From Bacteroidia bacterium (lineage in GTDB: Bacteria > Bacteroidota > Bacteroidia > J057): a DNA stretch of 64,000 bases. A model generated the notes under the pieces. It saw only the letters and a program-made list of their open reading frames with translations, was not told where the DNA came from and searched no databases. Made by a program: the position numbers and the translations under genes. Positions 1 to 64,000 of this stretch are shown here, piece by piece. The stretch spans positions 62,001-126,000 of the forward strand of contig JAUIGE010000005.1 in assembly GCA_030430205.1 (NCBI GenBank), in the 5' to 3' direction. Each line of letters opens with the position of its first letter. Position 1 is the stretch's first letter.

Positions 1-291
1 GATTAGCTGGATTTCCTGCTCGCTGAGGTGGTTTTCTCCGAGAAAAGAAGCATAGGCCGGATCGGGCTGCCAGGGCGGCATATAGCGAATTTCGGTCACA
101 TACTGCACCATGCCTGCCCAGGCAGCGACTTCATTGTAATTGGTGAAGGGCATAGGCCCTATCTCGCCCTGCCGGTGACAAAAACTGCATTTGTTGTAGA
201 TGATGGGCGCGATGTCCTGGGAGAAGTTGGGGCTTTGGGCGAAGCCTTCGCTCAATAGAAGGAAGGGGAGGAGGAAAAGGATTTTTTTCAT
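1..291 (-). CDS. c-type cytochrome domain protein, N-terminal fragment (C-terminus outside window)
   Basis: Only the first 97 residues are visible; the gene runs off the low-coordinate edge. Residues 1-19 are a signal peptide ending in EGFAQ, so the product is exported. One heme c attachment motif CSFCH lies at residues 35-39, followed by GPMPFTNY and MPPWQPDP (about 71-78). This pattern is known from Bacteroidota and Planctomycetota proteins that join a cytochrome c head to a copper type II ascorbate-dependent monooxygenase-like domain; whether that second domain exists here cannot be seen. It starts 12 bases after the stop of a redoxin gene on the same strand, so the two are probably co-transcribed and act in the same periplasmic redox process. 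Cytochrome motif certain, full function inferred. Confidence 0.7.
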   Translation of the reverse strand, partial: MKKILFLLPFLLLSEGFAQSPNFSQDIAPIIYNKCSFCHRQGEIGPMPFTNYNEVAAWAGMVQYVTEIRYMPPWQPDPAYASFLGENHLSEQEIQLI

Positions 292-303
292 GCTTGAAGA
301 GGT

Positions 304-807
304 TTAGTATTGTTTTGTGATGAAACAACCCACCGCCTGCGTTTCACGCAGGGGAACAGGCTGGCCAGCCAGCACGGCTGTCAGGGCATCGCGCAGCTCA
401 TGCTGCGTGACATGCCGCCTTTGGCGGCCGGGGCGATCGAAGCGATCGTCTATCCTGCCGCGATACAGCACGCTGTCGCCCAGCGTCAGGATGGCTTCTG
501 GGGTCACTTGCGCATCATATTTATGCGTGAGAAATTGATTGACATCCTTTACCAGCGGAAAGGGGATGTCATGGCTTTGCTGAAAGCTTTCGATGGACCG
601 CTGGCTGGAGGTTTTTACAGGAAAAACGCCACGGAAAGAGACGCCTTCCCGCTGGAAGTCGGCATACAATTGCTGCATCTCGCCGGCGTAATAGCGGCAG
701 ATGGGGCAGTCTTCTGCCAGAAAGAAGTAAAGGCGCAGGGAATCCTGGGCCTGGATCCAAAAAGCGGAAAGAATGATCAGATGGACAAAAAGGAGGTATT
801 TTTTCAT
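304..807 (-). CDS. secreted redoxin (AhpC/TSA-like thioredoxin-fold protein)
   Basis: 167 residues with a signal peptide (cleavage probably after IQA, residue 20). A CPIC active-site motif sits at residues 34-37 directly after the first beta strand, followed by helix, strand and the conserved proline region VTPEAIL, as in thioredoxin-fold redoxins. The C-terminal VGCFI holds a third cysteine (residue 161), typical of the redoxin modules linked to cytochrome c in Bacteroidota and Planctomycetota. Likely a periplasmic thiol oxidoreductase. The downstream neighbour, 12 bases away, is the cytochrome c fragment, so this is a two-gene version of a module often found fused. Substrate unknown. Confidence 0.8.
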   Translation of the reverse strand: MKKYLLFVHLIILSAFWIQAQDSLRLYFFLAEDCPICRYYAGEMQQLYADFQREGVSFRGVFPVKTSSQRSIESFQQSHDIPFPLVKDVNQFLTHKYDAQVTPEAILTLGDSVLYRGRIDDRFDRPGRQRRHVTQHELRDALTAVLAGQPVPLRETQAVGCFITKQY

Positions 808-899
808 GCTGCAGGCGTTTTTGATTCACCTGCAAACAGCGCTTTTGCCTTAGCTCAGAAAAGTTTTTTCAACCAACAGCAAAATACATTCAACGAATG

Positions 900-1730
900 T
901 TAATAAACCTCCTTATTTACCCCATAGGCCCACTCCAGAAAATCAGGCATGACTGCGCCCCAACTGCTCTCATGGTGCCTGCCATCCTCTATTTCCACAT
1001 ATTTCATGTGTTCATCGGTATAGCCTAGCTGGCGCAATTCGTCCATCAAATCGAGTATGTCATCGATGACATCTATGATGCCATTTTGGTTGCGGTCTTC
1101 CTTTTCCTCTGCTGTACCTGCACTGAACCAGAGCCTGAGGTTGGGGTGAAATTTTCCGGCAGTGACAAGGCGGTGAATGATGCGGTCATTGTCCGTATAG
1201 GCCTGTTCCAGGGCTTTGGCTCTCCACCAGAAAGAGCCCGAAAAGACGCCTACTTTGCTGAAAAGATGGGGGTGATGCCACACGATATCAAAGGCGGAAA
1301 GACCGCCCAGAGAGAAGCCGGCAAAGCCACGATAGGCCGGGTCAGAAGGCACGCGGTATTGCGTTTCGATATAGGGAATGAGTTCCTGGGTGATGAAAAA
1401 AGTGTAGGCAGCGGCTTTGTTGCCGCGATTTTTGTAATCAGCCATAGCGGCGGTGCCGTATTCAAACATGCGGTCGCGACCGCAGTGGAGCGCCACCAGG
1501 ATCACCGGAGCGATGCTATCCTTGTATTCAATCAGCGTACGGGCTATACCCAGCGCTTTCCAGTTTTGGCCATCATTGAGAAACAAGACCTGGCAAGGCC
1601 TGTCACTCTTAAAATAATTGTGAGGGAGGAAAATGTCAATCACCACATCTCGGCCCAGATAAACAGAGCGAAAGGCAGGAATGTGGTGGATCATCTGTGG
1701 AATAGGTGCCGGCGTATCAAGAATTTTCAT
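900..1730 (-). CDS. esterase D / enterochelin esterase-like alpha/beta hydrolase
   Basis: 276 residues without a signal peptide, so probably cytoplasmic. The nucleophile elbow GFSLGG places the catalytic serine at residue 140. The acid region GTAEEKEDRNQNGIID (about 205-220) resembles the EF-hand-like loop that commonly carries the acid in this family, and GRHHESSW (251-258) supplies the catalytic histidine. Putative esterases of this family (PF00756) hydrolyse acyl, siderophore or formylglutathione esters; the substrate here cannot be read. The gene stands alone, with the redoxin 92 bases downstream. A second in-frame ATG 36 bases in (position 1694) is possible, because a good promoter -7 box nearly touches the annotated start. 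Confidence 0.82.
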   Translation of the reverse strand: MKILDTPAPIPQMIHHIPAFRSVYLGRDVVIDIFLPHNYFKSDRPCQVLFLNDGQNWKALGIARTLIEYKDSIAPVILVALHCGRDRMFEYGTAAMADYKNRGNKAAAYTFFITQELIPYIETQYRVPSDPAYRGFAGFSLGGLSAFDIVWHHPHLFSKVGVFSGSFWWRAKALEQAYTDNDRIIHRLVTAGKFHPNLRLWFSAGTAEEKEDRNQNGIIDVIDDILDLMDELRQLGYTDEHMKYVEIEDGRHHESSWGAVMPDFLEWAYGVNKEVY

Positions 1731-1734
1731 CCCG

Positions 1735-1742
1735 CAAACATA
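1735..1742 (-). promoter_or_regulatory. putative Bacteroidota -7 box (TATGTTTG) of the esterase gene
   Basis: Read on the minus strand this is TATGTTTG, an exact match to TAnnTTTG. A TTAG (1766-1763) lies 20 bases upstream as a near match to the -33 TTTG. The box ends 4 bases before the annotated ATG at 1730, so the transcript would be nearly leaderless or translation would begin at the in-frame ATG at 1694. Sequence match only. Confidence 0.45.
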
Positions 1743-1811
1743 AGAATTGAGGAGAAGGTTTGCTAAATAAATAGCTTTCCTAAACTTCTAAAATTCTGTA
1801 GAGCTATGTAT

Positions 1812-2531
1812 TTAGCGGTCCAACCAGGCTTTAAAAAGCCCCACCCGCTCCCTGCTGACGAGAATCTGCTCTTCCACAGTGGGTTGGAGCATGATTTTTA
1901 GGCGGCTATTGAAAAAGCTATGAATCTGCTCTATCGCTTCCAGGCGGGCGATAAATTGCCGGTTGAGGCGAAAGAAATGTTGCGGATTGAGTTGTTTCTC
2001 AATCTGGTCGAGCGAGCTATCCATGGGATAGCGCTTTCCCTGCTTCGAGACGAGCCATGCGGCTTCGTTGGAGTGGTGAAAGTAGGCGATTTCGCCTACG
2101 GGTATCCACTTGTACTGCTCACCGATTTTGATTAAAAAACGCTGTTTTTCCTGTACCACAGGCTGGTGAGCTTGCTGAAGCCAGGCTTCATACTTCTCCA
2201 TGGCGCGTTTCAGATCCTGAAAATCAATGGGTTTGACGAGGTAGTCCACGGCATATACCTGAAAGGCCCGCAGGGCATATTCATCGTAGGCAGTGGTAAA
2301 AATCACAGGAGCTGTCAGCTTGACAGCTTCAAATAGCTCAAAACAAGAGCCATCCGAAAGACGGATGTCCATGAAAATCAGCTCAGGCTGAGGATTTTGA
2401 CTCAGCCAGGCGATGCCTTCCTCCACAGAAGGAATGACTGCAAGGCATTCTATATCAGCGCGATAGCGCTTGAGAAGCTTCTCCAACCGCTCTGCGGTTA
2501 GGGCTTCGTCTTCAAAAATCAAAACCTTCAT
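1812..2531 (-). CDS. LytTR-family response regulator
   Basis: 239 residues from the ATG at 2531, which gives the usual MKVLIFEDE receiver start; an ATG four codons upstream (2543) is less likely. The receiver domain (about 1-115) has the acidic pair ED, the phospho-acceptor aspartate in IFMDIRL (residue 55) and the conserved lysine in LVKPID (100). The LytTR DNA-binding domain occupies about 132-236 (FLIKIGEQYKWI, FFRLNRQFIA). It overlaps the 3′ end of the LytS-type kinase gene, so the two form a translationally coupled cytoplasmic two-component system. Targets unknown; the co-encoded SDR fusion protein suggests an envelope or lipid theme, which is inference. Confidence 0.93.
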   Translation of the reverse strand: MKVLIFEDEALTAERLEKLLKRYRADIECLAVIPSVEEGIAWLSQNPQPELIFMDIRLSDGSCFELFEAVKLTAPVIFTTAYDEYALRAFQVYAVDYLVKPIDFQDLKRAMEKYEAWLQQAHQPVVQEKQRFLIKIGEQYKWIPVGEIAYFHHSNEAAWLVSKQGKRYPMDSSLDQIEKQLNPQHFFRLNRQFIARLEAIEQIHSFFNSRLKIMLQPTVEEQILVSRERVGLFKAWLDR

Positions 2532-3585
2532 AATTCTCGGCAAATATTTTTTCCAGTTTTACCTGATAATGACCTTCATTTTCCATCATGATGGGAGATT
2601 CGCTTCCCAGCAGATGGTATCTTTCTGAAATTGTTTTCAAGTCCGGCCCGGGGTCGGCAGTCAGGTTTTTGCGGATCGCCAGGCGATTTGTAATGAGGAG
2701 CTGATTTTCTGTTTCAGAAATCTCTATCCAGAGAGGCTTTTCCACAGTAAAAGCATTGTGATTGATGGCGTGCTCTACGAGCATCTGAACCGCATGAGGC
2801 GGTACCAGGCAGCCTTCCAGGCTGTATTCAGACAGTTTGATATGACATGTCACCATGTTTTGGTGCCGGATTTGAATCAGGAACAGATAGGATTTCAAAA
2901 AGCGGATTTCCTCCTTTAGCCGAACCAGCTTCCTGCCTTTGTTATCCAAAATATAGCGATACATTTTTGCCAGATGACCGATATAATCATCCGACAATTC
3001 GGGGTCTTTGTAGATAAGGGATGAAAGCACGCTCAGGCTATTGAAGAAAAAATGCGGATCAATCTGGCTTTTAAGCGCCTGAAAATCAGACTGCAACTGT
3101 GCCTTGGCCAGGCGTTCATTGACCAGCTCTGCCTCTTGCAATTGCTTTACCGAAAAGCTGACGCCATTGAATCCCAGGACCATTAGGTAGAAGAGAAAAA
3201 TGCCCAAATCCAGATCAAAGTCCACCCAGCCTACGGCTTGCCAGGTATCTACCCGATCAAAGATCAGCAAGTCGCCCAGCGCATACATGCGCCCAAAAAG
3301 TAGCGAAATCACTGCCCCAAACAGCAGATAGATACCGAGCAGCATCGCGAGACGCTGGCTCAGGCTGAGCTTTTTCAACAAGGAAGGATACACCCTTTTC
3401 CAAAGTTGAAGACCGCTTTCCCAGGTTAACAAGCCATAACTGAGAAAGAAGATATAAAAGGCAACTCCCCTTCCATCAAAGTGAAGGAAGTGGGAGAAAG
3501 AGCTGTCAAAATGTTTAAAAATACTGTGTATCAGACTGATAATCAGTATCCTGAAAAGCCAAACCTGAATGGTGTTCCATCTCAT
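2512..3585 (-). CDS. LytS/YehU-type sensor histidine kinase
   Basis: 357 residues. About four hydrophobic segments lie in residues 5-145 (for example 6-22, 43-57, 81-97, 126-144). The His_kinase (PF06580) block follows: QIDPHFFFNSL with the phospho-accepting His178, then KEEIRFLKSYLFLIQIR. The ATPase N-box is EHAINHN (271-277); the glycine-rich lid is degenerate (GPDLKTISERY), which is common in this family. It is an inner-membrane kinase that phosphorylates the adjacent LytTR regulator. Its start overlaps the upstream SDR gene by four bases, and its end overlaps the regulator gene, so all three are one operon. Signal unknown. Confidence 0.93.
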   Translation of the reverse strand: MRWNTIQVWLFRILIISLIHSIFKHFDSSFSHFLHFDGRGVAFYIFFLSYGLLTWESGLQLWKRVYPSLLKKLSLSQRLAMLLGIYLLFGAVISLLFGRMYALGDLLIFDRVDTWQAVGWVDFDLDLGIFLFYLMVLGFNGVSFSVKQLQEAELVNERLAKAQLQSDFQALKSQIDPHFFFNSLSVLSSLIYKDPELSDDYIGHLAKMYRYILDNKGRKLVRLKEEIRFLKSYLFLIQIRHQNMVTCHIKLSEYSLEGCLVPPHAVQMLVEHAINHNAFTVEKPLWIEISETENQLLITNRLAIRKNLTADPGPDLKTISERYHLLGSESPIMMENEGHYQVKLEKIFAENYEGFDF

Positions 3586-4991
3586 AAGCCCGTAAGTTGA
3601 TTGTCCCTTCGCTCAAAGCGAATGCTAAACCAGCCTTCCTCCGCTTCTATGCGAACAAGTTCGCCTTGCTTGTAGAAATAGCTGTTTTTGCCGCCGTCAG
3701 GCAAAGATAACTCATAGCAATGAGCCTTGACTTCTTTCAGCGGAAGAAAGGACTGATGTCTTTCAGAATAGACTTGTTGAATGCCTTCCGGCTCTTTTAC
3801 ATACAATTTCCCGATTCCAAAAAATATTCTGCGGTATTCTGGGCTGAGGGGAGGGGAATCCCAAAGGGTTCTTTCATAAGCATCGCCTGTCCAGCTTAGG
3901 CGGCTGTCTTCCCGCTTTTTGTCATCCAGGTAATAGGTGGAAGTGGATTTGTGCAATTGATTGTTCACATAGAGCGTCTGTAAGTGAAAATTGAGCTTTT
4001 TGCTCACCCAGGGGATGACCACATCTGTCTTAATCTGCATCTGCATGCTGTCGCCCGAAGCTTGTTGTTGCGCGATGAGCTGGCCCACTTCCTGGCTTCG
4101 CCAGTAGATATCAAATTGCTGTTGCTGCGCCGATAAGGCGGAGGCACTTGCCAGGAGGAGCAGAAAAGCCGCAGCGGCTTTCGCCAGTGAATGCTGAAAC
4201 AGCTTTTTTTCCCGCAAAAAAATACCTCCCAAAACCTTCCGCATCAGCCCTGAAGGCATATTTCGCATAAAGAAACCATTGAGCTGGTTGAGCCAGCCCG
4301 GCACGATGCGGGCTTTGCCCGCATAGAGCCCGTTGAGCGAAATTCTCGCTACCTCCTCGGGCGAGAGCACGCTCATCTGCGTGATCCTGCCATGGCAGGC
4401 TATGCGGTCTTTGACTGCCTGATTGGTCATGATAGGACCGGGGTTGATCACACTGACTGACACCTGGCTGTCTGCCAGTTCGTAACGCAAGGCCTGCGAA
4501 AAGGCATAAATAAAGCCTTTGGAAGCCGAATAGATCGCTTTGAAAGGAATCGGACTGAAAGAGGCCATGCTGGCGACATTCAAAATATAGGCCCGCCTTT
4601 GCTGCTTCAGCACAGGTAAAAGCTGGCGCGTAAGCAGCGAAGTGGCGCGTACATTGAGTTGGATCATGCGATCTATATGTTCTGGCCCCATTTGCTCAAA
4701 GGGGGAAGAGCCGCCTATGCCCGCATTGTTGATCAGGCTGTGAAGCTGAAGGGATTCTGCCTTGATCCACTCCGCCACGCGCTGCGGCGCCTCAGGCTGG
4801 CAAAGGTCAGCTTCGAGGTAAGCGACCTCGATCTTGTATTGCTGGCTTAACTCAGCAGCGGTAGCTGCGAGATTTTCGCCCGGCAGGGCGACGAGGGCGA
4901 GGTTGCCGCTGCGGGCAGCGATTTCGTGGGCAAAGGCCAGGCCGAGGCCGGAGGAAGCGCCTGTAATCAGGCTGTAATTCGTCTTATTCAT
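3582..4991 (-). CDS. short-chain dehydrogenase fused through a signal-like helix to a DUF6134-like envelope domain
   Basis: 469 residues. Residues 1-262 are a complete SDR: TGASSGLG (10-17, Rossmann), NNAG (88-91), Ser141, and the catalytic pair Tyr154/Lys158 in YSASK. Residues 269-288 form a hydrophobic, alanine/leucine-rich segment ending ALSAQ that looks exactly like a signal peptide. Residues 289-469 are beta-rich, resembling secreted DUF6134 proteins of Bacteroidota (for example IPWVSKKLNFHLQT and YFYKQGELVRI). The reading frame is continuous. Either it is a membrane-tethered fusion with the SDR inside and the C-terminal domain in the periplasm, or the second half is translated separately from Met250 (4244). 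It heads the operon with the LytS and LytTR genes. SDR part certain; name of the C-terminal family less so. Confidence 0.85.
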   Translation of the reverse strand: MNKTNYSLITGASSGLGLAFAHEIAARSGNLALVALPGENLAATAAELSQQYKIEVAYLEADLCQPEAPQRVAEWIKAESLQLHSLINNAGIGGSSPFEQMGPEHIDRMIQLNVRATSLLTRQLLPVLKQQRRAYILNVASMASFSPIPFKAIYSASKGFIYAFSQALRYELADSQVSVSVINPGPIMTNQAVKDRIACHGRITQMSVLSPEEVARISLNGLYAGKARIVPGWLNQLNGFFMRNMPSGLMRKVLGGIFLREKKLFQHSLAKAAAAFLLLLASASALSAQQQQFDIYWRSQEVGQLIAQQQASGDSMQMQIKTDVVIPWVSKKLNFHLQTLYVNNQLHKSTSTYYLDDKKREDSRLSWTGDAYERTLWDSPPLSPEYRRIFFGIGKLYVKEPEGIQQVYSERHQSFLPLKEVKAHCYELSLPDGGKNSYFYKQGELVRIEAEEGWFSIRFERRDNQLTGL

Positions 4992-5141
4992 GAGGATCGT
5001 GTTGTTGTTTCTATACCCAAAGAAACTCCCTCAACCTGCCTTTTTTAAGCGAAATGTAGCGGACTTAAGAATATTTCCCCTGAAACGGTGGATGACTGGG
5101 TCAAAGCGTATTGAATACAAACCGGAATACACACAAGTGGA

Positions 5142-5181
5142 CGGGCAAAATGGCCCGATGAGGGCCTGAAGCCCTTTATTT
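5142..5181 (+). other. two tandem GC hairpins upstream of a T9SS protein gene
   Basis: CGGGC-AAAATG-GCCCG (5142-5157) is followed after three bases by AGGGC-CTGAA-GCCCT (5161-5175) and then TTATTTC. The second hairpin with its T-rich tail resembles a weak intrinsic terminator, yet no plus-strand gene precedes it. It lies in the divergent space between the SDR operon and the gene starting at 5232, so it may be a leader attenuator or a barrier. No function is shown. Confidence 0.35.
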
Positions 5182-5231
5182 CAGAACGATTTCTTTACCT
5201 TTTGACCAGAAATATAGATGCAAATGTGCTT

Positions 5232-6827
5232 ATGAAATCACTCAGATTACCCTTATTGTTTATCCTGCTCAGCAGTTGTTGGGTCCTTGCCCAGAGTCAA
5301 TCCGCTCAATATCTGCGGATGTTTACTTTTTCAAATACCTTTTATGAGGGGGGGCAGGATGTGACCATCATGCCCAATAATGACCTGGTTTTGGTGGGAA
5401 ATACCAGCAAATGCGTCGGCTCTACCTGCAACCATGCAGGAGCGATGGTACGGACTTCACCCCATGGTGATGTGAGATGGGCCACCAAAATGGGCAATTC
5501 AGGTAAAAATATGACCGCTATGGCTACCTGCATCGGCAATGACGGCAACCTCATGATGGCGTCGCATTATGGGAGCAATTCCATCCTTTCCAAACTCGAT
5601 ACGAGTGGACAGGTCATCTGGCACCAGATGGTGCAGGCCAGCGGCAATTTCTGGCCCAGATCGGTGATTGGCGCACACCATGCCTATTTTGTTGTGGGAG
5701 AAATAAATGATGGCTCAGTGAGTCCTTCCATCAGGGCAGCTTTTATCTGCCGGATAGAAGAGAACGGTACTTTTGGCTGGATCAAATTTTTTGAGATTCC
5801 AGGTTCCCTGTCACAATTTCACCGCATTTTGCTCAATTCCGCTGGTGAATTGGTCGTCACAGGCGCAGGGCCCCGGCTTCAGGATCGGAGGCTTCCGGTC
5901 ATTTTCTTTGACCAGCATGGGAACATTATTCGGAGTTGGGGTTTTCTGGATATCAACCAGGATTCATATCCGCTGATCGAGGATATGATCATTACTGCTG
6001 ATGGAGGCTATCTTTTTTCTGCAAGGGGAAATAACAACGGCAGTTTTTGCCTGGTAAAAATAGCAGCGGATGGGACCGTAGAATGGGGAAAAAGGTACCG
6101 GAGTGCGCCCACACCGGATCAGATAGTATGTGTGGTGGAGGACCATTTTGGTGGATATTTGGTTATGGGAAGCCGTGCATTTTTTAGCAATGCTTCCTAT
6201 TTCATGACCATGAAAATAGATCCTGCAGGCAATTTCCTCTGGGGAATGGATACGGACAATCCCGATGAGGACCGCATCTACCGGGTGCTCCAGGCAGAAA
6301 ATTGCGGTTATGTGATCGCAGGCATGTCCGATGGCATAGGCGTGCCTGCGTGGATGCTGGCGAAGGCGGATTCTTCCGGTAAAACCGGAGCAGAAACAAG
6401 CGCTTTTACCGCTCCCTGGATTTTCAATATGAACCTGCAAAAAGACAGCCTTCAGCTGCTTGAAATCAATCATCCAACGACGATTCAGCCAGCCAGTGTG
6501 ATTGCCCTTCAGCCAGCAATCGTCAAAGACCAGACATTGAATTTTACGCCTACACCTTCCTGTAAGTCAGCCACTTCCCTCTCTTCTCCAGCTTCTTTTT
6601 CGTGGAAAATAGGCCCTAATCCCATGGAGGATTGGATTCAGATTGATTGGGAAGGGGAGTTCCGAAAGGGAATATTTTCCCTCTTTGATTTGCAGGGCCG
6701 CCAGCTGAAAAGCTGGGAAATAAGCGAAAAGAGCCAAATGTATGTGGGCGAACTTCCTGCGGGAGTATATGTTTTGAAGAGAGTTGATGAAGGGCAAAGG
6801 AGCGGAAAATTGCTGATAAAGCGGTAG
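5232..6827 (+). CDS. T9SS-exported beta-propeller-like protein (type A sorting domain)
   Basis: 531 residues from the ATG at 5232, which opens directly on a signal peptide (MKSLRLPLLFILLSSCWVLA); an ATG ten codons upstream would add a polar extension. Residues about 30-410 hold repeated blocks of the type G.I.W...M/Y with a hydrophobic strand and DGGY/NDGSF turns, as in delta-60/SBBP-like propellers. The last 75 residues are a Por-secretion-type sorting domain: GPNPMEDWIQIDW, LFDLQGRQLKSW, PAGVYVLK and the basic end KLLIKR. Expected to cross the outer membrane by type IX secretion and be surface-anchored or released. Molecular role unknown. It converges with the ATP-grasp gene. Confidence 0.85.
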   Translation: MKSLRLPLLFILLSSCWVLAQSQSAQYLRMFTFSNTFYEGGQDVTIMPNNDLVLVGNTSKCVGSTCNHAGAMVRTSPHGDVRWATKMGNSGKNMTAMATCIGNDGNLMMASHYGSNSILSKLDTSGQVIWHQMVQASGNFWPRSVIGAHHAYFVVGEINDGSVSPSIRAAFICRIEENGTFGWIKFFEIPGSLSQFHRILLNSAGELVVTGAGPRLQDRRLPVIFFDQHGNIIRSWGFLDINQDSYPLIEDMIITADGGYLFSARGNNNGSFCLVKIAADGTVEWGKRYRSAPTPDQIVCVVEDHFGGYLVMGSRAFFSNASYFMTMKIDPAGNFLWGMDTDNPDEDRIYRVLQAENCGYVIAGMSDGIGVPAWMLAKADSSGKTGAETSAFTAPWIFNMNLQKDSLQLLEINHPTTIQPASVIALQPAIVKDQTLNFTPTPSCKSATSLSSPASFSWKIGPNPMEDWIQIDWEGEFRKGIFSLFDLQGRQLKSWEISEKSQMYVGELPAGVYVLKRVDEGQRSGKLLIKR

Positions 6828-6853
6828 GGGAGGGGAACCCCATTCAGAAGACT

Positions 6854-7906
6854 TCAAAAGGCGGGAACTTGCTGGCCCTCAGCCATGGCTTTCATATAAT
6901 CGTTTCTTGCACCAAAAGCCTTCATCCCTTCCTTAAAACCCATATAGGGCACCCCCAGCGCATGATTGGCTTTTGCGAGTTGGAAGATCGTTTTCCACTG
7001 ACGGAAAAGCACGCTATAGGCTTTCCAGATGGAAAAGCCGGGCTGATAGATGTGGGTGGGCTCAGATTTGAGCCCGTTGAGTTCGAGTATGCAAAAGTCC
7101 CGGCCCTGACGCAGGGCCTCAAAATCCTGACATTTGATGTCATAGCGCCCGAAGTAGATCCCCTTCAGCCGGTGGCTGATCCCGTCAAATGTCTTCAACA
7201 ATTGCGCATCCACCAGGTGGGTACCATCGAAAAAGGTGGTGCCACGGCAATGATTGCCGATGGGATTGAGTTCCCGCCGCTCGCCTGCGGGCAGAATCTG
7301 ATCCAGCAGGGCTGGATGCTTGGCTTCAAAAGTCGCGAGCTGCAAGCGCGCGCGGGGATAGGCCTGCATGAGTTGGCGGACGCTGGAGCTGCCGTCGCCG
7401 GTTACAGAAAGATATTCTTTCAGGGTGATGGAGGTGATTTTGCCCTGTTTTTCGCCAGGAAAACGATAATACAAAACGGCTACCTCCAAAGGATAGCCGA
7501 CAAATTCCTGGATGATCAGGCGGGTGGGAACTTCTTTTCTGTAGGCGAAAAATGCTGCGGAATCTTCGATTTTTTCCACCTTAAAACCGCGTTCTCCCAT
7601 ATCAGGCTTAGCGATAAAGGGAAAATGAATGCCAGCAGCCTGGGCCAGGGAAAGCACCTCCTCATCACTTTGTGAAGGCTCTACATAGATGGAAAGGGGA
7701 ATGAGTTCCTGCGGCAAGACCTGCAAAATGCTACTTTTGGACTCGCCAAATAAGCCACCCATTTCGATGGCAGGATTGGCTGCTGTAAAGAAAAAAAGGC
7801 TGCGTGCCCGCAAGCCCAGCCAGACCCAATACAGATAAATCGGTGTGTAGACCAAATGCAAAGGCCAATACTCCCAGGATTTTATCTTGATCCAAAAATT
7901 AGCCAT
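6854..7906 (-). CDS. ATP-grasp family ligase-like protein (D-Ala-D-Ala ligase-related)
   Basis: 350 residues from the ATG at 7906; a TTG four codons earlier is less likely. The N-terminal part (about 10-75) has an amphipathic WP.HLVYTPIYLYW segment and NPAIEMGG..GESK. The ATP-grasp core follows: PFIAKPDMGERG (about 96-107), LIIQEFV (130-136), KEYLSVTGDGSSSV, and the metal-binding end FGRYDIKCQ with CILELNG. Bacteroidota homologues are often labelled D-alanine-D-alanine ligase, but the N-terminal half is unlike Ddl, so the ligated substrates are unknown. It follows a DinB-like gene with 18 bases between stop and start, so the two are an operon. Confidence 0.78.
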   Translation of the reverse strand: MANFWIKIKSWEYWPLHLVYTPIYLYWVWLGLRARSLFFFTAANPAIEMGGLFGESKSSILQVLPQELIPLSIYVEPSQSDEEVLSLAQAAGIHFPFIAKPDMGERGFKVEKIEDSAAFFAYRKEVPTRLIIQEFVGYPLEVAVLYYRFPGEKQGKITSITLKEYLSVTGDGSSSVRQLMQAYPRARLQLATFEAKHPALLDQILPAGERRELNPIGNHCRGTTFFDGTHLVDAQLLKTFDGISHRLKGIYFGRYDIKCQDFEALRQGRDFCILELNGLKSEPTHIYQPGFSIWKAYSVLFRQWKTIFQLAKANHALGVPYMGFKEGMKAFGARNDYMKAMAEGQQVPAF

Positions 7907-7924
7907 GACGCCGCGCAAATCTAC

Positions 7925-8431
7925 TTATTTGCTCCTGTTCTTATGCCTGATGGTAGAGGGTGCGACCCCAAAATCTGCGGGCAGTTGCATGCCGGGAGAG
8001 AGGATTTTGAGACCAATTTTGATCATCGCCAGGTGGTGGATGGCGTGCTCAACATTGTAAAGCAGCTCTCTGGCAAAAGTGGTCTGCACCTGTACCAATT
8101 GCTCATTTTCGAGGTCATAGCCATGGGCTAAAGTAAGCAGCTGATCGAGCTCACAAGTGGGAAGTGTCTGACATATTTTGTCAATAACAGCAGCGGCAAA
8201 AACAGGCTCGCTTTCCATGCGGTAATCTCTGCTTCTGTTGTCATAATTTATTTCCCCGTTTTCTTTCTGTGAAATCAAACAATCGTAAAATTCAAGGATA
8301 TGGCGTGTGTGCTGGCCTATGCTGGCACCGGAGAGCAAGTCCAGGGAACGAGTATATTCTGAAGGAGAAAGCTGCCGTAAGTATACTTTTACCTGGGAAA
8401 GAGTGGAAACCACTACTTCAATTAAATTCAT
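7925..8431 (-). CDS. DinB-like four-helix-bundle protein
   Basis: 168 residues, all helical in character, with no signal peptide. Candidate metal-binding histidines sit at the family positions: GQHTRHILEFYD (His41/His44) in helix 2 and NVEHAIHHLAM (His129, His132/133) in a later helix. The DinB/YfiT superfamily includes metal-dependent thiol S-transferases (bacillithiol, mycothiol) and damage-induced proteins of unknown activity; the substrate cannot be inferred. It lies directly upstream of the ATP-grasp gene, which suggests shared small-molecule metabolism. Confidence 0.75.
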   Translation of the reverse strand: MNLIEVVVSTLSQVKVYLRQLSPSEYTRSLDLLSGASIGQHTRHILEFYDCLISQKENGEINYDNRSRDYRMESEPVFAAAVIDKICQTLPTCELDQLLTLAHGYDLENEQLVQVQTTFARELLYNVEHAIHHLAMIKIGLKILSPGMQLPADFGVAPSTIRHKNRSK

Positions 8432-8584
8432 TCTGGGAACGGTTAATGATCAATAACGCACTACTGGCTATTCGCGGGGTAAGTTATTAGTATCCGCTTA
8501 GATTTAAAATAAATTGACCCGCTAATTTACGTCATTCAGGATGAATACAATTGTCGGCCTTCTTGCGAATGGAGTAGAAAAGGC

Positions 8585-11500
8585 TTACCGCTTGATAATT
8601 TTTTGAATCTGAGTTCCTTTTTCTGTCAGAACATGGACAAAATATATCCCTGGGGATAAGGCTGCCAGATCGATGTTTAGAAGAGGAACTGGCTTGGGCT
8701 TATATGTCTTGATCTTTTTTCCCGAAAGGTCAAAAAACTGTATTTCCAGATTGTAGGGAAGTTGGTTAAAGTGAAAGCCTAGCTGCGAATGGAAAGGGTT
8801 AGGTTGAATGCTGCATGCCCAACCGGCATTTTGGGGCGAAAGGGCCGTTTGAATAGGTTTTACAAAAACATAAGGCTTGATCCGCATCCCGCAGGCGGGA
8901 TCAGTCGGTCCTCCTCCCAGGCTATGATATAGCCAGTCGGTAGGCTGCCATGCAGCCGTATCTGCCTTAACCCAGGCGCGTTGCCGCATGCTGCTGCCTT
9001 CCGGCACCCCCGTTTTCAGCTTCATGCTGAAAGAGACATAAGCCTGCTCGCCCGCCTCCACGCTGTCATGGGACAGCGAGAAATGCAAGGCAGGGCTGCC
9101 TATTCCATCCACGGAAAGCTCAAATGCATGAGAGCGTGCTTCCCAGCGCATGCTGGCAGGGTCCAGTAAACTGGAGAGGGTATCTGAAAAGGTCAATTGA
9201 TACAGGACACTGGAAGGGCGGTATCCCAGGTGAAAATACAGCCTTTCATCTGCTCCAATGGCATGTTGAGGCCCCCGGCCTGTGGGCTGTATCTCCCACT
9301 TCAAGGGCTGAGCCGCCTTCAGCAAAGGCATATTTCGCTCAAAAATATGCGATGGCAGCGGATCATATTGGGGAAAATGCCGGACAAAACCCAGGCTGAG
9401 CGGAAGACCCTGATCTTCCAGGCAGGCTTCTATATAGGTGCTCAACCACTGCTCCCGGGGATGAAATGCCGCTTGCTGCACTTCCAGACGTATCGTCTGG
9501 CCATGGCTTGAGATCTGATAGCCCAGGCTATCGCCTGCAGCGAGCCATATTTTGGCCTCCCTGCAATACAGATCATCCGCAAAAAAGCGGATAGAAACAG
9601 AATCTTTGAGGGGAGCTGTGCCCGCATTTTTGATCACAAATAGAGCGCTATCGCCGCCCAGGCAGCTTCCATAAGCGTGTAACTCAGCTCCATTCCAGCG
9701 GGGATCACTTGCCTGGCGCATAGATGCAGTGTGAATCTCTGCCTGAATAGATAGGTTTTCGCCTACTATATCATGGGAAGCGCAGGAAACGGTCGTTTGA
9801 ATGGGGATTGTGCCTTCCTGCTGGGGGAGGAGGTCACCCGGACGGAAAATGTATTTTCCTGAGCCTTGTGAGCTATAGGAAACGCCCGCATGCAGGATGC
9901 TGATTTTTTCGGGCAGATAGAGTGCTATGCTGATGTCTTTGGCGGTTTCAGCGCCCAGGTTTGCATAGTGCAGCAGCATTTGGCTGTTTTGACAGCGGAC
10001 GAAGTCCTCCGCATCTACGCTCAGCTGAAGTTGTACTTCAGCCTTCTCGACCTGGCCAAAGGCCAGGGGGCGGGGATTTTGGGTCGGGCCGCCGCCTATG
10101 GCGGCGTATTGGATGGGCGGACAGTTGCTATACAGCCAGGACCTCAGGTCCTGAGGCATAAGGCTGCGCAGCCTGTAAGCTTGGGGAGGCAGGTCCAGGG
10201 AGAAGTCTCCCTGCTGATCTGATAGCGCAAAGTATCCACCTGGCTCTGCCAGGACAAACCAGCGGGCGTAGCCCATTTCCAGGCTGTCGGCACGACAGTC
10301 CTGGTTGCTGTCTTCGAAGACTTTGCCCATCAGGGGCAGGATATTCACCGGAGGTGGAAGAGGCAGGGTATCCTGATCATATATTTTTGCCATAAAAGCA
10401 TCATCGCGCCCACCGCTGCTCAGTATGATGCTGTCAAACATGGCCATATCGCGAAAGTGTCCTGCAAAAAAGATCTCCTGATTGCGTGTGGCAAATGAAG
10501 CAAAAGCTTGCTCCTTGTCCACACCTCCTGCCGAAAGCACCCACCGCAGATGGCCCTGGGGGTCGTATTTTGCTAAAAATGCATCTGTGCTTCCCTTGCT
10601 TTTCAAACTATCCTGATCGAATACAACCTGGTCAGAATATTCCCCTACCATATAAAGGCCATAGTCTTTTTGGTAATCGAGGCCGTAGCTGCCGTCTTTC
10701 GAAATGCCGCCTATCCCCTTCGCCCAAAGGGCGTCTCCATTGGCAGCATATGCTGCCATAAAAATATCATAATTGCCCTGGTGAGCCAGGGTGAAAGTAT
10801 CGATGCTGAGCAGGTCGCTAAAACGACCTGTGACGATCACACCGTCTTCGGTGCCGGCAAGGGCGTCCCCGGCGTCAAAGCCGGGACCTGAGATGGGGCG
10901 AGCCCAATTCAGGCTTCCAGATGCTTCATAGCAAGCGACAAAGGCGTCGCTTCTGCCCTGGCTGTGAAGCCAGTGACCTGAGAAAGAAGCCGAGTCCTGA
11001 AAGGAGCCTGTCACATAAATGTGATTCAATGAATCAAGGGCAACAGCATTGCCCAGGGTGGTCGAGACACCGCCGCCTTGCTGCGCCCAGACAGGCTGGC
11101 CGTTGATGTCAAGTTTTATCAAAAACATGTCACTGTTGCCTTGCTTGTATAGGCTTGTTGACCCCATTTTTAGGCTGTCACTCATGAAAACACCCGTCAG
11201 AAAAACCTGCTGCTGGGCGTCAACAGCTATGCCTTGCCCAAAATCAGAGAGGTTTCCTTCGATCGCTTTGGCCCAAACCACATGGCCACTGCTGTTATAT
11301 TTTACTACAAAAATGTCTCGGTTTTGACTGAATAATGTATCATTTCCAAAAATCACCTCATCACTGAATCCTCCTGTAAAATAGACATTGCCGGCCTTAT
11401 CCACGGCTGTGCTCATGACCCGGTCCAGGTTGATCCCACCGAATCGGTGACACCATTTTTGCTGGCCACTGGCTTCATACTTACAAATAAATCCGTCAGA

Positions 11501-11716
11501 GCTTCCTGCGGAATAGAGGGTGTCGGGTCCTAATACAACGTATTGTTCAAATATGCCAATCCAGTAAATTTCGCCATTTAGGCCCATTTCTACTCCTCGG
11601 GAGAGGACAGTAGAAGGCCCTTTTGCCTGAAGCAAAATCTTCCAGTTTTGTGTGTAGGAAAAAAAAGGCAGGATAAATAATATCCCTAAAAGAAAGTTCG
11701 CCTTTGCCCGAAACAT
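8585..11716 (-). CDS. large T9SS-exported SBBP-repeat protein (type A sorting domain)
   Basis: 1043 residues. A signal peptide covers residues 1-22. Residues about 30-455 are seven or eight propeller-like repeats of the form GN.Y.TG.F.D...FG...L.S.G..D.F..KY...G...WA (SBBP type). About 465-520 resembles an SdrD B-like/Cna-type module (GKVFEDSNQDCRADSLEMG). The middle contains DUF11-like beta domains. The C-terminus is a sorting domain: SIQPNPFHSQLGFHF, FFDLSGKKIKTY, LSPGIYFVHV and a basic end IIKR. Expected on the cell surface through type IX secretion, perhaps as an adhesin or matrix component. It is transcribed alone; a TATTTTAG box lies 25 bases upstream. Confidence 0.88.
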   Translation of the reverse strand: MFRAKANFLLGILFILPFFSYTQNWKILLQAKGPSTVLSRGVEMGLNGEIYWIGIFEQYVVLGPDTLYSAGSSDGFICKYEASGQQKWCHRFGGINLDRVMSTAVDKAGNVYFTGGFSDEVIFGNDTLFSQNRDIFVVKYNSSGHVVWAKAIEGNLSDFGQGIAVDAQQQVFLTGVFMSDSLKMGSTSLYKQGNSDMFLIKLDINGQPVWAQQGGGVSTTLGNAVALDSLNHIYVTGSFQDSASFSGHWLHSQGRSDAFVACYEASGSLNWARPISGPGFDAGDALAGTEDGVIVTGRFSDLLSIDTFTLAHQGNYDIFMAAYAANGDALWAKGIGGISKDGSYGLDYQKDYGLYMVGEYSDQVVFDQDSLKSKGSTDAFLAKYDPQGHLRWVLSAGGVDKEQAFASFATRNQEIFFAGHFRDMAMFDSIILSSGGRDDAFMAKIYDQDTLPLPPPVNILPLMGKVFEDSNQDCRADSLEMGYARWFVLAEPGGYFALSDQQGDFSLDLPPQAYRLRSLMPQDLRSWLYSNCPPIQYAAIGGGPTQNPRPLAFGQVEKAEVQLQLSVDAEDFVRCQNSQMLLHYANLGAETAKDISIALYLPEKISILHAGVSYSSQGSGKYIFRPGDLLPQQEGTIPIQTTVSCASHDIVGENLSIQAEIHTASMRQASDPRWNGAELHAYGSCLGGDSALFVIKNAGTAPLKDSVSIRFFADDLYCREAKIWLAAGDSLGYQISSHGQTIRLEVQQAAFHPREQWLSTYIEACLEDQGLPLSLGFVRHFPQYDPLPSHIFERNMPLLKAAQPLKWEIQPTGRGPQHAIGADERLYFHLGYRPSSVLYQLTFSDTLSSLLDPASMRWEARSHAFELSVDGIGSPALHFSLSHDSVEAGEQAYVSFSMKLKTGVPEGSSMRQRAWVKADTAAWQPTDWLYHSLGGGPTDPACGMRIKPYVFVKPIQTALSPQNAGWACSIQPNPFHSQLGFHFNQLPYNLEIQFFDLSGKKIKTYKPKPVPLLNIDLAALSPGIYFVHVLTEKGTQIQKIIKR

Positions 11717-11740
11717 ATTTGAAGCGAATTAATTATTTCA

Positions 11741-11748
11741 CTAAAATA
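11741..11748 (-). promoter_or_regulatory. putative -7 box (TATTTTAG) upstream of the large T9SS gene
   Basis: On the minus strand this reads TATTTTAG, one base from TAnnTTTG and of the TAnnTTAG form seen before other genes here. It lies 25 bases upstream of the ATG at 11716. No clear TTG is seen 19-21 bases farther upstream, so the call is weak. Confidence 0.3.
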
Positions 11749-11803
11749 AAAATTTAATGGGAAACTACAGTCGTTGAGGATGTAGAACAAATACCGTACC
11801 GGG

Positions 11804-11851
11804 AGAGGATGTGCAGATGTGCAGATGAGAGGATGTACAGATGAGAGGATG
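11804..11851. repeat. short tandem direct repeat (16-bp unit AGAGGATGTACAGATG)
   Basis: The unit occurs at 11804-11819 (one substitution, with G in place of A), at 11828-11843, and as a partial copy at 11844-11851, with a half unit TGCAGATG between the first two. It is intergenic, about 60 bases upstream of tgt and divergent from the T9SS gene. No coding or known regulatory role. Confidence 0.6.
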
Positions 11852-11908
11852 GGGGAATTGGAGTTGGGGATTAGTAAATTTTGGTAAAAAGCATGAATTT
11901 CGCAGCCT

Positions 11909-13039
11909 ATGGATTTTCAATTAATAAAAAAGGATGCGCAGAGCAGCGCCAGGGCCGGGGAGATCAGTACGGATCATGGGAAGATAGAGACGCCTATCTT
12001 CATGCCCGTAGGCACGGTGGGCAGTGTGAAAGCGGTGAGCCAGCAGGCGCTGAAGGACGATATACAGGCCCAAATCATTTTGGGCAATACCTACCATCTC
12101 TACCTCCGTCCCGGGACGGAGATCATCAATCAGGCCGGTGGCCTGCACAAATTTATCGGATGGGATCGTCCCATCCTGACCGACAGCGGTGGCTACCAGG
12201 TCTATAGCCTGGCCGCCAACCGCAAACTAACAGAGGAAGGAGCCACCTTCCGCTCACATATAGACGGCTCGAAGCATCTTTTCACCCCCGAAAATGTGGT
12301 GGACATACAGCGAAATATCGGTTCGGATATCATGATGGTCCTCGACGAATGTCCGCCTTATCCCTGTGAATATGACTACGCCAAAAATTCCCTGGGGCTG
12401 ACCCAGCGCTGGGCCATGCGCGCCAAGGCGCGCTTTGAGCAAACCGAAGGCTTGTATGGCTATAGCCAGACGCTTTTTCCGATAGTACAGGGAAGTACCT
12501 TCCCTGACCTCAGGCGGCAGTCTGCCGAGTTTGTGGCGGAGATGGGCATGGAAGGCAACGCCATCGGCGGGCTCTCGGTGGGAGAGCCACATGAAAATAT
12601 GTATGAGATGGTGGAGATGTGTTGCGGCATCCTGCCGCAGGACAAGCCGCGCTACCTCATGGGCGTGGGTACGCCCGAAAACCTGCTGGAGTGCATTGCC
12701 CTGGGCATTGATATGTTTGATTGTGTGTTGCCGACGCGCAATGCGCGTCATGGGCTGATCTATACCCGCGAAGGCATCCGCAATATGAAAAACCAGAAAT
12801 ACGCAGATGACTTTAGCCCGCTAGACCCGCTAAGCGACTGCTTTGTTGACCTGGAATATAGCAAGGCCTATGTCAGACATTTGTTCAAAGCAAATGAGTA
12901 CCTGGCCCTGATCATCGCCAGTATCCATAATTTGCACTTTTTCCTCTGGCTTGTTCAGGAAGCACGCAAACACATCCTTGCAGGGGATTTTAGCAGTTGG
13001 AAGCCGCAAATGTTGAAGCAAGTAACCCAAAGGCTTTAA
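11909..13039 (+). CDS. tgt: tRNA-guanine(34) transglycosylase
   Basis: 376 residues, normal length. The enzyme exchanges G34 of GUN-anticodon tRNAs for preQ1 in queuosine synthesis. Conserved features: GNTYHLYLRPG (59-69), TDSGGYQ (91-97, Asp92), the LDECPP motif (145-150), IGGLSVGEP (219-227), and the nucleophile in DCVLPTRNARHG (Asp271). The usual zinc cluster CxCxxC...H is changed: the aligned stretch is S309-D-C311-F-V-D314 with His340, so two of three cysteine ligands are missing while the spacing to the histidine is kept. I believe other Bacteroidota share this. The start at 11909 gives the canonical MDFQLI opening. No other queuosine genes are nearby. Confidence 0.97.
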   Translation: MDFQLIKKDAQSSARAGEISTDHGKIETPIFMPVGTVGSVKAVSQQALKDDIQAQIILGNTYHLYLRPGTEIINQAGGLHKFIGWDRPILTDSGGYQVYSLAANRKLTEEGATFRSHIDGSKHLFTPENVVDIQRNIGSDIMMVLDECPPYPCEYDYAKNSLGLTQRWAMRAKARFEQTEGLYGYSQTLFPIVQGSTFPDLRRQSAEFVAEMGMEGNAIGGLSVGEPHENMYEMVEMCCGILPQDKPRYLMGVGTPENLLECIALGIDMFDCVLPTRNARHGLIYTREGIRNMKNQKYADDFSPLDPLSDCFVDLEYSKAYVRHLFKANEYLALIIASIHNLHFFLWLVQEARKHILAGDFSSWKPQMLKQVTQRL

Positions 13040-13062
13040 TTTTTTTATTCAGAGTCCGGAAT

Positions 13063-13102
13063 GAGGATATATATCCTCTCCCTGCGTTTGCAACTGAGGG
13101 AG
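13063..13102 (+). terminator. palindrome and hairpin after tgt, possible terminator
   Basis: A perfect 16-base palindrome GAGGATATATATCCTC (13063-13078) is followed by a stem CTCCCT (13078-13083) pairing with AGGGAG (13097-13102), and 25 bases later by TTGTCTTTTTT. The T run is too distant for a textbook intrinsic terminator. It sits between tgt and the hybrid kinase gene. Confidence 0.35.
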
Positions 13103-13161
13103 GGAGTAGGGTGATATTTGTCTTTTTTGATTACCTTCACTTTCCAAAATCACCTTGAAAA

Positions 13162-15327
<2,166 letters not shown>

Positions 15328-15455
15328 GGCAGGCTTTGGAATAAAAGATAAAAATGGAATTGAATCCCTGAAATTTCCTAACTTACTAATCACGCCAGAT
15401 TACGTCAGCCACATACTTTCCATTTTCTTTTACCCTTCAATTAATTTTTTTCTAT

Positions 15456-15920
15456 ATGAAAAAATTAATCCTTTTAGTGACAGCTTTGCTGTTATCATTA
15501 AGCCTTTGGAGTCAGTCAACTCCCGCACCTCTAAGTCCCCCGGATACAGTGATGACAAGCTTTCAGAGCTTGTTTGAGGGTATCGACAAAATAAAATGGA
15601 GCAAGAGCCCCAAGAACATTTACCTGGCAATGTTCAAAAGCCAGGAAGGCATCAAAACCGTCGCTTATTTTGCGCCAACCGGCCGTTGGCTTCAAACCAA
15701 ACGCTACCTCTACGAGCTGCCTATTGCAATAGAAGATGCTGTCTATGCCTTGTATGAATATGCAGAGTTGAAGCAAATGATAGAAACAGAAACTGCCAAA
15801 GGCAAGCAATACCTGATCATCCTGGATAGCGGGAAAGTGATGGCAAAAATTATGATGGATGAGGAAGCCCAGGTGTTGAAAAAAGAAGAAAAACCTAAAG
15901 GTGAAAAGAAGAATCCCTAA
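15456..15920 (+). CDS. secreted PepSY-like (DUF2874-type) small protein
   Basis: 154 residues with a signal peptide (about 1-20, ending SLWSQ). The mature part has the pattern F..LF.GIDKIKWSK....YLAMFK......VAYF.P.GRWL, resembling the beta-lactamase-inhibitor-like/PepSY-like periplasmic proteins common in Bacteroidota. The tail is lysine-rich (KKEEKPKGEKK). Function unknown. It is the first of a plus-strand run of small envelope genes leading into nnr. Confidence 0.65.
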   Translation: MKKLILLVTALLLSLSLWSQSTPAPLSPPDTVMTSFQSLFEGIDKIKWSKSPKNIYLAMFKSQEGIKTVAYFAPTGRWLQTKRYLYELPIAIEDAVYALYEYAELKQMIETETAKGKQYLIILDSGKVMAKIMMDEEAQVLKKEEKPKGEKKNP

Positions 15921-15973
15921 GTCTTTTCCGTTTTTCTTTTTATTACTTGTGGCGGAAGCCTTACCTTTATTGT

Positions 15974-16543
15974 ATGAAAAGAATTAACCTATTACTCACG
16001 CTTTTACCGCTCCTCCTTTTGCTGTCATGCGGTGGAAATGTAGATATTGATAATGCCGGAGAAGAAGCCCTCAAAGTGACAATTGATGGGCAATTATATC
16101 TACTCAAAGCAGGAGCAAGGGAAAATATCAAACTGGAGCAGGGCTTGCACAGCATCCAGGTGGCTGATATCAAGAATGAAATTTTAAGAGATACCGTGTT
16201 CCAACTTTCGAAGGGAGGGTTGCTGAATGTAGCAAGAGCTGAATACCTGATATGGAAAGACGTCTTTTCTCCTGAGTCTACTTTAGCTTTCCGCAAAGAA
16301 GTCCTCAATACCCAGGAACTTAAGATAGACAGGAAAATCTATCAAATTGATTATGAGGCATTAGCTCCCTATCAGATTTATGTAGAAAGCAAATGGGATT
16401 ATGGCCTGGGCGAGGATTTTCCTACAAAAGTCTATGGATGGGAGATTGACAAGGATCAAAAATACATGATCAAAACCAAGCTGGTGCGGCTCGATGAGTT
16501 TGAAAAAACCTATTTGAAAGCGCTTCAGGGAGGAGGGAACTAA
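15974..16543 (+). CDS. putative lipoprotein
   Basis: 189 residues from the ATG at 15974, chosen because it opens directly on a lipoprotein signal peptide (MKRINLLLTLL...LLSC, Cys19); an ATG nine codons upstream would place charged residues before it. The mature sequence starts GGNVDIDNAGEEALKVTIDG and continues as beta-rich segments with no motif I recognise. It could mount a beta-sandwich on the periplasmic side of a membrane. It lies 53 bases after the PepSY-like gene. Confidence 0.6.
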   Translation: MKRINLLLTLLPLLLLLSCGGNVDIDNAGEEALKVTIDGQLYLLKAGARENIKLEQGLHSIQVADIKNEILRDTVFQLSKGGLLNVARAEYLIWKDVFSPESTLAFRKEVLNTQELKIDRKIYQIDYEALAPYQIYVESKWDYGLGEDFPTKVYGWEIDKDQKYMIKTKLVRLDEFEKTYLKALQGGGN

Positions 16544-16581
16544 GGAGTAAAATGCAGATGCCTAACTTAGCAGAAAAATAA

Positions 16582-17052
16582 ATGAGAACCTTTCCGTTAA
16601 AACAGGGGAGTTGCCATATTTATCCGGAGGGAATAGAAATTCGGCAGCCGGGCTTTATGGCCAGGATTGCGGGGCGTCTGGGAGGTCGAAAATTGTACCT
16701 CAATTTGCTGGTCAGCCTCCTGCTGCTCCTGGCGATGTTTATCGCCTTACTGATCAGAAACTACCTGCTTACAAGCTTTTTTGCTGCTATGGCAGCTTTT
16801 TACGCCTTCCTTACCTGGCAGCAACGGGATATTTCCTTTAGCAAATATATCGCACGGGATAGCATAGAGACGGTTTTTTTCAACGAGGCTATTCCCGGCC
16901 AAAGCCGGGCGAGCTTTACCATCTGGTACAAAAACCGCCGCAACCGCCGCCTCCAGCGCAAAATCCTCCTGCCCTCCAGCAACGAGCAGGATAGCATGGT
17001 GCTTCAATCTGCCATACAGATTATGCGGGAGGAAAATCTGCTAAGTAGCTGA
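16582..17052 (+). CDS. small two-helix membrane protein of unknown function
   Basis: 156 residues. The N-terminal 35 residues (HIYPEGIEIRQPG) look like a short beta meander, two transmembrane helices follow at about 39-58 and 61-78, and the cytoplasmic C-terminus is basic (WYKNRRNRRLQRK, about 114-126). This resembles PH-like membrane proteins but I cannot assign it. A TAACTTAG motif lies 11 bases before the ATG. It ends 5 bases before nnr and is probably co-transcribed with it. Confidence 0.6.
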   Translation: MRTFPLKQGSCHIYPEGIEIRQPGFMARIAGRLGGRKLYLNLLVSLLLLLAMFIALLIRNYLLTSFFAAMAAFYAFLTWQQRDISFSKYIARDSIETVFFNEAIPGQSRASFTIWYKNRRNRRLQRKILLPSSNEQDSMVLQSAIQIMREENLLSS

Positions 17053-17057
17053 TCGCC

Positions 17058-18575
17058 ATGTGGATAGCCAATGCCGCACAAATCCGCGAAGCCGATCGCA
17101 TCATGATAGAAGAGCATGCGTTTCCCGGCATCATCCTCATGGAAAATGCTGCAAGAAAAGCAACAGATCGCCTGATAAGCCTGTATCCACACCAAACCCA
17201 TTTCCTGATCCTGGCAGGGCCAGGAAATAACGGAGGCGACGGCCTCGCCATGGCCCGCATGCTCCATCTTGATGGAAAAAAAGTATGTGTCCTCTGTTCA
17301 CATCCTCTTGAAAAATACCAGGGCGATGCCCTGACCAACTTCCGCATCCTCTCCCAACTGCCAGTGGCAGTTCATCCTTTCTCCGAAAGCCTGGCAGCCG
17401 AATGGCTGCTAAAAGGCGCAATCCTCCTGGATGCCCTTCTGGGCACAGGTATATCGGCGGGCCTTCGACCGCCGATACGTGAGATCATCTCCTTTTTTCA
17501 GGGAAAAAAGGCAGAGGTGGTAGCTATTGACCTGCCCAGCGGCCTGTCCGCTGATACAGGCCAATTGATCAATCCTGTCCTTGCCGCCAGCCATACTTTC
17601 AGTTTTCAACTTCCGAAAATCTGTCATCTCGTGAGCCCGGCAAGTGAAGCCTGCGGCCAGATCCATGTCCTCGATATCGCTATTTGGGATAGCGTGATCA
17701 GGCGGCTGAATATCAGGCGTGAGATGCTGGATGAGGACTTTGTCCGCCATCATTACCGCCCCCGGCTGGCTGTCAGCCACAAAGGGATTTTTGGGCATGT
17801 ATTGGTAGTTGGAGGCAGCCGCCAGATGGCGGGAGCGGTTGCCATGACAGCCCTGGCTGCGGTGCAGATGGGGGTGGGCCTGTGCACGGTTTTTACCCTT
17901 AGTGCAGCAAGAAATGCGGTTAACGGCCTCTGCCCGGAGGCCATGTGTCTGGATGTGGCAGGAGATTTTTTGGATGAAAAGGCTGTTGAAGCATTCAGAA
18001 AGGCCCTTCCTGGAAAGGATGCAATTGTCCTGGGGCCGGGTATGGGCAATACACCCGAAAGCCTGGCTTTTTTGGAAAAAGCTTTGCCGGAAATCAAGCT
18101 GCCGCTTTTGCTGGATGCAGATGCACTCAATTTGCTGGCAGCAAATCCCGAACTGCAAAAGCACTTGCCTTCGTCAACGGTATTGACGCCTCATCCCGGG
18201 GAGATGCAGCGCCTCGCTCCGCAGGCGGAGCCCCAAAGCCAGCGGCTGGAAGCCGCTGAGGAAATGGCCCAAAAACTACAGGCTACGCTTGTATTGAAAG
18301 GAAAAGGCACGCTTGTCGCCCAGCCCGATGGGCAAAGTCGGGTAAATAGCAGCGGCAATGCCGGTCTTGCTTCCGGTGGAACCGGAGATGTGCTTTCAGG
18401 CGCCATTGGCGCCTTTCTGGCCCAGGGCTATGGCCCTGGGGAGGCTGCCGGACTAGGCGTTTTCCTGCATGGAAAAGCAGCTGATTTGCTGAAAGCAAAA
18501 GGGGGAGAGGAGGGGATAAGCGCCACTGCCGTGGCGCGGACGCTGTCCCTGGCGCTCAAAGAGAGCTTGCAATAA
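17058..18575 (+). CDS. nnr: bifunctional NAD(P)H-hydrate epimerase / ADP-dependent NAD(P)H-hydrate dehydratase
   Basis: 505 residues, the usual length of the fused repair enzyme. Residues 1-215 are the YjeF_N epimerase: HAFPGIILMENAA, the phosphate loop GPGNNGGDGLAMAR (54-67) and AIDLPSGLSADTG. Residues about 225-500 are the ribokinase-like dehydratase: HKGIFGHVLVVGGS, LGPGMGN, LLLDADALNLL, LTPHPGEM and the catalytic NAGLASGGTGDVLSG (about 433-447). It converts damaged NADHX and NADPHX back to usable cofactor in the cytoplasm. All key motifs are intact. It is the last gene of the run starting at 15456; the neighbours suggest no special context. Confidence 0.96.
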   Translation: MWIANAAQIREADRIMIEEHAFPGIILMENAARKATDRLISLYPHQTHFLILAGPGNNGGDGLAMARMLHLDGKKVCVLCSHPLEKYQGDALTNFRILSQLPVAVHPFSESLAAEWLLKGAILLDALLGTGISAGLRPPIREIISFFQGKKAEVVAIDLPSGLSADTGQLINPVLAASHTFSFQLPKICHLVSPASEACGQIHVLDIAIWDSVIRRLNIRREMLDEDFVRHHYRPRLAVSHKGIFGHVLVVGGSRQMAGAVAMTALAAVQMGVGLCTVFTLSAARNAVNGLCPEAMCLDVAGDFLDEKAVEAFRKALPGKDAIVLGPGMGNTPESLAFLEKALPEIKLPLLLDADALNLLAANPELQKHLPSSTVLTPHPGEMQRLAPQAEPQSQRLEAAEEMAQKLQATLVLKGKGTLVAQPDGQSRVNSSGNAGLASGGTGDVLSGAIGAFLAQGYGPGEAAGLGVFLHGKAADLLKAKGGEEGISATAVARTLSLALKESLQ

Positions 18576-18703
18576 CGCCGCTGACTTACTAATTTGAGTT
18601 TTGAAGGTGTAATATCCTTTGTTATTATCAGATATAAGGAATTGCCAGATAAGCCGTTATTTGTTCATTCTATTGGTCCTTTCCATCTGTTTTTTATTCT
18701 GTT

Positions 18704-19939
18704 ATGTTCAAGCACTTCTATTTCATTTTCCTGTTTTCCATAGGAAGCTTGTCAGGCCTGGGTCTGATAGGAACAGACAACAATCCCCTCCCTTCTTCCC
18801 CTTCAGAAAAAACGATTGCTGATGCAGACAGCAGCCTGCAAAAGCAGGCGAAACAAGCGCCTGAGCGTATCCGCCTTACTTTCGTAGGGGATCTGATGTG
18901 TCATCAGGAGCAGTTTCAACGAGCTGTAACAGAGGACGGCTATGATTTTAGTCCCAGTTTTCGTTGGGTGGCGCCTTACCTGCGCAAGGCAGATGTATGC
19001 TTTGGCAATCTCGAAACTACCTTTGCAGGTACAGAGAACTGGCGCAGGATCAGCGGTTATCCCGCTTTTAATACCCCGGACGCTTTTGCGTCTTCCCTGA
19101 AAGATGCTGGTTTTGATATGCTTTTTCTCGCCAACAACCATTCCATGGATCATGGCGAGCATGGCCTGAGCCGTAGCCTGGAGGTGCTTCGCCAAAATGG
19201 CCTCAAGCAGGCTGGCGTACGCCGCGTGGATGAGGAGCGCAGCCCCTTTTCTATGATCGAAGTGAAGGGCATCCGAATCGCTGTGCTGGCCTATACAGCC
19301 CTTTCCAATGCCTCTCTTGAAGACCGGGATTCTCTCAGCCTCTTCCGCCTGGACCCTACTCAGTTTTCACGGCATATAACCTATGCCCGCACCATGGGCG
19401 CTGACCTGGTGATTATGCACTTTCACAATGGGACGGAGTACCTCCAACGGCCAACGCCTTTGCAGTTGGAGGCTGTAAAGGTCGCTGTGCGTGCAGGCGC
19501 GGATCTGATCGTGGGCGATCATCCGCATGTTATCCAACCTCTCAATACTTTTCGCAGTGGCCAAACCCATATTGACCAGGCTCTGGTGGCCTATTCTCTG
19601 GGAAATTTTCTTTCACATCAGCAAGGGAGCCGCACAAGAGCAGGTCTTATGCTGACAGTGGAAATAGAACGGAATACAGAAGAAGGCGGAAAGCCTTTTA
19701 AACTGGTCAAAGTGGAAGCTGTGCCCACAGCTGTCATCGTACCCCAGGAGGGGCAGCATGCCATTCTCCCTACCCATGTGGCGGCAGAGCTGAAACCTGT
19801 GCCTGAGTTGGCATTCGAAGCACGGAATGCCCTCAATCTCAGTGATTATCAAATGAAAATCCTTCGCCAGACTGAAAGAAATACCCGCGAGCTGATTAAG
19901 CTGCGGGATATGGATGTTATATGGGATAGAGGATATTGA
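18704..19939 (+). CDS. CapA-family (PGA_cap metallophosphatase-fold) protein
   Basis: 411 residues, N-terminal hydrophobic segment 1-22 as signal or anchor. Metallophosphatase-fold motifs in order: TFVGDLMCH, FGNLETTFAG, LANNHSMDHG, then VIMHFHNGTEY, VGDHPHVIQP and VAYSLGNFLS, all typical of the CapA family. CapA proteins work in poly-gamma-glutamate or capsule metabolism in some Gram-positives; no capB or capC homologue is visible here, so only a hydrolase-like or capsule-associated role on the outer side of the inner membrane can be suggested. It converges with the DUF4199 gene, 8 bases away. Confidence 0.85.
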   Translation: MFKHFYFIFLFSIGSLSGLGLIGTDNNPLPSSPSEKTIADADSSLQKQAKQAPERIRLTFVGDLMCHQEQFQRAVTEDGYDFSPSFRWVAPYLRKADVCFGNLETTFAGTENWRRISGYPAFNTPDAFASSLKDAGFDMLFLANNHSMDHGEHGLSRSLEVLRQNGLKQAGVRRVDEERSPFSMIEVKGIRIAVLAYTALSNASLEDRDSLSLFRLDPTQFSRHITYARTMGADLVIMHFHNGTEYLQRPTPLQLEAVKVAVRAGADLIVGDHPHVIQPLNTFRSGQTHIDQALVAYSLGNFLSHQQGSRTRAGLMLTVEIERNTEEGGKPFKLVKVEAVPTAVIVPQEGQHAILPTHVAAELKPVPELAFEARNALNLSDYQMKILRQTERNTRELIKLRDMDVIWDRGY

Positions 19940-19947
19940 GTGGGAAT

Positions 19948-20484
19948 TTAGTTCCCTATATCTTTGAATCGTTCGCTGGGATCGAGTTCTTTTTTCTGAA
20001 GGATGGCGGCCATTATCAAAGAAACGATGGTGCCGATTACGATAGAAAAAATTACAGCGAAAATAAGACCGACCCAAAAGAAATCGCGGGTTTGAGATAA
20101 AGCCAATTCGATAGCTTCTTCATCCATTCCCCTATTTTCCATTTGTTCTCTCGATACTTCCAGGATTTGCTGAAAATAGGAAGGATCAAGATACATAGCA
20201 TAGACATACATAAAAGCAGTTGAGATAACGGCTCCTATTGCAATGGCAATGACACCAAGGCCCACTCCTTGTCCCAGGGTCAGCAGTCCATTGTTAGCCT
20301 TTTTAAACTCGGTCATGCCCCAGTATAAAACGCCTATCCAAACAGCAATTGAAACAAGGGTATTGATTAATTGTTCTCCTACCATACCCAATAAGGACAT
20401 GCTTACAGAAGTGAGGCAAAGAACAAGTCCTAAAACAAGTCCCGTTTTTAGGCCAGCTTGCATGGGAGTAACTTGTGAATCCAT
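19948..20484 (-). CDS. DUF4199-family membrane protein
   Basis: 178 residues with four hydrophobic helices at about 12-33, 38-57, 70-95 and 144-168, and an extracytoplasmic loop containing LDPSYFQQILEVSREQMENRG. The layout and the motif LTLGQGVGLGVIAIAIGAVISTAF match DUF4199 proteins, widespread in Bacteroidota and without known function. Transcribed alone. Confidence 0.8.
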   Translation of the reverse strand: MDSQVTPMQAGLKTGLVLGLVLCLTSVSMSLLGMVGEQLINTLVSIAVWIGVLYWGMTEFKKANNGLLTLGQGVGLGVIAIAIGAVISTAFMYVYAMYLDPSYFQQILEVSREQMENRGMDEEAIELALSQTRDFFWVGLIFAVIFSIVIGTIVSLIMAAILQKKELDPSERFKDIGN

Positions 20485-20672
20485 AATGTGATAAGTTGAA
20501 AGGGTTAAGTAATTCGGAATAAAACAACAAACTATCAGACGCCTTAAGGATGGAAATCTTACGTTGAGAGAGCATTCATGGAAAATTATTTTTCCGGCGA
20601 GGCAGGCCTGACCTTCTTTATAAATGAACCCTTTTGCCTATCTTCCGAATAAGCTACAAAACGAAAAAATAC

Positions 20673-21008
20673 ATGAAAAACCACTGGTACGTTATCACCA
20701 CGACAGAACTCAACGAAAAAAGCAATAAGCAATATATAGGCATCTCTACCCTGGATGAAGCAGAAATGGTGCAGGCTTTGGGAAAAAGCACACCTATCGC
20801 GCTGGAGGGGCTTATCTATGTCAGCATTGGCGGTGAAACCAAAAATTATTCCGACGACTGGGAACCCCACCCCAACCGTATTTTTATCAACCCCCGGCAT
20901 ATCATATCTGTTCTTCCCCTGAAGGAAGACTGGCTGGAATACAACAAATCCTGGGACGCTTCTTTTATGAAAAGAGTTGAAGACTTTTTTAACACCCTGA
21001 AAGGGTAG
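20673..21008 (+). CDS. small conserved hypothetical protein
   Basis: 111 residues from the ATG at 20673 (MKNHWYVITTTEL); a start 13 codons upstream would add a basic stretch. No signal peptide or membrane helix. The sequence alternates strands and short helices (YIGISTLDEAEMVQALGKS, PRHIISVLPLKEDWLEY), suggesting a compact cytoplasmic domain. I recognise no family. It converges with the large T9SS type B gene. Confidence 0.55.
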   Translation: MKNHWYVITTTELNEKSNKQYIGISTLDEAEMVQALGKSTPIALEGLIYVSIGGETKNYSDDWEPHPNRIFINPRHIISVLPLKEDWLEYNKSWDASFMKRVEDFFNTLKG

Positions 21009-21047
21009 GGGGATTAAATCCTCAAATCTACTCATCTGCTAATTTTC

Positions 21048-23555
21048 TTATCTTATCAAAGTGATGGTTCCCTGTTCTTCAAACAGGACTTTGTCAATGC
21101 CTACGGCACGCATGGTGAAGACATAGACGCCTTCAGGCGCTGTGCCGCCATTCACAAACTGTCCGTCCCATTTGTCATCGATGGAGCTTGCAGCCCAAAC
21201 AAGTCGGCCCCAGCGGTCATAAAGCCGGAAATCAAACATTTCCAAAAATACCCCTCCAAACTCCAGGAAGTCATTTATGCCATCTGAGTTGGGGGTAAAT
21301 GCGGAAGGAACAAAGGCAGTCCCGGGGGAAATAACGATAAAAGGGCCATGGACTTTTTCGTCAGAACATTTGTTTCCATTGTTGAAAACCTTCAGCGTGA
21401 CATAATAATGTCCTGTATCCTGGTAAACATGGATGGGAGATTTTTCCGGAGAGGTGGTGCCGTCTCCAAAGTCCCATATATAGGCATCGGCTCCTTTGGA
21501 GCGATTGCTGAAGGAAAAGGCAGCTTTGGAGAGGATAACAGGCCGTAGGGTATCTGGTGAAAAGCCGAAATCGGCTGTTACGGGGGCCACAGAACCCACA
21601 ACTGCAAATGCGCTTTGCTCACAGCCTCCGGCATCTTTGACCCGGACAAGGTACTTGCCTTCCGCTAGGTTGGTGGCTCTTGCCGAAAACTGTGGCGGAT
21701 TGCTGCTCCAGCTAATATCATAGGGCGGCAGGCCTTTTTCCAGATTGACAATGGCTGATCCATCCTCTTCGCCAAAGCAACTGATAGGAGTAGCTTCGGT
21801 GCTGATTTTGAAAGCAGCCTCATCTTTAATAAATACGACAGCTGTGTCCTTACAATTATTTTGGTCAGTGATGATAACCCGGTAGGAGCCCTCAGGCAGG
21901 CCTATGGCTGTCTGGCTTGTTTGCACGGGCAAACTGCTCCATGCATAGCGATAAGGCGGCGTGCCGCCTTTGAAGGTGGCCCTGGCGGAGCCATTGGCCA
22001 GGTTGCAGTAATTAGCCGTTGAATTGGTGCTGACCAATTTGAGGGGAGGCCGGCCAGGCATATCGAAGAAATCAGCATTTACACAATTGTTGACATCCGA
22101 TACCACGATAAAAAATCGCCCCTGCTCAAGATTATAAGCATAAGGACTGGCGGGGTCCTGGGTAATAGGGTAGGTAAACCATTGATACCGGAAGGGACGT
22201 GTCCCTCCACTAACCAATGCCCTGGCAATTCCCTGCCCCAATCCGCAGTCATCTTCCTGCTGTACATCTACTGTGACCTTGATTTCATCATCGCTTTGCA
22301 CGACGATCCGGCTGCGTGCCTCACAGCCCGCACTATCTACCACAGAAACGATATAAATGCCCGGATAAATATTTTTCAAACTATCTCCTGTTCCCATGCG
22401 GACGCCCGTCCCAAAAGTGTCCCATACGGCGGTGTAAAAACCTTTTGCATTGCCTGGATTGACCCATACATTGGCGTCATCGACGCCACAGTCGGAGGAT
22501 CGGTCCATGCCGATATTGAGGGCGATGGGTTCTGGTTGAACCACAGGGATGACTTCTGTTGTGGTACAAGCTTCTCCCAAAGCATCCGAAATGGTGACTT
22601 TATATGTCCCATCGGCCAGGTTATCGGCCCTGTTGGATCGGCTCACATCGGGAGACCATGCAAAATTGTAGGGGCCATTGCCGCCTTTTACCTGGATCTC
22701 GATTGCCCCATCTTCTTCTCCATGGCAGCGGGGTTCGGTGACGGTAATATCTATATCCAATTGATCAATCAATAGTACTTCGGCGGATTCGATGGCTTCG
22801 CAGCCCGTGGCGTCTGTTACCTTAATCAGGTATAAGCCCGCAGCTAAATTGCTTGCAGTTCTAGTCGTTTGATTAGCAGGATCATTCCATTTATAGGTAA
22901 AGGGAGGAAATCCGCTCACAAGCACATCGACAGTAGCGGTTCCATCACTTGAACCACAGGTATCCTGGGTAGCAGTAGTACCCAGGACCATAGGAACGGG
23001 ATCGTTAAGCGTGGCATTGATCAGGGCTGTACAACCGACTGAGTCGGTGACTGTCAGGGTATATGTCCCTGGAGGGGCATCCTGGAGGGTATATCCCATT
23101 TGAACAGGATTGCTGCTCCAGACTGCTGTGGCAGTGGGATCCGTGCTGATTACGGTTGCAGAGCCACCCTTGAGACAGCCTCCATCCGTAGTGGACAGAA
23201 GTGTCAGGACAGGAGCCAGTGTCTCAGTCACTACCAGGGTTGTTTCTGCATCGCACCCCAGGTCATCTATTACTTTAAAAGTATAATTGCCCGCTATAAG
23301 GCCTGTGGCACTATTGGTATTGGAAACAGTATTGGTCCAGGTATAAGTAAAGGGGGCTGTTCCGTCGTGTTGCACACTGATGCTTCCATTTGCCTGACCA
23401 CAATTTTCAGGCTTTATCGTGATGGAAGTAATGTTGACGCAAAGGGGTTTTTCTTTGGCACCTTCAACTTCGGGGCTATAAGCTTGTCCGGGTTGAGTCA
23501 GAGCCACCAAGAAGAGAAGAAGGGTTAGCCTGGTAGCGTTATTCATGGAATACAT
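21048..23555 (-). CDS. SprB-repeat/PKD surface protein with gliding-motility-type (T9SS type B) C-terminus
   Basis: 835 residues, signal peptide about 1-26 (a second ATG lies three codons in). About eight SprB-like repeats of roughly 75 residues follow, each with a C.G..DG.A/I.V...GG..PY.Y.W motif and a GLPEGSYRV-type strand. A PKD domain is at about 660-745 (YIWDFGDGTTSP). The C-terminus is the gliding-motility-associated domain: PSAFTPNSDGIND, FRLYDRWGRLVW, DGQFVNGGTAPEGVYVF. Such proteins are exported by type IX secretion and act as surface adhesins. Modest in size compared with SprB itself. Transcribed alone, divergent from rpsF. Confidence 0.93.
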   Translation of the reverse strand: MYSMNNATRLTLLLFLVALTQPGQAYSPEVEGAKEKPLCVNITSITIKPENCGQANGSISVQHDGTAPFTYTWTNTVSNTNSATGLIAGNYTFKVIDDLGCDAETTLVVTETLAPVLTLLSTTDGGCLKGGSATVISTDPTATAVWSSNPVQMGYTLQDAPPGTYTLTVTDSVGCTALINATLNDPVPMVLGTTATQDTCGSSDGTATVDVLVSGFPPFTYKWNDPANQTTRTASNLAAGLYLIKVTDATGCEAIESAEVLLIDQLDIDITVTEPRCHGEEDGAIEIQVKGGNGPYNFAWSPDVSRSNRADNLADGTYKVTISDALGEACTTTEVIPVVQPEPIALNIGMDRSSDCGVDDANVWVNPGNAKGFYTAVWDTFGTGVRMGTGDSLKNIYPGIYIVSVVDSAGCEARSRIVVQSDDEIKVTVDVQQEDDCGLGQGIARALVSGGTRPFRYQWFTYPITQDPASPYAYNLEQGRFFIVVSDVNNCVNADFFDMPGRPPLKLVSTNSTANYCNLANGSARATFKGGTPPYRYAWSSLPVQTSQTAIGLPEGSYRVIITDQNNCKDTAVVFIKDEAAFKISTEATPISCFGEEDGSAIVNLEKGLPPYDISWSSNPPQFSARATNLAEGKYLVRVKDAGGCEQSAFAVVGSVAPVTADFGFSPDTLRPVILSKAAFSFSNRSKGADAYIWDFGDGTTSPEKSPIHVYQDTGHYYVTLKVFNNGNKCSDEKVHGPFIVISPGTAFVPSAFTPNSDGINDFLEFGGVFLEMFDFRLYDRWGRLVWAASSIDDKWDGQFVNGGTAPEGVYVFTMRAVGIDKVLFEEQGTITLIR

Positions 23556-23765
23556 TTTTGATTACGAACAATAAAAAAGGAATTTAAAGGTAGACGTTCT
23601 CCGCTAAAAAATATTGCCAGAATGCCCTACATGCAACGATTCAGTCCTTCAATGGTTTGAAAGCATGTTTGAACTGATATGCATTGACTTCTTTCTTTTC
23701 CCAACGAAATGAAGTCTGTATTCGTTGACTCTGCCGGCAGTTGACATTTTATCACTTTTAACACA

Positions 23766-23795
23766 TTGATTTTGCAGAATTTAGTTCTATCTTTG
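23766..23795 (+). promoter_or_regulatory. putative promoter of the rpsF-rpsR-rplI operon
   Basis: TTG (23766-23768), 19 bases, then TATCTTTG (23788-23795): a full match to the Bacteroidota TTG-N19-TAnnTTTG pattern. Transcription would begin near 23801, giving a leader of about 36 bases before the rpsF ATG. The rest of 23556-23836 is AT-rich and holds no gene that I can see. Confidence 0.65.
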
Positions 23796-23836
23796 TGGCT
23801 CTTTTGAAAAAATAACAGAAAGACGAATTTTAATTT

Positions 23837-24217
23837 ATGGACATTACTCCTAAATCGTTTAAAAACGATTATGAAACCACGTTCATCCTCACACCCGAGC
23901 TGTCAGAGGAAGAACAAAAACAGGCAGCAGATAAATTCGTTAAATTTATCCGAGACAATGACGGTGAGGTAATCAACATCGAGCATTGGGGTGTACGCAA
24001 GCTTGCGTATAACATCAATAAAAACTCAAATGGGTACTACACTTATGTCGAGTTTCGGATTGAAGGTGATTTTATCAGCCGCCTGGAACAGGAATATCGG
24101 TATGACGAACGTGTCATTCGGTCCCTGACTGTGAAGCTTGACAAGCATTCGCTTGCATTTAACAACAAGCGTCGTGAGCAAGGTTTTGGAATGCGTAAAG
24201 AACTCCAAAATCAATAG
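23837..24217 (+). CDS. rpsF: 30S ribosomal protein S6
   Basis: 126 residues. Typical S6: YETTFILTPELSEEEQKQAADKF, VINIEHWGVRKLAYNI, YYTYVEFR and RYDERVIRSLTVKL. S6 pairs with S18 on the 30S platform. First gene of the operon, 36 bases before rpsR, with a good promoter upstream. The common ssb gene is absent between rpsF and rpsR. Confidence 0.97.
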   Translation: MDITPKSFKNDYETTFILTPELSEEEQKQAADKFVKFIRDNDGEVINIEHWGVRKLAYNINKNSNGYYTYVEFRIEGDFISRLEQEYRYDERVIRSLTVKLDKHSLAFNNKRREQGFGMRKELQNQ

Positions 24218-24253
24218 CAGGCTAATTGTATCACCTAATTAGGAAGAAAAATT

Positions 24254-24544
24254 ATGGCAAAAAAAGAGACCATCATTGGGCCTACCGCGGTAAATAAAAT
24301 CAAATCCTCGGCTACCCAAAAAAAATACTGCCGCTTTAAGAAAGCCGGCATCAAGTATATCGATTATAAAGATCCTGACTTCCTGCTGAAGTTTGTGAAT
24401 GATCAAGGCAAGATTTTGCCACGTCGTATTACAGGGACAAGCCTGAAGTACCAGCGTCGATTGGCTGTTGCTATCAAGCGTGCTCGCCATTTGGCGCTCT
24501 TACCTTATGTTACAGATGATTTAAAAGTAAGAAGAAAAAACTAG
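24254..24544 (+). CDS. rpsR: 30S ribosomal protein S18
   Basis: 96 residues. Typical S18 core: [38 protein letters not shown] and [19 protein letters not shown]. It has a longer N-terminus (about 20 residues) than the E. coli protein, as is usual in this phylum. A purine-rich AGGAAG lies about 8 bases upstream of the ATG. Co-transcribed with rpsF and rplI. Confidence 0.97.
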
Positions 24545-24550
24545 GGCATT

Positions 24551-24997
24551 ATGCAAGTAATATTGTTACAAGCGGTGCGCAACCTCGGCGCACCAGACGA
24601 TTTAGTAAAAGTTAAGGCAGGATATGCCCGCAACTTTCTTATTCCCAAAGGCCTGGCTGAAATGGCTACCTCCTCACGCCTCAAGGCGTTGGCAGAAAAG
24701 CAAAAACAAGCCAGCCACAAGCAGGAATTCCTCAAAGAACAAGCCGCTATCCAGGTAGAAGAATTGCAGGCTGTAAAAATCACTATCGAAACCCTCGCAG
24801 GGGCAGATGGCAAATTGTTTGGCTCTGTAACTCCCTTGATGATTGCAAATCAACTCAAGGAAAAAGGATTCGATATTGATCGCCGCAAGATCACACTGGA
24901 AGACATCCGCTCTACAGGAGAGTTTACTGCTACTGTGCATCTTCACAAAGATGTTAAAGCTGATATCTCCATTGAAGTGACTCGTAAAGACGATTAA
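24551..24997 (+). CDS. rplI: 50S ribosomal protein L9
   Basis: 148 residues. The L9 N-domain (MQVILLQAVRNLGAPDDLVKVKAGYARNFLIP pattern: start MQVILL, then GYARNFLIPKGLA), the connecting helix (KALAEKQKQASHKQEFLKEQ) and the C-domain (GKLFGSVTPLMI, FDIDRRKI) are all present. It begins 6 bases after rpsR and ends 26 bases before a strong terminator, so it is the last gene of the operon. Confidence 0.97.
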   Translation: MQVILLQAVRNLGAPDDLVKVKAGYARNFLIPKGLAEMATSSRLKALAEKQKQASHKQEFLKEQAAIQVEELQAVKITIETLAGADGKLFGSVTPLMIANQLKEKGFDIDRRKITLEDIRSTGEFTATVHLHKDVKADISIEVTRKDD

Positions 24998-25023
24998 AAT
25001 TAGTTTATTAGAATATGCTACGT

Positions 25024-25058
25024 CCTGGTGCAATTTTGTGCCAGGGCGTTTTGTTTTT
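25024..25058 (+). terminator. intrinsic terminator of the rpsF-rpsR-rplI operon
   Basis: A 9-bp stem, CCTGGTGCA (25024-25032) with TGTGCCAGG (25037-25045), has two G-T wobbles and a four-base loop, and is followed by GCGTTTTGTTTTTCT. It lies 26 bases after the rplI stop, the expected position. Confidence 0.88.
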
Positions 25059-25208
25059 CTCTCAGGCCAAAGAGCACAAAATAATGAATTGTGGGGTGGG
25101 CCCGGCTTGGAATCCTTATTTTTTTTCATAGTTGTAAAAGCCCTATATTTACTAAAAAACAAGATCGTCCGTTTATTATCCCAAACAGCAACTGCCTAAC
25201 CCTTTAGC

Positions 25209-27125
25209 ATGAAACAAATTCATCTTTCAGAAACAAAGCTCAACCAACTTGCCACTGAAATAAGCAACCGCCTTTTTGAAAGTCATTACTTCAACCAGGA
25301 TGTTATCACCGGAGATGCGCTCAACAATTTTTGTGATCATGAGCAAATAAATAAATTTCTCCTCTTTCAGGTTTACCAGGTCTGGCAACTGCAGATCAGT
25401 CGATTTAAACATCCCTATTTTAATTTTGAGCAAGCTGAAGTCAACCAGCTGCTAGCCCAATTGCAAAACCTCCTTTCGCGCAATATTGCCATCAGGAAGG
25501 AAGATTTTAAGCCGCTTTTGTATAAAGCAGTTCTCAATAACCTGCGCTTGCTTACCAATCCGAGAGAGGCATTCCAGCAGTTTTTCTTTCAGAATCAGGA
25601 TAAGATTGCTCTGGAAATGTATGAAAAATACAGCCCTTTTTTTTCTGATTTTGACTTTTTGATAAATGGTATTCAACGCTATTATCAAAAAAACAGGATT
25701 CGGCAGGTAGAGAAGGATGTCTTTCTCTTAAAATTTGATCGGGCGATAGAGGTCTATAACCAAAAAAGTGAGCAAAGTGCCGATACATATCGTTCTTTAA
25801 GATTTTTGAAATTGACTGACAGACGGCTTGATGAGTTGGTCAGGGAAGATGAGGAAGAAACCGCTCTGCGAAAAGCCAGGGAAGAGGAAGAAGCTGAAAA
25901 GCAAAGGCTTTTGGAGTTGAAGAAAGAAGAAGAAGCCGCAAGACATGCAGAAGAAGAGAAACGTAAACAACAGGAATCTCTTCAGGCAGAAGAGGAGGAG
26001 CAGAAAAGAGTTCAAAAGAGTTTTTTCGATGAATTACCTTCAACTGGGAAGACCTTCATTGACCTGGAAGTAGACGATCCGGCTATCCCAAGTGAAATAA
26101 AACAAAGCACAGAGGAAAAAAAGGCAATCGAAACGATTGAGTCAAGTACGCCAAAGGCTGAGACTGTAAAGGATCAAATAAAGGAGGAAGAACCTTTCTG
26201 GAAGAAGTTACAGGGGCAGTCAGATGTGCTTCCTACACAAGCGGATCGCTTCAAAAAACCAGAAGCCGATGAAACTCCCGTTGAAACTCCCATTGAAACT
26301 CCCATTGAAGCTCCCGTTGAGGCACCCGTTGAGTCGGTTGAAGCTGTTGAGGAAGTCCGTGAAGAGCCTCATGTCACTTCTTTGATAGAGGAAGTCCAGG
26401 AAAATGCCCAGGAAACAGAAACTATTTTTAATAAGGTTTCTGACGAAAAGGAAAATCAAGTGGATACAAAGGCTTCCATCATGGATGTTGTAGGAAATAC
26501 AGATAATAAACCTACAAGCCTTGTCGATTTATTGAAAGCAAAGGGGGAGGAAAAAAGTGAAAGTTTGGAGGCGAGAGTCAGGAGTCGGGCAAGTGAGGAG
26601 GTAAAAGAGGAAGGAGAGGAGAAAGAGCCAAAAGTAGAGCCGAAAGTAGAATTGAAAGAGGAAAACAAAGCGGAGATAAATAAAGAAGAAGAAAAGCCTG
26701 CACCGCCTACACAAAGCACAGCTTCAGGCTCTCTTCTGGACAGGTTTCGTCAACAGACGAAAAAGGTAGATAAAAAATCTCCTTTGGCTTCCGCCAAAGT
26801 GGAAGAGCAAAGTCCGACAATTGCTGATAAATTGAAAGATCAGCAAATCCCGGCCTCAACTGAGCCGGAGAAAAAAACGGAAGCAAATACCCCAAAAGGG
26901 AAGGCCGCCAAGGCTGACGAGATTCCTATTCATAAGCAATACCGCTTTGTGCAAAAAGTGTTTGGGGGAAACAATGTCCGTTTTCGGATAATTGTTGACA
27001 AGATTAATAATGCCAGTAGCGGACAGGAAGTAGAAGAAATATTAGAAAAATACGTCTTTAGTAATTCAGATGTGAATCGTGAGGATGAAACTGTGAAGGA
27101 ATTTATTCGGCTTATGCGAGGGTAA
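25209..27125 (+). CDS. protein with disordered acidic middle and folded ends, function unknown
   Basis: 638 residues, no signal peptide or membrane helix, so cytoplasmic. Residues about 1-215 are helical and folded-looking (FLLFQVYQVWQLQISRF, REAFQQFFFQNQDK). About 215-280 is a charged Glu/Lys/Arg coiled coil. About 280-560 is Glu/Pro/Lys/Thr-rich and surely disordered, including a five-fold ETPV/ETPI/EAPV repeat. The last 65 residues form a small helical module (HKQYRFVQKVFGGNNVRFR, VKEFIRLMRG) that resembles the C-terminus of other long Bacteroidota hypotheticals. The layout suggests a scaffold or tether. It stands alone after the ribosomal protein terminator. Confidence 0.7.
   Translation: MKQIHLSETKLNQLATEISNRLFESHYFNQDVITGDALNNFCDHEQINKFLLFQVYQVWQLQISRFKHPYFNFEQAEVNQLLAQLQNLLSRNIAIRKEDFKPLLYKAVLNNLRLLTNPREAFQQFFFQNQDKIALEMYEKYSPFFSDFDFLINGIQRYYQKNRIRQVEKDVFLLKFDRAIEVYNQKSEQSADTYRSLRFLKLTDRRLDELVREDEEETALRKAREEEEAEKQRLLELKKEEEAARHAEEEKRKQQESLQAEEEEQKRVQKSFFDELPSTGKTFIDLEVDDPAIPSEIKQSTEEKKAIETIESSTPKAETVKDQIKEEEPFWKKLQGQSDVLPTQADRFKKPEADETPVETPIETPIEAPVEAPVESVEAVEEVREEPHVTSLIEEVQENAQETETIFNKVSDEKENQVDTKASIMDVVGNTDNKPTSLVDLLKAKGEEKSESLEARVRSRASEEVKEEGEEKEPKVEPKVELKEENKAEINKEEEKPAPPTQSTASGSLLDRFRQQTKKVDKKSPLASAKVEEQSPTIADKLKDQQIPASTEPEKKTEANTPKGKAAKADEIPIHKQYRFVQKVFGGNNVRFRIIVDKINNASSGQEVEEILEKYVFSNSDVNREDETVKEFIRLMRG
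26271..26330 (+). repeat. in-frame 12-bp tandem repeat (five units)
   Basis: Five consecutive 12-base units (GAAACTCCCGTT, GAAACTCCCATT twice, GAAGCTCCCGTT, GAGGCACCCGTT) code for ETPV, ETPI, ETPI, EAPV, EAPV. The unit length is a multiple of three, so copy changes would keep the frame. Located in the disordered linker of the host protein. Confidence 0.85.
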
Positions 27126-27160
27126 GCCTCACAATTTCCTCCACAGTTTTGTAGGGTATC

Positions 27161-27430
27161 CTAAGAGCATTCATACAATTCTTCTAATTCATCTAACTCC
27201 TCTGGCAACTTGATGCTGTAGATGATTTTTCGTACTGTGTCAAACTGAAGATAGGGGTAAGCTTCCAATATCTCATCAATCGCGTCCGCTGAGCGAAAAC
27301 CAGACCTTCGTAGGTCAAGGTATTTCCTTTTGATTTCAAAATCACGAAGGACCTTCTTGTTGAGAAGATTTAACGAAAGCAAAGTAGAATACAATTCGTC
27401 TGAGACGATCTGATAAATAGGATTACTCAT
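27161..27430 (-). CDS. small helical, HTH-like protein
   Basis: 89 residues from the ATG at 27430. That start is preceded by AAAGGAG (27442-27436) at 5-base spacing, an unusually strong ribosome binding site for this phylum; the GTG two codons upstream overlaps that site and is unlikely. The centre LRDFEIKRKYLDLRRSGF followed by ADAIDEILEAYPYLQFDTVRKIIY reads as a helix-turn-helix-like unit, as in small phage-type or Mor/TrpR-like regulators. The acidic tail is ELDELEELYE. Function unknown; possibly DNA-binding. Confidence 0.6.
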   Translation of the reverse strand: MSNPIYQIVSDELYSTLLSLNLLNKKVLRDFEIKRKYLDLRRSGFRSADAIDEILEAYPYLQFDTVRKIIYSIKLPEELDELEELYECS

Positions 27431-27435
27431 AGACA

Positions 27436-27442
27436 CTCCTTT
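27436..27442 (-). promoter_or_regulatory. strong Shine-Dalgarno sequence deciding the start of the 27161-27430 gene
   Basis: AAAGGAG on the minus strand with 5 bases to the ATG. Most genes in this window lack a recognisable Shine-Dalgarno, as is normal in Bacteroidota, so this stands out and fixes the start codon. Confidence 0.6.
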
Positions 27443-27516
27443 AACCTTGATAAATAAATATTAGATAGGATTGATTAAAGGTAACAATGTGTCATATAGA
27501 ATATTTTAGGTGAAAC

Positions 27517-29154
27517 TTAAAGACGAAAACCCATTGTGAATACCCATGAACTGCTTTTTACATGACTAATGAGCGTGGGGTCAATGAGGGATGTATTAGC
27601 AGTTGTATATGGATTGAGTTTCTCTTTTGTTAGTTGGTTTACATAAGCAACGTCTAAATAATAATTCGGTTGCCTCACCCCTAAGCCCAAAGTGAACATT
27701 CTTCGGTTGGGTTTTAACTTTAATTCTGTCCCAGGATTGTTGATATCTTCATAGGTGTGAGCAGAGGCATCCAGTGCTGTACCATAAAAGGCGGCTCCCA
27801 TTCTCAAACGATATATGTCCTCCCGTAACTCCAAACCTATACGGGTATTTATAGCCGTTTCGAAGAGGTCTTGTATGGTCTGATTCTCAACATCATAAGG
27901 ATAATAAGCCGGATTGGTTGTGGCATAAGAGGACCGCAGACGAGCGCTTCTATAATCCAGGTATTCGATATCGGCAGTCACAAATCCTCTTTTCCCCAGT
28001 AGGTACATCAAACCCATATTGAGTCTGTAAGGTGTGGTCAGGTTGTAGTCGGATAGATTTGTTGTGAATTCATTGGGGGCAGATGTCACGGTGTCCCGGC
28101 TTGAAACGCTTAGGGTAAAAATATCCAGGTTATGGTTGTGAGACATCCTAAATCCATACTCATCTGTGATGCTCACTAAAGTGGGGGTATGGAAACTAAA
28201 CCCGATTCTCAGGCTTTCAATAGGCCTCAGCATCATACCCAATTTGAGGTTAACACCCGTTCCTTCCGACGATATTTCTTCCCTTACTTCAAAAGAGTTA
28301 AAGGGGAATTCCAGCGGAAAGCCATTGGCATTGTCAGGATTGAAGACGTAAAAATTGTGTAAGTCATTGATGTCTTCTTCTATATATCTATAGGTTTGGT
28401 CATACCTGAATGCCTGTATCCCCAGGGTTCCTCCAAAGTAGAAAAAGTCATCCATATTGGCTGCCATGGAGAAAAACCATTCATTTCTCCTCCCCTTTTC
28501 AGATATGCGAATGTCTTGCTGTAGTTCGCCTCCGGTACCCGCACCAAAGTACTGATCAACCAGGGTACCTCCAGGCCCTTCCAGGACGTCTATTGCATAA
28601 GATTCCCAGGCTAAGCCGGCATAGGAGTTGGGGTTCAATTGGTTAAAGGGCGTGCCAGTAGCCTGCTCTGCCAGAAAATCAGTAAAACTGCTGGATGTAT
28701 TGTATCCACTGGCGCGGGTCTCGCGAGCATAATTTTCCAATTGATTAAACCCAAAGGCTACCACATAGGAAAGCAGCCCGGATTGTGCCTGGCGCCGCTC
28801 ACTTCCATATCCCTGAAATATAGGAGTATGAATGACCATTCCCATATTGCTAAAACCAAATTTGGTTTTACCGACAGTGCTTCTTTGTCCCAAAAATTCT
28901 GCATCGGTATTGATAAAACGCAAGCTGGGAGTGAACACCATTTCTCCCCGCCTATATAAGGCGAGGCCTGCCGGATTGAGGCTTGCGGCAGAGAGATCCG
29001 CTCCCATGGCAGAAGTGCCACCACCCAGGCCAAGAGATCGGGCAGAGCCTACAAGGCCAGATTGAGAAAACCGCAAAGCATCTATTTCACCTTGAGCAAA
29101 TAAACCAAGGGTGCTAAAAAAGAATAGGAAAAGGAGGGACGAATGCAACTTCAT
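27517..29154 (-). CDS. FadL/OmpP1-like outer-membrane beta-barrel protein
   Basis: 545 residues from the ATG at 29154; the upstream ATG at 29223 lies inside the terminator hairpin of the preceding gene and is rejected. Signal peptide about 1-20 (LGLFAQ). The N-terminus RSLGLGGGTSAMGADLSAASLNPAGLALY is the typical opening of FadL-like and PorV-like outer-membrane proteins (SARS.G.....G.D......NPAGL). The rest alternates amphipathic strands (GFVTADIEYLDYRSARL, RRMFTLGLGVRQPNYYLDVAY), and the C-terminus ends in SSWVFTMGFRL, an aromatic beta signal. Possibly a hydrophobic-compound channel; substrate unknown. Confidence 0.82.
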   Translation of the reverse strand: MKLHSSLLFLFFFSTLGLFAQGEIDALRFSQSGLVGSARSLGLGGGTSAMGADLSAASLNPAGLALYRRGEMVFTPSLRFINTDAEFLGQRSTVGKTKFGFSNMGMVIHTPIFQGYGSERRQAQSGLLSYVVAFGFNQLENYARETRASGYNTSSSFTDFLAEQATGTPFNQLNPNSYAGLAWESYAIDVLEGPGGTLVDQYFGAGTGGELQQDIRISEKGRRNEWFFSMAANMDDFFYFGGTLGIQAFRYDQTYRYIEEDINDLHNFYVFNPDNANGFPLEFPFNSFEVREEISSEGTGVNLKLGMMLRPIESLRIGFSFHTPTLVSITDEYGFRMSHNHNLDIFTLSVSSRDTVTSAPNEFTTNLSDYNLTTPYRLNMGLMYLLGKRGFVTADIEYLDYRSARLRSSYATTNPAYYPYDVENQTIQDLFETAINTRIGLELREDIYRLRMGAAFYGTALDASAHTYEDINNPGTELKLKPNRRMFTLGLGVRQPNYYLDVAYVNQLTKEKLNPYTTANTSLIDPTLISHVKSSSWVFTMGFRL

Positions 29155-29191
29155 ATATCGGTAATTCTGAATGGAAAGAAGGCCAAAAAAG

Positions 29192-29245
29192 ACAAAAAAA
29201 AAGGAGACTGAGTGTAAGGTCATTCCCTTAGTAACTCAATCTCCT
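29192..29245 (-). terminator. strong intrinsic terminator after the low-complexity lipoprotein gene
   Basis: On the minus strand three stem blocks pair in order: 29245-29240 with 29207-29202 (AGGAGA/TCTCCT), 29238-29234 with 29213-29209 (TGAGT/ACTCA), and 29230-29226 with 29219-29215 (TAAGG/CCTTA), followed at once by a run of nine T residues. It separates the genes at 29277-30611 and 27517-29154. Confidence 0.9.
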
Positions 29246-29276
29246 GTATTGTCAAAATCGGATAAATATCAATCGG

Positions 29277-30611
29277 TTAATTTCTGCGAATGTTACCACC
29301 GGAGCGGCTTGTACTCCCGCTGGAAGAGCGGTTGACTGAGTTGCCACTGGAAGGACGAGGGGCAGAAGTACGGTTCACGCTACCACTACTTGTGCTGCTT
29401 GTGTTATTGAAGCTTCCTCCACCTCCACCAGAGCGGTTGAAGTTTGTATTTCTGCTAGGGGAGCTAGTAGGAGATGGGCGGATCGTCCTGGTATTTGTAT
29501 TTGCAGGAGGAGAATAGGTCCTTGTCGGTGCTGGAGAAACACGGGTGTTTCTAGTGGGGTTTGTATTAGAAGGACTATAGGTTCTTCCTGGTGTACTTGA
29601 ATTGGTGCGGTTGACACGACTTGAAGAAGGCGCAGTACGGTTTGAAGGGGTGATCCGGCCGTTATTGTTGGTTGTAGTTGGATAGGTGCGTGTATTCGTC
29701 GGTGTACCAACCTGATTGCCTGAGCCAGGAGCAGTCCTGCCCGAAGTAGTTGTTTTTACAGGCTGACGGTCGCGCGGACTGAGGTAGCGGCTGTTGTCTA
29801 TTCTTCGGTCGTCGCCAGGAGTTGTGCCAGATATCTGTGTGCCTCTGGCGCTAGTATTTTGACGGTTGACTGTGCTGCCGGAAGTATTAGAGGTACTTAC
29901 GGTTGAGTTGAGTGAACGAGAGCTTACTCTCCTTGCTTCATTATAGCGGTTCCAGCTAGTCGCGGAATTGGTCACTCCACTGCCAGATCCATAATATGAA
30001 GGAGGGCAGTAAGCATAAGAATTACCATAACCATAGGCTCCATAGCCATATCCTCCATACCCACCAAAGCCACTGTAGCTCGCATAAGGGCTATATCCAT
30101 AATAAGCATTTACCCAGGGGTTATAATACCCATAAGAATTCCAGGGGCTGTAGCCTCCCCAGGGGTTGTAGGAATTGTAAGGATTATATCCATAGTTGTT
30201 TCCATATCCAAAGCTTACAGAAGCACCAAATCGAGGGCGATTCCAGTCGTACCAGCCATTGGTATACCAGTTATTCCAGGAAGGGGTGTTGATCACATAG
30301 TACAGATCATTGCTGTAATAAGGATCATAATACCGCCAGGAAGAATTTGAAGGGGAGTTGAAGCGGCGCATCCTGCGAGAGTAGTAAAAATCGTCATCTG
30401 CATAATAAGCGTCGTTGTAATTGGAGACACTTGGGCGTGTCGCCGTTTGACGATCCCGATCGGCAGATGCCGCAGGGACGGCTGTATAGGCAGAAGCGTC
30501 GCTTTTGGTGTAATAAACATCATCGTACTCAGAGGCAGCATATTTGGTGCTGGCACAAGCTGAGGTAAGGATGGCAATCACTGCGATGAGCAAAAAATTA
30601 ACATATTTCAT
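29277..30611 (-). CDS. low-complexity Tyr/Gly/Asn- and Ser/Thr/Asn/Arg-rich lipoprotein
   Basis: 444 residues from the ATG at 30611, chosen because it opens the lipoprotein signal peptide MKYVNFLLIAVIAILTSAC (Cys19); the ATG at 30629 adds six residues. The first half of the mature protein is Tyr/Asn/Gly/Ser-rich (NPYNSYNPWGGYSPWNSYG), the second half Ser/Thr/Asn/Pro/Arg-rich (NRTAPSSSRVNRTNSSTPGR) and ends in RSGGNIRRN. No globular domain is evident. It may be an extended surface or matrix lipoprotein. Transcribed alone and closed by a strong terminator; divergent from proS. Confidence 0.72.
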   Translation of the reverse strand: MKYVNFLLIAVIAILTSACASTKYAASEYDDVYYTKSDASAYTAVPAASADRDRQTATRPSVSNYNDAYYADDDFYYSRRMRRFNSPSNSSWRYYDPYYSNDLYYVINTPSWNNWYTNGWYDWNRPRFGASVSFGYGNNYGYNPYNSYNPWGGYSPWNSYGYYNPWVNAYYGYSPYASYSGFGGYGGYGYGAYGYGNSYAYCPPSYYGSGSGVTNSATSWNRYNEARRVSSRSLNSTVSTSNTSGSTVNRQNTSARGTQISGTTPGDDRRIDNSRYLSPRDRQPVKTTTSGRTAPGSGNQVGTPTNTRTYPTTTNNNGRITPSNRTAPSSSRVNRTNSSTPGRTYSPSNTNPTRNTRVSPAPTRTYSPPANTNTRTIRPSPTSSPSRNTNFNRSGGGGGSFNNTSSTSSGSVNRTSAPRPSSGNSVNRSSSGSTSRSGGNIRRN

Positions 30612-30838
30612 TTGACTTTGATTTATCATTTTATGTAAAAAATAATCCTTTCGAATTTACTCAATATGACGAAAAAAAACCTAAGAGGCCACTTTTTATT
30701 TAGGATCCAGGCACTTTTTCCCAATTGTTTTTTATTTATATCGTTTTAACGAGTCTAAGGTTGGTTCGTTTATTGGCTTTTCAAATAACAAATTACCAGG
30801 CGTGTCATATTAATTATCCAGTGGGTAATGCCTTGGCT

Positions 30839-30869
30839 TTGTAATAAAGGAAGCGCTGGCTTAACTTAG
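30839..30869 (+). promoter_or_regulatory. putative proS promoter
   Basis: TTG (30839-30841), 20 bases, TAACTTAG (30862-30869), one base from TAnnTTTG. Transcription would start near 30875, about 18 bases before the proS ATG. Confidence 0.45.
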
Positions 30870-30892
30870 CGCCTCAATTCAAAAAGTGGATC

Positions 30893-32380
30893 ATGGCCAA
30901 AGGAAAAAAACTTACGACAAGAGCAGAAAACTACCCTGAGTGGTACAATGAGTTGGTGAAAAAAGCAGACCTCGCAGAAAATTCGGAGGTCCGGGGCTGC
31001 ATGGTTATCAAACCCTATGGCTACGCCATTTGGGAGCGGATGCAGGCTATACTTGACCAAATGTTCAAAGATACGGGGCATGTGAATGCCTATTTTCCTC
31101 TTTTTATTCCTAAGTCTTTTCTAAGCCGTGAGGCAGATCATGTCGAAGGCTTTGCCAAAGAATGTGCAGTGGTGACCCACCACAGATTGATGGCTTCACC
31201 CGATGGTAAGGGAGTTGTAGTAGACCCATCTGCTAAACTGGAAGAAGAGCTGATTGTTCGACCAACCTCAGAAACCATTATCTGGAGTACCTACCGCAAT
31301 TGGATTCAATCCTATCGCGATCTGCCCTTGTTGATCAATCAATGGGCCAACGTTGTCCGTTGGGAGTTGCGTACCCGCATGTTTTTGCGAACTACAGAGT
31401 TCCTTTGGCAGGAGGGCCATACTGCACATGCTACAAGTGAGGAGGCGATAGAAGAAGCTGAGCGTATGCTGGGTGTATATGCAGAGTTTGCAGAAAACAC
31501 CCTCGCTATCCCTGTCATTCAGGGCCTGAAAACAGAAAGAGAGCGCTTTGCAGGTGCTTTGGAAACCTATTGTATCGAAGGCCTTATGCAGGATGGAAAA
31601 GCCTTACAGGCTGGAACTTCCCATTATCTGGGGCAAAACTTTGCCAAAGCTTTTGATGTTCGCTTTGCCAACAAAGACAATAAGGAAGAATTTGTGTGGG
31701 CGACAAGCTGGGGAGTGAGTACGCGCCTGATGGGTGCGCTTATCATGACACATTCGGATGATGAAGGCCTTGTTTTGCCACCTGTTTTGGCCCCATTTCA
31801 GCTTGTAATCGTTCCGATTTATCGTCAGGATGACGAGAAAGAGTTGGTTTTGAATAAAGTAGCAGAGCTTGCCGCAGAGCTTAAAGCAGCGGGCATTCGG
31901 GTAAAATTGGATGACGATGACACCAAAAAACCAGGTTGGAAGTTTGCAGAGTGGGAACTCAAGGGCGTGCCTATCCGCCTGGCCGTTGGCCCTCGCGACC
32001 TTGCCAATGGCAAGATAGAAGTGGCTCGCCGCGATACCAAAACCAAAGAAGTCCAGGATCTCGATGATACGTTCATAGAAAGAATGAAAAAGCTGTTGGA
32101 TGAAATCCAATTCAGCATTTATGAGCGTGCAAAAAACTTCCGTGAAGAAAATACTACCCAGGTAGATAGCTGGGAGGAATTTAAAGCACAGCTCGATAAG
32201 CCTGTTCCAGGTTTTATCTTTGCCCATTGGGATGGCACCACAGAGACCGAGGAGAAAATCCAGGCCGAGACCAAAGCGACAATTCGCTGTATTCCCATAG
32301 GAAACCCTGCCGAAGAGGGCGTTTGCATTTACTCAGGAAAGCCTTCCCGGCAACGGGTGATGTTTGCCAAAGCTTATTAG
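30893..32380 (+). CDS. proS: prolyl-tRNA synthetase, archaeal/eukaryotic-like type
   Basis: 495 residues, normal for the type without the editing insertion. It charges tRNA-Pro in the cytoplasm. Class II motifs: motif 2 [24 protein letters not shown] and motif 3 [24 protein letters not shown] (each read in parts); [14 protein letters not shown]; the anticodon domain begins [12 protein letters not shown]. The C-terminal domain ([27 protein letters not shown]) keeps the fold pattern, but of the four cysteines expected for zinc only two remain (the WCG..C pair is HWDGTTETE and the second CxxC cysteine is Ser). I believe this is shared by Bacteroidota ProRS. Confidence 0.97.
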
Positions 32381-32409
32381 GCAAAGGATTCAGCCAGCCA
32401 AGCTTAGGT

Positions 32410-33804
32410 TTAATGTACCACAGGAATCATCTTTTTAGGAGCTGTAACTCCTAAAACGGTGATGTTATCGCGCCCTGCCCTGATATCTTTGGTCATGTTG
32501 CGGGTGTCTATTACCCAACGAGCGTGATCAACGATGAAGGGGATGTCAAATTCATCATGGTCGGTGACTAAAACCACGCAATCATAAGCTGCAATGCTTT
32601 CGGCTGTAAGGGAGACAGACGGAAACTCCCTGCCTGCGGCAGGAAAAATGGAAACCCAGGGGTCTGTGATGTCTATTTCGCTGATTCCCTGCTCCATGAG
32701 TCGAAGGATGACCGCCTCGGAGGTTGAGTTGCGGATATCCTTGACATTCTTTTTAAAAGAAGCTCCCACAATCAGCACTTTAGCATCAAAGATAGAAATA
32801 GGCAGCCGGGCGATAGCATTTACCACCAGTTGGGCTACGTGGTAAGGCATGCTCTCATTTGTATTGGCAGCAAGGGTGATGAAGCGCGTTTCAAAATCAT
32901 GCTCTCGGGCAAGCCAGGAGAGATAATAGGGGTCTACAGGAATACAATGTCCGCCCACACCAGCTCCTGGCGTAAATTTCATATAGCCAAAAGGCTTGGT
33001 AGCGGCGGCCTCAATGACTTCCCAGACATCTATGCCTCCCATGCGCTCGCATAGCATGGCGAGTTCGTTGACGAGGGCGATATTGACTGAGCGAAAAATA
33101 TTTTCGAGTAATTTTTCGAGTTCAGCCACTTTGGGGCTGGAGACCATATAGACCTGTTCTATGATCATGTTGTTGGCGAGTGAAGCGAGCAAGCTGCTGT
33201 CTTCGGTAATGCCGCCGGTAACGATAGGCGTATTGCCCGTATGCCAGGTTGTATTTCCCGGATCAACACGTTCAGGACTGAAGGCAACATAAAAATCTTT
33301 TCCTCCTTTCAGACCACTTTCTTCCAATATGGGAACAAGGTAGCTCTCCGTAGTACCCGGAAAGGTAGTGGACTTCATGATGACAAGTTGTCCCTGCCTA
33401 AGCACACTGCTCAGCCCTTTGCCAGCTGATTTGATGTAACTCAAATCGGGGTCTTTGTTGGCGTCAAAGGGCGTAGGAACACAGATATACAGAACATCAG
33501 CCTGATTGAGGGGGGCAAAAGAAGCTGTTGCCTTGAGGTGGCCACTTTTTACAACCTCAGCTATTTCGCCATCATCGAGGTCCTCAATGAAGTTTTCACC
33601 CCGGTTGAGCATTTCAACTTTGGATTCGAATACATCCATACCGATGACCTGGTATCCTTTTTTGGCAAATTCCAAAGCAATCGGGAGGCCTACGTATCCC
33701 AGACCTACAACACCGATAACGGCTTTTTGGCTTTGAATCAATTCTGAAAGATGCTTAGCGCTTGGGTTCAATTGGCTTAACAAAGCCGGGCTAAATAATT
33801 CCAT
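32410..33804 (-). CDS. UDP-N-acetylglucosamine-type nucleotide-sugar 6-dehydrogenase
   Basis: 464 residues. Makes a UDP-uronic acid by two-step NAD-dependent oxidation, a precursor for capsule or O-antigen. Seen: the N-terminal Rossmann motif VGLGYVGLP (33-41), VPTPFDANKDPD (109-120), the catalytic-site KSTTFPGTTE, FSPERVDPG (175-183), the nucleophile Cys287 in GAGVGGHCIPVDP, and the C-terminal domain (VLIVGASFKKNVKDIRNS). The motif set fits WbpA/UDP-GlcNAc dehydrogenases better than UDP-glucose ones. A 27-residue N-terminal extension precedes the fold. Placed last in a minus-strand run, with its own promoter-like box. Confidence 0.9.
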   Translation of the reverse strand: MELFSPALLSQLNPSAKHLSELIQSQKAVIGVVGLGYVGLPIALEFAKKGYQVIGMDVFESKVEMLNRGENFIEDLDDGEIAEVVKSGHLKATASFAPLNQADVLYICVPTPFDANKDPDLSYIKSAGKGLSSVLRQGQLVIMKSTTFPGTTESYLVPILEESGLKGGKDFYVAFSPERVDPGNTTWHTGNTPIVTGGITEDSSLLASLANNMIIEQVYMVSSPKVAELEKLLENIFRSVNIALVNELAMLCERMGGIDVWEVIEAAATKPFGYMKFTPGAGVGGHCIPVDPYYLSWLAREHDFETRFITLAANTNESMPYHVAQLVVNAIARLPISIFDAKVLIVGASFKKNVKDIRNSTSEAVILRLMEQGISEIDITDPWVSIFPAAGREFPSVSLTAESIAAYDCVVLVTDHDEFDIPFIVDHARWVIDTRNMTKDIRAGRDNITVLGVTAPKKMIPVVH

Positions 33805-33843
33805 AAAAAGAGGCTGTAATTGGATAGAAAATCAATATGAATG

Positions 33844-33851
33844 CAAATGTA
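33844..33851 (-). promoter_or_regulatory. putative -7 box (TACATTTG) of the nucleotide-sugar dehydrogenase gene
   Basis: Minus-strand TACATTTG matches TAnnTTTG exactly, 40 bases upstream of the ATG at 33804 and just after the phosphatase stop codon. No good TTG at the right distance, so moderate confidence. Confidence 0.4.
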
Positions 33852-33857
33852 AATAAA

Positions 33858-35090
33858 TCAAGCAAAAAACTTAACCTGAAGCATGGTTACATCATCACTT
33901 GCATCGGCATCAGATGCAAAGTCATACAAATCATGCAACAAATGATTGATAAGTTCCTGGGCAGAGTGGTCTTTATATTCCTCCAAAACAGCTTTCAGGC
34001 GATCTGGGCCATACATTTCTTCCTTTGGATTGGTTTGTTCAATTACACCATCTGTAAACATAAAAAGGCTGTCACCCCAGGTATAGGGAAGTTGCTTGGC
34101 CTCTATGCCGATCTCTGGCATGATACCCAGGAGCATGCTCCCTTCAGAAAGCTCAGATGTCCCTTTATCGCCCTGAATGAAGAGGGGATAGTTGTGTCCT
34201 GCATTTACATAAGTGAAACTTTGGGTTTCTTTGTCAATTCGTGCGAGAAAAAGGGTGACGAAGCGTTCGCCCTGAGTGATGTTAAAAATGATTTTGTTCA
34301 ATTCACGGATGATCTCTACGACATCCGAATACTGCGCGCAAAGCGCGCGAAGATTAGCCTGCAGATTGGACATCAGCAAAGCTGCTGCGATCCCTTTACC
34401 GGCGACGTCTGCGATGCAGACGAAAGTGATACCTTTGCCTTTTTTGATGACATCATAAAAATCCCCACCGATACGATGGTGAGGCAGGTTGATCCCATAG
34501 ACATCTATCTCACGAAAGCGCTCAAAGTCGCTGATAAGCAGCTGCTTCTGAATCGTTTCAGCTACCGTAAGCTCCCGCTTCAGGTATTCCTGACGGACTT
34601 TTTCCTCAAAAAGCTGACGGTTGCGGATGGCTACATTGATGATGTTGCCGATTGTGGCAATAAAAATGAGGTCATTTTGGACCTCCATCTCAGAATCTGC
34701 AAAATCAGCAATGACAAAATAGGCGCTCGGCTCTCCCCGGTTGAGAATAGGGATAACATATTCTGCTCCCATTTCATACAGCGCCGGCGCAAAGCCTGCT
34801 GTTACTTTGGTTATTTTTTGAAAATGAAGGAGCTCCTCAATGGCTTCCAGTTCCATTTGGTCAAACCCCAACTGCATGCCTTCCAGCCATTTCCCCTCAT
34901 ATTCATAGAAAAAAGTCACCTGCTTGGCACCTAGCTGTGCACGAAGCACATTCAAGGCAATTTTGCACAGGCGATCAATCCCGATCTCGGTGCTATTGAT
35001 GGTGCGCAATACGTCCAACAGGGCGTCTGCTTCCAGACGCTTGAGCTTCAGAAGCTCCTGAGGATCTTTTGTATCATAAACATTGCGCAT
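33858..35090 (-). CDS. GAF-domain SpoIIE/PP2C-type serine phosphatase
   Basis: 410 residues from the ATG at 35090 (MRNVYDTKDPQELLKLKRLEA); longer in-frame versions run into the upstream permease gene and are rejected. A GAF-like sensor fills about 25-180, a helical linker follows, and the SpoIIE phosphatase spans about 205-405 with metal-binding motifs IGGDFYDVI, CIADVAGKGIAAALLMS and LFMFTDGVIEQTN. Such phosphatases dephosphorylate STAS anti-anti-sigma proteins in partner switching; a SpoIIAA-like protein lies 6.5 kb upstream at 41643-42023, but a kinase is not visible. Starts 47 bases after the permease stop. Confidence 0.9.
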   Translation of the reverse strand: MRNVYDTKDPQELLKLKRLEADALLDVLRTINSTEIGIDRLCKIALNVLRAQLGAKQVTFFYEYEGKWLEGMQLGFDQMELEAIEELLHFQKITKVTAGFAPALYEMGAEYVIPILNRGEPSAYFVIADFADSEMEVQNDLIFIATIGNIINVAIRNRQLFEEKVRQEYLKRELTVAETIQKQLLISDFERFREIDVYGINLPHHRIGGDFYDVIKKGKGITFVCIADVAGKGIAAALLMSNLQANLRALCAQYSDVVEIIRELNKIIFNITQGERFVTLFLARIDKETQSFTYVNAGHNYPLFIQGDKGTSELSEGSMLLGIMPEIGIEAKQLPYTWGDSLFMFTDGVIEQTNPKEEMYGPDRLKAVLEEYKDHSAQELINHLLHDLYDFASDADASDDVTMLQVKFFA

Positions 35091-35137
35091 AAGGTCGAAA
35101 ATTAAGAAAACTTTGGGAATAGTGAAGGAATAGTTCC

Positions 35138-36286
35138 CTACAACTTCACATCCCATGCATCCCGCAGGCCAATTCCGATCAGGTTGACCGAAACGACGAG
35201 CAAAATCAGGGCGAGGCCTGGGAAAATGGCCAGCCATTGGCCGTTTTCAAACATGATGAAGGTATAGCCTTCATAGATCATGCGACCCCAACTGGGGATG
35301 GGTACTTCTACGCCTATGCCGAGGAAACTCAGGCCAGACTCAATGAGAACTGCAGCCCCGAAATTGGCAACGGCGATGACGATAATGGGACTGATAATAT
35401 TGGGCAAAATATGTCGAAACATGATCCTGGTAGATCGGAAACCCAGGGCTACGCCCGCTTCTGCATAAGCAAGCTCACGGGCACTCATCACCTGCCCGCG
35501 CACCATGCGCGCTACCTCTACCCACATCGACAGGCCGATGGCCACAAACAATTGCCAAAAACCTTTGCCCAGCACAAAGCTGATAGCAAGTGCCATCAAT
35601 AAGGTCGGTATCGACCAAAAAACCGAAATCAGCCACATGATGAAGCGGTCCACCCAACCGCCAAAATATCCCGCAGTCACTCCCAGGCTGACGCCTATAA
35701 GCAGGCAGATCAAAACAGCCAGCGTACCTACGCCCAGACTCACCCTTGCTCCCAGCAAGATGCGGCTCAGCAAGTCGCGTCCATAGGCATCTGTACCCAG
35801 CATGAACCGTTTTTTCTGGATATATTTTGTTCGAAAGCTTTCGGCTGAAAGAGATTTTTCCTGAAATGCGCCAAGGGAAAGACTGCTTTCCTCTCCCGAT
35901 TTTTTGGTGAAAAAAACCTGCTCATCTTCAATCTTTAGATGCCCATCTGCCTGCAAGGGAATCGGAAGGGCCTGTTGCTGATAGCCTGTCAACCAGGCTC
36001 CCGGGCTGTTTTGTGGTGGATCGGGTTTGGGTACCAAAAGCACATAAGCGGAGCTTCCGGGCGCCTGCTTGGCGAGTTCCAGCATCTGGAAGTTGGCGTG
36101 GCGCGTATGATCCGGCGCCAGCAGATAAGCGAAAATCGCTCCCAAAACACACATCGCCACATAGCCCATGCCCAGCATGGCTGGGATATTCCGGCGAAAT
36201 TTTCGCCAGGCGAGCTGAGAAGGGGAAGACCGGAGCTTCAATGGCTCGATATCTTCTGATATGTGGGTTTTTTTGCTCATCTGCAA
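35138..36286 (-). CDS. OppC/DppC-type ABC transporter permease, lone subunit
   Basis: 382 residues (a second ATG two codons in, 36280, is possible). The N-terminal OppC_N region has one helix at about 34-56, then a long periplasmic segment (about 60-160). The BPD_transp_1 core has five helices after LGTDAYGRDLLSRILLGARVSLG, with the EAA loop ARELAYAEAGVALGFRSTRI, and GVEVPIPSWGRMI. It would form half of an inner-membrane channel for peptides or similar solutes. The partner OppB permease, ATPases and binding protein are not in the window. Starts 18 bases after a small unknown gene. Confidence 0.9.
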   Translation of the reverse strand: MQMSKKTHISEDIEPLKLRSSPSQLAWRKFRRNIPAMLGMGYVAMCVLGAIFAYLLAPDHTRHANFQMLELAKQAPGSSAYVLLVPKPDPPQNSPGAWLTGYQQQALPIPLQADGHLKIEDEQVFFTKKSGEESSLSLGAFQEKSLSAESFRTKYIQKKRFMLGTDAYGRDLLSRILLGARVSLGVGTLAVLICLLIGVSLGVTAGYFGGWVDRFIMWLISVFWSIPTLLMALAISFVLGKGFWQLFVAIGLSMWVEVARMVRGQVMSARELAYAEAGVALGFRSTRIMFRHILPNIISPIIVIAVANFGAAVLIESGLSFLGIGVEVPIPSWGRMIYEGYTFIMFENGQWLAIFPGLALILLVVSVNLIGIGLRDAWDVKL

Positions 36287-36304
36287 ACTCAGCGCATCTG
36301 CTAT

Positions 36305-36577
36305 TTAATATCCATTATGTTTAAGCAAACCGTCCTTACTGGCTAAATAGGCATATTCCTGCATATTATCGGTATCGTAAATGCGGGTTTTTTCATAATC
36401 GCCTTTTTCCGCATCAAATTGCATGACATTCACCCAGCCTTTGTCAATCATCGTTCTCAACTCATCACGGATGACAGGCTCTGGCTGGTCGATGTCATTG
36501 AGCAGGTTTTGATAAGGCTCAATGAAGTAAATGGCGTCAAGTATATCGAATTGTAATTCGGTGAGTTCTTCATTCAT
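36305..36577 (-). CDS. small conserved hypothetical protein, possibly winged-helix
   Basis: 90 residues, soluble. The run ELQFDILDAIYFIEPY, a DELRTMIDKGWVNVM helix-strand unit, and the end YLASKDGLLKHNGY resemble a small winged-helix protein found in Bacteroidota without assigned function. It lies 18 bases upstream of the permease gene and probably shares its transcript. Confidence 0.6.
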   Translation of the reverse strand: MNEELTELQFDILDAIYFIEPYQNLLNDIDQPEPVIRDELRTMIDKGWVNVMQFDAEKGDYEKTRIYDTDNMQEYAYLASKDGLLKHNGY

Positions 36578-36611
36578 GGGCGCAAGATAATGAGGAGTTG
36601 GGGCATTTTCC

Positions 36612-38750
36612 TTATTTGATGATCAAACGTCTTCCCCATTCTTTTTCTCCCGAATGTACCCTCAGCCAATAGGTGCCAGATGCAATGCTCCGGAAGTCTG
36701 TGGTGAATTGCTGGAGGCCTGTTTCTTTCAGGTAAAAGGTTTTTTCCCATACTTTTTTCCCTAACACATCCCAGAGGCTACATCCAACAAACTGCTCTTG
36801 CATGCTGAAAAAGCGAATTTCGGCCAGGCCATCCACAGGATTCGGAATGATTTGGAATGTTGGATCGTGGATCAATTCATCGGATGGCTCTCCTTCTTTA
36901 TTCTTCAAAGGACATTGAAGCTCCAGGTAAACGGCATCTGACGCTATGCGACAAATTGAATCGTTGATATTGCCGTCTTCGGAGACGAGGATGCGGTAGT
37001 AGCCGGAATCACTATCCGCCATGCTGGTAAAGCTAAAATCTTCGCTGGTAGCGCCAGATACATTTATCCATGTCTGCCCCCCATTGTTGCTGTATTGCCA
37101 TTGGTATTGGGGGTTGTTGTAGCCACTGCTGATGTTGGCATCGAGCAGGACGGTATTGCCCGGACAAAAAACGCCCGGAGGGATGAGGCTGAGGGTGGGG
37201 CCGCAAGGGCGAAAAGAAATATTGTCTATAAGCAGGTCATTGCCCACATGGTTGACGCCGCCGGGGTTGTTGTTGCGGAGCGCCAGTGTCAGGGTATTGA
37301 CAGAGGAAAAGAAGGTAAATCCGTAGGTATGCCAGGCACTGTCCTGGGGTACATCGCCAGTATTGGCTGAGGCAACTTTATTTTGTAATGAAACAAAAGA
37401 AGCGCCCGAATCCGCTAAAATGAAGTCAATATTGGGGTAAATGGCCCCAACTGTAGCAGGTGTGATCAGGTTGGCAACATCAGCCGAAAATTCATAAACG
37501 GTGCTGGGACAAAGATTTTCAATGGTAAATTTATAGAAAATGCCGGGACTTGGAGCCGCATTTACCACCATCATATAGCCATCCGCTTCGGGGCCATTAT
37601 CTTCCAACTCCACCCAGTTGGAGGCTGAAGAAGGCGGATTAATCATGCCTTTGGAACTGGTGGCCAATACATAATTTCCGTCATCCGGAAAGCAAAGTGA
37701 GCCATTGACGCAAGACCAATTGCTGCTGAAGCCATAGGTATAGGTGGTCACACCTGCGGGCAATTCATTGCCGAGGGTTACGCCCGGATTTGCAGCCGGA
37801 TCGGGCTGCTGGCTGGGATGCTGACCGTCAGCAGAGACGGTTCCAAAATCACCCTGGGTGAAGCTGTTGTCACCCAGGCTTCCTGTGCACAGGCCACAGT
37901 CAGGGTCAAAGCCATCAACCAGGCCATCGCCATCATTATCCTCTCTGTCGCCGCATATTTCTTCTGTGGGAAATACAAAGCAGGGAGTGGCCGCTGTTCC
38001 GTTGGAATCATCCACGGTATAGGAAAAATAGCTGCCATAATTTCCCTGGTAAAAAATATCAAAGGCCTGATATTCAACATCATTTGCCTGTAAAACGACA
38101 GCGCTATTGGTGGTGAGGAAATAATATTGAACCGTTGTATCGTGGGGAAATGCGGGGATGCTTGCAGCAGGCGGGCTGCCTGTAAGCTGCACAAAGCTAC
38201 TTGTCGCAAAGCTATCAATAGAATAGTGGACCCAAAGCTGCTCGCCTGTACCTAAAACCAGAGAGGGGGGCACGCTCAGGCTGACTGAGGCAGTGGAATG
38301 GGGATGTATCGGACAGCGGATCACGGTGTCGATTTGAACGGGCTGAGAGCCCAGTTCCAGGATAGAAATGTCATTATCGGTAGTCGCCGCTTCGACGATC
38401 ATCATATACCAGTTGCCCGCAGTGGAGGCAAATTGAACATTGTTGCCAGCATTGCTTAAGGGGTCAATGATGCGCGCATTGAGTGTCTGGGGATTGCCAA
38501 GGAAAGTCTTGAGTTTGAACTCCGGCATATAGTCGCCCGGACCGTCATTGTAGAGAAAATCACTGGTGCCTGTAACCCCTGCCTGTATCAGCACCCAGCG
38601 CACATTTCCCCTGCTATCCACGGGATTGTTGTTATTCCAGGCACCTGACCAGTTGCCTTCGAGGTTGTTGGGGAGTTGGGCGTGAAGGGGCTTGTAGGGA
38701 AATAAAAAAGTAAAAAAGGCGAAACAAAGGAAAAAAAACGGCTTTCTCAT
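36612..38750 (-). CDS. T9SS-exported multidomain protein (type A sorting domain)
   Basis: 712 residues. Signal peptide 1-25 (PLHAQ). Residues about 26-140 form a beta domain; 160-255 is a second beta-rich region; a MopE-like Cys/Asp loop EICGDREDNDGDGLVDGFD lies at about 264-282; about 290-515 resembles the carbohydrate-binding-like DUF often fused in such proteins (ENLCPSTVYEFSADVANL, NDLLIDNISFRPCG); an Ig-like domain is at 525-612 (YQWQYSNNGGQTWINVSGA, DSGYYRILVSE). The last 75 residues are the sorting domain: QIIPNPVDGLAEIRF, LWDVLGKKVW, ASGTYWLRV, RLIIK. Probably a surface or secreted protein; ligand unknown. Confidence 0.88.
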   Translation of the reverse strand: MRKPFFFLCFAFFTFLFPYKPLHAQLPNNLEGNWSGAWNNNNPVDSRGNVRWVLIQAGVTGTSDFLYNDGPGDYMPEFKLKTFLGNPQTLNARIIDPLSNAGNNVQFASTAGNWYMMIVEAATTDNDISILELGSQPVQIDTVIRCPIHPHSTASVSLSVPPSLVLGTGEQLWVHYSIDSFATSSFVQLTGSPPAASIPAFPHDTTVQYYFLTTNSAVVLQANDVEYQAFDIFYQGNYGSYFSYTVDDSNGTAATPCFVFPTEEICGDREDNDGDGLVDGFDPDCGLCTGSLGDNSFTQGDFGTVSADGQHPSQQPDPAANPGVTLGNELPAGVTTYTYGFSSNWSCVNGSLCFPDDGNYVLATSSKGMINPPSSASNWVELEDNGPEADGYMMVVNAAPSPGIFYKFTIENLCPSTVYEFSADVANLITPATVGAIYPNIDFILADSGASFVSLQNKVASANTGDVPQDSAWHTYGFTFFSSVNTLTLALRNNNPGGVNHVGNDLLIDNISFRPCGPTLSLIPPGVFCPGNTVLLDANISSGYNNPQYQWQYSNNGGQTWINVSGATSEDFSFTSMADSDSGYYRILVSEDGNINDSICRIASDAVYLELQCPLKNKEGEPSDELIHDPTFQIIPNPVDGLAEIRFFSMQEQFVGCSLWDVLGKKVWEKTFYLKETGLQQFTTDFRSIASGTYWLRVHSGEKEWGRRLIIK

Positions 38751-38810
38751 GACTGCAATTCATTTCCTGAAATTAAGGAATTTTGGCAAGAATCCTCCCG
38801 AAATTCGAGC

Positions 38811-39344
38811 CTAAGCACTCAAAAATACTTCTCTCTCATTCACCTCATAAGTCTTCACGGACCCATTTTCAGTATCATAGATCACAAAGGTCGAAGGAAC
38901 ATTCTCCCTTGTTGCGGGATGGTATCCCATGAGGCAACCAGGGTTGATGAGCAGGGTATGGCCCACAGATTCAATCTTGTGGGTGTGGTTGTGTCCATAG
39001 CATACGACATCGTATGTGCCGGCCCGCGCAAAAGCCTGCGCGATGTCGGGATAGTGGCTGACAGCAAAGCTGTCTCCGTCTATCTCCCCAAACCAGGCTT
39101 CGCCATGTAACTGAACATGTTTCCATCGGGAAGCGATGCTTGCGATGCGAAAGGTATCCCCATCATTATTGCCAAAGACAACATGGATTTCTCCCTCAAA
39201 TCCTCCTGCGATCTGGGCCAGTACAAAAGGCGAGCAAAAATCGCCACAGAATAGGAGTACCTCTGCCTTGTCTGCCAGGAAATCCAAAGCGGTATCCAGT
39301 TTCCAGACCTGATCATGTATGTCAGAAAGGATGGCTACTTTCAT
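38811..39344 (-). CDS. YfcE/MJ0936-type metallophosphoesterase
   Basis: 177 residues, full-length for the family. Metal ligands are in the expected order: LSDIHDQ, LFCGDFCS, FGNNDGD, SHYPDIAQ, and GHNHTHKIE; the end motif INPGCLMGYHP is also typical. A small cytoplasmic two-metal phosphodiesterase with broad activity on phosphodiesters in vitro; natural substrate unknown. It is 8 bases after a DUF4230 gene and is the third gene of that operon. Confidence 0.88.
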   Translation of the reverse strand: MKVAILSDIHDQVWKLDTALDFLADKAEVLLFCGDFCSPFVLAQIAGGFEGEIHVVFGNNDGDTFRIASIASRWKHVQLHGEAWFGEIDGDSFAVSHYPDIAQAFARAGTYDVVCYGHNHTHKIESVGHTLLINPGCLMGYHPATRENVPSTFVIYDTENGSVKTYEVNEREVFLSA

Positions 39345-39352
39345 GTTTCCGC

Positions 39353-40756
39353 CTAATGAATTTCTAATAAAGAGGAATCCTGCAGGCTTTCTTTGCGTTT
39401 TTCGATCGCCGCGCTATCGAGTGTTTTCAGAGAATTCAGCAATGCCTTTGGCAGGGTATCCCTGGCTTCATCCTTCGGGGCGGGTGGGGCAATACTCAGG
39501 TCTTCTTTTGGGAGAGGTACACTGTCCCTGAAGACAATGTGCAGGTTGAGGTTGGAGGCAAATTGTTGTACATATTCCTTGGCCAACCGATGTGTCTCAG
39601 CCATGATACCCGCCTCATAGGCGCGCTTCTTGACCCGGCCTTCGGCCTGGATGATCGCATTTTTCAACTGCTGAAAAATATCATAATAGGCTCCTTCATC
39701 GGAGGCTTTATCCAGTTCCGCCCGCGAAAGCGGGTAGAGGCTGGTGCTATCATCGTCTATCATGACGATGACCGAATCCAGCTGAGGCTGGGGTACATAT
39801 ACCTCCAGCGTATCATCAAACTGCCGTTGGTTGATTTTTAAATTCTTGAGATTTACATAAGCCGAAATTTGGGCCTGGGCAATGATCATCAATTTGGGTT
39901 TGATGGTATCTCCCTGGCTTTGGATGACTCGTTCCAATTCATTTTCTGCCCTTCCCAATTCTCTTTCCTTGTCAGCCACCAAGTGCTGTATTTTACCCAG
40001 CTCTTTGAGTGCTGCTTTCCACTCTTTTTCGGCATCTTCCTGCTTTTTAGCCAGAGCTTTGTCATTCTTTTTTGCAAGGTCTTCCAGGCGTTTGACAGCG
40101 TCTTTTTTGGTGATGAGGGTATTTTCGCGCAGCTCAAATTCGGCTTTGATGGCATTGTCAAAAAGGGATTTGACGAGGTCCAGAGCCTCTTTCAATTGTC
40201 TATTGATGGAGTTTTCCCGTGGATTAAAAATGACCACTTTTTTGCGGTTATCCCAATTCCTTTGTGCCTCCTCCAGGCGGTGAAAGTATATCTTTACACT
40301 GTCGCCAAAAAGGCTGTCGTTTATGGCTAGCATTTTAAGCAAAACGCCCTCCCTTTTATTAATTTGGTCAAAAAGGGATTCTACACCCAGCATATCTTTC
40401 CGGGCCTCAGTCAGGGCCGGATTCTTACTGGCAATCTGGGATTCTATCTCCAACAATTTGTTATGTGCCTGATCTACAACAAATTGGGCGCTGCGTGCCT
40501 TGTTCCGAAGTACATTTGCCTCCTTTTGGAGGTTATCCCTGAGTTCCTTGACATTCTCGGGTGTGCCGAGGATCAGCAGTTCTTCAAAGAAGTAAGTTGA
40601 AAGCCTCAGTTCTTCTACATATTCTATGCTTTTGAAGATGTTGGTCGGAGCGATCGGGACAAAATCTTTGCTCTTTTGGACCCATTTCCAAATCGCAAAA
40701 CTGGCTATCAGGATGCCGATAAAAACAAGTCCCAGGGTTTTGTATATAGATGACAT
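39353..40756 (-). CDS. DUF4230-like membrane protein with a coiled-coil insertion
   Basis: 467 residues. One membrane helix (8-25) is followed by EYVEELRLSTYFFEELLIL (45-63), the start of a DUF4230-like domain. A highly charged, coiled-coil-rich insertion takes about 66-285 (for example KKNDKALAKKQEDAEKEWKA). The second half of the domain resumes at about 286-440 (IIAQAQISAYVNLKNL, LEVYVPQPQLDSVIVMIDD). The C-terminus is a Ser/Lys-rich tail. It is a paralogue of the next upstream protein (40775-41527), which lacks the insertion. Probably anchored in the inner membrane; facing side is unclear. Function unknown. Confidence 0.72.
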   Translation of the reverse strand: MSSIYKTLGLVFIGILIASFAIWKWVQKSKDFVPIAPTNIFKSIEYVEELRLSTYFFEELLILGTPENVKELRDNLQKEANVLRNKARSAQFVVDQAHNKLLEIESQIASKNPALTEARKDMLGVESLFDQINKREGVLLKMLAINDSLFGDSVKIYFHRLEEAQRNWDNRKKVVIFNPRENSINRQLKEALDLVKSLFDNAIKAEFELRENTLITKKDAVKRLEDLAKKNDKALAKKQEDAEKEWKAALKELGKIQHLVADKERELGRAENELERVIQSQGDTIKPKLMIIAQAQISAYVNLKNLKINQRQFDDTLEVYVPQPQLDSVIVMIDDDSTSLYPLSRAELDKASDEGAYYDIFQQLKNAIIQAEGRVKKRAYEAGIMAETHRLAKEYVQQFASNLNLHIVFRDSVPLPKEDLSIAPPAPKDEARDTLPKALLNSLKTLDSAAIEKRKESLQDSSLLEIH

Positions 40757-40774
40757 GATGTGATGCGTGAGGGG

Positions 40775-41527
40775 TTATTTGGATTTCAGGACCAGTTTGA
40801 CAAGTCTTTTGTAGAGTTTGGATTCGTCGATTTGATCGTTGTTTTCGAGGAGCTCCTCGAGTTCCTGGATCAGCTTCTGCTGATTGTTTTGAATCTCTGG
40901 TTGTACAAACTCAACACGATAGCCTACGCTATTGAGTACATTTTGCAAATAAGCCTCAGCTTTGTTAATGACATCTTTCATAACAGCCGGGCTACTGGCC
41001 CTGGCGATCACCTGTTTTTTACCTGTTTTGATTTCCTTTTGTACTTCCTGCACCACTTTCATATAGTCGAACCGCTCCCGTTTGAATAGCTTGTTCATCA
41101 GGCTGGGGTTGCTGTAGTTGTACTCTTTTGTTTTGCGAAAATCAATATATACTTCAGATACCTCTGGCTGCGGAATCGTGACCCGCAACATGCTGTCGCC
41201 CAGGGATTCAAACTCTACTTTCTTCATGTCAACATAGACACTCAACTCCATGGGAGCGATGAGCAAAAATTGAAATTTTTCTTTCCGGTTGTTGTCCTTG
41301 GTGATAGGAATGATGCTTTCAAAATGCATTTTGGCCAGATGCAACTCCTGGACGCGCTTGATGCTTTCGATTTTGGAATGGACAGGATCGGGCTTTTTAC
41401 CCCAAAGCCAGTTATAAACCAAATATCCGCCACCACCCAAAATTCCCAGGCCCAGCAGGATCACCAGGGCAGGCACAGCCCATTCGGTAAAATGCCGTGG
41501 CTGTTCTTCTAATTGTGTTTTTGCCAT
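40775..41527 (-). CDS. DUF4230-family membrane protein
   Basis: 250 residues. A membrane helix at about 16-40 is followed by the DUF4230 pattern: RVQELHLAKMHFESIIPI, FLLIAPMELSVYVDMKKVEF, MLRVTIPQPEVSEVYID, then helices KRERFDYMKVVQEVQKEI and the end VGYRVEFVQPE. The last 40 residues are a helical acidic tail. The gene heads a minus-strand operon with its paralogue 18 bases downstream and then a phosphodiesterase. No known function. Confidence 0.78.
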   Translation of the reverse strand: MAKTQLEEQPRHFTEWAVPALVILLGLGILGGGGYLVYNWLWGKKPDPVHSKIESIKRVQELHLAKMHFESIIPITKDNNRKEKFQFLLIAPMELSVYVDMKKVEFESLGDSMLRVTIPQPEVSEVYIDFRKTKEYNYSNPSLMNKLFKRERFDYMKVVQEVQKEIKTGKKQVIARASSPAVMKDVINKAEAYLQNVLNSVGYRVEFVQPEIQNNQQKLIQELEELLENNDQIDESKLYKRLVKLVLKSK

Positions 41528-41642
41528 GAGATGAGGTACTTATGATAAGTCGAAAAAACTGCCTCAATACCATCCATTTAGCAGCTTTTTTCTAAGTTGT
41601 AAAGTTTTCGATAAATCGCCAAATGTTTTTAGGGTCAGGTAT

Positions 41643-42023
41643 TCAATCTACCCCTAACCAGGTCAAAGCCTCTGTTTCGGTTTTAAATAATTCCAGGGTG
41701 CCACCCCGGTTGAATGCGACATCTCTGCTAAACTGATCGTCCTCTGGTATCCATTCAGGTGGGGGGTTGATATAGGCAACTTTTATCTCTTTGCCAACAT
41801 GCAGGGTGTATTGACTTACAGCATAATAGAGTTCACTAACTGAGAGGGCTCCCTGCATACCCCTAACATCAATCAGGACTTTTTTTATGTTTTCCTGTTT
41901 GCAAATTTGGGAAATAAATTTACCCAAGTTGATGATACTGTTTTCTGTGACCTGGCCAAATGTCTGCAAGAAAAGGTAATTCCCTCTTCTTTCTGTTGAG
42001 ATGTCAAATTCTTCAACGGACAT
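41643..42023 (-). CDS. SpoIIAA/STAS-like protein
   Basis: 126 residues, soluble. The pattern strand-helix-strand FISQICKQENIKKVLIDVRG followed by a helix starting LSVSELYYAVS matches SpoIIAA-like (STAS-fold) proteins. The usual phosphorylatable serine region of canonical anti-sigma antagonists (D.S......S) is replaced by DVRGMQGALSVS, so phospho-switching is uncertain. Transcribed alone. A SpoIIE-type phosphatase occurs at 33858-35090 on the same strand but not in the same operon. Confidence 0.68.
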   Translation of the reverse strand: MSVEEFDISTERRGNYLFLQTFGQVTENSIINLGKFISQICKQENIKKVLIDVRGMQGALSVSELYYAVSQYTLHVGKEIKVAYINPPPEWIPEDDQFSRDVAFNRGGTLELFKTETEALTWLGVD

Positions 42024-42149
42024 GTGAAAAGATTTTTAGGTGAGTGAGTAATTTTGTTGACAAGAGTTAGAGCATCCTTATAAAAATACAATTTTTGAAT
42101 AAAAGGAAAAAGTTATGTCTGATTAATTCATTTTTTTCATATTTTAAGT

Positions 42150-43526
<1,377 letters not shown>

Positions 43527-43587
43527 TTAAAAGTATGGGGCGATAATACAAGGAATGCCCATTAGGGTTACAGATAAGGCGATAAAC

Positions 43588-43618
43588 GAATCATTAACCA
43601 TGCTCCTTTGAATCAATA
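43588..43618 (+). promoter_or_regulatory. direct repeat GAATCA(T/A)TA, candidate operator for the hybrid regulator
   Basis: GAATCATTA at 43588-43596 and GAATCAATA at 43610-43618, a 22-base period (two helical turns) centred about 44 bases upstream of the susC -7 box. Arrangement is typical of sites bound by AraC-type dimers of hybrid two-component systems, one of which is encoded 10 kb downstream. Binding is inference. Confidence 0.45.
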
Positions 43619-43646
43619 CACATCCATGAGTTAGGGGGTGACGACC

Positions 43647-43673
43647 TATTTTTGATTATAGACAAATAGTCTA
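43647..43673 (+). promoter_or_regulatory. putative susC promoter -7 box with adjacent inverted repeat
   Basis: TATTTTTG (43647-43654) matches TAnnTTTG exactly but lacks a good TTG upstream, which fits an activator-dependent promoter. TAGAC-N5-GTCTA (43659-43673) begins near the expected transcription start and could be an operator or a 5′-end hairpin. The susC ATG is 24 bases after the repeat. Confidence 0.45.
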
Positions 43674-43697
43674 CTTCAACCTTTAACTATTAACCTT

Positions 43698-46600
43698 ATG
43701 AGTAAGACTCTACTGTACTGGGTGCGATACCTGGTATGTACCGTTACCCTCCTGATTTTTACCTCACACTTACAAGCTCAAACTCCCGTCAAAGGAACTA
43801 TCTCTGATGCAGATGGACAGGGCCTTGCTGGCGCTACCGTCATTGTCAAAGGGGCCACCGTAGGTGTTAATGCCGATGACCAGGGCAAATACAGTCTAAC
43901 TGTACCTGCCGGCTACAATGAATTGGTGATATCCTACCTTGGATTCAACCAGCAGACGGTTACTGTTGATGGCCGTAGCACCATTGACATCACGATGGTT
44001 TCCAGCGACAACTCGATGGAAGAAGTGCTCGTGACTGGCTATGCCAGACAGAAGAAGAGTGTGGTTACAGGCGCTATTTCAAGCGTGGATGTAGCCCAAA
44101 TCCAAAATGTATCTGCAGGCCAACTGCAGTCCACTATTCAGGGACGTACGGCAGGGGTTTCTATCCTGCCTACTTCTGGTTCGCCGGGTTCTGGCTTCAA
44201 AGTCCGCATCCGCGGTACGGGATCCAATGGAAATTCTGATCCCCTGTACATCGTAGATGGTATGCGTATGCGTGACATCTCTTTCCTCTCGGCCAATGAG
44301 ATCGCCAATATTGAGGTATTGAAAGATGCTGCTTCTGCTGCGATCTATGGAGCCGAAGGTGCCAATGGTGTTGTGATCGTTACCACCAAAAGTGGTGGCG
44401 AAGGCGCTTCCGGCCTTTCTTACAATATGCAGGTAGGTAGCCAGAAATATAATGGCAACCTTGAACTGATGACTGCCGAGCAGCATGCTACCTATATGGA
44501 AGAAGCGGGTATTGCAGGTCGTACTACGGCTGATGTAAACGGCAACACCAATTGGATCGATGAAGTATTTGAATCTGCCATGCAGCAGAAGCATACGCTT
44601 TCTTTCTCTGGTGGCAATTCTAACCTGAGCTATTTCCTGCAAGGATCCTATTTTGATCAGGATGGTATTGTCGTTGGTGACGCTGACAATTTCAAGCGTA
44701 TCAGTGTTCGTGCCAACCTCGACAACCAGGTCAACAAATGGTTGAAAGTAGGAGCAAGAGTGAACTATGCCAATAGTAATCGCACAGGTATCACTGAGGA
44801 TAGCGAGTTTGGCGGTATTTTGGGAAATACAATCCTGATGGACCCGGCTACGCCAACTGTCTATACTGGAGCACTTCCCGGATTTGTTACGGATCTTATT
44901 GACGGTGGAAATAATTTATTGTCAGATGCAGATGGAAACATCTTTGGTCTGTCTGAATTTGTAACGGGTGAGATCTATAACCCATTGGGTGGTATCGACC
45001 TCGTTAGAGGAAATGGAACCACCATGGATAGAGTTGTGGGATCTGTTTATGGAACTGTGCAATTACTCGAGGGATTGACGGTTACTTCCCGTTTAGGTGT
45101 TGATAATACCACGGGTAATTACCATACCTGGTCTCCTTCTTTCTTTTTTACCACTACCCGTCAGTCTAACAATGCTTCAGTCCAGCAAAACCACTGGAGA
45201 AATGCGAACATTCAGTGGGAGAACTTTGCCAACTTTGACAAAGAATTTGGGGATCACAGCTTCGGTCTTGTAGCGGGTACTTCTGTTTATAAGGAAACCT
45301 CTGATTGGGTAAATGCAAGCGGAACAGGTCTTATCAAAGAGACTGAAACCTTTGCTTACCTGGGTTCTGTACAGCCTGGTGCTGCTTTCACTACTTCTGA
45401 TGGGGGTTCTTCGGCCAGTACCTTAGCTTCTTTCTTCGGAAGAGTTAACTATGCATTTGCAAACAAATACCTTTTGACAGCTACGGTTCGTCAGGACGGT
45501 TCTTCTCTGTTGGCAGATGGCGCAAAGTGGGGTACATTCCCTTCTGTTTCTGCTGGTTGGGTTTTTTCAAGAGAAAATTTCTTTGGAATTGATGCGATTA
45601 GCTTTGGTAAGTTGAGAGCTAGCTGGGGACAGAATGGTAGCCTTTCTAACCTGAATCCTGGTGCCTGGCGTTCAGCGATTGGGTTTGGTGGTGTTTATCC
45701 TGATGGAGCAGGCAACCTACAGGTTACGGCTTCTCCAACTATCCTTTCTAACCCTGAGTTGACATGGGAGACCAGTGAGCAGATTGATTTCGGCATTGAC
45801 CTCGGTTTCTTTGGGGATGCCCTGACCCTGACTGCTGATTATTTTGATAAGCAAACCAAGAACCTGCTTAACCCGGGTGTAATTCCTTCTTTCGTAGGAA
45901 ACAATGCGCCTACCGTTAACCTGGGGGATATTTCCAACAAAGGATTTGAGGTTGAGCTTGGCTACAGAAAGAAAACCGGCGAATTCAATTATGACATTGC
46001 TGCTAACTTTACCCGCATAGTAAATGTCGTGACAAGACTTGACGAAAACCTGGACTTCGCTAATGGAGTAGGCGTCGGTGTAGGTTGGACAGCTACTGCT
46101 TTTGAGCAAGGCTTGCCAGCATGGTATTTCAGAGGTTACCAGACAGATGGTATCCTGCAAACCGCAGCAGAGGCTGCCGCTTATAATGAAGCACTGGGCC
46201 AGGAAGCTGTAGCGGGTGATCCCAAAGTAGTAGACGTAAATGGTGATGGAGCGATCACTCCTGACGATCAGGGATTTATTGGAAGTCCTCATCCTGACTT
46301 CCTCTATGGTTTGAGAGTAGGTGCAGATTACAAAGGATTTGACTTTACCCTCTTCCTACAAGGCGTACAAGGCAATGACATCCTTGCCGGATACAACCGT
46401 ACAGACCGTGCAAGCTCTAATAAGCCTGCTTTCTACTACAATGACAGATGGACAGAAAGCAACCCAAGTAACACATGGTTCCGTGCCAATGGTGATAACA
46501 TTTATGCTTATAATAGCGACCTGATGGTTTTTGATGGTTCTTATGTGCGCATTAAGCAGATTCAGTTGGGATATACTTTTACCCAAAATCAGCTGAGCTT

Positions 46601-46769
46601 CACACGTGGCGGAAGGGTTTATTTCTCATTGGAAGACATCATGACTTTCACTTCTTATCAGGGGCTCGATCCTGAGACAGGTAGTGGAAATGACCAAAGC
46701 CAGGGAATAGACAGAGGTGTATATCCACTTCCCAGCAAAGTTTTCGTTGGATTTACGCTCAATCTTTAA
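43698..46769 (+). CDS. SusC/RagA-family TonB-linked outer-membrane transporter
   Basis: 1023 residues. Signal peptide about 1-28 (SHLQAQ). Carboxypeptidase-regulatory-like domain about 31-108 (VKGTISDADGQGLAGATVIVKG), then the plug (EEVLVTGYARQKKSVVTGAIS and LYIVDGMRMRD, EVLKDAASAAIYGAEGANGVV), followed by the 22-strand barrel to about 1020 with C-terminal KVFVGFTLNL. SusC forms the TonB-dependent channel with SusD as its lid. Both are the first genes of a plus-strand operon that also holds two FG-GAP lipoproteins and, farther on, a hybrid regulator. The transported sugar cannot be read. Confidence 0.97.
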   Translation: MSKTLLYWVRYLVCTVTLLIFTSHLQAQTPVKGTISDADGQGLAGATVIVKGATVGVNADDQGKYSLTVPAGYNELVISYLGFNQQTVTVDGRSTIDITMVSSDNSMEEVLVTGYARQKKSVVTGAISSVDVAQIQNVSAGQLQSTIQGRTAGVSILPTSGSPGSGFKVRIRGTGSNGNSDPLYIVDGMRMRDISFLSANEIANIEVLKDAASAAIYGAEGANGVVIVTTKSGGEGASGLSYNMQVGSQKYNGNLELMTAEQHATYMEEAGIAGRTTADVNGNTNWIDEVFESAMQQKHTLSFSGGNSNLSYFLQGSYFDQDGIVVGDADNFKRISVRANLDNQVNKWLKVGARVNYANSNRTGITEDSEFGGILGNTILMDPATPTVYTGALPGFVTDLIDGGNNLLSDADGNIFGLSEFVTGEIYNPLGGIDLVRGNGTTMDRVVGSVYGTVQLLEGLTVTSRLGVDNTTGNYHTWSPSFFFTTTRQSNNASVQQNHWRNANIQWENFANFDKEFGDHSFGLVAGTSVYKETSDWVNASGTGLIKETETFAYLGSVQPGAAFTTSDGGSSASTLASFFGRVNYAFANKYLLTATVRQDGSSLLADGAKWGTFPSVSAGWVFSRENFFGIDAISFGKLRASWGQNGSLSNLNPGAWRSAIGFGGVYPDGAGNLQVTASPTILSNPELTWETSEQIDFGIDLGFFGDALTLTADYFDKQTKNLLNPGVIPSFVGNNAPTVNLGDISNKGFEVELGYRKKTGEFNYDIAANFTRIVNVVTRLDENLDFANGVGVGVGWTATAFEQGLPAWYFRGYQTDGILQTAAEAAAYNEALGQEAVAGDPKVVDVNGDGAITPDDQGFIGSPHPDFLYGLRVGADYKGFDFTLFLQGVQGNDILAGYNRTDRASSNKPAFYYNDRWTESNPSNTWFRANGDNIYAYNSDLMVFDGSYVRIKQIQLGYTFTQNQLSFTRGGRVYFSLEDIMTFTSYQGLDPETGSGNDQSQGIDRGVYPLPSKVFVGFTLNL

Positions 46770-46795
46770 GCTTTAACATATCAAGTTATTCAGTT

Positions 46796-48307
46796 ATGAA
46801 AAGTAATTTATTTAAAATAGTGGTGGGCCTGGCTGTGATCTTATCAGCTTATGCCTGCACGGACTTCCTCGATGTCCCTGTCAATAACCAATTGTCGGTA
46901 GAGGAGTTTTATGCTACTGATGAGGATGCCAACCAGGCGATCCTGGCGACCTATGACATCCTGCAATGGCATGAGAACCCATGGGGTTGGGCTAGCCCTT
47001 ATCTCGTAAAGACCCTGCCTTCTGATGAAGGCCAGGCCGGTGGTGCCAATGCTGGTGACCAGCCTAACTATGTGGCCCTTGACCGCATGACTTTTGACGC
47101 TACCAATGGTCCCATCGCTGCTGCATGGGGCGTAAACTACTATGGTATCTACCGTGCCAATCTGGTGATCAACAATGTTGATCCAATTACAGATGTCAAA
47201 AGTAGAATCGTAGCTGAGGCTAAAGCCCTTCGGGCTTATTTCTACCTGGAGCTTGTGACCATGTTTGGTGACCTTCCTTTGATCCTGACGGAGCTTTCTC
47301 CCAGTGAGTACAACCAGGCAAGGGTACCTGCTTCTGAGGTATATGCACAAATCGAAAAGGATTTGAGCGAAGCCGCCAACGGTCTTCCTAATAAGAGTGA
47401 TTACGAAGATTTTGACAAATTCAGGATGTCAAAAGGGACCGCTCAGGCGCTTTTGGGAAAGGCCCATCTGTACCAGGAAGATTGGGGTGCAGCCTCAAGT
47501 GCTTTTGCTGATGTGATAAACTCTGGCGAGTATGACCTGGAGCCAAACTTTGGTACTGTATTTTCAGAAGAAGGTGAGCTGGGCATAGAGTCTCTTTTCG
47601 AGACTGTATATGTGACTACAGCTGGCTATGACTGGGGAGCCAATGGTTACCCATGGGGTACGGCTTCTGAGTCAAATATCCACATCCAGCTGATGGGTGC
47701 GCGTGAGGGGTCTTTTTCTGGCGTAGACTCACTCAACAATGGCTGGGGATTTAACTACCCTTCACAGAAATTGTGGGATGCATTTATAGATGCAGGTGAC
47801 TCCGTACGTCGCAAGCAAACCCTCATGTCTGAGGCTGAGTTTGTTGCTGCTGGTGGAGAAGCAAATGATCCTACTACCTTCGATTATGCTGGGTTTATCC
47901 GCAGAAAATATGGCGCTTACAGCACAGAGTCTGATCCCAGTGGAGTTTTCCAACTTAACTATGGCACCAACTGGCGTCTCCTCCGCTACGCGGATGTCCT
48001 TCTGATGGCTGCTGAAGCCAATTACAGAAACGGCAACGAAGGCGCTGCATTGACAGAGCTCAACAAAGTGCGCGAGCGCGCGGGCCTGGAGGATGTGAAT
48101 GCAAGCGGCAATGCCCTTTTTGATGCCATCGTGACAGAGCGTCAGCTTGAGTTGGCCATGGAAGGCCATCGCTATCTTGATTTGATCCGTTGGGGCATGG
48201 CTTCCACTGAACTGAGCAAATTTCAGACTGGAAAACATGAATTGTTCCCAATTCCTCAGAATGATCTTCTGACAGCTCCAAACATGACACAGAACCCTGG
48301 TTATTAA
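46796..48307 (+). CDS. SusD/RagB-family substrate-binding lipoprotein
   Basis: 503 residues. The lipoprotein signal peptide ends AYACTDFLDVP (Cys21), then the SusD helical fold with TPR-like units: YATDEDANQAILATYDIL, YRANLVINNVD, AKALRAYFYLELVTMFGDLPL and the C-terminal RYADVLLMAAEANYR, ELAMEGHRYLDLIRWG. It forms the lid of the SusC channel on the cell surface. Starts 26 bases after susC and ends 15 bases before a large RNA stem-loop. Confidence 0.97.
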   Translation: MKSNLFKIVVGLAVILSAYACTDFLDVPVNNQLSVEEFYATDEDANQAILATYDILQWHENPWGWASPYLVKTLPSDEGQAGGANAGDQPNYVALDRMTFDATNGPIAAAWGVNYYGIYRANLVINNVDPITDVKSRIVAEAKALRAYFYLELVTMFGDLPLILTELSPSEYNQARVPASEVYAQIEKDLSEAANGLPNKSDYEDFDKFRMSKGTAQALLGKAHLYQEDWGAASSAFADVINSGEYDLEPNFGTVFSEEGELGIESLFETVYVTTAGYDWGANGYPWGTASESNIHIQLMGAREGSFSGVDSLNNGWGFNYPSQKLWDAFIDAGDSVRRKQTLMSEAEFVAAGGEANDPTTFDYAGFIRRKYGAYSTESDPSGVFQLNYGTNWRLLRYADVLLMAAEANYRNGNEGAALTELNKVRERAGLEDVNASGNALFDAIVTERQLELAMEGHRYLDLIRWGMASTELSKFQTGKHELFPIPQNDLLTAPNMTQNPGY

Positions 48308-48322
48308 GTCTAAAATGATAAT

Positions 48323-48403
48323 AGAGTTTGAGTTTTTGTGCGAATTTTAGGACAAGTAGCAAGGTGCTACTCACAATACAACTCGTACTTAAACTCAAAC
48401 TCT
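48323..48403 (+). ncRNA. large conserved-looking RNA stem-loop between susD and the first FG-GAP gene
   Basis: AGAGTTTGAGTTT (48323-48335) pairs perfectly with AAACTCAAACTCT (48391-48403). After a 2x2 internal loop, 48338-48343 pairs with 48383-48388 (one wobble). Inside lies a second perfect hairpin GTAGCA-AGG-TGCTAC (48356-48370). The 3′ flank is CTTTAATTTC, only weakly U-rich. It could attenuate transcription into the FG-GAP genes, or protect the 3′ end of the susCD part of the message. No known RNA family recognised. Confidence 0.6.
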
Positions 48404-48420
48404 CTTTAATTTCTCTCCTC

Positions 48421-51400
48421 ATGAAAGCGCTTTTACTTTCTGCATGTAGCATACTGGCACTGTTCCTTACTTCCTGTCACCCCATTCCTGAGGAGACAGC
48501 CTCTCAGGCTTTATTCCAAAGTCTGACTCCGGCCCAAACCGGCATTGACTTCAACAATGAGTTGACGGTCACTGACAGCATCAATTTCTTTACCTACGGC
48601 TATTACTATATGGGCGGAGGTGTTGCGATAGGGGACTTTAACCAGGATGGCTTACAGGATGTGTATTTCACTGGAAATATGGTTTCCAATAAGCTTTATT
48701 TGAATATAGGAGAGCTGAAATTTAAAGATGTCACACAAGATGCCGGAGTAGGAGCGGACGACCGCTGGATTACGGGCTGCGCGGTAGTTGATATCAATGC
48801 AGATGGCAAGGATGATATTTATGTATCCGTTGCGGGGAAGTGGGCGAGTAGAAAAAACATTCTCTATATCAATAAAGGGAATGATGAAAATGGAATTCCC
48901 AAATTTGAAGATCAGGCAGAGAAATATGGCCTTGCAGATGCAGGCGGCAGTATTCAAACTGCCTTTTTGGATTATGATCAGGATGGAGATTTGGATGTTT
49001 TTGTAGCCAATTATGAGGTTACCCCTTTCTTTTACACTTCAACAGAATTCAAAAAACTAATTGACAATGTCACCTGGGAGCAGTCTGATCATTTGTACAG
49101 AAATAATGGTGATCAGACATTCACTGATGTGACAGAGGAAGCAGGTTTGCTTCACTTTGGCCTTTCTATAGGCGTTATTTGCAATGACTTCAACAATGAT
49201 GGATTTACCGACCTCTATGTATCCAATGATTTTGAAAGTCCTGATTATTTCTATTTGAATAATGGCGATGGCACTTTTAAAGAAATCAGCCAGCAAAGCC
49301 TGCAACACACCGCCTTCTACGGTATGGGCATAGATGCCGCCGATTATAACAATGACGGCAACATGGATTTCATCCAATTGGACATGGCTGCCGCCGATAA
49401 TTTTCGCTCCAAAGCCAATATGGCAAGCATGGATATCCCCCGTTTCTGGAGGATGGTAGATTATGGCTTTCACTACCAATACATGTACAATGCCCTGCAA
49501 ACATCCCAGGGCGTCAGAAAAGATGGAACCCCTTTTTATGCTGAAACAGCCAAGCTTTCCGGTCTGGATAAAACCGATTGGAGCTGGGCATGCCTTTTTG
49601 CCGATTATGATAACGATGGCTTCAAAGACCTTTATATCACCAACGGCACCCGCCGGGATATCAACAACAAAGATTATTTTAAATGGCTGGAGCGGGTCGA
49701 TGTGAGCCTGAAAGTGAAATATAAAAAACTCACCATGCAGGAACTGACCGAGCGTATGCCTTTTAAAAAATTGGATAACCCGATTTTTAAAAACGATCGG
49801 GGACAAAAATTTATCCAGTCAAATAATGATTGGGACATGCATTATGAAGGCTTTTCCAATGGGGCGGCCTATGCAGATCTGGACAATGATGGGGATTTGG
49901 AACTGATTGTCAATAATATAGATACCACGGCTGCGATTTTTAAAAACCTCTCTACCGAGCACAAAAAGAACAATTATTTACAAATTCAGCTTCTGGGCCC
50001 TCTGACTAATCCCCATGGGTTGGGAGCCAGAGTTGAGCTGGAAAATCAAGGTGTCACCCAGTATCAGGAGCATAGTCTGGTGAGAGGATATCAATCCTCT
50101 GTGGAGTCGCTTATTCATTTTGGTCTGGGTGCTAGCCAGCAGGTCGAGAGCCTGCTTGTCATCTGGCCTGACGGCAAGGTGCAGCAGTTGAATGATATTC
50201 CTGCCAATCAGCGCATCCAGCTGAGGTATGAGGATGCACGTGTCAGAAAACCTGTTGAAATGACCCAAAAGCCTGTTTTTAGCCCGGCCGACTCAGCTCT
50301 CGGTCTTTCTTTTTTCCACCACGAAAATGCCTACAATGACTTTGAAAGGGAAGTACTCCTGCCCCACAAAATGTCCGCCTTTGGTCCGGCTCTCGCTACC
50401 GGAGATGTCAATGGAGATGGACAGGAGGATGTTTTTGTTGGGGGTGCGAAAGGCCAGAAGGCTTGCCTGTTTCTCAGCGATGTGGAATCCGGCCAATTTG
50501 AAAAGGATTTTTCGATAGGAGACGAGGCCTATGAGGACACAGATGCCCTGTTTTTTGATGCAGATGGCGATGGTGATCTGGATTTGTATATTGTTTCCGG
50601 AGGAAATGAGGAAGAAGCGGGACACAGATATTATGCGGATCGCATATTTGAGAATGACGGCAAAGGCCGCTTTAGCCTGCTAAGCGATGCGCTTCCCCTT
50701 TCTGCCCATAGCGGCAGTGTTGTTATCCATGCGGATTATGACGGCGATGGGGATGCCGATCTATTTGTCGGAAGCAGACAGGTACCTGGCCTCTATCCCA
50801 GTCCGCCTTCCAGCATGTTGCTGGAAAATATCAGCGGCCCCTCAGGCATCCGCTTTCGCGATGTGACAGATACGCAAGCGCCTGATTTACAGGCCTTAGG
50901 AATGGTGACGGATGCCCTTTGGGATGATTATGATGGAGATAATGATCTCGATCTGCTGATCGTAGGAGAGTGGATGCCCATCAGCCTGCTTGAGAATACA
51001 GGCCAGCGGTTTCACCTCAGGCAAAATGAAGCTTTCGTTCAAACCACCGGATGGTGGAATACCATCACCAAAGCTGATTTTGATCAGGATGGAGACATGG
51101 ACTATATCGCAGGCAATCTTGGCCTGAATTACAAATACAAAGCTTCAGCTGAAGCTTCTTTTGATGTGTATGCCGGTGATTTTGATGATAATGGAAAACA
51201 GGACATCGTCCTGGGATATTACCAGGATGGCATCCAGTTTCCGGTTCGGGGTAAGCAATGTTCATCTGAACAAATGCCCGATCTGAAAAAGAAATTTAAA
51301 AATTACGATGCCTTTGCCAGCGCTGAGCTGAAGGAAATCTACACGCCCTCCAAACTGGAAAATGGCCTTCACTATCAGGCCCGGGAGTTTGGACATATCT

Positions 51401-51771
51401 ATATTGAGAATCTGGGAAATGGCGCTTTTTCCTATAAACGGATGCCCATAGGGACCCAGATATCTTCCGTCAATGCCCTCCAGGTGCTGGATTACAACCA
51501 GGATGGAAACCTGGACATCCTGATGGCAGGGAATTTATTTCAGTCAGAAGTGGAAACGCCCCGGGCTGATGCCTGCTATGGCTGGCTCCTGGAAGGGGAT
51601 GGAAAAGGTGATTTCAGGCAACTGCCCTACGAAGTATCCGGATTGGATATTCCCTATCAGACACAAGCGGTCAGCCTGATAAACATCAGGAATCAAAGCC
51701 TGCTGATTTTTGCAAATAATAATGCACCTTTATCCATCTTTTACCTGCATATTCCATCAAATCCTCTCTAA
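48421..51771 (+). CDS. FG-GAP/VCBS-repeat lipoprotein with ASPIC/UnbV domain (CRTAC1-like)
   Basis: 1116 residues from the ATG at 48421, which begins the lipoprotein signal peptide ending FLTSC (Cys17); the longer frame from 48328 overlaps the RNA stem-loop. About 14 calcium-binding FG-GAP motifs of the form D.N.DG..D.. or DYDGDGD.DL are visible (DFNQDGLQDVYF, DYDQDGDLDVFV, DADGDGDLDLYI and so on) in two blocks, about 60-440 and 645-1090. Between them an ASPIC/UnbV domain (about 525-585: GLGARVELENQGVTQYQE, ESLLVIWPDGKVQQL). A surface-exposed propeller protein, likely helping glycan capture with SusCD; role inferred. Confidence 0.92.
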   Translation: MKALLLSACSILALFLTSCHPIPEETASQALFQSLTPAQTGIDFNNELTVTDSINFFTYGYYYMGGGVAIGDFNQDGLQDVYFTGNMVSNKLYLNIGELKFKDVTQDAGVGADDRWITGCAVVDINADGKDDIYVSVAGKWASRKNILYINKGNDENGIPKFEDQAEKYGLADAGGSIQTAFLDYDQDGDLDVFVANYEVTPFFYTSTEFKKLIDNVTWEQSDHLYRNNGDQTFTDVTEEAGLLHFGLSIGVICNDFNNDGFTDLYVSNDFESPDYFYLNNGDGTFKEISQQSLQHTAFYGMGIDAADYNNDGNMDFIQLDMAAADNFRSKANMASMDIPRFWRMVDYGFHYQYMYNALQTSQGVRKDGTPFYAETAKLSGLDKTDWSWACLFADYDNDGFKDLYITNGTRRDINNKDYFKWLERVDVSLKVKYKKLTMQELTERMPFKKLDNPIFKNDRGQKFIQSNNDWDMHYEGFSNGAAYADLDNDGDLELIVNNIDTTAAIFKNLSTEHKKNNYLQIQLLGPLTNPHGLGARVELENQGVTQYQEHSLVRGYQSSVESLIHFGLGASQQVESLLVIWPDGKVQQLNDIPANQRIQLRYEDARVRKPVEMTQKPVFSPADSALGLSFFHHENAYNDFEREVLLPHKMSAFGPALATGDVNGDGQEDVFVGGAKGQKACLFLSDVESGQFEKDFSIGDEAYEDTDALFFDADGDGDLDLYIVSGGNEEEAGHRYYADRIFENDGKGRFSLLSDALPLSAHSGSVVIHADYDGDGDADLFVGSRQVPGLYPSPPSSMLLENISGPSGIRFRDVTDTQAPDLQALGMVTDALWDDYDGDNDLDLLIVGEWMPISLLENTGQRFHLRQNEAFVQTTGWWNTITKADFDQDGDMDYIAGNLGLNYKYKASAEASFDVYAGDFDDNGKQDIVLGYYQDGIQFPVRGKQCSSEQMPDLKKKFKNYDAFASAELKEIYTPSKLENGLHYQAREFGHIYIENLGNGAFSYKRMPIGTQISSVNALQVLDYNQDGNLDILMAGNLFQSEVETPRADACYGWLLEGDGKGDFRQLPYEVSGLDIPYQTQAVSLINIRNQSLLIFANNNAPLSIFYLHIPSNPL

Positions 51772-51772
51772 T

Positions 51773-53998
51773 GTGATAAGGGGCTTATTATTCCTGACCA
51801 TTATCAGTTTTTGGGCCTGCCAGTCTTCTGATCCGCAGGCTCCTTCTACCCAGGCCATGGTTAGCTACCTGCAAGCCAAGGCTGATACTGCCTATCAGTC
51901 AGGGAGTTATCCCTACTTTACAGATAAAATGCTGGAAAAACTGGGCCGTGGTATCCGGAATATGCCTCCGGCTCTGCGAGCTTCCAAGGTGTTGGATTAT
52001 GCCTTGGTGCTGGTGCTCAAAGGGGATAATGAAAGCTGTATACAGCAGATAGAGACACATCTCCAAAGCGTGAACAGTTTTGGCGAAATCAATCGCTCAA
52101 ATATGCTTTTCTTCCGCGTGCTGGCGCTGGCACATCTCCGCGAAGCGGAGAAGCAGAATTGTATAGAGTTTCACGGCAGGCAGTCCTGCATCGTTCCGCT
52201 TGCAGGAGATGGTATCCATCGGATGAAAGCGCCGGCGCGAAAAGCGAAGAAATACTACGAACAACTGCTGCTATATGATAGCACAGACTACCAGTCACGC
52301 TGGTTTTATAACCTCAGCCACATGGCGGCAGGCAGCTATCCGGATTCTGTAAATCCTGCTTTTTTGTTAGCTCCTGCATTATTTGAGGCAGAAACCGCCT
52401 TCCCACATTTCCCCAATCTGGCGATGGCCTGCGGCGTTGCCAACAACAACCACGCCGGAGGCAGCAGCCTGGCGGATTTTAATGGGGATGGCCTTTTGGA
52501 CATATTTACGACCGCATATAGCCTGGCAGATCCTGCCCACCTCTACCTCAATAATGGTAAGGGCGGCTTCGATGACGCCACCGAAAAAGCCGGCCTGAAG
52601 GGCCTGACAGGGGGCCTCAATCACATCCATGCTGACTTCAATAACGATGGTCTGACAGACATCTATATCATGCGGGGCGCATGGCTGGCCAATAATGGCC
52701 ATATCCCCAATTCCCTCTTGATCAACAAAGGAGAGGCTCGTTTTGAAGATCAAAGCAGGGCAGCAGGGCTGTGGAGTGTCAAACCCACAGGGGCGGTCGC
52801 TACCGCGGATTTTAACCTCGATGGTCTTCTGGATATTTTTGTGGGAAATGAAAGCAGCAGGGATCGCAATGCCAGTGAATTGTTTTTGAATCTGGGAGGT
52901 GGAAAATATAAAAATGTGGCGCCACAATTAGGGATGGAGCAATTTTCCTTTGTAAAAGGGGCTGTGTGGGGGGATGTAAATCAGGATGGGCTGCCCGATC
53001 TCTTCATTTCAAATTATGGGGAAACCAACAGGCTTTACATCAATAGGGGAGGGACGGACATGCTGGATTGGCGCTTTGAAGAAATAGCCGAAAAAGCGGG
53101 TATCTCAGCACCTGCCTATAGTTTCACCTGCTGGTTTTGGGACTATGATCAGGACGGCTGGCAGGATTTGCTTGTTTTTGGCTATGACAACCGCAAGGCT
53201 CACATGATCAGCGATGAGCTATGCAAAGAGATGATGGGGCTGCCAACTACCGGTGAATATCCACGCCTTTATCGCAACAACCAGGATGAAACCTTCTCCG
53301 ATGTGACGGCATCCATGGGACTCAACAAGCTGATCTACGCCATGGGCGGAAACTTTGGCGACCTCGACAACGACGGCTTCCCCGATTTCTACGCCGGAAC
53401 CGGCGAGTTTAATATTTGGGCCACCGTACCCAACCGCATGTTTCACAACCAAGGGGGCAAAGGCTTCCAGGAAGTCACCATGGCGGGAGGCTTTGGGATG
53501 ATCCAAAAGGGCCATGGGGTCGCCTTTGGCGATATCGATAATGACGGAGACCAGGACATCTACCACCAGGTGGGAGGAGCCGCAGAGAGCGATATTTTTC
53601 ACAATATGCTCTTCGAAAACCCAGGCTTTGGCAACAAATGGCTCAAGCTAAAACTGGAGGGAACCAGCTCTAATCGGTCTGCCATAGGCGCGAGGATAGA
53701 GGTATTCCTCGCCACTACAGAAGGCCCCCAAACGGTTTACCACTGGGTAAATACAGGGGGATCTTTTGGTGCAAATAGCCTGGAGGCTGAGATAGGCCTC
53801 GCACAGGCGATAGGGATAGACTCAGTGAGAATCTTTTGGCCCAATCATGAGGGACTTTTACAGACTTTTTACGAAATTGAGCTAAACCAAAGCTATCGGG
53901 TAATGGAAAGAAATCCCACCATTGAAAAATGGCAACTAAAATCACTAGTATTGGAATCTGCCAGCCATGTTGAGGTAGAGAAAAAGCATTTGCACTAA
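51773..53998 (+). CDS. second FG-GAP/ASPIC-UnbV (CRTAC1-like) lipoprotein
   Basis: 741 residues from a GTG at 51773, one base after the previous stop (start and stop coupled); the ATG at 51710 would overlap the upstream gene by 62 bases and add a polar N-terminus. The GTG start gives a lipoprotein signal ending SFWACQSS. Residues about 25-180 are helical, TPR-like. Seven FG-GAP motifs follow (DFNGDGLLDIFT, DFNNDGLTDIYI, DLDNDGFPDFYA, DIDNDGDQDIYH), then an ASPIC/UnbV domain near the C-terminus (SAIGARIEVFL, DSVRIFWPNHEGLLQTF). Probably a second surface accessory protein of the SusCD unit. Confidence 0.85.
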   Translation: MIRGLLFLTIISFWACQSSDPQAPSTQAMVSYLQAKADTAYQSGSYPYFTDKMLEKLGRGIRNMPPALRASKVLDYALVLVLKGDNESCIQQIETHLQSVNSFGEINRSNMLFFRVLALAHLREAEKQNCIEFHGRQSCIVPLAGDGIHRMKAPARKAKKYYEQLLLYDSTDYQSRWFYNLSHMAAGSYPDSVNPAFLLAPALFEAETAFPHFPNLAMACGVANNNHAGGSSLADFNGDGLLDIFTTAYSLADPAHLYLNNGKGGFDDATEKAGLKGLTGGLNHIHADFNNDGLTDIYIMRGAWLANNGHIPNSLLINKGEARFEDQSRAAGLWSVKPTGAVATADFNLDGLLDIFVGNESSRDRNASELFLNLGGGKYKNVAPQLGMEQFSFVKGAVWGDVNQDGLPDLFISNYGETNRLYINRGGTDMLDWRFEEIAEKAGISAPAYSFTCWFWDYDQDGWQDLLVFGYDNRKAHMISDELCKEMMGLPTTGEYPRLYRNNQDETFSDVTASMGLNKLIYAMGGNFGDLDNDGFPDFYAGTGEFNIWATVPNRMFHNQGGKGFQEVTMAGGFGMIQKGHGVAFGDIDNDGDQDIYHQVGGAAESDIFHNMLFENPGFGNKWLKLKLEGTSSNRSAIGARIEVFLATTEGPQTVYHWVNTGGSFGANSLEAEIGLAQAIGIDSVRIFWPNHEGLLQTFYEIELNQSYRVMERNPTIEKWQLKSLVLESASHVEVEKKHLH

Positions 53999-54039
53999 AG
54001 CCACCGCCAGCCACCATAAGTATAATGTATTAGAAACCG

Positions 54040-57000
54040 ATGTTTTCGCGCCAATTATCCGGGTTTACTTCTTTTTTGTTGTTGATTCTTTTGTTGCAAA
54101 TGGCTCCCGCCCAGCAGCAGCAAATCGTTTTTCATCCTGTTTCTGAAGGCCTTTCTCAGAATACAGTTACCTCTTTTACCCAGGACGAATATGGGTTTCT
54201 CTGGGTCGGAACCCAATATGGGCTGAACCGATTTGATGGTGTCAGTTACAAAACATTTGAGTATGACTACAAGGATTCTTCATCCTTGAGGAATAATGGC
54301 ATAGACTGCCTATTGGCAGATCAAAAAGGCAACCTATGGATTGGAACCTATGGCGGTGGCTTGAATAAATATGACATCCACCAGAATAAATTTCAGCGAT
54401 TTTTAGGCAAAAACACCCATGATGTGTATCAGGATGATTACATCACGGATTTGTATCAGGACAAAAATGAAATCATTTGGGTGGGCACAGAAAAGGGCGG
54501 ATTATTTGTTGTGGATCCCAAGACAGAGAGTTATCACCAGTATTTTCACCAGCAGGGCAAGGAAGCGGAAAAATCCCTCGTTCACATCAGCGGTATCAGC
54601 GAAGATGAATTTGGCAATATTTGGGTAGGCGCTTTTGGAGAAGGTATGTACCGCATTGAAAAACGCAGCGGGAAAATACTGGGAATTCGCCAGGCTGATT
54701 TGGCTTATTCCCTGGCCAGTGATGTGATTCGAAGTTTGCATCAAGGGAAAAGCGGAAGGCTTTGGATAGGCACAAACGAAGGTGTTCAGGAACTTATTTA
54801 CAAGGCTGATGGCAGTTTTTATTTTGGGTTTAATTTTTCCGGAGAAACAGAAATATGGAAAATCCTTCAGTCTTCTGTGATTTTGTCCATTTTTGAACAG
54901 GATAATATCCTTTGGGTAGGTACAGAAAACAATGGCCTCTTTCAATTGAACCTGATCGATGGAGAGCTAGCTGTATTTCGAAAATCAACGGCAGATAAAA
55001 AAAGCATTTGCGGAAATTCCATTTGGTCCATTTTTGAGGACAGAGATGGTTCTCTCTGGATAGGAACCTACCTCAAAGGTATCAGCAAGATCGAGCCGCT
55101 CGAACAAATATTTCGCCACGTCAACCAGATCTCGGTTGGTAATCAACTCTTTGAGTTATCTCTCACCAGTTCATTTGTTGAAGATAAGAACGGCAACCTG
55201 TGGATTGGGACAGATGGTGGCGGCCTTTTTTTTTATGATAAAAAGGAAAATCGCTATACCCATTATTCTACAGACAAGCCTGAAGATGGCTTGAGCAGCA
55301 ATGGGATCGTGAATTTGATGATTGACAGAAACGAAAACCTGTGGGTTGGGACCTGGAACGGAGGCGTAAATATTTTGAAAAAGGGTGCAGATGTATTTGA
55401 ATACTGGACACAGGAGAAGCATAGGAAAGGGCTTTCCAGCAATGATATCCATGGGATCATGGAAGACAGCAAGGGGCGGATATGGATTTCTACTTTCAGA
55501 AAAGGCGTGAATGTATACCTGCCCGAGCAGGATAAACTGGTGCTTTTTGACCAGCGCCATCCCCGCTGGACATTGGGAAAGGGCAAGGTGCGGAGCATGC
55601 TGGAAGATAGAAATGGAGACATCTGGCTGGGTACAGAGGTGAGCGGGCTGCACAAGCTAAGGCTGAGTGATGAGCTTGAAGTCATCGATTCAAAAGTATT
55701 CTTTTCAAAGCGTGAACCCGGAGAATTGAGCGAGGTGATGATAATTGATCTCTTTTTGGGTAGCCAGAACAAATTGTGGGTGGCTACATCCGGCAATGGA
55801 TTGCTGCAAATAGATATCAGAACCAATGAAGTACGGCGCTTTGATAAAGACGATGGGCTCCCCAGCAATATGATTTATGCATTGCAGGGAGATGAGGCGG
55901 GCCTGCTTTGGGCGAGTACCAATGAAGGGCTGTTTTCATTGAACCTGAAGACGGAAGAAGTTCGCACTTTTACGCATGCAGATGGCTTGCAATCCAATTC
56001 TTTTTACAAATCTGCAGCACTGAAAAGCCGGGACGGGACACTTTATTTTGGTGGTACCAACGGCTTCAATTCTTTCAGACCGGAACAGATACAAATAAAC
56101 CCCGAGTTTCCGGAGGTATATATCACCCATGTAGATGTTGGAGGCAAGCTGTATCCTTTTGAGGAATCAGATCAGTCAAAAAGTATTTTTAACAACCAGC
56201 GTATCGAATGGGAACATAACCAGAATGATTTTTCCTTTCAGTTTATTGCCATCAGTTACCTGCAGGCTGGCAAGAACCAATACCAGTTTATGCTTGAAAA
56301 CTATGACGATGACTGGCGCATGGTAGGCTCTGATAAACTGGCGCACTATACCAATGTGCCACCCGGGAAGTACATCTTCAAAGTTAAAGCTTCCAATAAT
56401 GATGGCCTCTGGAACGAGGAAGGTGCCCAGCTGATGATTCACATTAAGAAACCCTGGTATGCAAACGAGTTGGCATATTTAGTTTATTTCTCCATCATAG
56501 CCGGCCTGTTGTTTTGGGCAAGACAAAACATCATCGCCAGAGAACGTCTGCGTAGCGAGCTGCAATTGGAGCATATAGAGCGGGTACAGGTCGAGGAAGT
56601 AAACCAAATCAAAAGCCGTTTTTTTGCCAACATCTCCCATGAGTTTAAAACACCTTTGACCCTGATAATGAGCCCTTTACAATTGTTGATGAACAAAGAG
56701 GGCACACAGACAGAAGAAGGGCGTCTTTATGACATCATCAGGAGGAATGCCGAGCGACTTTATCGCCTGATCAACCAGATTCTGGATCTCTCTATGATGG
56801 ATGCGGGTCAGATCAAATTGCAGGCTTCAAAAAATGACCTGAGTGCTTTTCTCCGACAAATAGTAACCAATTTTAGTAGTTATGCCGATGAATGCTATAT
56901 CAATTTTGAGATAGAGATTCCGGACAAGGAGATTCTGCTTTATTTTGATAAGGATAAGTTGGAAAAAGTATTTGTCAACCTCCTCTCAAATGCCTTTAAG

Positions 57001-58230
57001 TTTACCCCAGCTTATGGAAAAATCACCGTTTCCCTACAGGAGAGAGCCGATCATGTAGTTCTGGAAATCAGGGATACGGGTAAAGGCATTAACCCCGAAG
57101 AGCAGGAGCTTATTTTTGAGCGGTTTTACAAATCGCATCAGGCGATTGCGTCCAGCGGCACAGGCATAGGCCTTTCCCTCTGCAAGCAATTTGTAGAAAT
57201 GCACAAGGGCAAAATTTCCCTTTGTAGCAAACCCAATGAATCCACTGTATTCAGCATCGAATTGTCCAAAGGACGCGCGCATCTTTCAGATGATGAAATC
57301 CTGATGGCAGCGACTCCCATGAATTACAGTCCGGAGTCTTTGATCAGCCTGAACTCACTTTTTGATGAGATGCCGGAGGAAACAGAGGAGCTTGCTTCAC
57401 CGCAAAAGGAAACCGCAAAAGACGAAAAAGCTATCATTCTGATAGCAGAAGATAATGAAGACCTATCGGCTTTTATCGCTTCCCTTCTGCAGAATAAATA
57501 CAAGGTGATACAGGCAAAAAACGGGCTGGAAGCCTACAAAATGGCCCTGGAAAACATTCCTGACCTGATTATCACAGATGTGATGATGCCCGAAATGGAT
57601 GGCTACCAATTGAGTAAAAAAATCAAGGAAAATGTCCTGACCAGCCATATTTTCATCATTATGCTTTCTGTCAAATCATCGGAAGAAAACCTGGAGGAAG
57701 GCTTTTCCCTGGGGGTCGACAGTTACCTGTCCAAACCCTTCAACCCCATACTGCTTCATTTGCGCATCCAGAATCTTCTGAGCTCGCGGCAGCGCTTCAA
57801 GCAGCAGATCATCAATAAGCAGTCGGTGCAATTGTCTCCCGGGCAGATACCCTTTAGCAAACTGGATGAGCAGTTTTTGAAAAAAACGATTGAGGTGATG
57901 GAAGAGCATATTGCTGATAGCCAGTTTAAAATTGAAGAACTTTGTAAGGTGATGGGGACCAGCAAAAGCCAGTTGTACCGTAAGCTCAAAGGACTCGTTG
58001 GGCAGTCGCCCAATGAGTTTATGCGAATGATTCGCCTCAAGCGCTCAGCTCAGTTTCTCCGGCAAACCGATCTCCGCATAGCCGAAATCACCTATAAGGT
58101 AGGGTTCAATGACCTGCAATACTTCCGGGCAGCTTTTAAAAAGCAATATGGAATGTCTCCCTCCCAGTATAGAGAGAATGTATTATCCAATCCTATCATG
58201 CAGGAAAACGACGAAATCCTGACCAATTAA
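54040..58230 (+). CDS. hybrid two-component system regulator (HTCS) with AraC output
   Basis: 1396 residues. Signal peptide about 1-25; a 14-bladed periplasmic double propeller about 25-720 (reg_prop: LWVGTQYGLNRF, LWIGTDGGGLF); Y_Y_Y domain about 735-805; membrane helix about 810-830. Kinase: ANISHEFKTPLTL with His867, LLSNAFKFTP, DTGKGINP and TGIGLSL. Receiver about 1128-1245 with Asp1180 in IITDVMMPEMD; AraC HTH about 1295-1390 (MGTSKSQLYRKL, AEITYKVGFNDLQYFRAAFKKQYGMSPS). It senses a sugar signal in the periplasm and controls the adjacent susC operon. Not seen anywhere else in the window. Confidence 0.97.
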   Translation: MFSRQLSGFTSFLLLILLLQMAPAQQQQIVFHPVSEGLSQNTVTSFTQDEYGFLWVGTQYGLNRFDGVSYKTFEYDYKDSSSLRNNGIDCLLADQKGNLWIGTYGGGLNKYDIHQNKFQRFLGKNTHDVYQDDYITDLYQDKNEIIWVGTEKGGLFVVDPKTESYHQYFHQQGKEAEKSLVHISGISEDEFGNIWVGAFGEGMYRIEKRSGKILGIRQADLAYSLASDVIRSLHQGKSGRLWIGTNEGVQELIYKADGSFYFGFNFSGETEIWKILQSSVILSIFEQDNILWVGTENNGLFQLNLIDGELAVFRKSTADKKSICGNSIWSIFEDRDGSLWIGTYLKGISKIEPLEQIFRHVNQISVGNQLFELSLTSSFVEDKNGNLWIGTDGGGLFFYDKKENRYTHYSTDKPEDGLSSNGIVNLMIDRNENLWVGTWNGGVNILKKGADVFEYWTQEKHRKGLSSNDIHGIMEDSKGRIWISTFRKGVNVYLPEQDKLVLFDQRHPRWTLGKGKVRSMLEDRNGDIWLGTEVSGLHKLRLSDELEVIDSKVFFSKREPGELSEVMIIDLFLGSQNKLWVATSGNGLLQIDIRTNEVRRFDKDDGLPSNMIYALQGDEAGLLWASTNEGLFSLNLKTEEVRTFTHADGLQSNSFYKSAALKSRDGTLYFGGTNGFNSFRPEQIQINPEFPEVYITHVDVGGKLYPFEESDQSKSIFNNQRIEWEHNQNDFSFQFIAISYLQAGKNQYQFMLENYDDDWRMVGSDKLAHYTNVPPGKYIFKVKASNNDGLWNEEGAQLMIHIKKPWYANELAYLVYFSIIAGLLFWARQNIIARERLRSELQLEHIERVQVEEVNQIKSRFFANISHEFKTPLTLIMSPLQLLMNKEGTQTEEGRLYDIIRRNAERLYRLINQILDLSMMDAGQIKLQASKNDLSAFLRQIVTNFSSYADECYINFEIEIPDKEILLYFDKDKLEKVFVNLLSNAFKFTPAYGKITVSLQERADHVVLEIRDTGKGINPEEQELIFERFYKSHQAIASSGTGIGLSLCKQFVEMHKGKISLCSKPNESTVFSIELSKGRAHLSDDEILMAATPMNYSPESLISLNSLFDEMPEETEELASPQKETAKDEKAIILIAEDNEDLSAFIASLLQNKYKVIQAKNGLEAYKMALENIPDLIITDVMMPEMDGYQLSKKIKENVLTSHIFIIMLSVKSSEENLEEGFSLGVDSYLSKPFNPILLHLRIQNLLSSRQRFKQQIINKQSVQLSPGQIPFSKLDEQFLKKTIEVMEEHIADSQFKIEELCKVMGTSKSQLYRKLKGLVGQSPNEFMRMIRLKRSAQFLRQTDLRIAEITYKVGFNDLQYFRAAFKKQYGMSPSQYRENVLSNPIMQENDEILTN

Positions 58231-58296
58231 CACATAGCTATTTCTCCTTCAGGAAACCCTGTGTCTATTTCTGCTTTTATGCTTAATTTGGCCCGT

Positions 58297-58554
58297 ATGA
58301 AAAATTTCATTTGGATCAACTTGGGGGTTTTTCTGGCTTATTCACTCCTCTATTTTTTACTTGGCGATGAGCACAAATCTGGCTTCCCTGTGAGTTGGGC
58401 AGTATATTTTTCGGTACATGGTCTGGGACTTTGGATTTTGTCTATTGTCCAGAGAGCGCTCCGCAATTCAACCTTTAGTTCAGATTGCCTGAAAGCCGGA
58501 GGTTCTATTCTCCTGGGTGGATGGATTTTTACAACGCTGGTATTTTTGTTATGA
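58297..58554 (+). CDS. small membrane protein, unknown function
   Basis: 85 residues from the ATG at 58297 (MKNFIWINLGVFLAY); upstream GTG and ATG starts are possible. Three hydrophobic helices at about 4-22, 31-52 and 64-84. The stop TGA shares bases with the ATG of the acyltransferase gene (ATGA), so the two are coupled. No motif recognised. Confidence 0.5.
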   Translation: MKNFIWINLGVFLAYSLLYFLLGDEHKSGFPVSWAVYFSVHGLGLWILSIVQRALRNSTFSSDCLKAGGSILLGGWIFTTLVFLL

Positions 58555-59291
58555 AGAAATTATTGAATTCTATATACTCCGTTTATGTTTTTGGTAGCTA
58601 CTTTTTCTGCCTGAGCCTGTTTCTGATAGCTGGAATATTGACTGCATGGTTGCCCACACGTTCGCGCTTTTTGTTCATTTATCGCTTTGCGCATATAGTG
58701 ACCAATATTTGGGGCTTTTTTACAGGGGTTCGGTTGAGGAGAGAGCAAGTAGAAAAGCTTGATCCCCAACAAACCTATGTGATGGTCGCCAACCATGTGA
58801 ATATGCTGGACATCATCATGGCTGGCACCCTGGTCATACATCCCATGTATACCCTCATCAAAAAAGAATTTTTCAAAGTTCCTGTTCTGGGCCTGGTTGC
58901 CAGAATGCTCACCATACCTGTGGACCGTAGCAGCCCTTCGAGTAAGAAAAAAAGCATGGATTTGATGCTTCAGAAGTTAAAAGCTGGTTTTTCAGTCCTC
59001 GTTTTCCCTGAAGGAACGCGTAATCGTTCAGGAGATACCCTCATGAGGTTTCATGATGGAGCATTCTCGGTAGCTATCGCTTCACAGCTACCTATATTGC
59101 CCATCGTTCTGCTCAATTCCAGGGACCTCCAACCCGTGAATACATTCAGGGCTTATCCCGGCACTGCAAGCTTGCGTTTTCTCGATCCTATCCCCACTCA
59201 AGGCCTTCAGCCAAAAGACCTCCCCGCCCTCAAGCAGCAAGTTTGGGATAGAATGAGCCAGGAGATAACCCCCCTTTCTCAGTCGGTCTAG
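58551..59291 (+). CDS. plsC: 1-acyl-sn-glycerol-3-phosphate acyltransferase (PlsC-type)
   Basis: 246 residues from the ATG at 58551, coupled to the preceding gene; a longer frame from 58485 overlaps it. One membrane helix (12-31) and the acyltransferase signature: NHVNMLD (81-87, the HX4D catalytic pair) and FPEGTRNRSGD (152-162), plus IPVDRSS and LPILPIVL. It acylates lysophosphatidic acid to phosphatidic acid at the inner membrane; a role in other lipid acylation cannot be excluded. Confidence 0.9.
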   Translation: MKKLLNSIYSVYVFGSYFFCLSLFLIAGILTAWLPTRSRFLFIYRFAHIVTNIWGFFTGVRLRREQVEKLDPQQTYVMVANHVNMLDIIMAGTLVIHPMYTLIKKEFFKVPVLGLVARMLTIPVDRSSPSSKKKSMDLMLQKLKAGFSVLVFPEGTRNRSGDTLMRFHDGAFSVAIASQLPILPIVLLNSRDLQPVNTFRAYPGTASLRFLDPIPTQGLQPKDLPALKQQVWDRMSQEITPLSQSV

Positions 59292-59498
59292 TAGCCCAGA
59301 AGTTCCTTCATGGCAGCTCAAAATGTTAGACCTCTTGCTTTCTTGTCTTTTTTGTTAAAATGTTTTTTGACTGAAATATTTCCAAATTGATCATTTTCGC
59401 AATGAACTAGGCTTTATCCCTGATGGATTTTCCGTAATCCTGGGTAGAGGCCATTTCCGATTGTTGAAAAGTTTTACTGAGGTGAGAAGTTAAGGATG

Positions 59499-59562
59499 TT
59501 GAAAAAAAAATGTAGATTTAGCTAAGTTAGGTACCAAAATTGAACGGGTTTCATTAGAACCC
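59499..59562 (+). promoter_or_regulatory. putative promoter and leader hairpin of the GHL10 lipoprotein gene
   Basis: TTG (59499-59501), 21 bases, TAAGTTAG (59523-59530), one base from TAnnTTTG. A small hairpin GGGTT-N7-AACCC (59546-59562) follows, 7 bases before the ATG. The rest of 59292-59569 is AT-rich without a gene that I can see. Confidence 0.4.
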
Positions 59563-59569
59563 ATCCAAT

Positions 59570-61165
59570 ATGCTTTCTGCCACAACACGCGTTTTGAAAC
59601 ATCCATATAGCTGTTTACTGATTTTGATCTTGCTGGCAGTAAGCGCTTGCAGCCAGCGAACTCCCTTACCCCCGAAATATGAATTTCGGGCGGTCTGGAT
59701 AGCCACCTTTCACAATATTGACTGGCCCTCCGAAAGAGGGCTTTCTGTGGAAGCGCAGCAGCAGGAGTTTCGGGATTTGTTGGATAGGCAACAAAAAAAC
59801 CGCATGAATGCGGTGGTGGTGCAGGTTCGTCCCTGCGGCGATGCGCTTTACGAAAGCCCTTTTGAGCCCTGGTCAGAATACCTGATGGGTAAGCAAGGAC
59901 AGGCGCCAGAGCCCTTTTACGATCCACTTGCATTTATGATAGAAGAGGCTCATGCCCGCAACATGGAATTCCATGCCTGGATCAATCCGTTTCGGGCCAT
60001 CTCTCACTACAAATTCAGCGATGTAGTCCCTGACCACCTCAGCACCCAAAAACCTGATTGGTTTTTTCAATATGGCAACAGTACCTATTTCAATCCGGGT
60101 GTGCCCGAAGTAAGGGATTATGTTGCCGGTGTGGTGTCTGATATAGCCAGGCGCTATGATATTGATGGGATACATTTTGACGACTATTTTTATCCCTATC
60201 CTGTGAAAGGAAAGCCGATCAATGACCTGAAAACTTTTTATCAGTTTAAGGACGATTATTCAGACCTCTTCGCCTGGCGGCGTCAGAATATTGACAACTT
60301 TGTCAAGCAGGTATCAGACAGCCTGCTTAGCATTGATAAGGGGATCAAGCTGGGTATCAGCCCTTCTGCCGTATGGCGAAACAGGTATCAGGACCCGAGA
60401 GGGTCAAAGACGGGAGCTACGCTGACGACTTATGATGTGCTGCATGCGGATGTCCGCAAATGGATAGAGCAGGGGTGGGTGGACTATATGGCCCCCCAGT
60501 GCTATTTTGCTTCAGATTATTCTGAAGCTCCCTATGAGCAGTTGCTCGATTGGTGGGCAGACAATTCTTTTGGAAAGCATATTTACATTGGACAGGCAAT
60601 GTATAAGGTAAAAGAAGGAAAATACGCCTCATGGCGTGATCCCAGGCAGATTCCTAACCAACTTTTACTCAACCGAAAATATGACCAAATCCGAGGAAGT
60701 ATCTTTTACTCCGCCAGTTCCTTTCAGGAAAACCCCCTCGGTATAGAGGAAAAACTGCAATACGACCTCTTTCGCAAGCCTGCCCTCATTCCTCCTATGA
60801 GTTGGAAAGACACCATACCTCCGCTTAAACCACGCTTCATCTTTGGCACCTACACCACAGACAAGGTGCGTCTGGAATGGCAGGCTCCTGAAAAAGCAAA
60901 GGATGGAGAATCGGCCACCTATTATGTGGTTTATCGCTTTTCAGAGGGAGAAAAAATCCAAATGGATAACCCGGTTTATATCCAATCTATTCAAAGAGAC
61001 AACTACTTTGAGGATATCCAACTTTACCCGGGTACCCAATACACCTATATCATCACAGCGGTAGACAGGCAGCACAACGAAAGCAGAACTTTTGAAGTTC
61101 TCGAGGTCTGTATACCAGAACTCCTCCTTGCAGATGAAGGAGGAGCTCTGGAGAAAGGCAAATAA
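59570..61165 (+). CDS. glycosyl-hydrolase-like family 10 (GHL10, DUF187) lipoprotein
   Basis: 531 residues. Lipoprotein signal peptide ending AVSACSQR (Cys27). The GHL10 TIM-barrel runs about 40-395: EFRAVWIATFHNIDWPSE, MNAVVVQVRPCGDALY, FHAWINPFRA and the glycosidase-like DIDGIHFDDYFYPYP. A fibronectin-III-like domain follows (about 425-515, KVRLEWQAPE, YYVVYRF, YTYIITAVDR). Family members include putative surface glycoside hydrolases; activity unproven. Located just after the SusCD unit but with its own promoter, so membership in that unit is uncertain. Confidence 0.85.
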   Translation: MLSATTRVLKHPYSCLLILILLAVSACSQRTPLPPKYEFRAVWIATFHNIDWPSERGLSVEAQQQEFRDLLDRQQKNRMNAVVVQVRPCGDALYESPFEPWSEYLMGKQGQAPEPFYDPLAFMIEEAHARNMEFHAWINPFRAISHYKFSDVVPDHLSTQKPDWFFQYGNSTYFNPGVPEVRDYVAGVVSDIARRYDIDGIHFDDYFYPYPVKGKPINDLKTFYQFKDDYSDLFAWRRQNIDNFVKQVSDSLLSIDKGIKLGISPSAVWRNRYQDPRGSKTGATLTTYDVLHADVRKWIEQGWVDYMAPQCYFASDYSEAPYEQLLDWWADNSFGKHIYIGQAMYKVKEGKYASWRDPRQIPNQLLLNRKYDQIRGSIFYSASSFQENPLGIEEKLQYDLFRKPALIPPMSWKDTIPPLKPRFIFGTYTTDKVRLEWQAPEKAKDGESATYYVVYRFSEGEKIQMDNPVYIQSIQRDNYFEDIQLYPGTQYTYIITAVDRQHNESRTFEVLEVCIPELLLADEGGALEKGK

Positions 61166-61178
61166 AAGTTACTGTTTC

Positions 61179-62879
61179 TTATTTTCGATAGAAGACAAAT
61201 ACGCCTCCTAAATCACCCACATTTTGGAGGGGATCTCCGATGGGAGTTTGATTTGTATTGTGCATGACAGCCGTCTTTACGGTACTGATCAGGTCATCAG
61301 CTTCCAGTTTACGCTGGGTATTTTGCTGCAAATAATAGATCAGGTACTTAGCAAATGGGCTGTTTTCGCCCGGTTGGCCATCCCACACTTTTTCGATATC
61401 ACCGGAGGTAAAAGCCCAGCGGGAAGGATTGTCCTCGTTGAGGGTACCCCGATTTCTGGAAAATAGCGATCCGGCATAACATGCATCTGCGATCAGCAAA
61501 GTATTGTGGGAGTTGATGCTGCTGAGGTAATCGTGGATCGTAGAGTTGCGGATATAATCCGCGATTTTATTTTGCCGGGCATTGACCGGCACCCAATATC
61601 CTCTTTTGGAGCTATGGTCATAGTAACCATGTCCTGCATAGTAGATCAGCAGGTTGTCATCGGCAGTGATTCTTGCTTCCAGGCTTTGCATGGCTTCGAT
61701 GATATTTTCACGCGTAGCGTCCTGGTCTGTCAGATGGATTGCATCATCGGGCGAAAAAGTATACTCTTTAAATAGCACACTGGCGATGTCCTTACAATCT
61801 TTGGTTGCATTGTGGAGAGGGCTCCAGTAGAGGTAATTGTTGATACCAATAGTCAGCAGGTAATTTTTTCCCTTTTGGGCAATCGGCTGAGGCTGAGGGT
61901 AAACCGGGCGCGGCGGATCATACAGGAGATAAAAGATTTTAGAGGTTTTGTTATTGAAATTATCAATAGCCTCAATCGTAACGGGGATACCTTCACTACC
62001 TCCTGATGTTCCAAGATCAATCTCGCAGCTAAAACTGCCGGCCATATCTGGTTTGAGCGAAAGACGCTCATATTTGTATTTGACCAAAATCTCCTTGACA
62101 CCTGCCGGATCTATTACTTTCCCTTCAATGCGGGAAAGCTGGGTTGGGACACGAACCGAACCGGTGCGGCCTAAATAAGGCTCATTGATGAAAATCGTAG
62201 GGCCTTGATTATCAGATGATTTCAGTTCCACTACTTTGATGTAGTCCACCTCGATGGCCATATTGCCGCCGATAGTGAAGCCCATGTCATAGCCGAAAAG
62301 TGTTTCGGCAGTACACTCATAGACCTTTTCTCTATTGATGAAAAAATGCCAGGTGTAACCTACTTTTCTGACACTCAGGGTGTTGTAGGAATAAATACCT
62401 AATAAGGGGCTTTCGGTCCAGTTGACATAATTGGTCTCCTGCGAATGTGCATACTTGAATATCCGGTATCTTCCTTCCGTGTTGAAGTAGAAGTTGTACT
62501 CATTGCCCGCGACATCTCTGCCAAAGGTCAATCCCAATGGCCCCTTTCCCTGCCCACGCACATAGCGCATGCTGATTTCAATTTCATAATCTCCGGAATA
62601 ATTTACCGGCACAAAACGGCGCTTGACGTAGGTACGGTCATTTTTTGACTGGCAATAAAAATCGCCATCAGCAATACGCATATCCAGATAAGCTGACTCC
62701 AGGTTCCACTTATTGTGGTTGTTGTCAAACTCATCAAAGAAGACAGATTGTTTGTCTTCATTTGGAATGCCAAAATACAGATAGGGGATCCAACCATTTT
62801 GGGATTGCAGGTTGGAGATAGACGGCATGCTTATCATTAACATGCACAAGACGATAAAGGATTGAATGGTACTTTTCAT
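61179..62879 (-). CDS. secreted caspase-fold (C14) protein with a lectin-like N-terminal domain
   Basis: 566 residues. Signal peptide about 1-27. Residues about 45-220 form a concanavalin-like/DUF1080-type beta sandwich (FFDEFDNNHNKWNLES, LGLTFGRDVAGNEYNFYFN). An Ig-like domain about 228-320. The caspase p20-like domain runs about 340-560: LLTIGINNY, YYAGHGYYD with His417, and LLIADACYAGS with Cys467, so the catalytic dyad is intact; no C-terminal sorting domain is present. A candidate arginine/lysine-directed protease acting outside the inner membrane. It converges with the GHL10 gene, 13 bases away. Confidence 0.85.
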   Translation of the reverse strand: MKSTIQSFIVLCMLMISMPSISNLQSQNGWIPYLYFGIPNEDKQSVFFDEFDNNHNKWNLESAYLDMRIADGDFYCQSKNDRTYVKRRFVPVNYSGDYEIEISMRYVRGQGKGPLGLTFGRDVAGNEYNFYFNTEGRYRIFKYAHSQETNYVNWTESPLLGIYSYNTLSVRKVGYTWHFFINREKVYECTAETLFGYDMGFTIGGNMAIEVDYIKVVELKSSDNQGPTIFINEPYLGRTGSVRVPTQLSRIEGKVIDPAGVKEILVKYKYERLSLKPDMAGSFSCEIDLGTSGGSEGIPVTIEAIDNFNNKTSKIFYLLYDPPRPVYPQPQPIAQKGKNYLLTIGINNYLYWSPLHNATKDCKDIASVLFKEYTFSPDDAIHLTDQDATRENIIEAMQSLEARITADDNLLIYYAGHGYYDHSSKRGYWVPVNARQNKIADYIRNSTIHDYLSSINSHNTLLIADACYAGSLFSRNRGTLNEDNPSRWAFTSGDIEKVWDGQPGENSPFAKYLIYYLQQNTQRKLEADDLISTVKTAVMHNTNQTPIGDPLQNVGDLGGVFVFYRK

Positions 62880-63048
62880 GGTCCTGGAAATTTTGACAGA
62901 ATCTTTTCAGATAGCTTTGTTTGTGACTATTCACGGGTGTTTGGAGTAACGAAATCATGGATAACGTCGGATCGGAATTTCTGCAGGATGGAAAAAACAA
63001 GAGCAAAAATCATGCAGTCCATTTCAATAAAAAAATAAACGATAAAAT

Positions 63049-64000
63049 TTATATGGCACTTAATAGCTTTAAACTATCAATATTATCTGCAAAGTCATCT
63101 ATATCAGGGATTTGTGTTCTGCCATAAGCCAGCTCCTGGCCTACAATGCACTGGATATTATCTTTCGCATTGAGGAGATAGGCCTCCAGGCTTTCTTCAG
63201 ATTGAAAGCGGATCATGTTGAAAACGCCCATGGGAGTGGACGATAAAGTTGTACTTTCTCTGGCAATAAAACTTGCTCCACTTAAGTGAGCATCCCTTCC
63301 CATTCCCATTTTTGCTTTCTCTACCTGAACCTTCTTAAGATATAAAGGATTTAGCCAATCTATACTTTCATCTTCCCAAATATTCCAAAATTCTTGAGGG
63401 TCAACTGATTTAGAAATCATTAGGTTAGAAACGTTTCTACATCCCAAACCATTGTACAAAAATAAATCTTTTGCCAATTCTCGCAATTGATTTTCAGATG
63501 TTTTTTCATTTAGCACAGCAACTGAAAATCTATTGTGGCGAATAATCCTCGGTGTTTGCCTGAAATGGTGGTTAAAATAGCGGGCGGTATTATTGGAACC
63601 GGTCGCCAGAATAAAGTCAACATCAGGAATCCGATTTGTGATTTCGACATATTCCTTCAACTCGGGTAAAGCTTCAATGGCTGATTCTACAAACCATTTC
63701 ATCAAAATCGTATCCTGGTGAGAAAATTTAATGAACGCTTTGTTGCCTGATAACCAGCACATTATCAAGTCATGTAGCCCCACCCATGGCACATTGCCAG
63801 CCATGATGATGCCTACCTTTTTGGCAGCAGTATCTTGCCCGAGGGCATAAGAGGTGTGAAATGAAAAAAAGCGATGGGGATCGAACCAGCCGCGGATTGC
63901 CTGCTGGCTGAAGCGGATGTAATAAGGCGTAAACCAGGGGTTTGCCTGGCAAGCTTTTGAAATTACATCGTCCTGAATATCGGAAAACAAATCCGCAAAA
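63049..64000 (-). CDS. LuxC-type acyl-CoA/acyl-protein reductase, N-terminus outside window
   Basis: Partial: the reading frame continues through the high-coordinate edge, so the start codon and probably about 25-35 residues are missing. The visible 317 or so residues hold KVGIIMAGNVPWVGLHDLI, FILATGSNNTARYF, NRFSVAVLNE and the nucleophile in NGLGCRNVSNL (Cys184 of the visible part), all characteristic of the LuxC fatty acyl reductase family. In Bacteroidota, homologues reduce acyl-CoA to aldehyde for lipid or storage metabolism; the exact substrate is unknown. The surrounding DNA is more AT-rich than the rest. Confidence 0.85.
   Translation of the reverse strand, partial: FADLFSDIQDDVISKACQANPWFTPYYIRFSQQAIRGWFDPHRFFSFHTSYALGQDTAAKKVGIIMAGNVPWVGLHDLIMCWLSGNKAFIKFSHQDTILMKWFVESAIEALPELKEYVEITNRIPDVDFILATGSNNTARYFNHHFRQTPRIIRHNRFSVAVLNEKTSENQLRELAKDLFLYNGLGCRNVSNLMISKSVDPQEFWNIWEDESIDWLNPLYLKKVQVEKAKMGMGRDAHLSGASFIARESTTLSSTPMGVFNMIRFQSEESLEAYLLNAKDNIQCIVGQELAYGRTQIPDIDDFADNIDSLKLLSAI

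Follow-up and report, generated by a model that had tools for sequence, protein, structure and literature searches.

The hairpin described here lies in the window (the whole stretch of DNA that was analysed, 64,000 nucleotides long), on whose plus strand a SusC-type TonB receptor, SusD, two FG-GAP/UnbV_ASPIC proteins and a large hybrid two-component regulator are encoded in that order. The names of the first four genes rest on Pfam, which returned a TonB-dependent receptor (SusC type), SusD_RagB and two FG-GAP_3 plus UnbV_ASPIC proteins and so agrees with the names given in the first-pass annotation; the regulator was named by eye from its translation. The product of the FG-GAP/UnbV_ASPIC gene that follows susD carries an LTSC lipobox (by eye). 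The susD stop codon ends at 48307 and the lipoprotein ATG, at 48421, lies only 17 nt past the 13-bp stem of the hairpin (Table 1). The Bacteroidota -7 box has the form TAnnTTTG, and no exact match to this motif was found within the 113-nt gap between the two genes. Elsewhere in the window, the top-scoring tandem array is a 12-bp repeat, CCGTTGAAACTC, present in 5.6 copies at 26266-26332.

Sequence and RNAfold place the hairpin at exactly the coordinates first assigned to it, and most of its described architecture was reproduced: the outer stem is a perfect 13 bp (48323-48335 with 48391-48403), followed by a 2x2 internal loop (TT/TT) and a further 6 bp (48338-48343 with 48383-48388), one pair of which is G.U. 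Two 2-bp steps then lead to the inner stem; the outer 13 bp of this copy are perfect, the inner parts are not. The innermost hairpin is present as described, but is 7 bp long with an AGG triloop (48355-48361 / 48365-48371) rather than 6 bp. The 81 bases that had been taken for the intergenic gap are the length of the hairpin itself, which begins 15 nt after the susD stop and takes up most of the gap. The fold of 48310-48420 has a predicted energy of -34.2 kcal/mol; 200 dinucleotide shuffles averaged -15.8 (sd 2.8), giving a z of -6.5, and none of the 200 was as stable. The opposite strand folds equally well (-33.8 kcal/mol). The U-tract behind the stem is weak, as had been noted, with 5 T among its first 8 positions; the hairpin was not listed by a consensus terminator scan, and an Rfam search brought no family near its gathering score, the best reaching 16.4 bits where 48 are needed.

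Table 1. Features of the interval between susD and the adjacent lipoprotein gene (window coordinates).
Feature	Position	Strand	Basis or remark
susD, 503 aa	46796..48307	+	Upstream of the hairpin; Pfam SusD_RagB 7e-39
Gap between susD and the FG-GAP lipoprotein gene, 113 nt	48308..48420	+	Sequence, gene ends
Left arm, member of the hexamer-array family, G-rich strand on +	48320..48359	+	Model R1, 29.3 bits, E 4.2e-6; arm in training set
Hairpin: 13-bp outer stem, 2x2 loop, 6 bp, 7-bp inner stem, AGG triloop	48323..48403	+	RNAfold; inverted-repeat detection
Right arm, same hexamer-array family, G-rich strand on -	48368..48407	-	Model R1, 30.0 bits, E 2.5e-6; arm in training set
Weak U-tract CTTTAATTTC after the stem	48404..48415	+	Sequence; 5 T in first 8, interrupted
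FG-GAP/UnbV_ASPIC lipoprotein gene	48421..51771	+	Pfam FG-GAP_3 9e-71, UnbV_ASPIC 5e-23

The hairpin is best explained as one two-armed copy of a dispersed, genus-limited family whose arms are degenerate short tandem repeats, in this case hexamers. When a 111-nt query was compared by BLASTN with its own genome (G000; 7.24 Mb, 80 contigs), 66 matches at E<=10 were obtained, its own two included; most correspond to one hairpin arm or its mirror image, and the right arm has partners elsewhere in the genome. From 22 loci, 27 arms could be aligned to the consensus AGTTTGAGTTTGAGTACGAGTTTnAGTACGAG, a degenerate hexamer array of fixed polarity, and both window arms align with this family. R1, a sequence-only model built from the 27 arms (which therefore match it by construction), found at least 64 matches in the genome at E<=1 and at least 53 at E<=0.01, the latter grouped into at least 44 loci; these counts are lower bounds, as 150 of 2204 first-look candidates (E<=1) or 150 of 2058 (E<=0.01) were scored. 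Two arms are present at 8 of the 44 loci (scored by hand), and single arms are common. When R1 was applied to 40 genomes, own included, the one same-genus relative, G001, yielded at least 42 matches at E<=0.01; the 38 others together gave at least 7 marginal ones, near chance, with one to three each in four genomes (best E 0.0015). Arms belonging to the same element did not co-vary: across seven two-armed elements the resemblance between arms was 0.72 within elements versus 0.71 between them, and 1818 of 5040 arm pairings were as good.

The family prefers gene 3' ends. By home-made, unreviewed gene calls, obtained with a codon model that had been trained on the sample, 22 of the 44 loci lie in co-directional gaps, 11 in convergent gaps and none in a divergent gap, with 8 inside ORFs and 3 unclear. 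Background gaps of at least 40 bp in 400 kb (n=194) comprised 129 co-directional, 17 convergent and 48 divergent cases; for the 33 loci in gaps with both neighbours called, this amounts to an excess of convergent (p 4.6e-4) and a deficit of divergent gaps (p 3.2e-4). Cruder, earlier gene calls pointed in the same direction (14 convergent, 16 co-directional, 2 divergent, 10 inside ORFs, 2 unclear; convergent p 1e-4). Because only 8 of the 44 loci were scored as two-armed and 8 lie inside ORFs, members of the family need not, as such, be terminators. Nor did the transcript strand of the host gene prove to be the better-folding one: among 50 elements, 32 of them scorable, it folded better in 11 and worse in 21 (Wilcoxon p 0.09, in the wrong direction).

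Within ORFs, some arrays are read as in-frame linkers, for example SLSLSTSKSTS in an SNF2-helicase-like protein and TQTQTQTQTP in a dihydrolipoyl-acyltransferase-like protein (both named by eye); in-frame low-complexity hexamer arrays (TQ and SLST repeats) were seen at L032:953-2314 and L010:3-1721. Four relatives were searched for the acyltransferase-like protein, and the three orthologues that were read (G001, G003 and G007) have ordinary Ala/Pro-type linkers without the array; the TQ array therefore seems to have been gained or expanded in G000.

In G001, 20 loci (L096-L115) were inspected, 15 of which contain a run of at least three AAGTTC; these are arranged as (AAGTTC)n, AAG, about 7 nt and then TTTGAG-like hexamers, and the remaining five carry mainly TTTGAG runs. 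AAGTTC and TTTGAG pair as RNA through two G.U per hexamer, and on one strand only. The G.U-pairing strand was tried as the transcript strand and rejected, being better in 4 and worse in 8 of the 12 scorable cases among the 20 loci. Since the transcript shows no preference for the pairing strand, selection on mRNA does not account for the wobble; it would result if transitions were retained in single-stranded DNA as G.T pairs. A comparison of the flanks of 40 G000 and 20 G001 loci produced one protein match (71% over 45 residues), and no shared insertion site was shown among them.

Long hairpins were then classed as repeat-armed if their pairing score was at least 36 and both arms were periodic at 5-12 nt. 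By this rule 12 of 35 long hairpins are repeat-armed in 464 kb of G000 (the window plus 400 kb), as are 10 of 27 in 200 kb of G001; the small samples from two other genera held none (0 of 2 in 100 kb of G003, 0 of 5 in 100 kb of G005). Shuffling the samples of G000, G001, G003 and G005 once in 3-base blocks left 5, 3, 1 and 2 long hairpins, respectively, none of them repeat-armed. The repeated words are other 7-8-mers and vary, with GGGTTTC-like and GAGAGAA-like heptamers in G000 and GGTTCTA- and GGTTAAT-like heptamers in G001. The window hairpin was not flagged by the periodicity rule, although both its arms align with the hexamer family. On crude ORF calls, 15 of the 22 repeat-armed hairpins of the two genomes have their start or end no more than 15 nt from a called gene end; of the 12 in G000, 3 were placed inside ORFs and 1 in a divergent gap. 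Heptamer-armed long hairpins in G000 (GGGTTTC-like, GAGAGAA-like) are found at L050:8485-8628, L059:9032-9121 and L062:8174-8390. A further dispersed hairpin family, of the type GACGCAGATT...ATTATGATT, was seen by eye at five places in 400 kb (L060:3874, 11440, 12597 and 13483; L049:2981).

The same gap was then examined in relatives. A search of contigs with SusD led to eight loci, seven of which were compared (61-77% identity, with a co-directional FG-GAP-type gene next, as judged by eye from its first residues); they include, by record title, four Saprospiraceae, one Sphingobacteriales and one Chitinophagales, and it is on its SusD relatives that a placement of the present organism near Saprospiraceae is based. 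The eighth (L075; Bacteroidales, 25% identity, another downstream gene) was left out, and L117-L121 and L123 (39-42% identity) and the own-genome paralogue L122 (42%) were not used. In all seven relatives the gap holds a hairpin unrelated to R1, in sequence that differs from that of the window; the R1 arm model had no match at E<=1 in any of the seven gaps. When a stem followed by at least 4 T in 8 was scored against 40 mononucleotide shuffles, none of the 40 was as good for the window (its gap counted one base too long), L070 and L071, nor for L069 and L072, in which the best stem of the script differs from that chosen by eye; for L068, L073 and L074, 1 of 40 was as good in each case. By eye, an ordinary intrinsic terminator, a stem with a U-run, is present in five of the seven (L068, L069, L070, L071 and L074), a duplicated stem with a pyrimidine-rich tail in L072 (where the called start is internal and the true gap <480), and a stem with a weak tail in L073. 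The terminators of L070 and L071 end 9 and 15 nt, respectively, ahead of the called ATG that follows, a spacing similar to that in the window, so that in these relatives as well transcription of the next gene would depend on read-through or on a promoter located within the terminator or upstream of it.

Two further genes, chosen rather than drawn at random and named by eye, were followed across relatives in the same manner; the orthology and the by-eye terminator readings are unreviewed. Behind a phosphomannomutase-like gene, a hexamer element follows the stop by no more than 3 nt in G000 (L012), the G001 orthologue (85% identical) has a different repeat-rich hairpin directly after its stop (L156, by eye), and the homologues in G005 (72%), G007 (69%) and G003 (46%) have canonical terminators by eye (L157, L158 and L159). 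On the 3' side of an FtcD-like gene there is a hexamer arm in G000 (L042), a long hairpin in G001 (L168) and a canonical terminator in G003 (L169), the relatives again being read by eye.

It had been suggested that the hairpin sets the ratio of SusCD to the accessory lipoproteins, or is bound by a small RNA or protein. The hairpins in all seven relatives speak for a switch point between susCD and the lipoprotein gene; a specific, conserved structured RNA is not supported, the window's sequence having no match to the arm model at E<=1 in those gaps, which leaves no alignment for a covariation comparison there. Partial termination setting the susCD:lipoprotein ratio is plausible, given the hairpin in every homologous gap and the terminators of L070 and L071 just before the ATG. 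On balance we lean towards the view that a lineage-specific repeat hairpin took over the place of a partial terminator or mRNA 3'-end barrier of susCD. Acting behind susD, it would serve as a partial transcription terminator, as a block to 3' exonucleases, or as both; the susCD transcript would be left with a protected 3' end, and some polymerases would read on into the FG-GAP lipoprotein gene, for which the few bases behind the hairpin are too short to hold a separate promoter. The family itself probably arises or spreads at the DNA level, by repeat expansion, template switching or transposition, and its ability to stand in for a terminator may be the reason that 3' ends tolerate or retain it. 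Position and replacement in relatives point to a terminator or 3'-end guard, and the repeat nature of the arms to a birth at the DNA level. For the role at this locus, position and replacement have to be set against the absence of co-variation and of strand preference, the weak U-tract and the single arms, which is why we hold it with restraint.

The same considerations give some weight, if a smaller probability, to a neutral origin, in which a selfish or slippage-born DNA palindrome piles up after stop codons, where insertion harms least, and has no part in susCD expression. That the family is missing from divergent gaps and occurs in protein linkers would then be a sign of tolerance, and a transcript strand that is not the better-folding one, arms without co-variation and the frequency of single arms would all be expected. 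Against a neutral palindrome speak the seven of seven relatives that keep a hairpin in the same gap by means of unrelated sequences, and a window copy whose outer 13 bp are perfect while its inner parts are not; in addition, convergent gaps are enriched as well as divergent ones avoided.

Rho loading sites are C-rich and G-poor, with regularly spaced YC dinucleotides. The C-rich arm might accordingly be such a site, with the G-rich arm or the hairpin shaping the 3' end, in both directions between convergent genes; we regard this as improbable. The G-rich arm is the 5' arm in 12 of 12 repeat-armed hairpins in G000 and 8 of 10 in G001, so that the C-rich arm comes last on either strand, and single arms in co-directional gaps present the C-rich arm to the mRNA 12 times and the G-rich arm 5 times. 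That bias is not significant, however (p 0.14; 17 to 8, p 0.11, with coding cases added), and other long hairpins lean likewise (16 to 7 in G000, 11 to 5 in G001), so that repeat arms are not set apart by this polarity; once the hairpin has closed, moreover, its C-rich arm is base-paired and out of reach of Rho. Least probable of all, and disfavoured, is a specific regulatory RNA controlling the lipoprotein gene (a protein or small-RNA site, or a riboswitch-like switch), for which a large, stable structure near the next start codon would speak, but against which stand the differing gap sequences and missing arm matches at the seven homologous loci, the lack of an Rfam match and the occurrence of the family at about 44 loci beside different genes.

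Taken beyond this locus, a terminator or 3'-end guard might be one case of a genus-wide pattern, which we put forward tentatively and consider rather unlikely as a whole: tandem-repeat hairpins at gene 3' ends would be interchangeable, their words differing by locus and species, and would replace intrinsic terminators as two-way terminators or 3'-end guards, being generated at the DNA level by a process whose products are inverted 6-8-mer arrays.

Like an intrinsic terminator, the window hairpin is a stable structure behind a stop codon, and the same gap in relatives has a hairpin in seven of seven and a terminator by eye in five of seven; unlike one, it has a long, AT-rich, repeat-built stem, a weak U-tract and equal folding on both strands. 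Termination that relies less on a U-run has been argued for clusters of hairpins (PMC8355165). REP elements are dispersed palindromes, found mostly between convergent and co-directional ORFs and in some cases inside genes, with a GTAG or CGTC tetranucleotide at one end (PMC3733652). The hexamer family resembles REP and RAYT/TIRYT-linked repeats in being dispersed, 3'-end-biased and sometimes intragenic, and in that G000 has Y1 transposase genes (PMC3733652); REP-like dispersal is seen in 33 of 44 loci lying in gaps and 8 in ORFs (3 unclear), but only 8 of 44 are two-armed. It differs in that its arms run for about 30-40 nt as tandem hexamers and have no end tag in common: in the 27 arms with their flanks, GTAG/CTAC occurs anywhere in 4 and CGTC/GACG in 1. 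Of the three Y1_Tnp genes in G000 one, a small IS200-like gene (L019:2034-2576, at about 419 kb of contig C20), has a family element on either side (C20:418334 and C20:421494), at distances of 0.8 and 2.1 kb and with other genes between. This is the one locus suggestive of mobilisation by a RAYT; R1 had no arm match in the 12 Y1_Tnp loci scanned.

Closer in the make-up of its stem is P6b of the cyanobacterial (Nostoc) trnL intron, which is built on degenerate 7-nt repeats, two classes of which interchange while the structure stays similar; P6b, however, lies inside a group I intron and is not a dispersed gene-3'-end element (PMC4476775). TAACTGA heptamer arrays of Beggiatoaceae, Cyanobacteria and some Bacteroidetes are likewise dispersed short tandem repeats in gaps, some after stop codons and some in ORFs, but lie mostly upstream of start codons, with one indirect repeat only in the main genome described (PMC4679880). 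The tandem repeats of Borgs are also found in gaps, as well as within ORFs, where they are in frame and encode disordered regions, and some are predicted to form hairpins; unlike the present family they are perfect repeats of archaeal extrachromosomal elements, not defined by inverted arms (PMC9879509). Among the papers listed in searches of the open-licence literature, none was recognised as describing hairpins at gene 3' ends whose inverted arms are arrays of varying 6-8-mers.

Programs that recognise terminators by a short, GC-rich stem and a U-run may overlook 3' ends of this kind (the consensus scan did not list the susD hairpin), and searches for covariation fail where non-homologous replacement keeps a function. 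If the proposed role holds, the susD hairpin would adjust the amount of FG-GAP lipoprotein per SusCD complex; transcription ends in this lineage would be kept as structures while their sequence is swapped for expanding repeats, which would be a fast route for repeat DNA to become regulatory.
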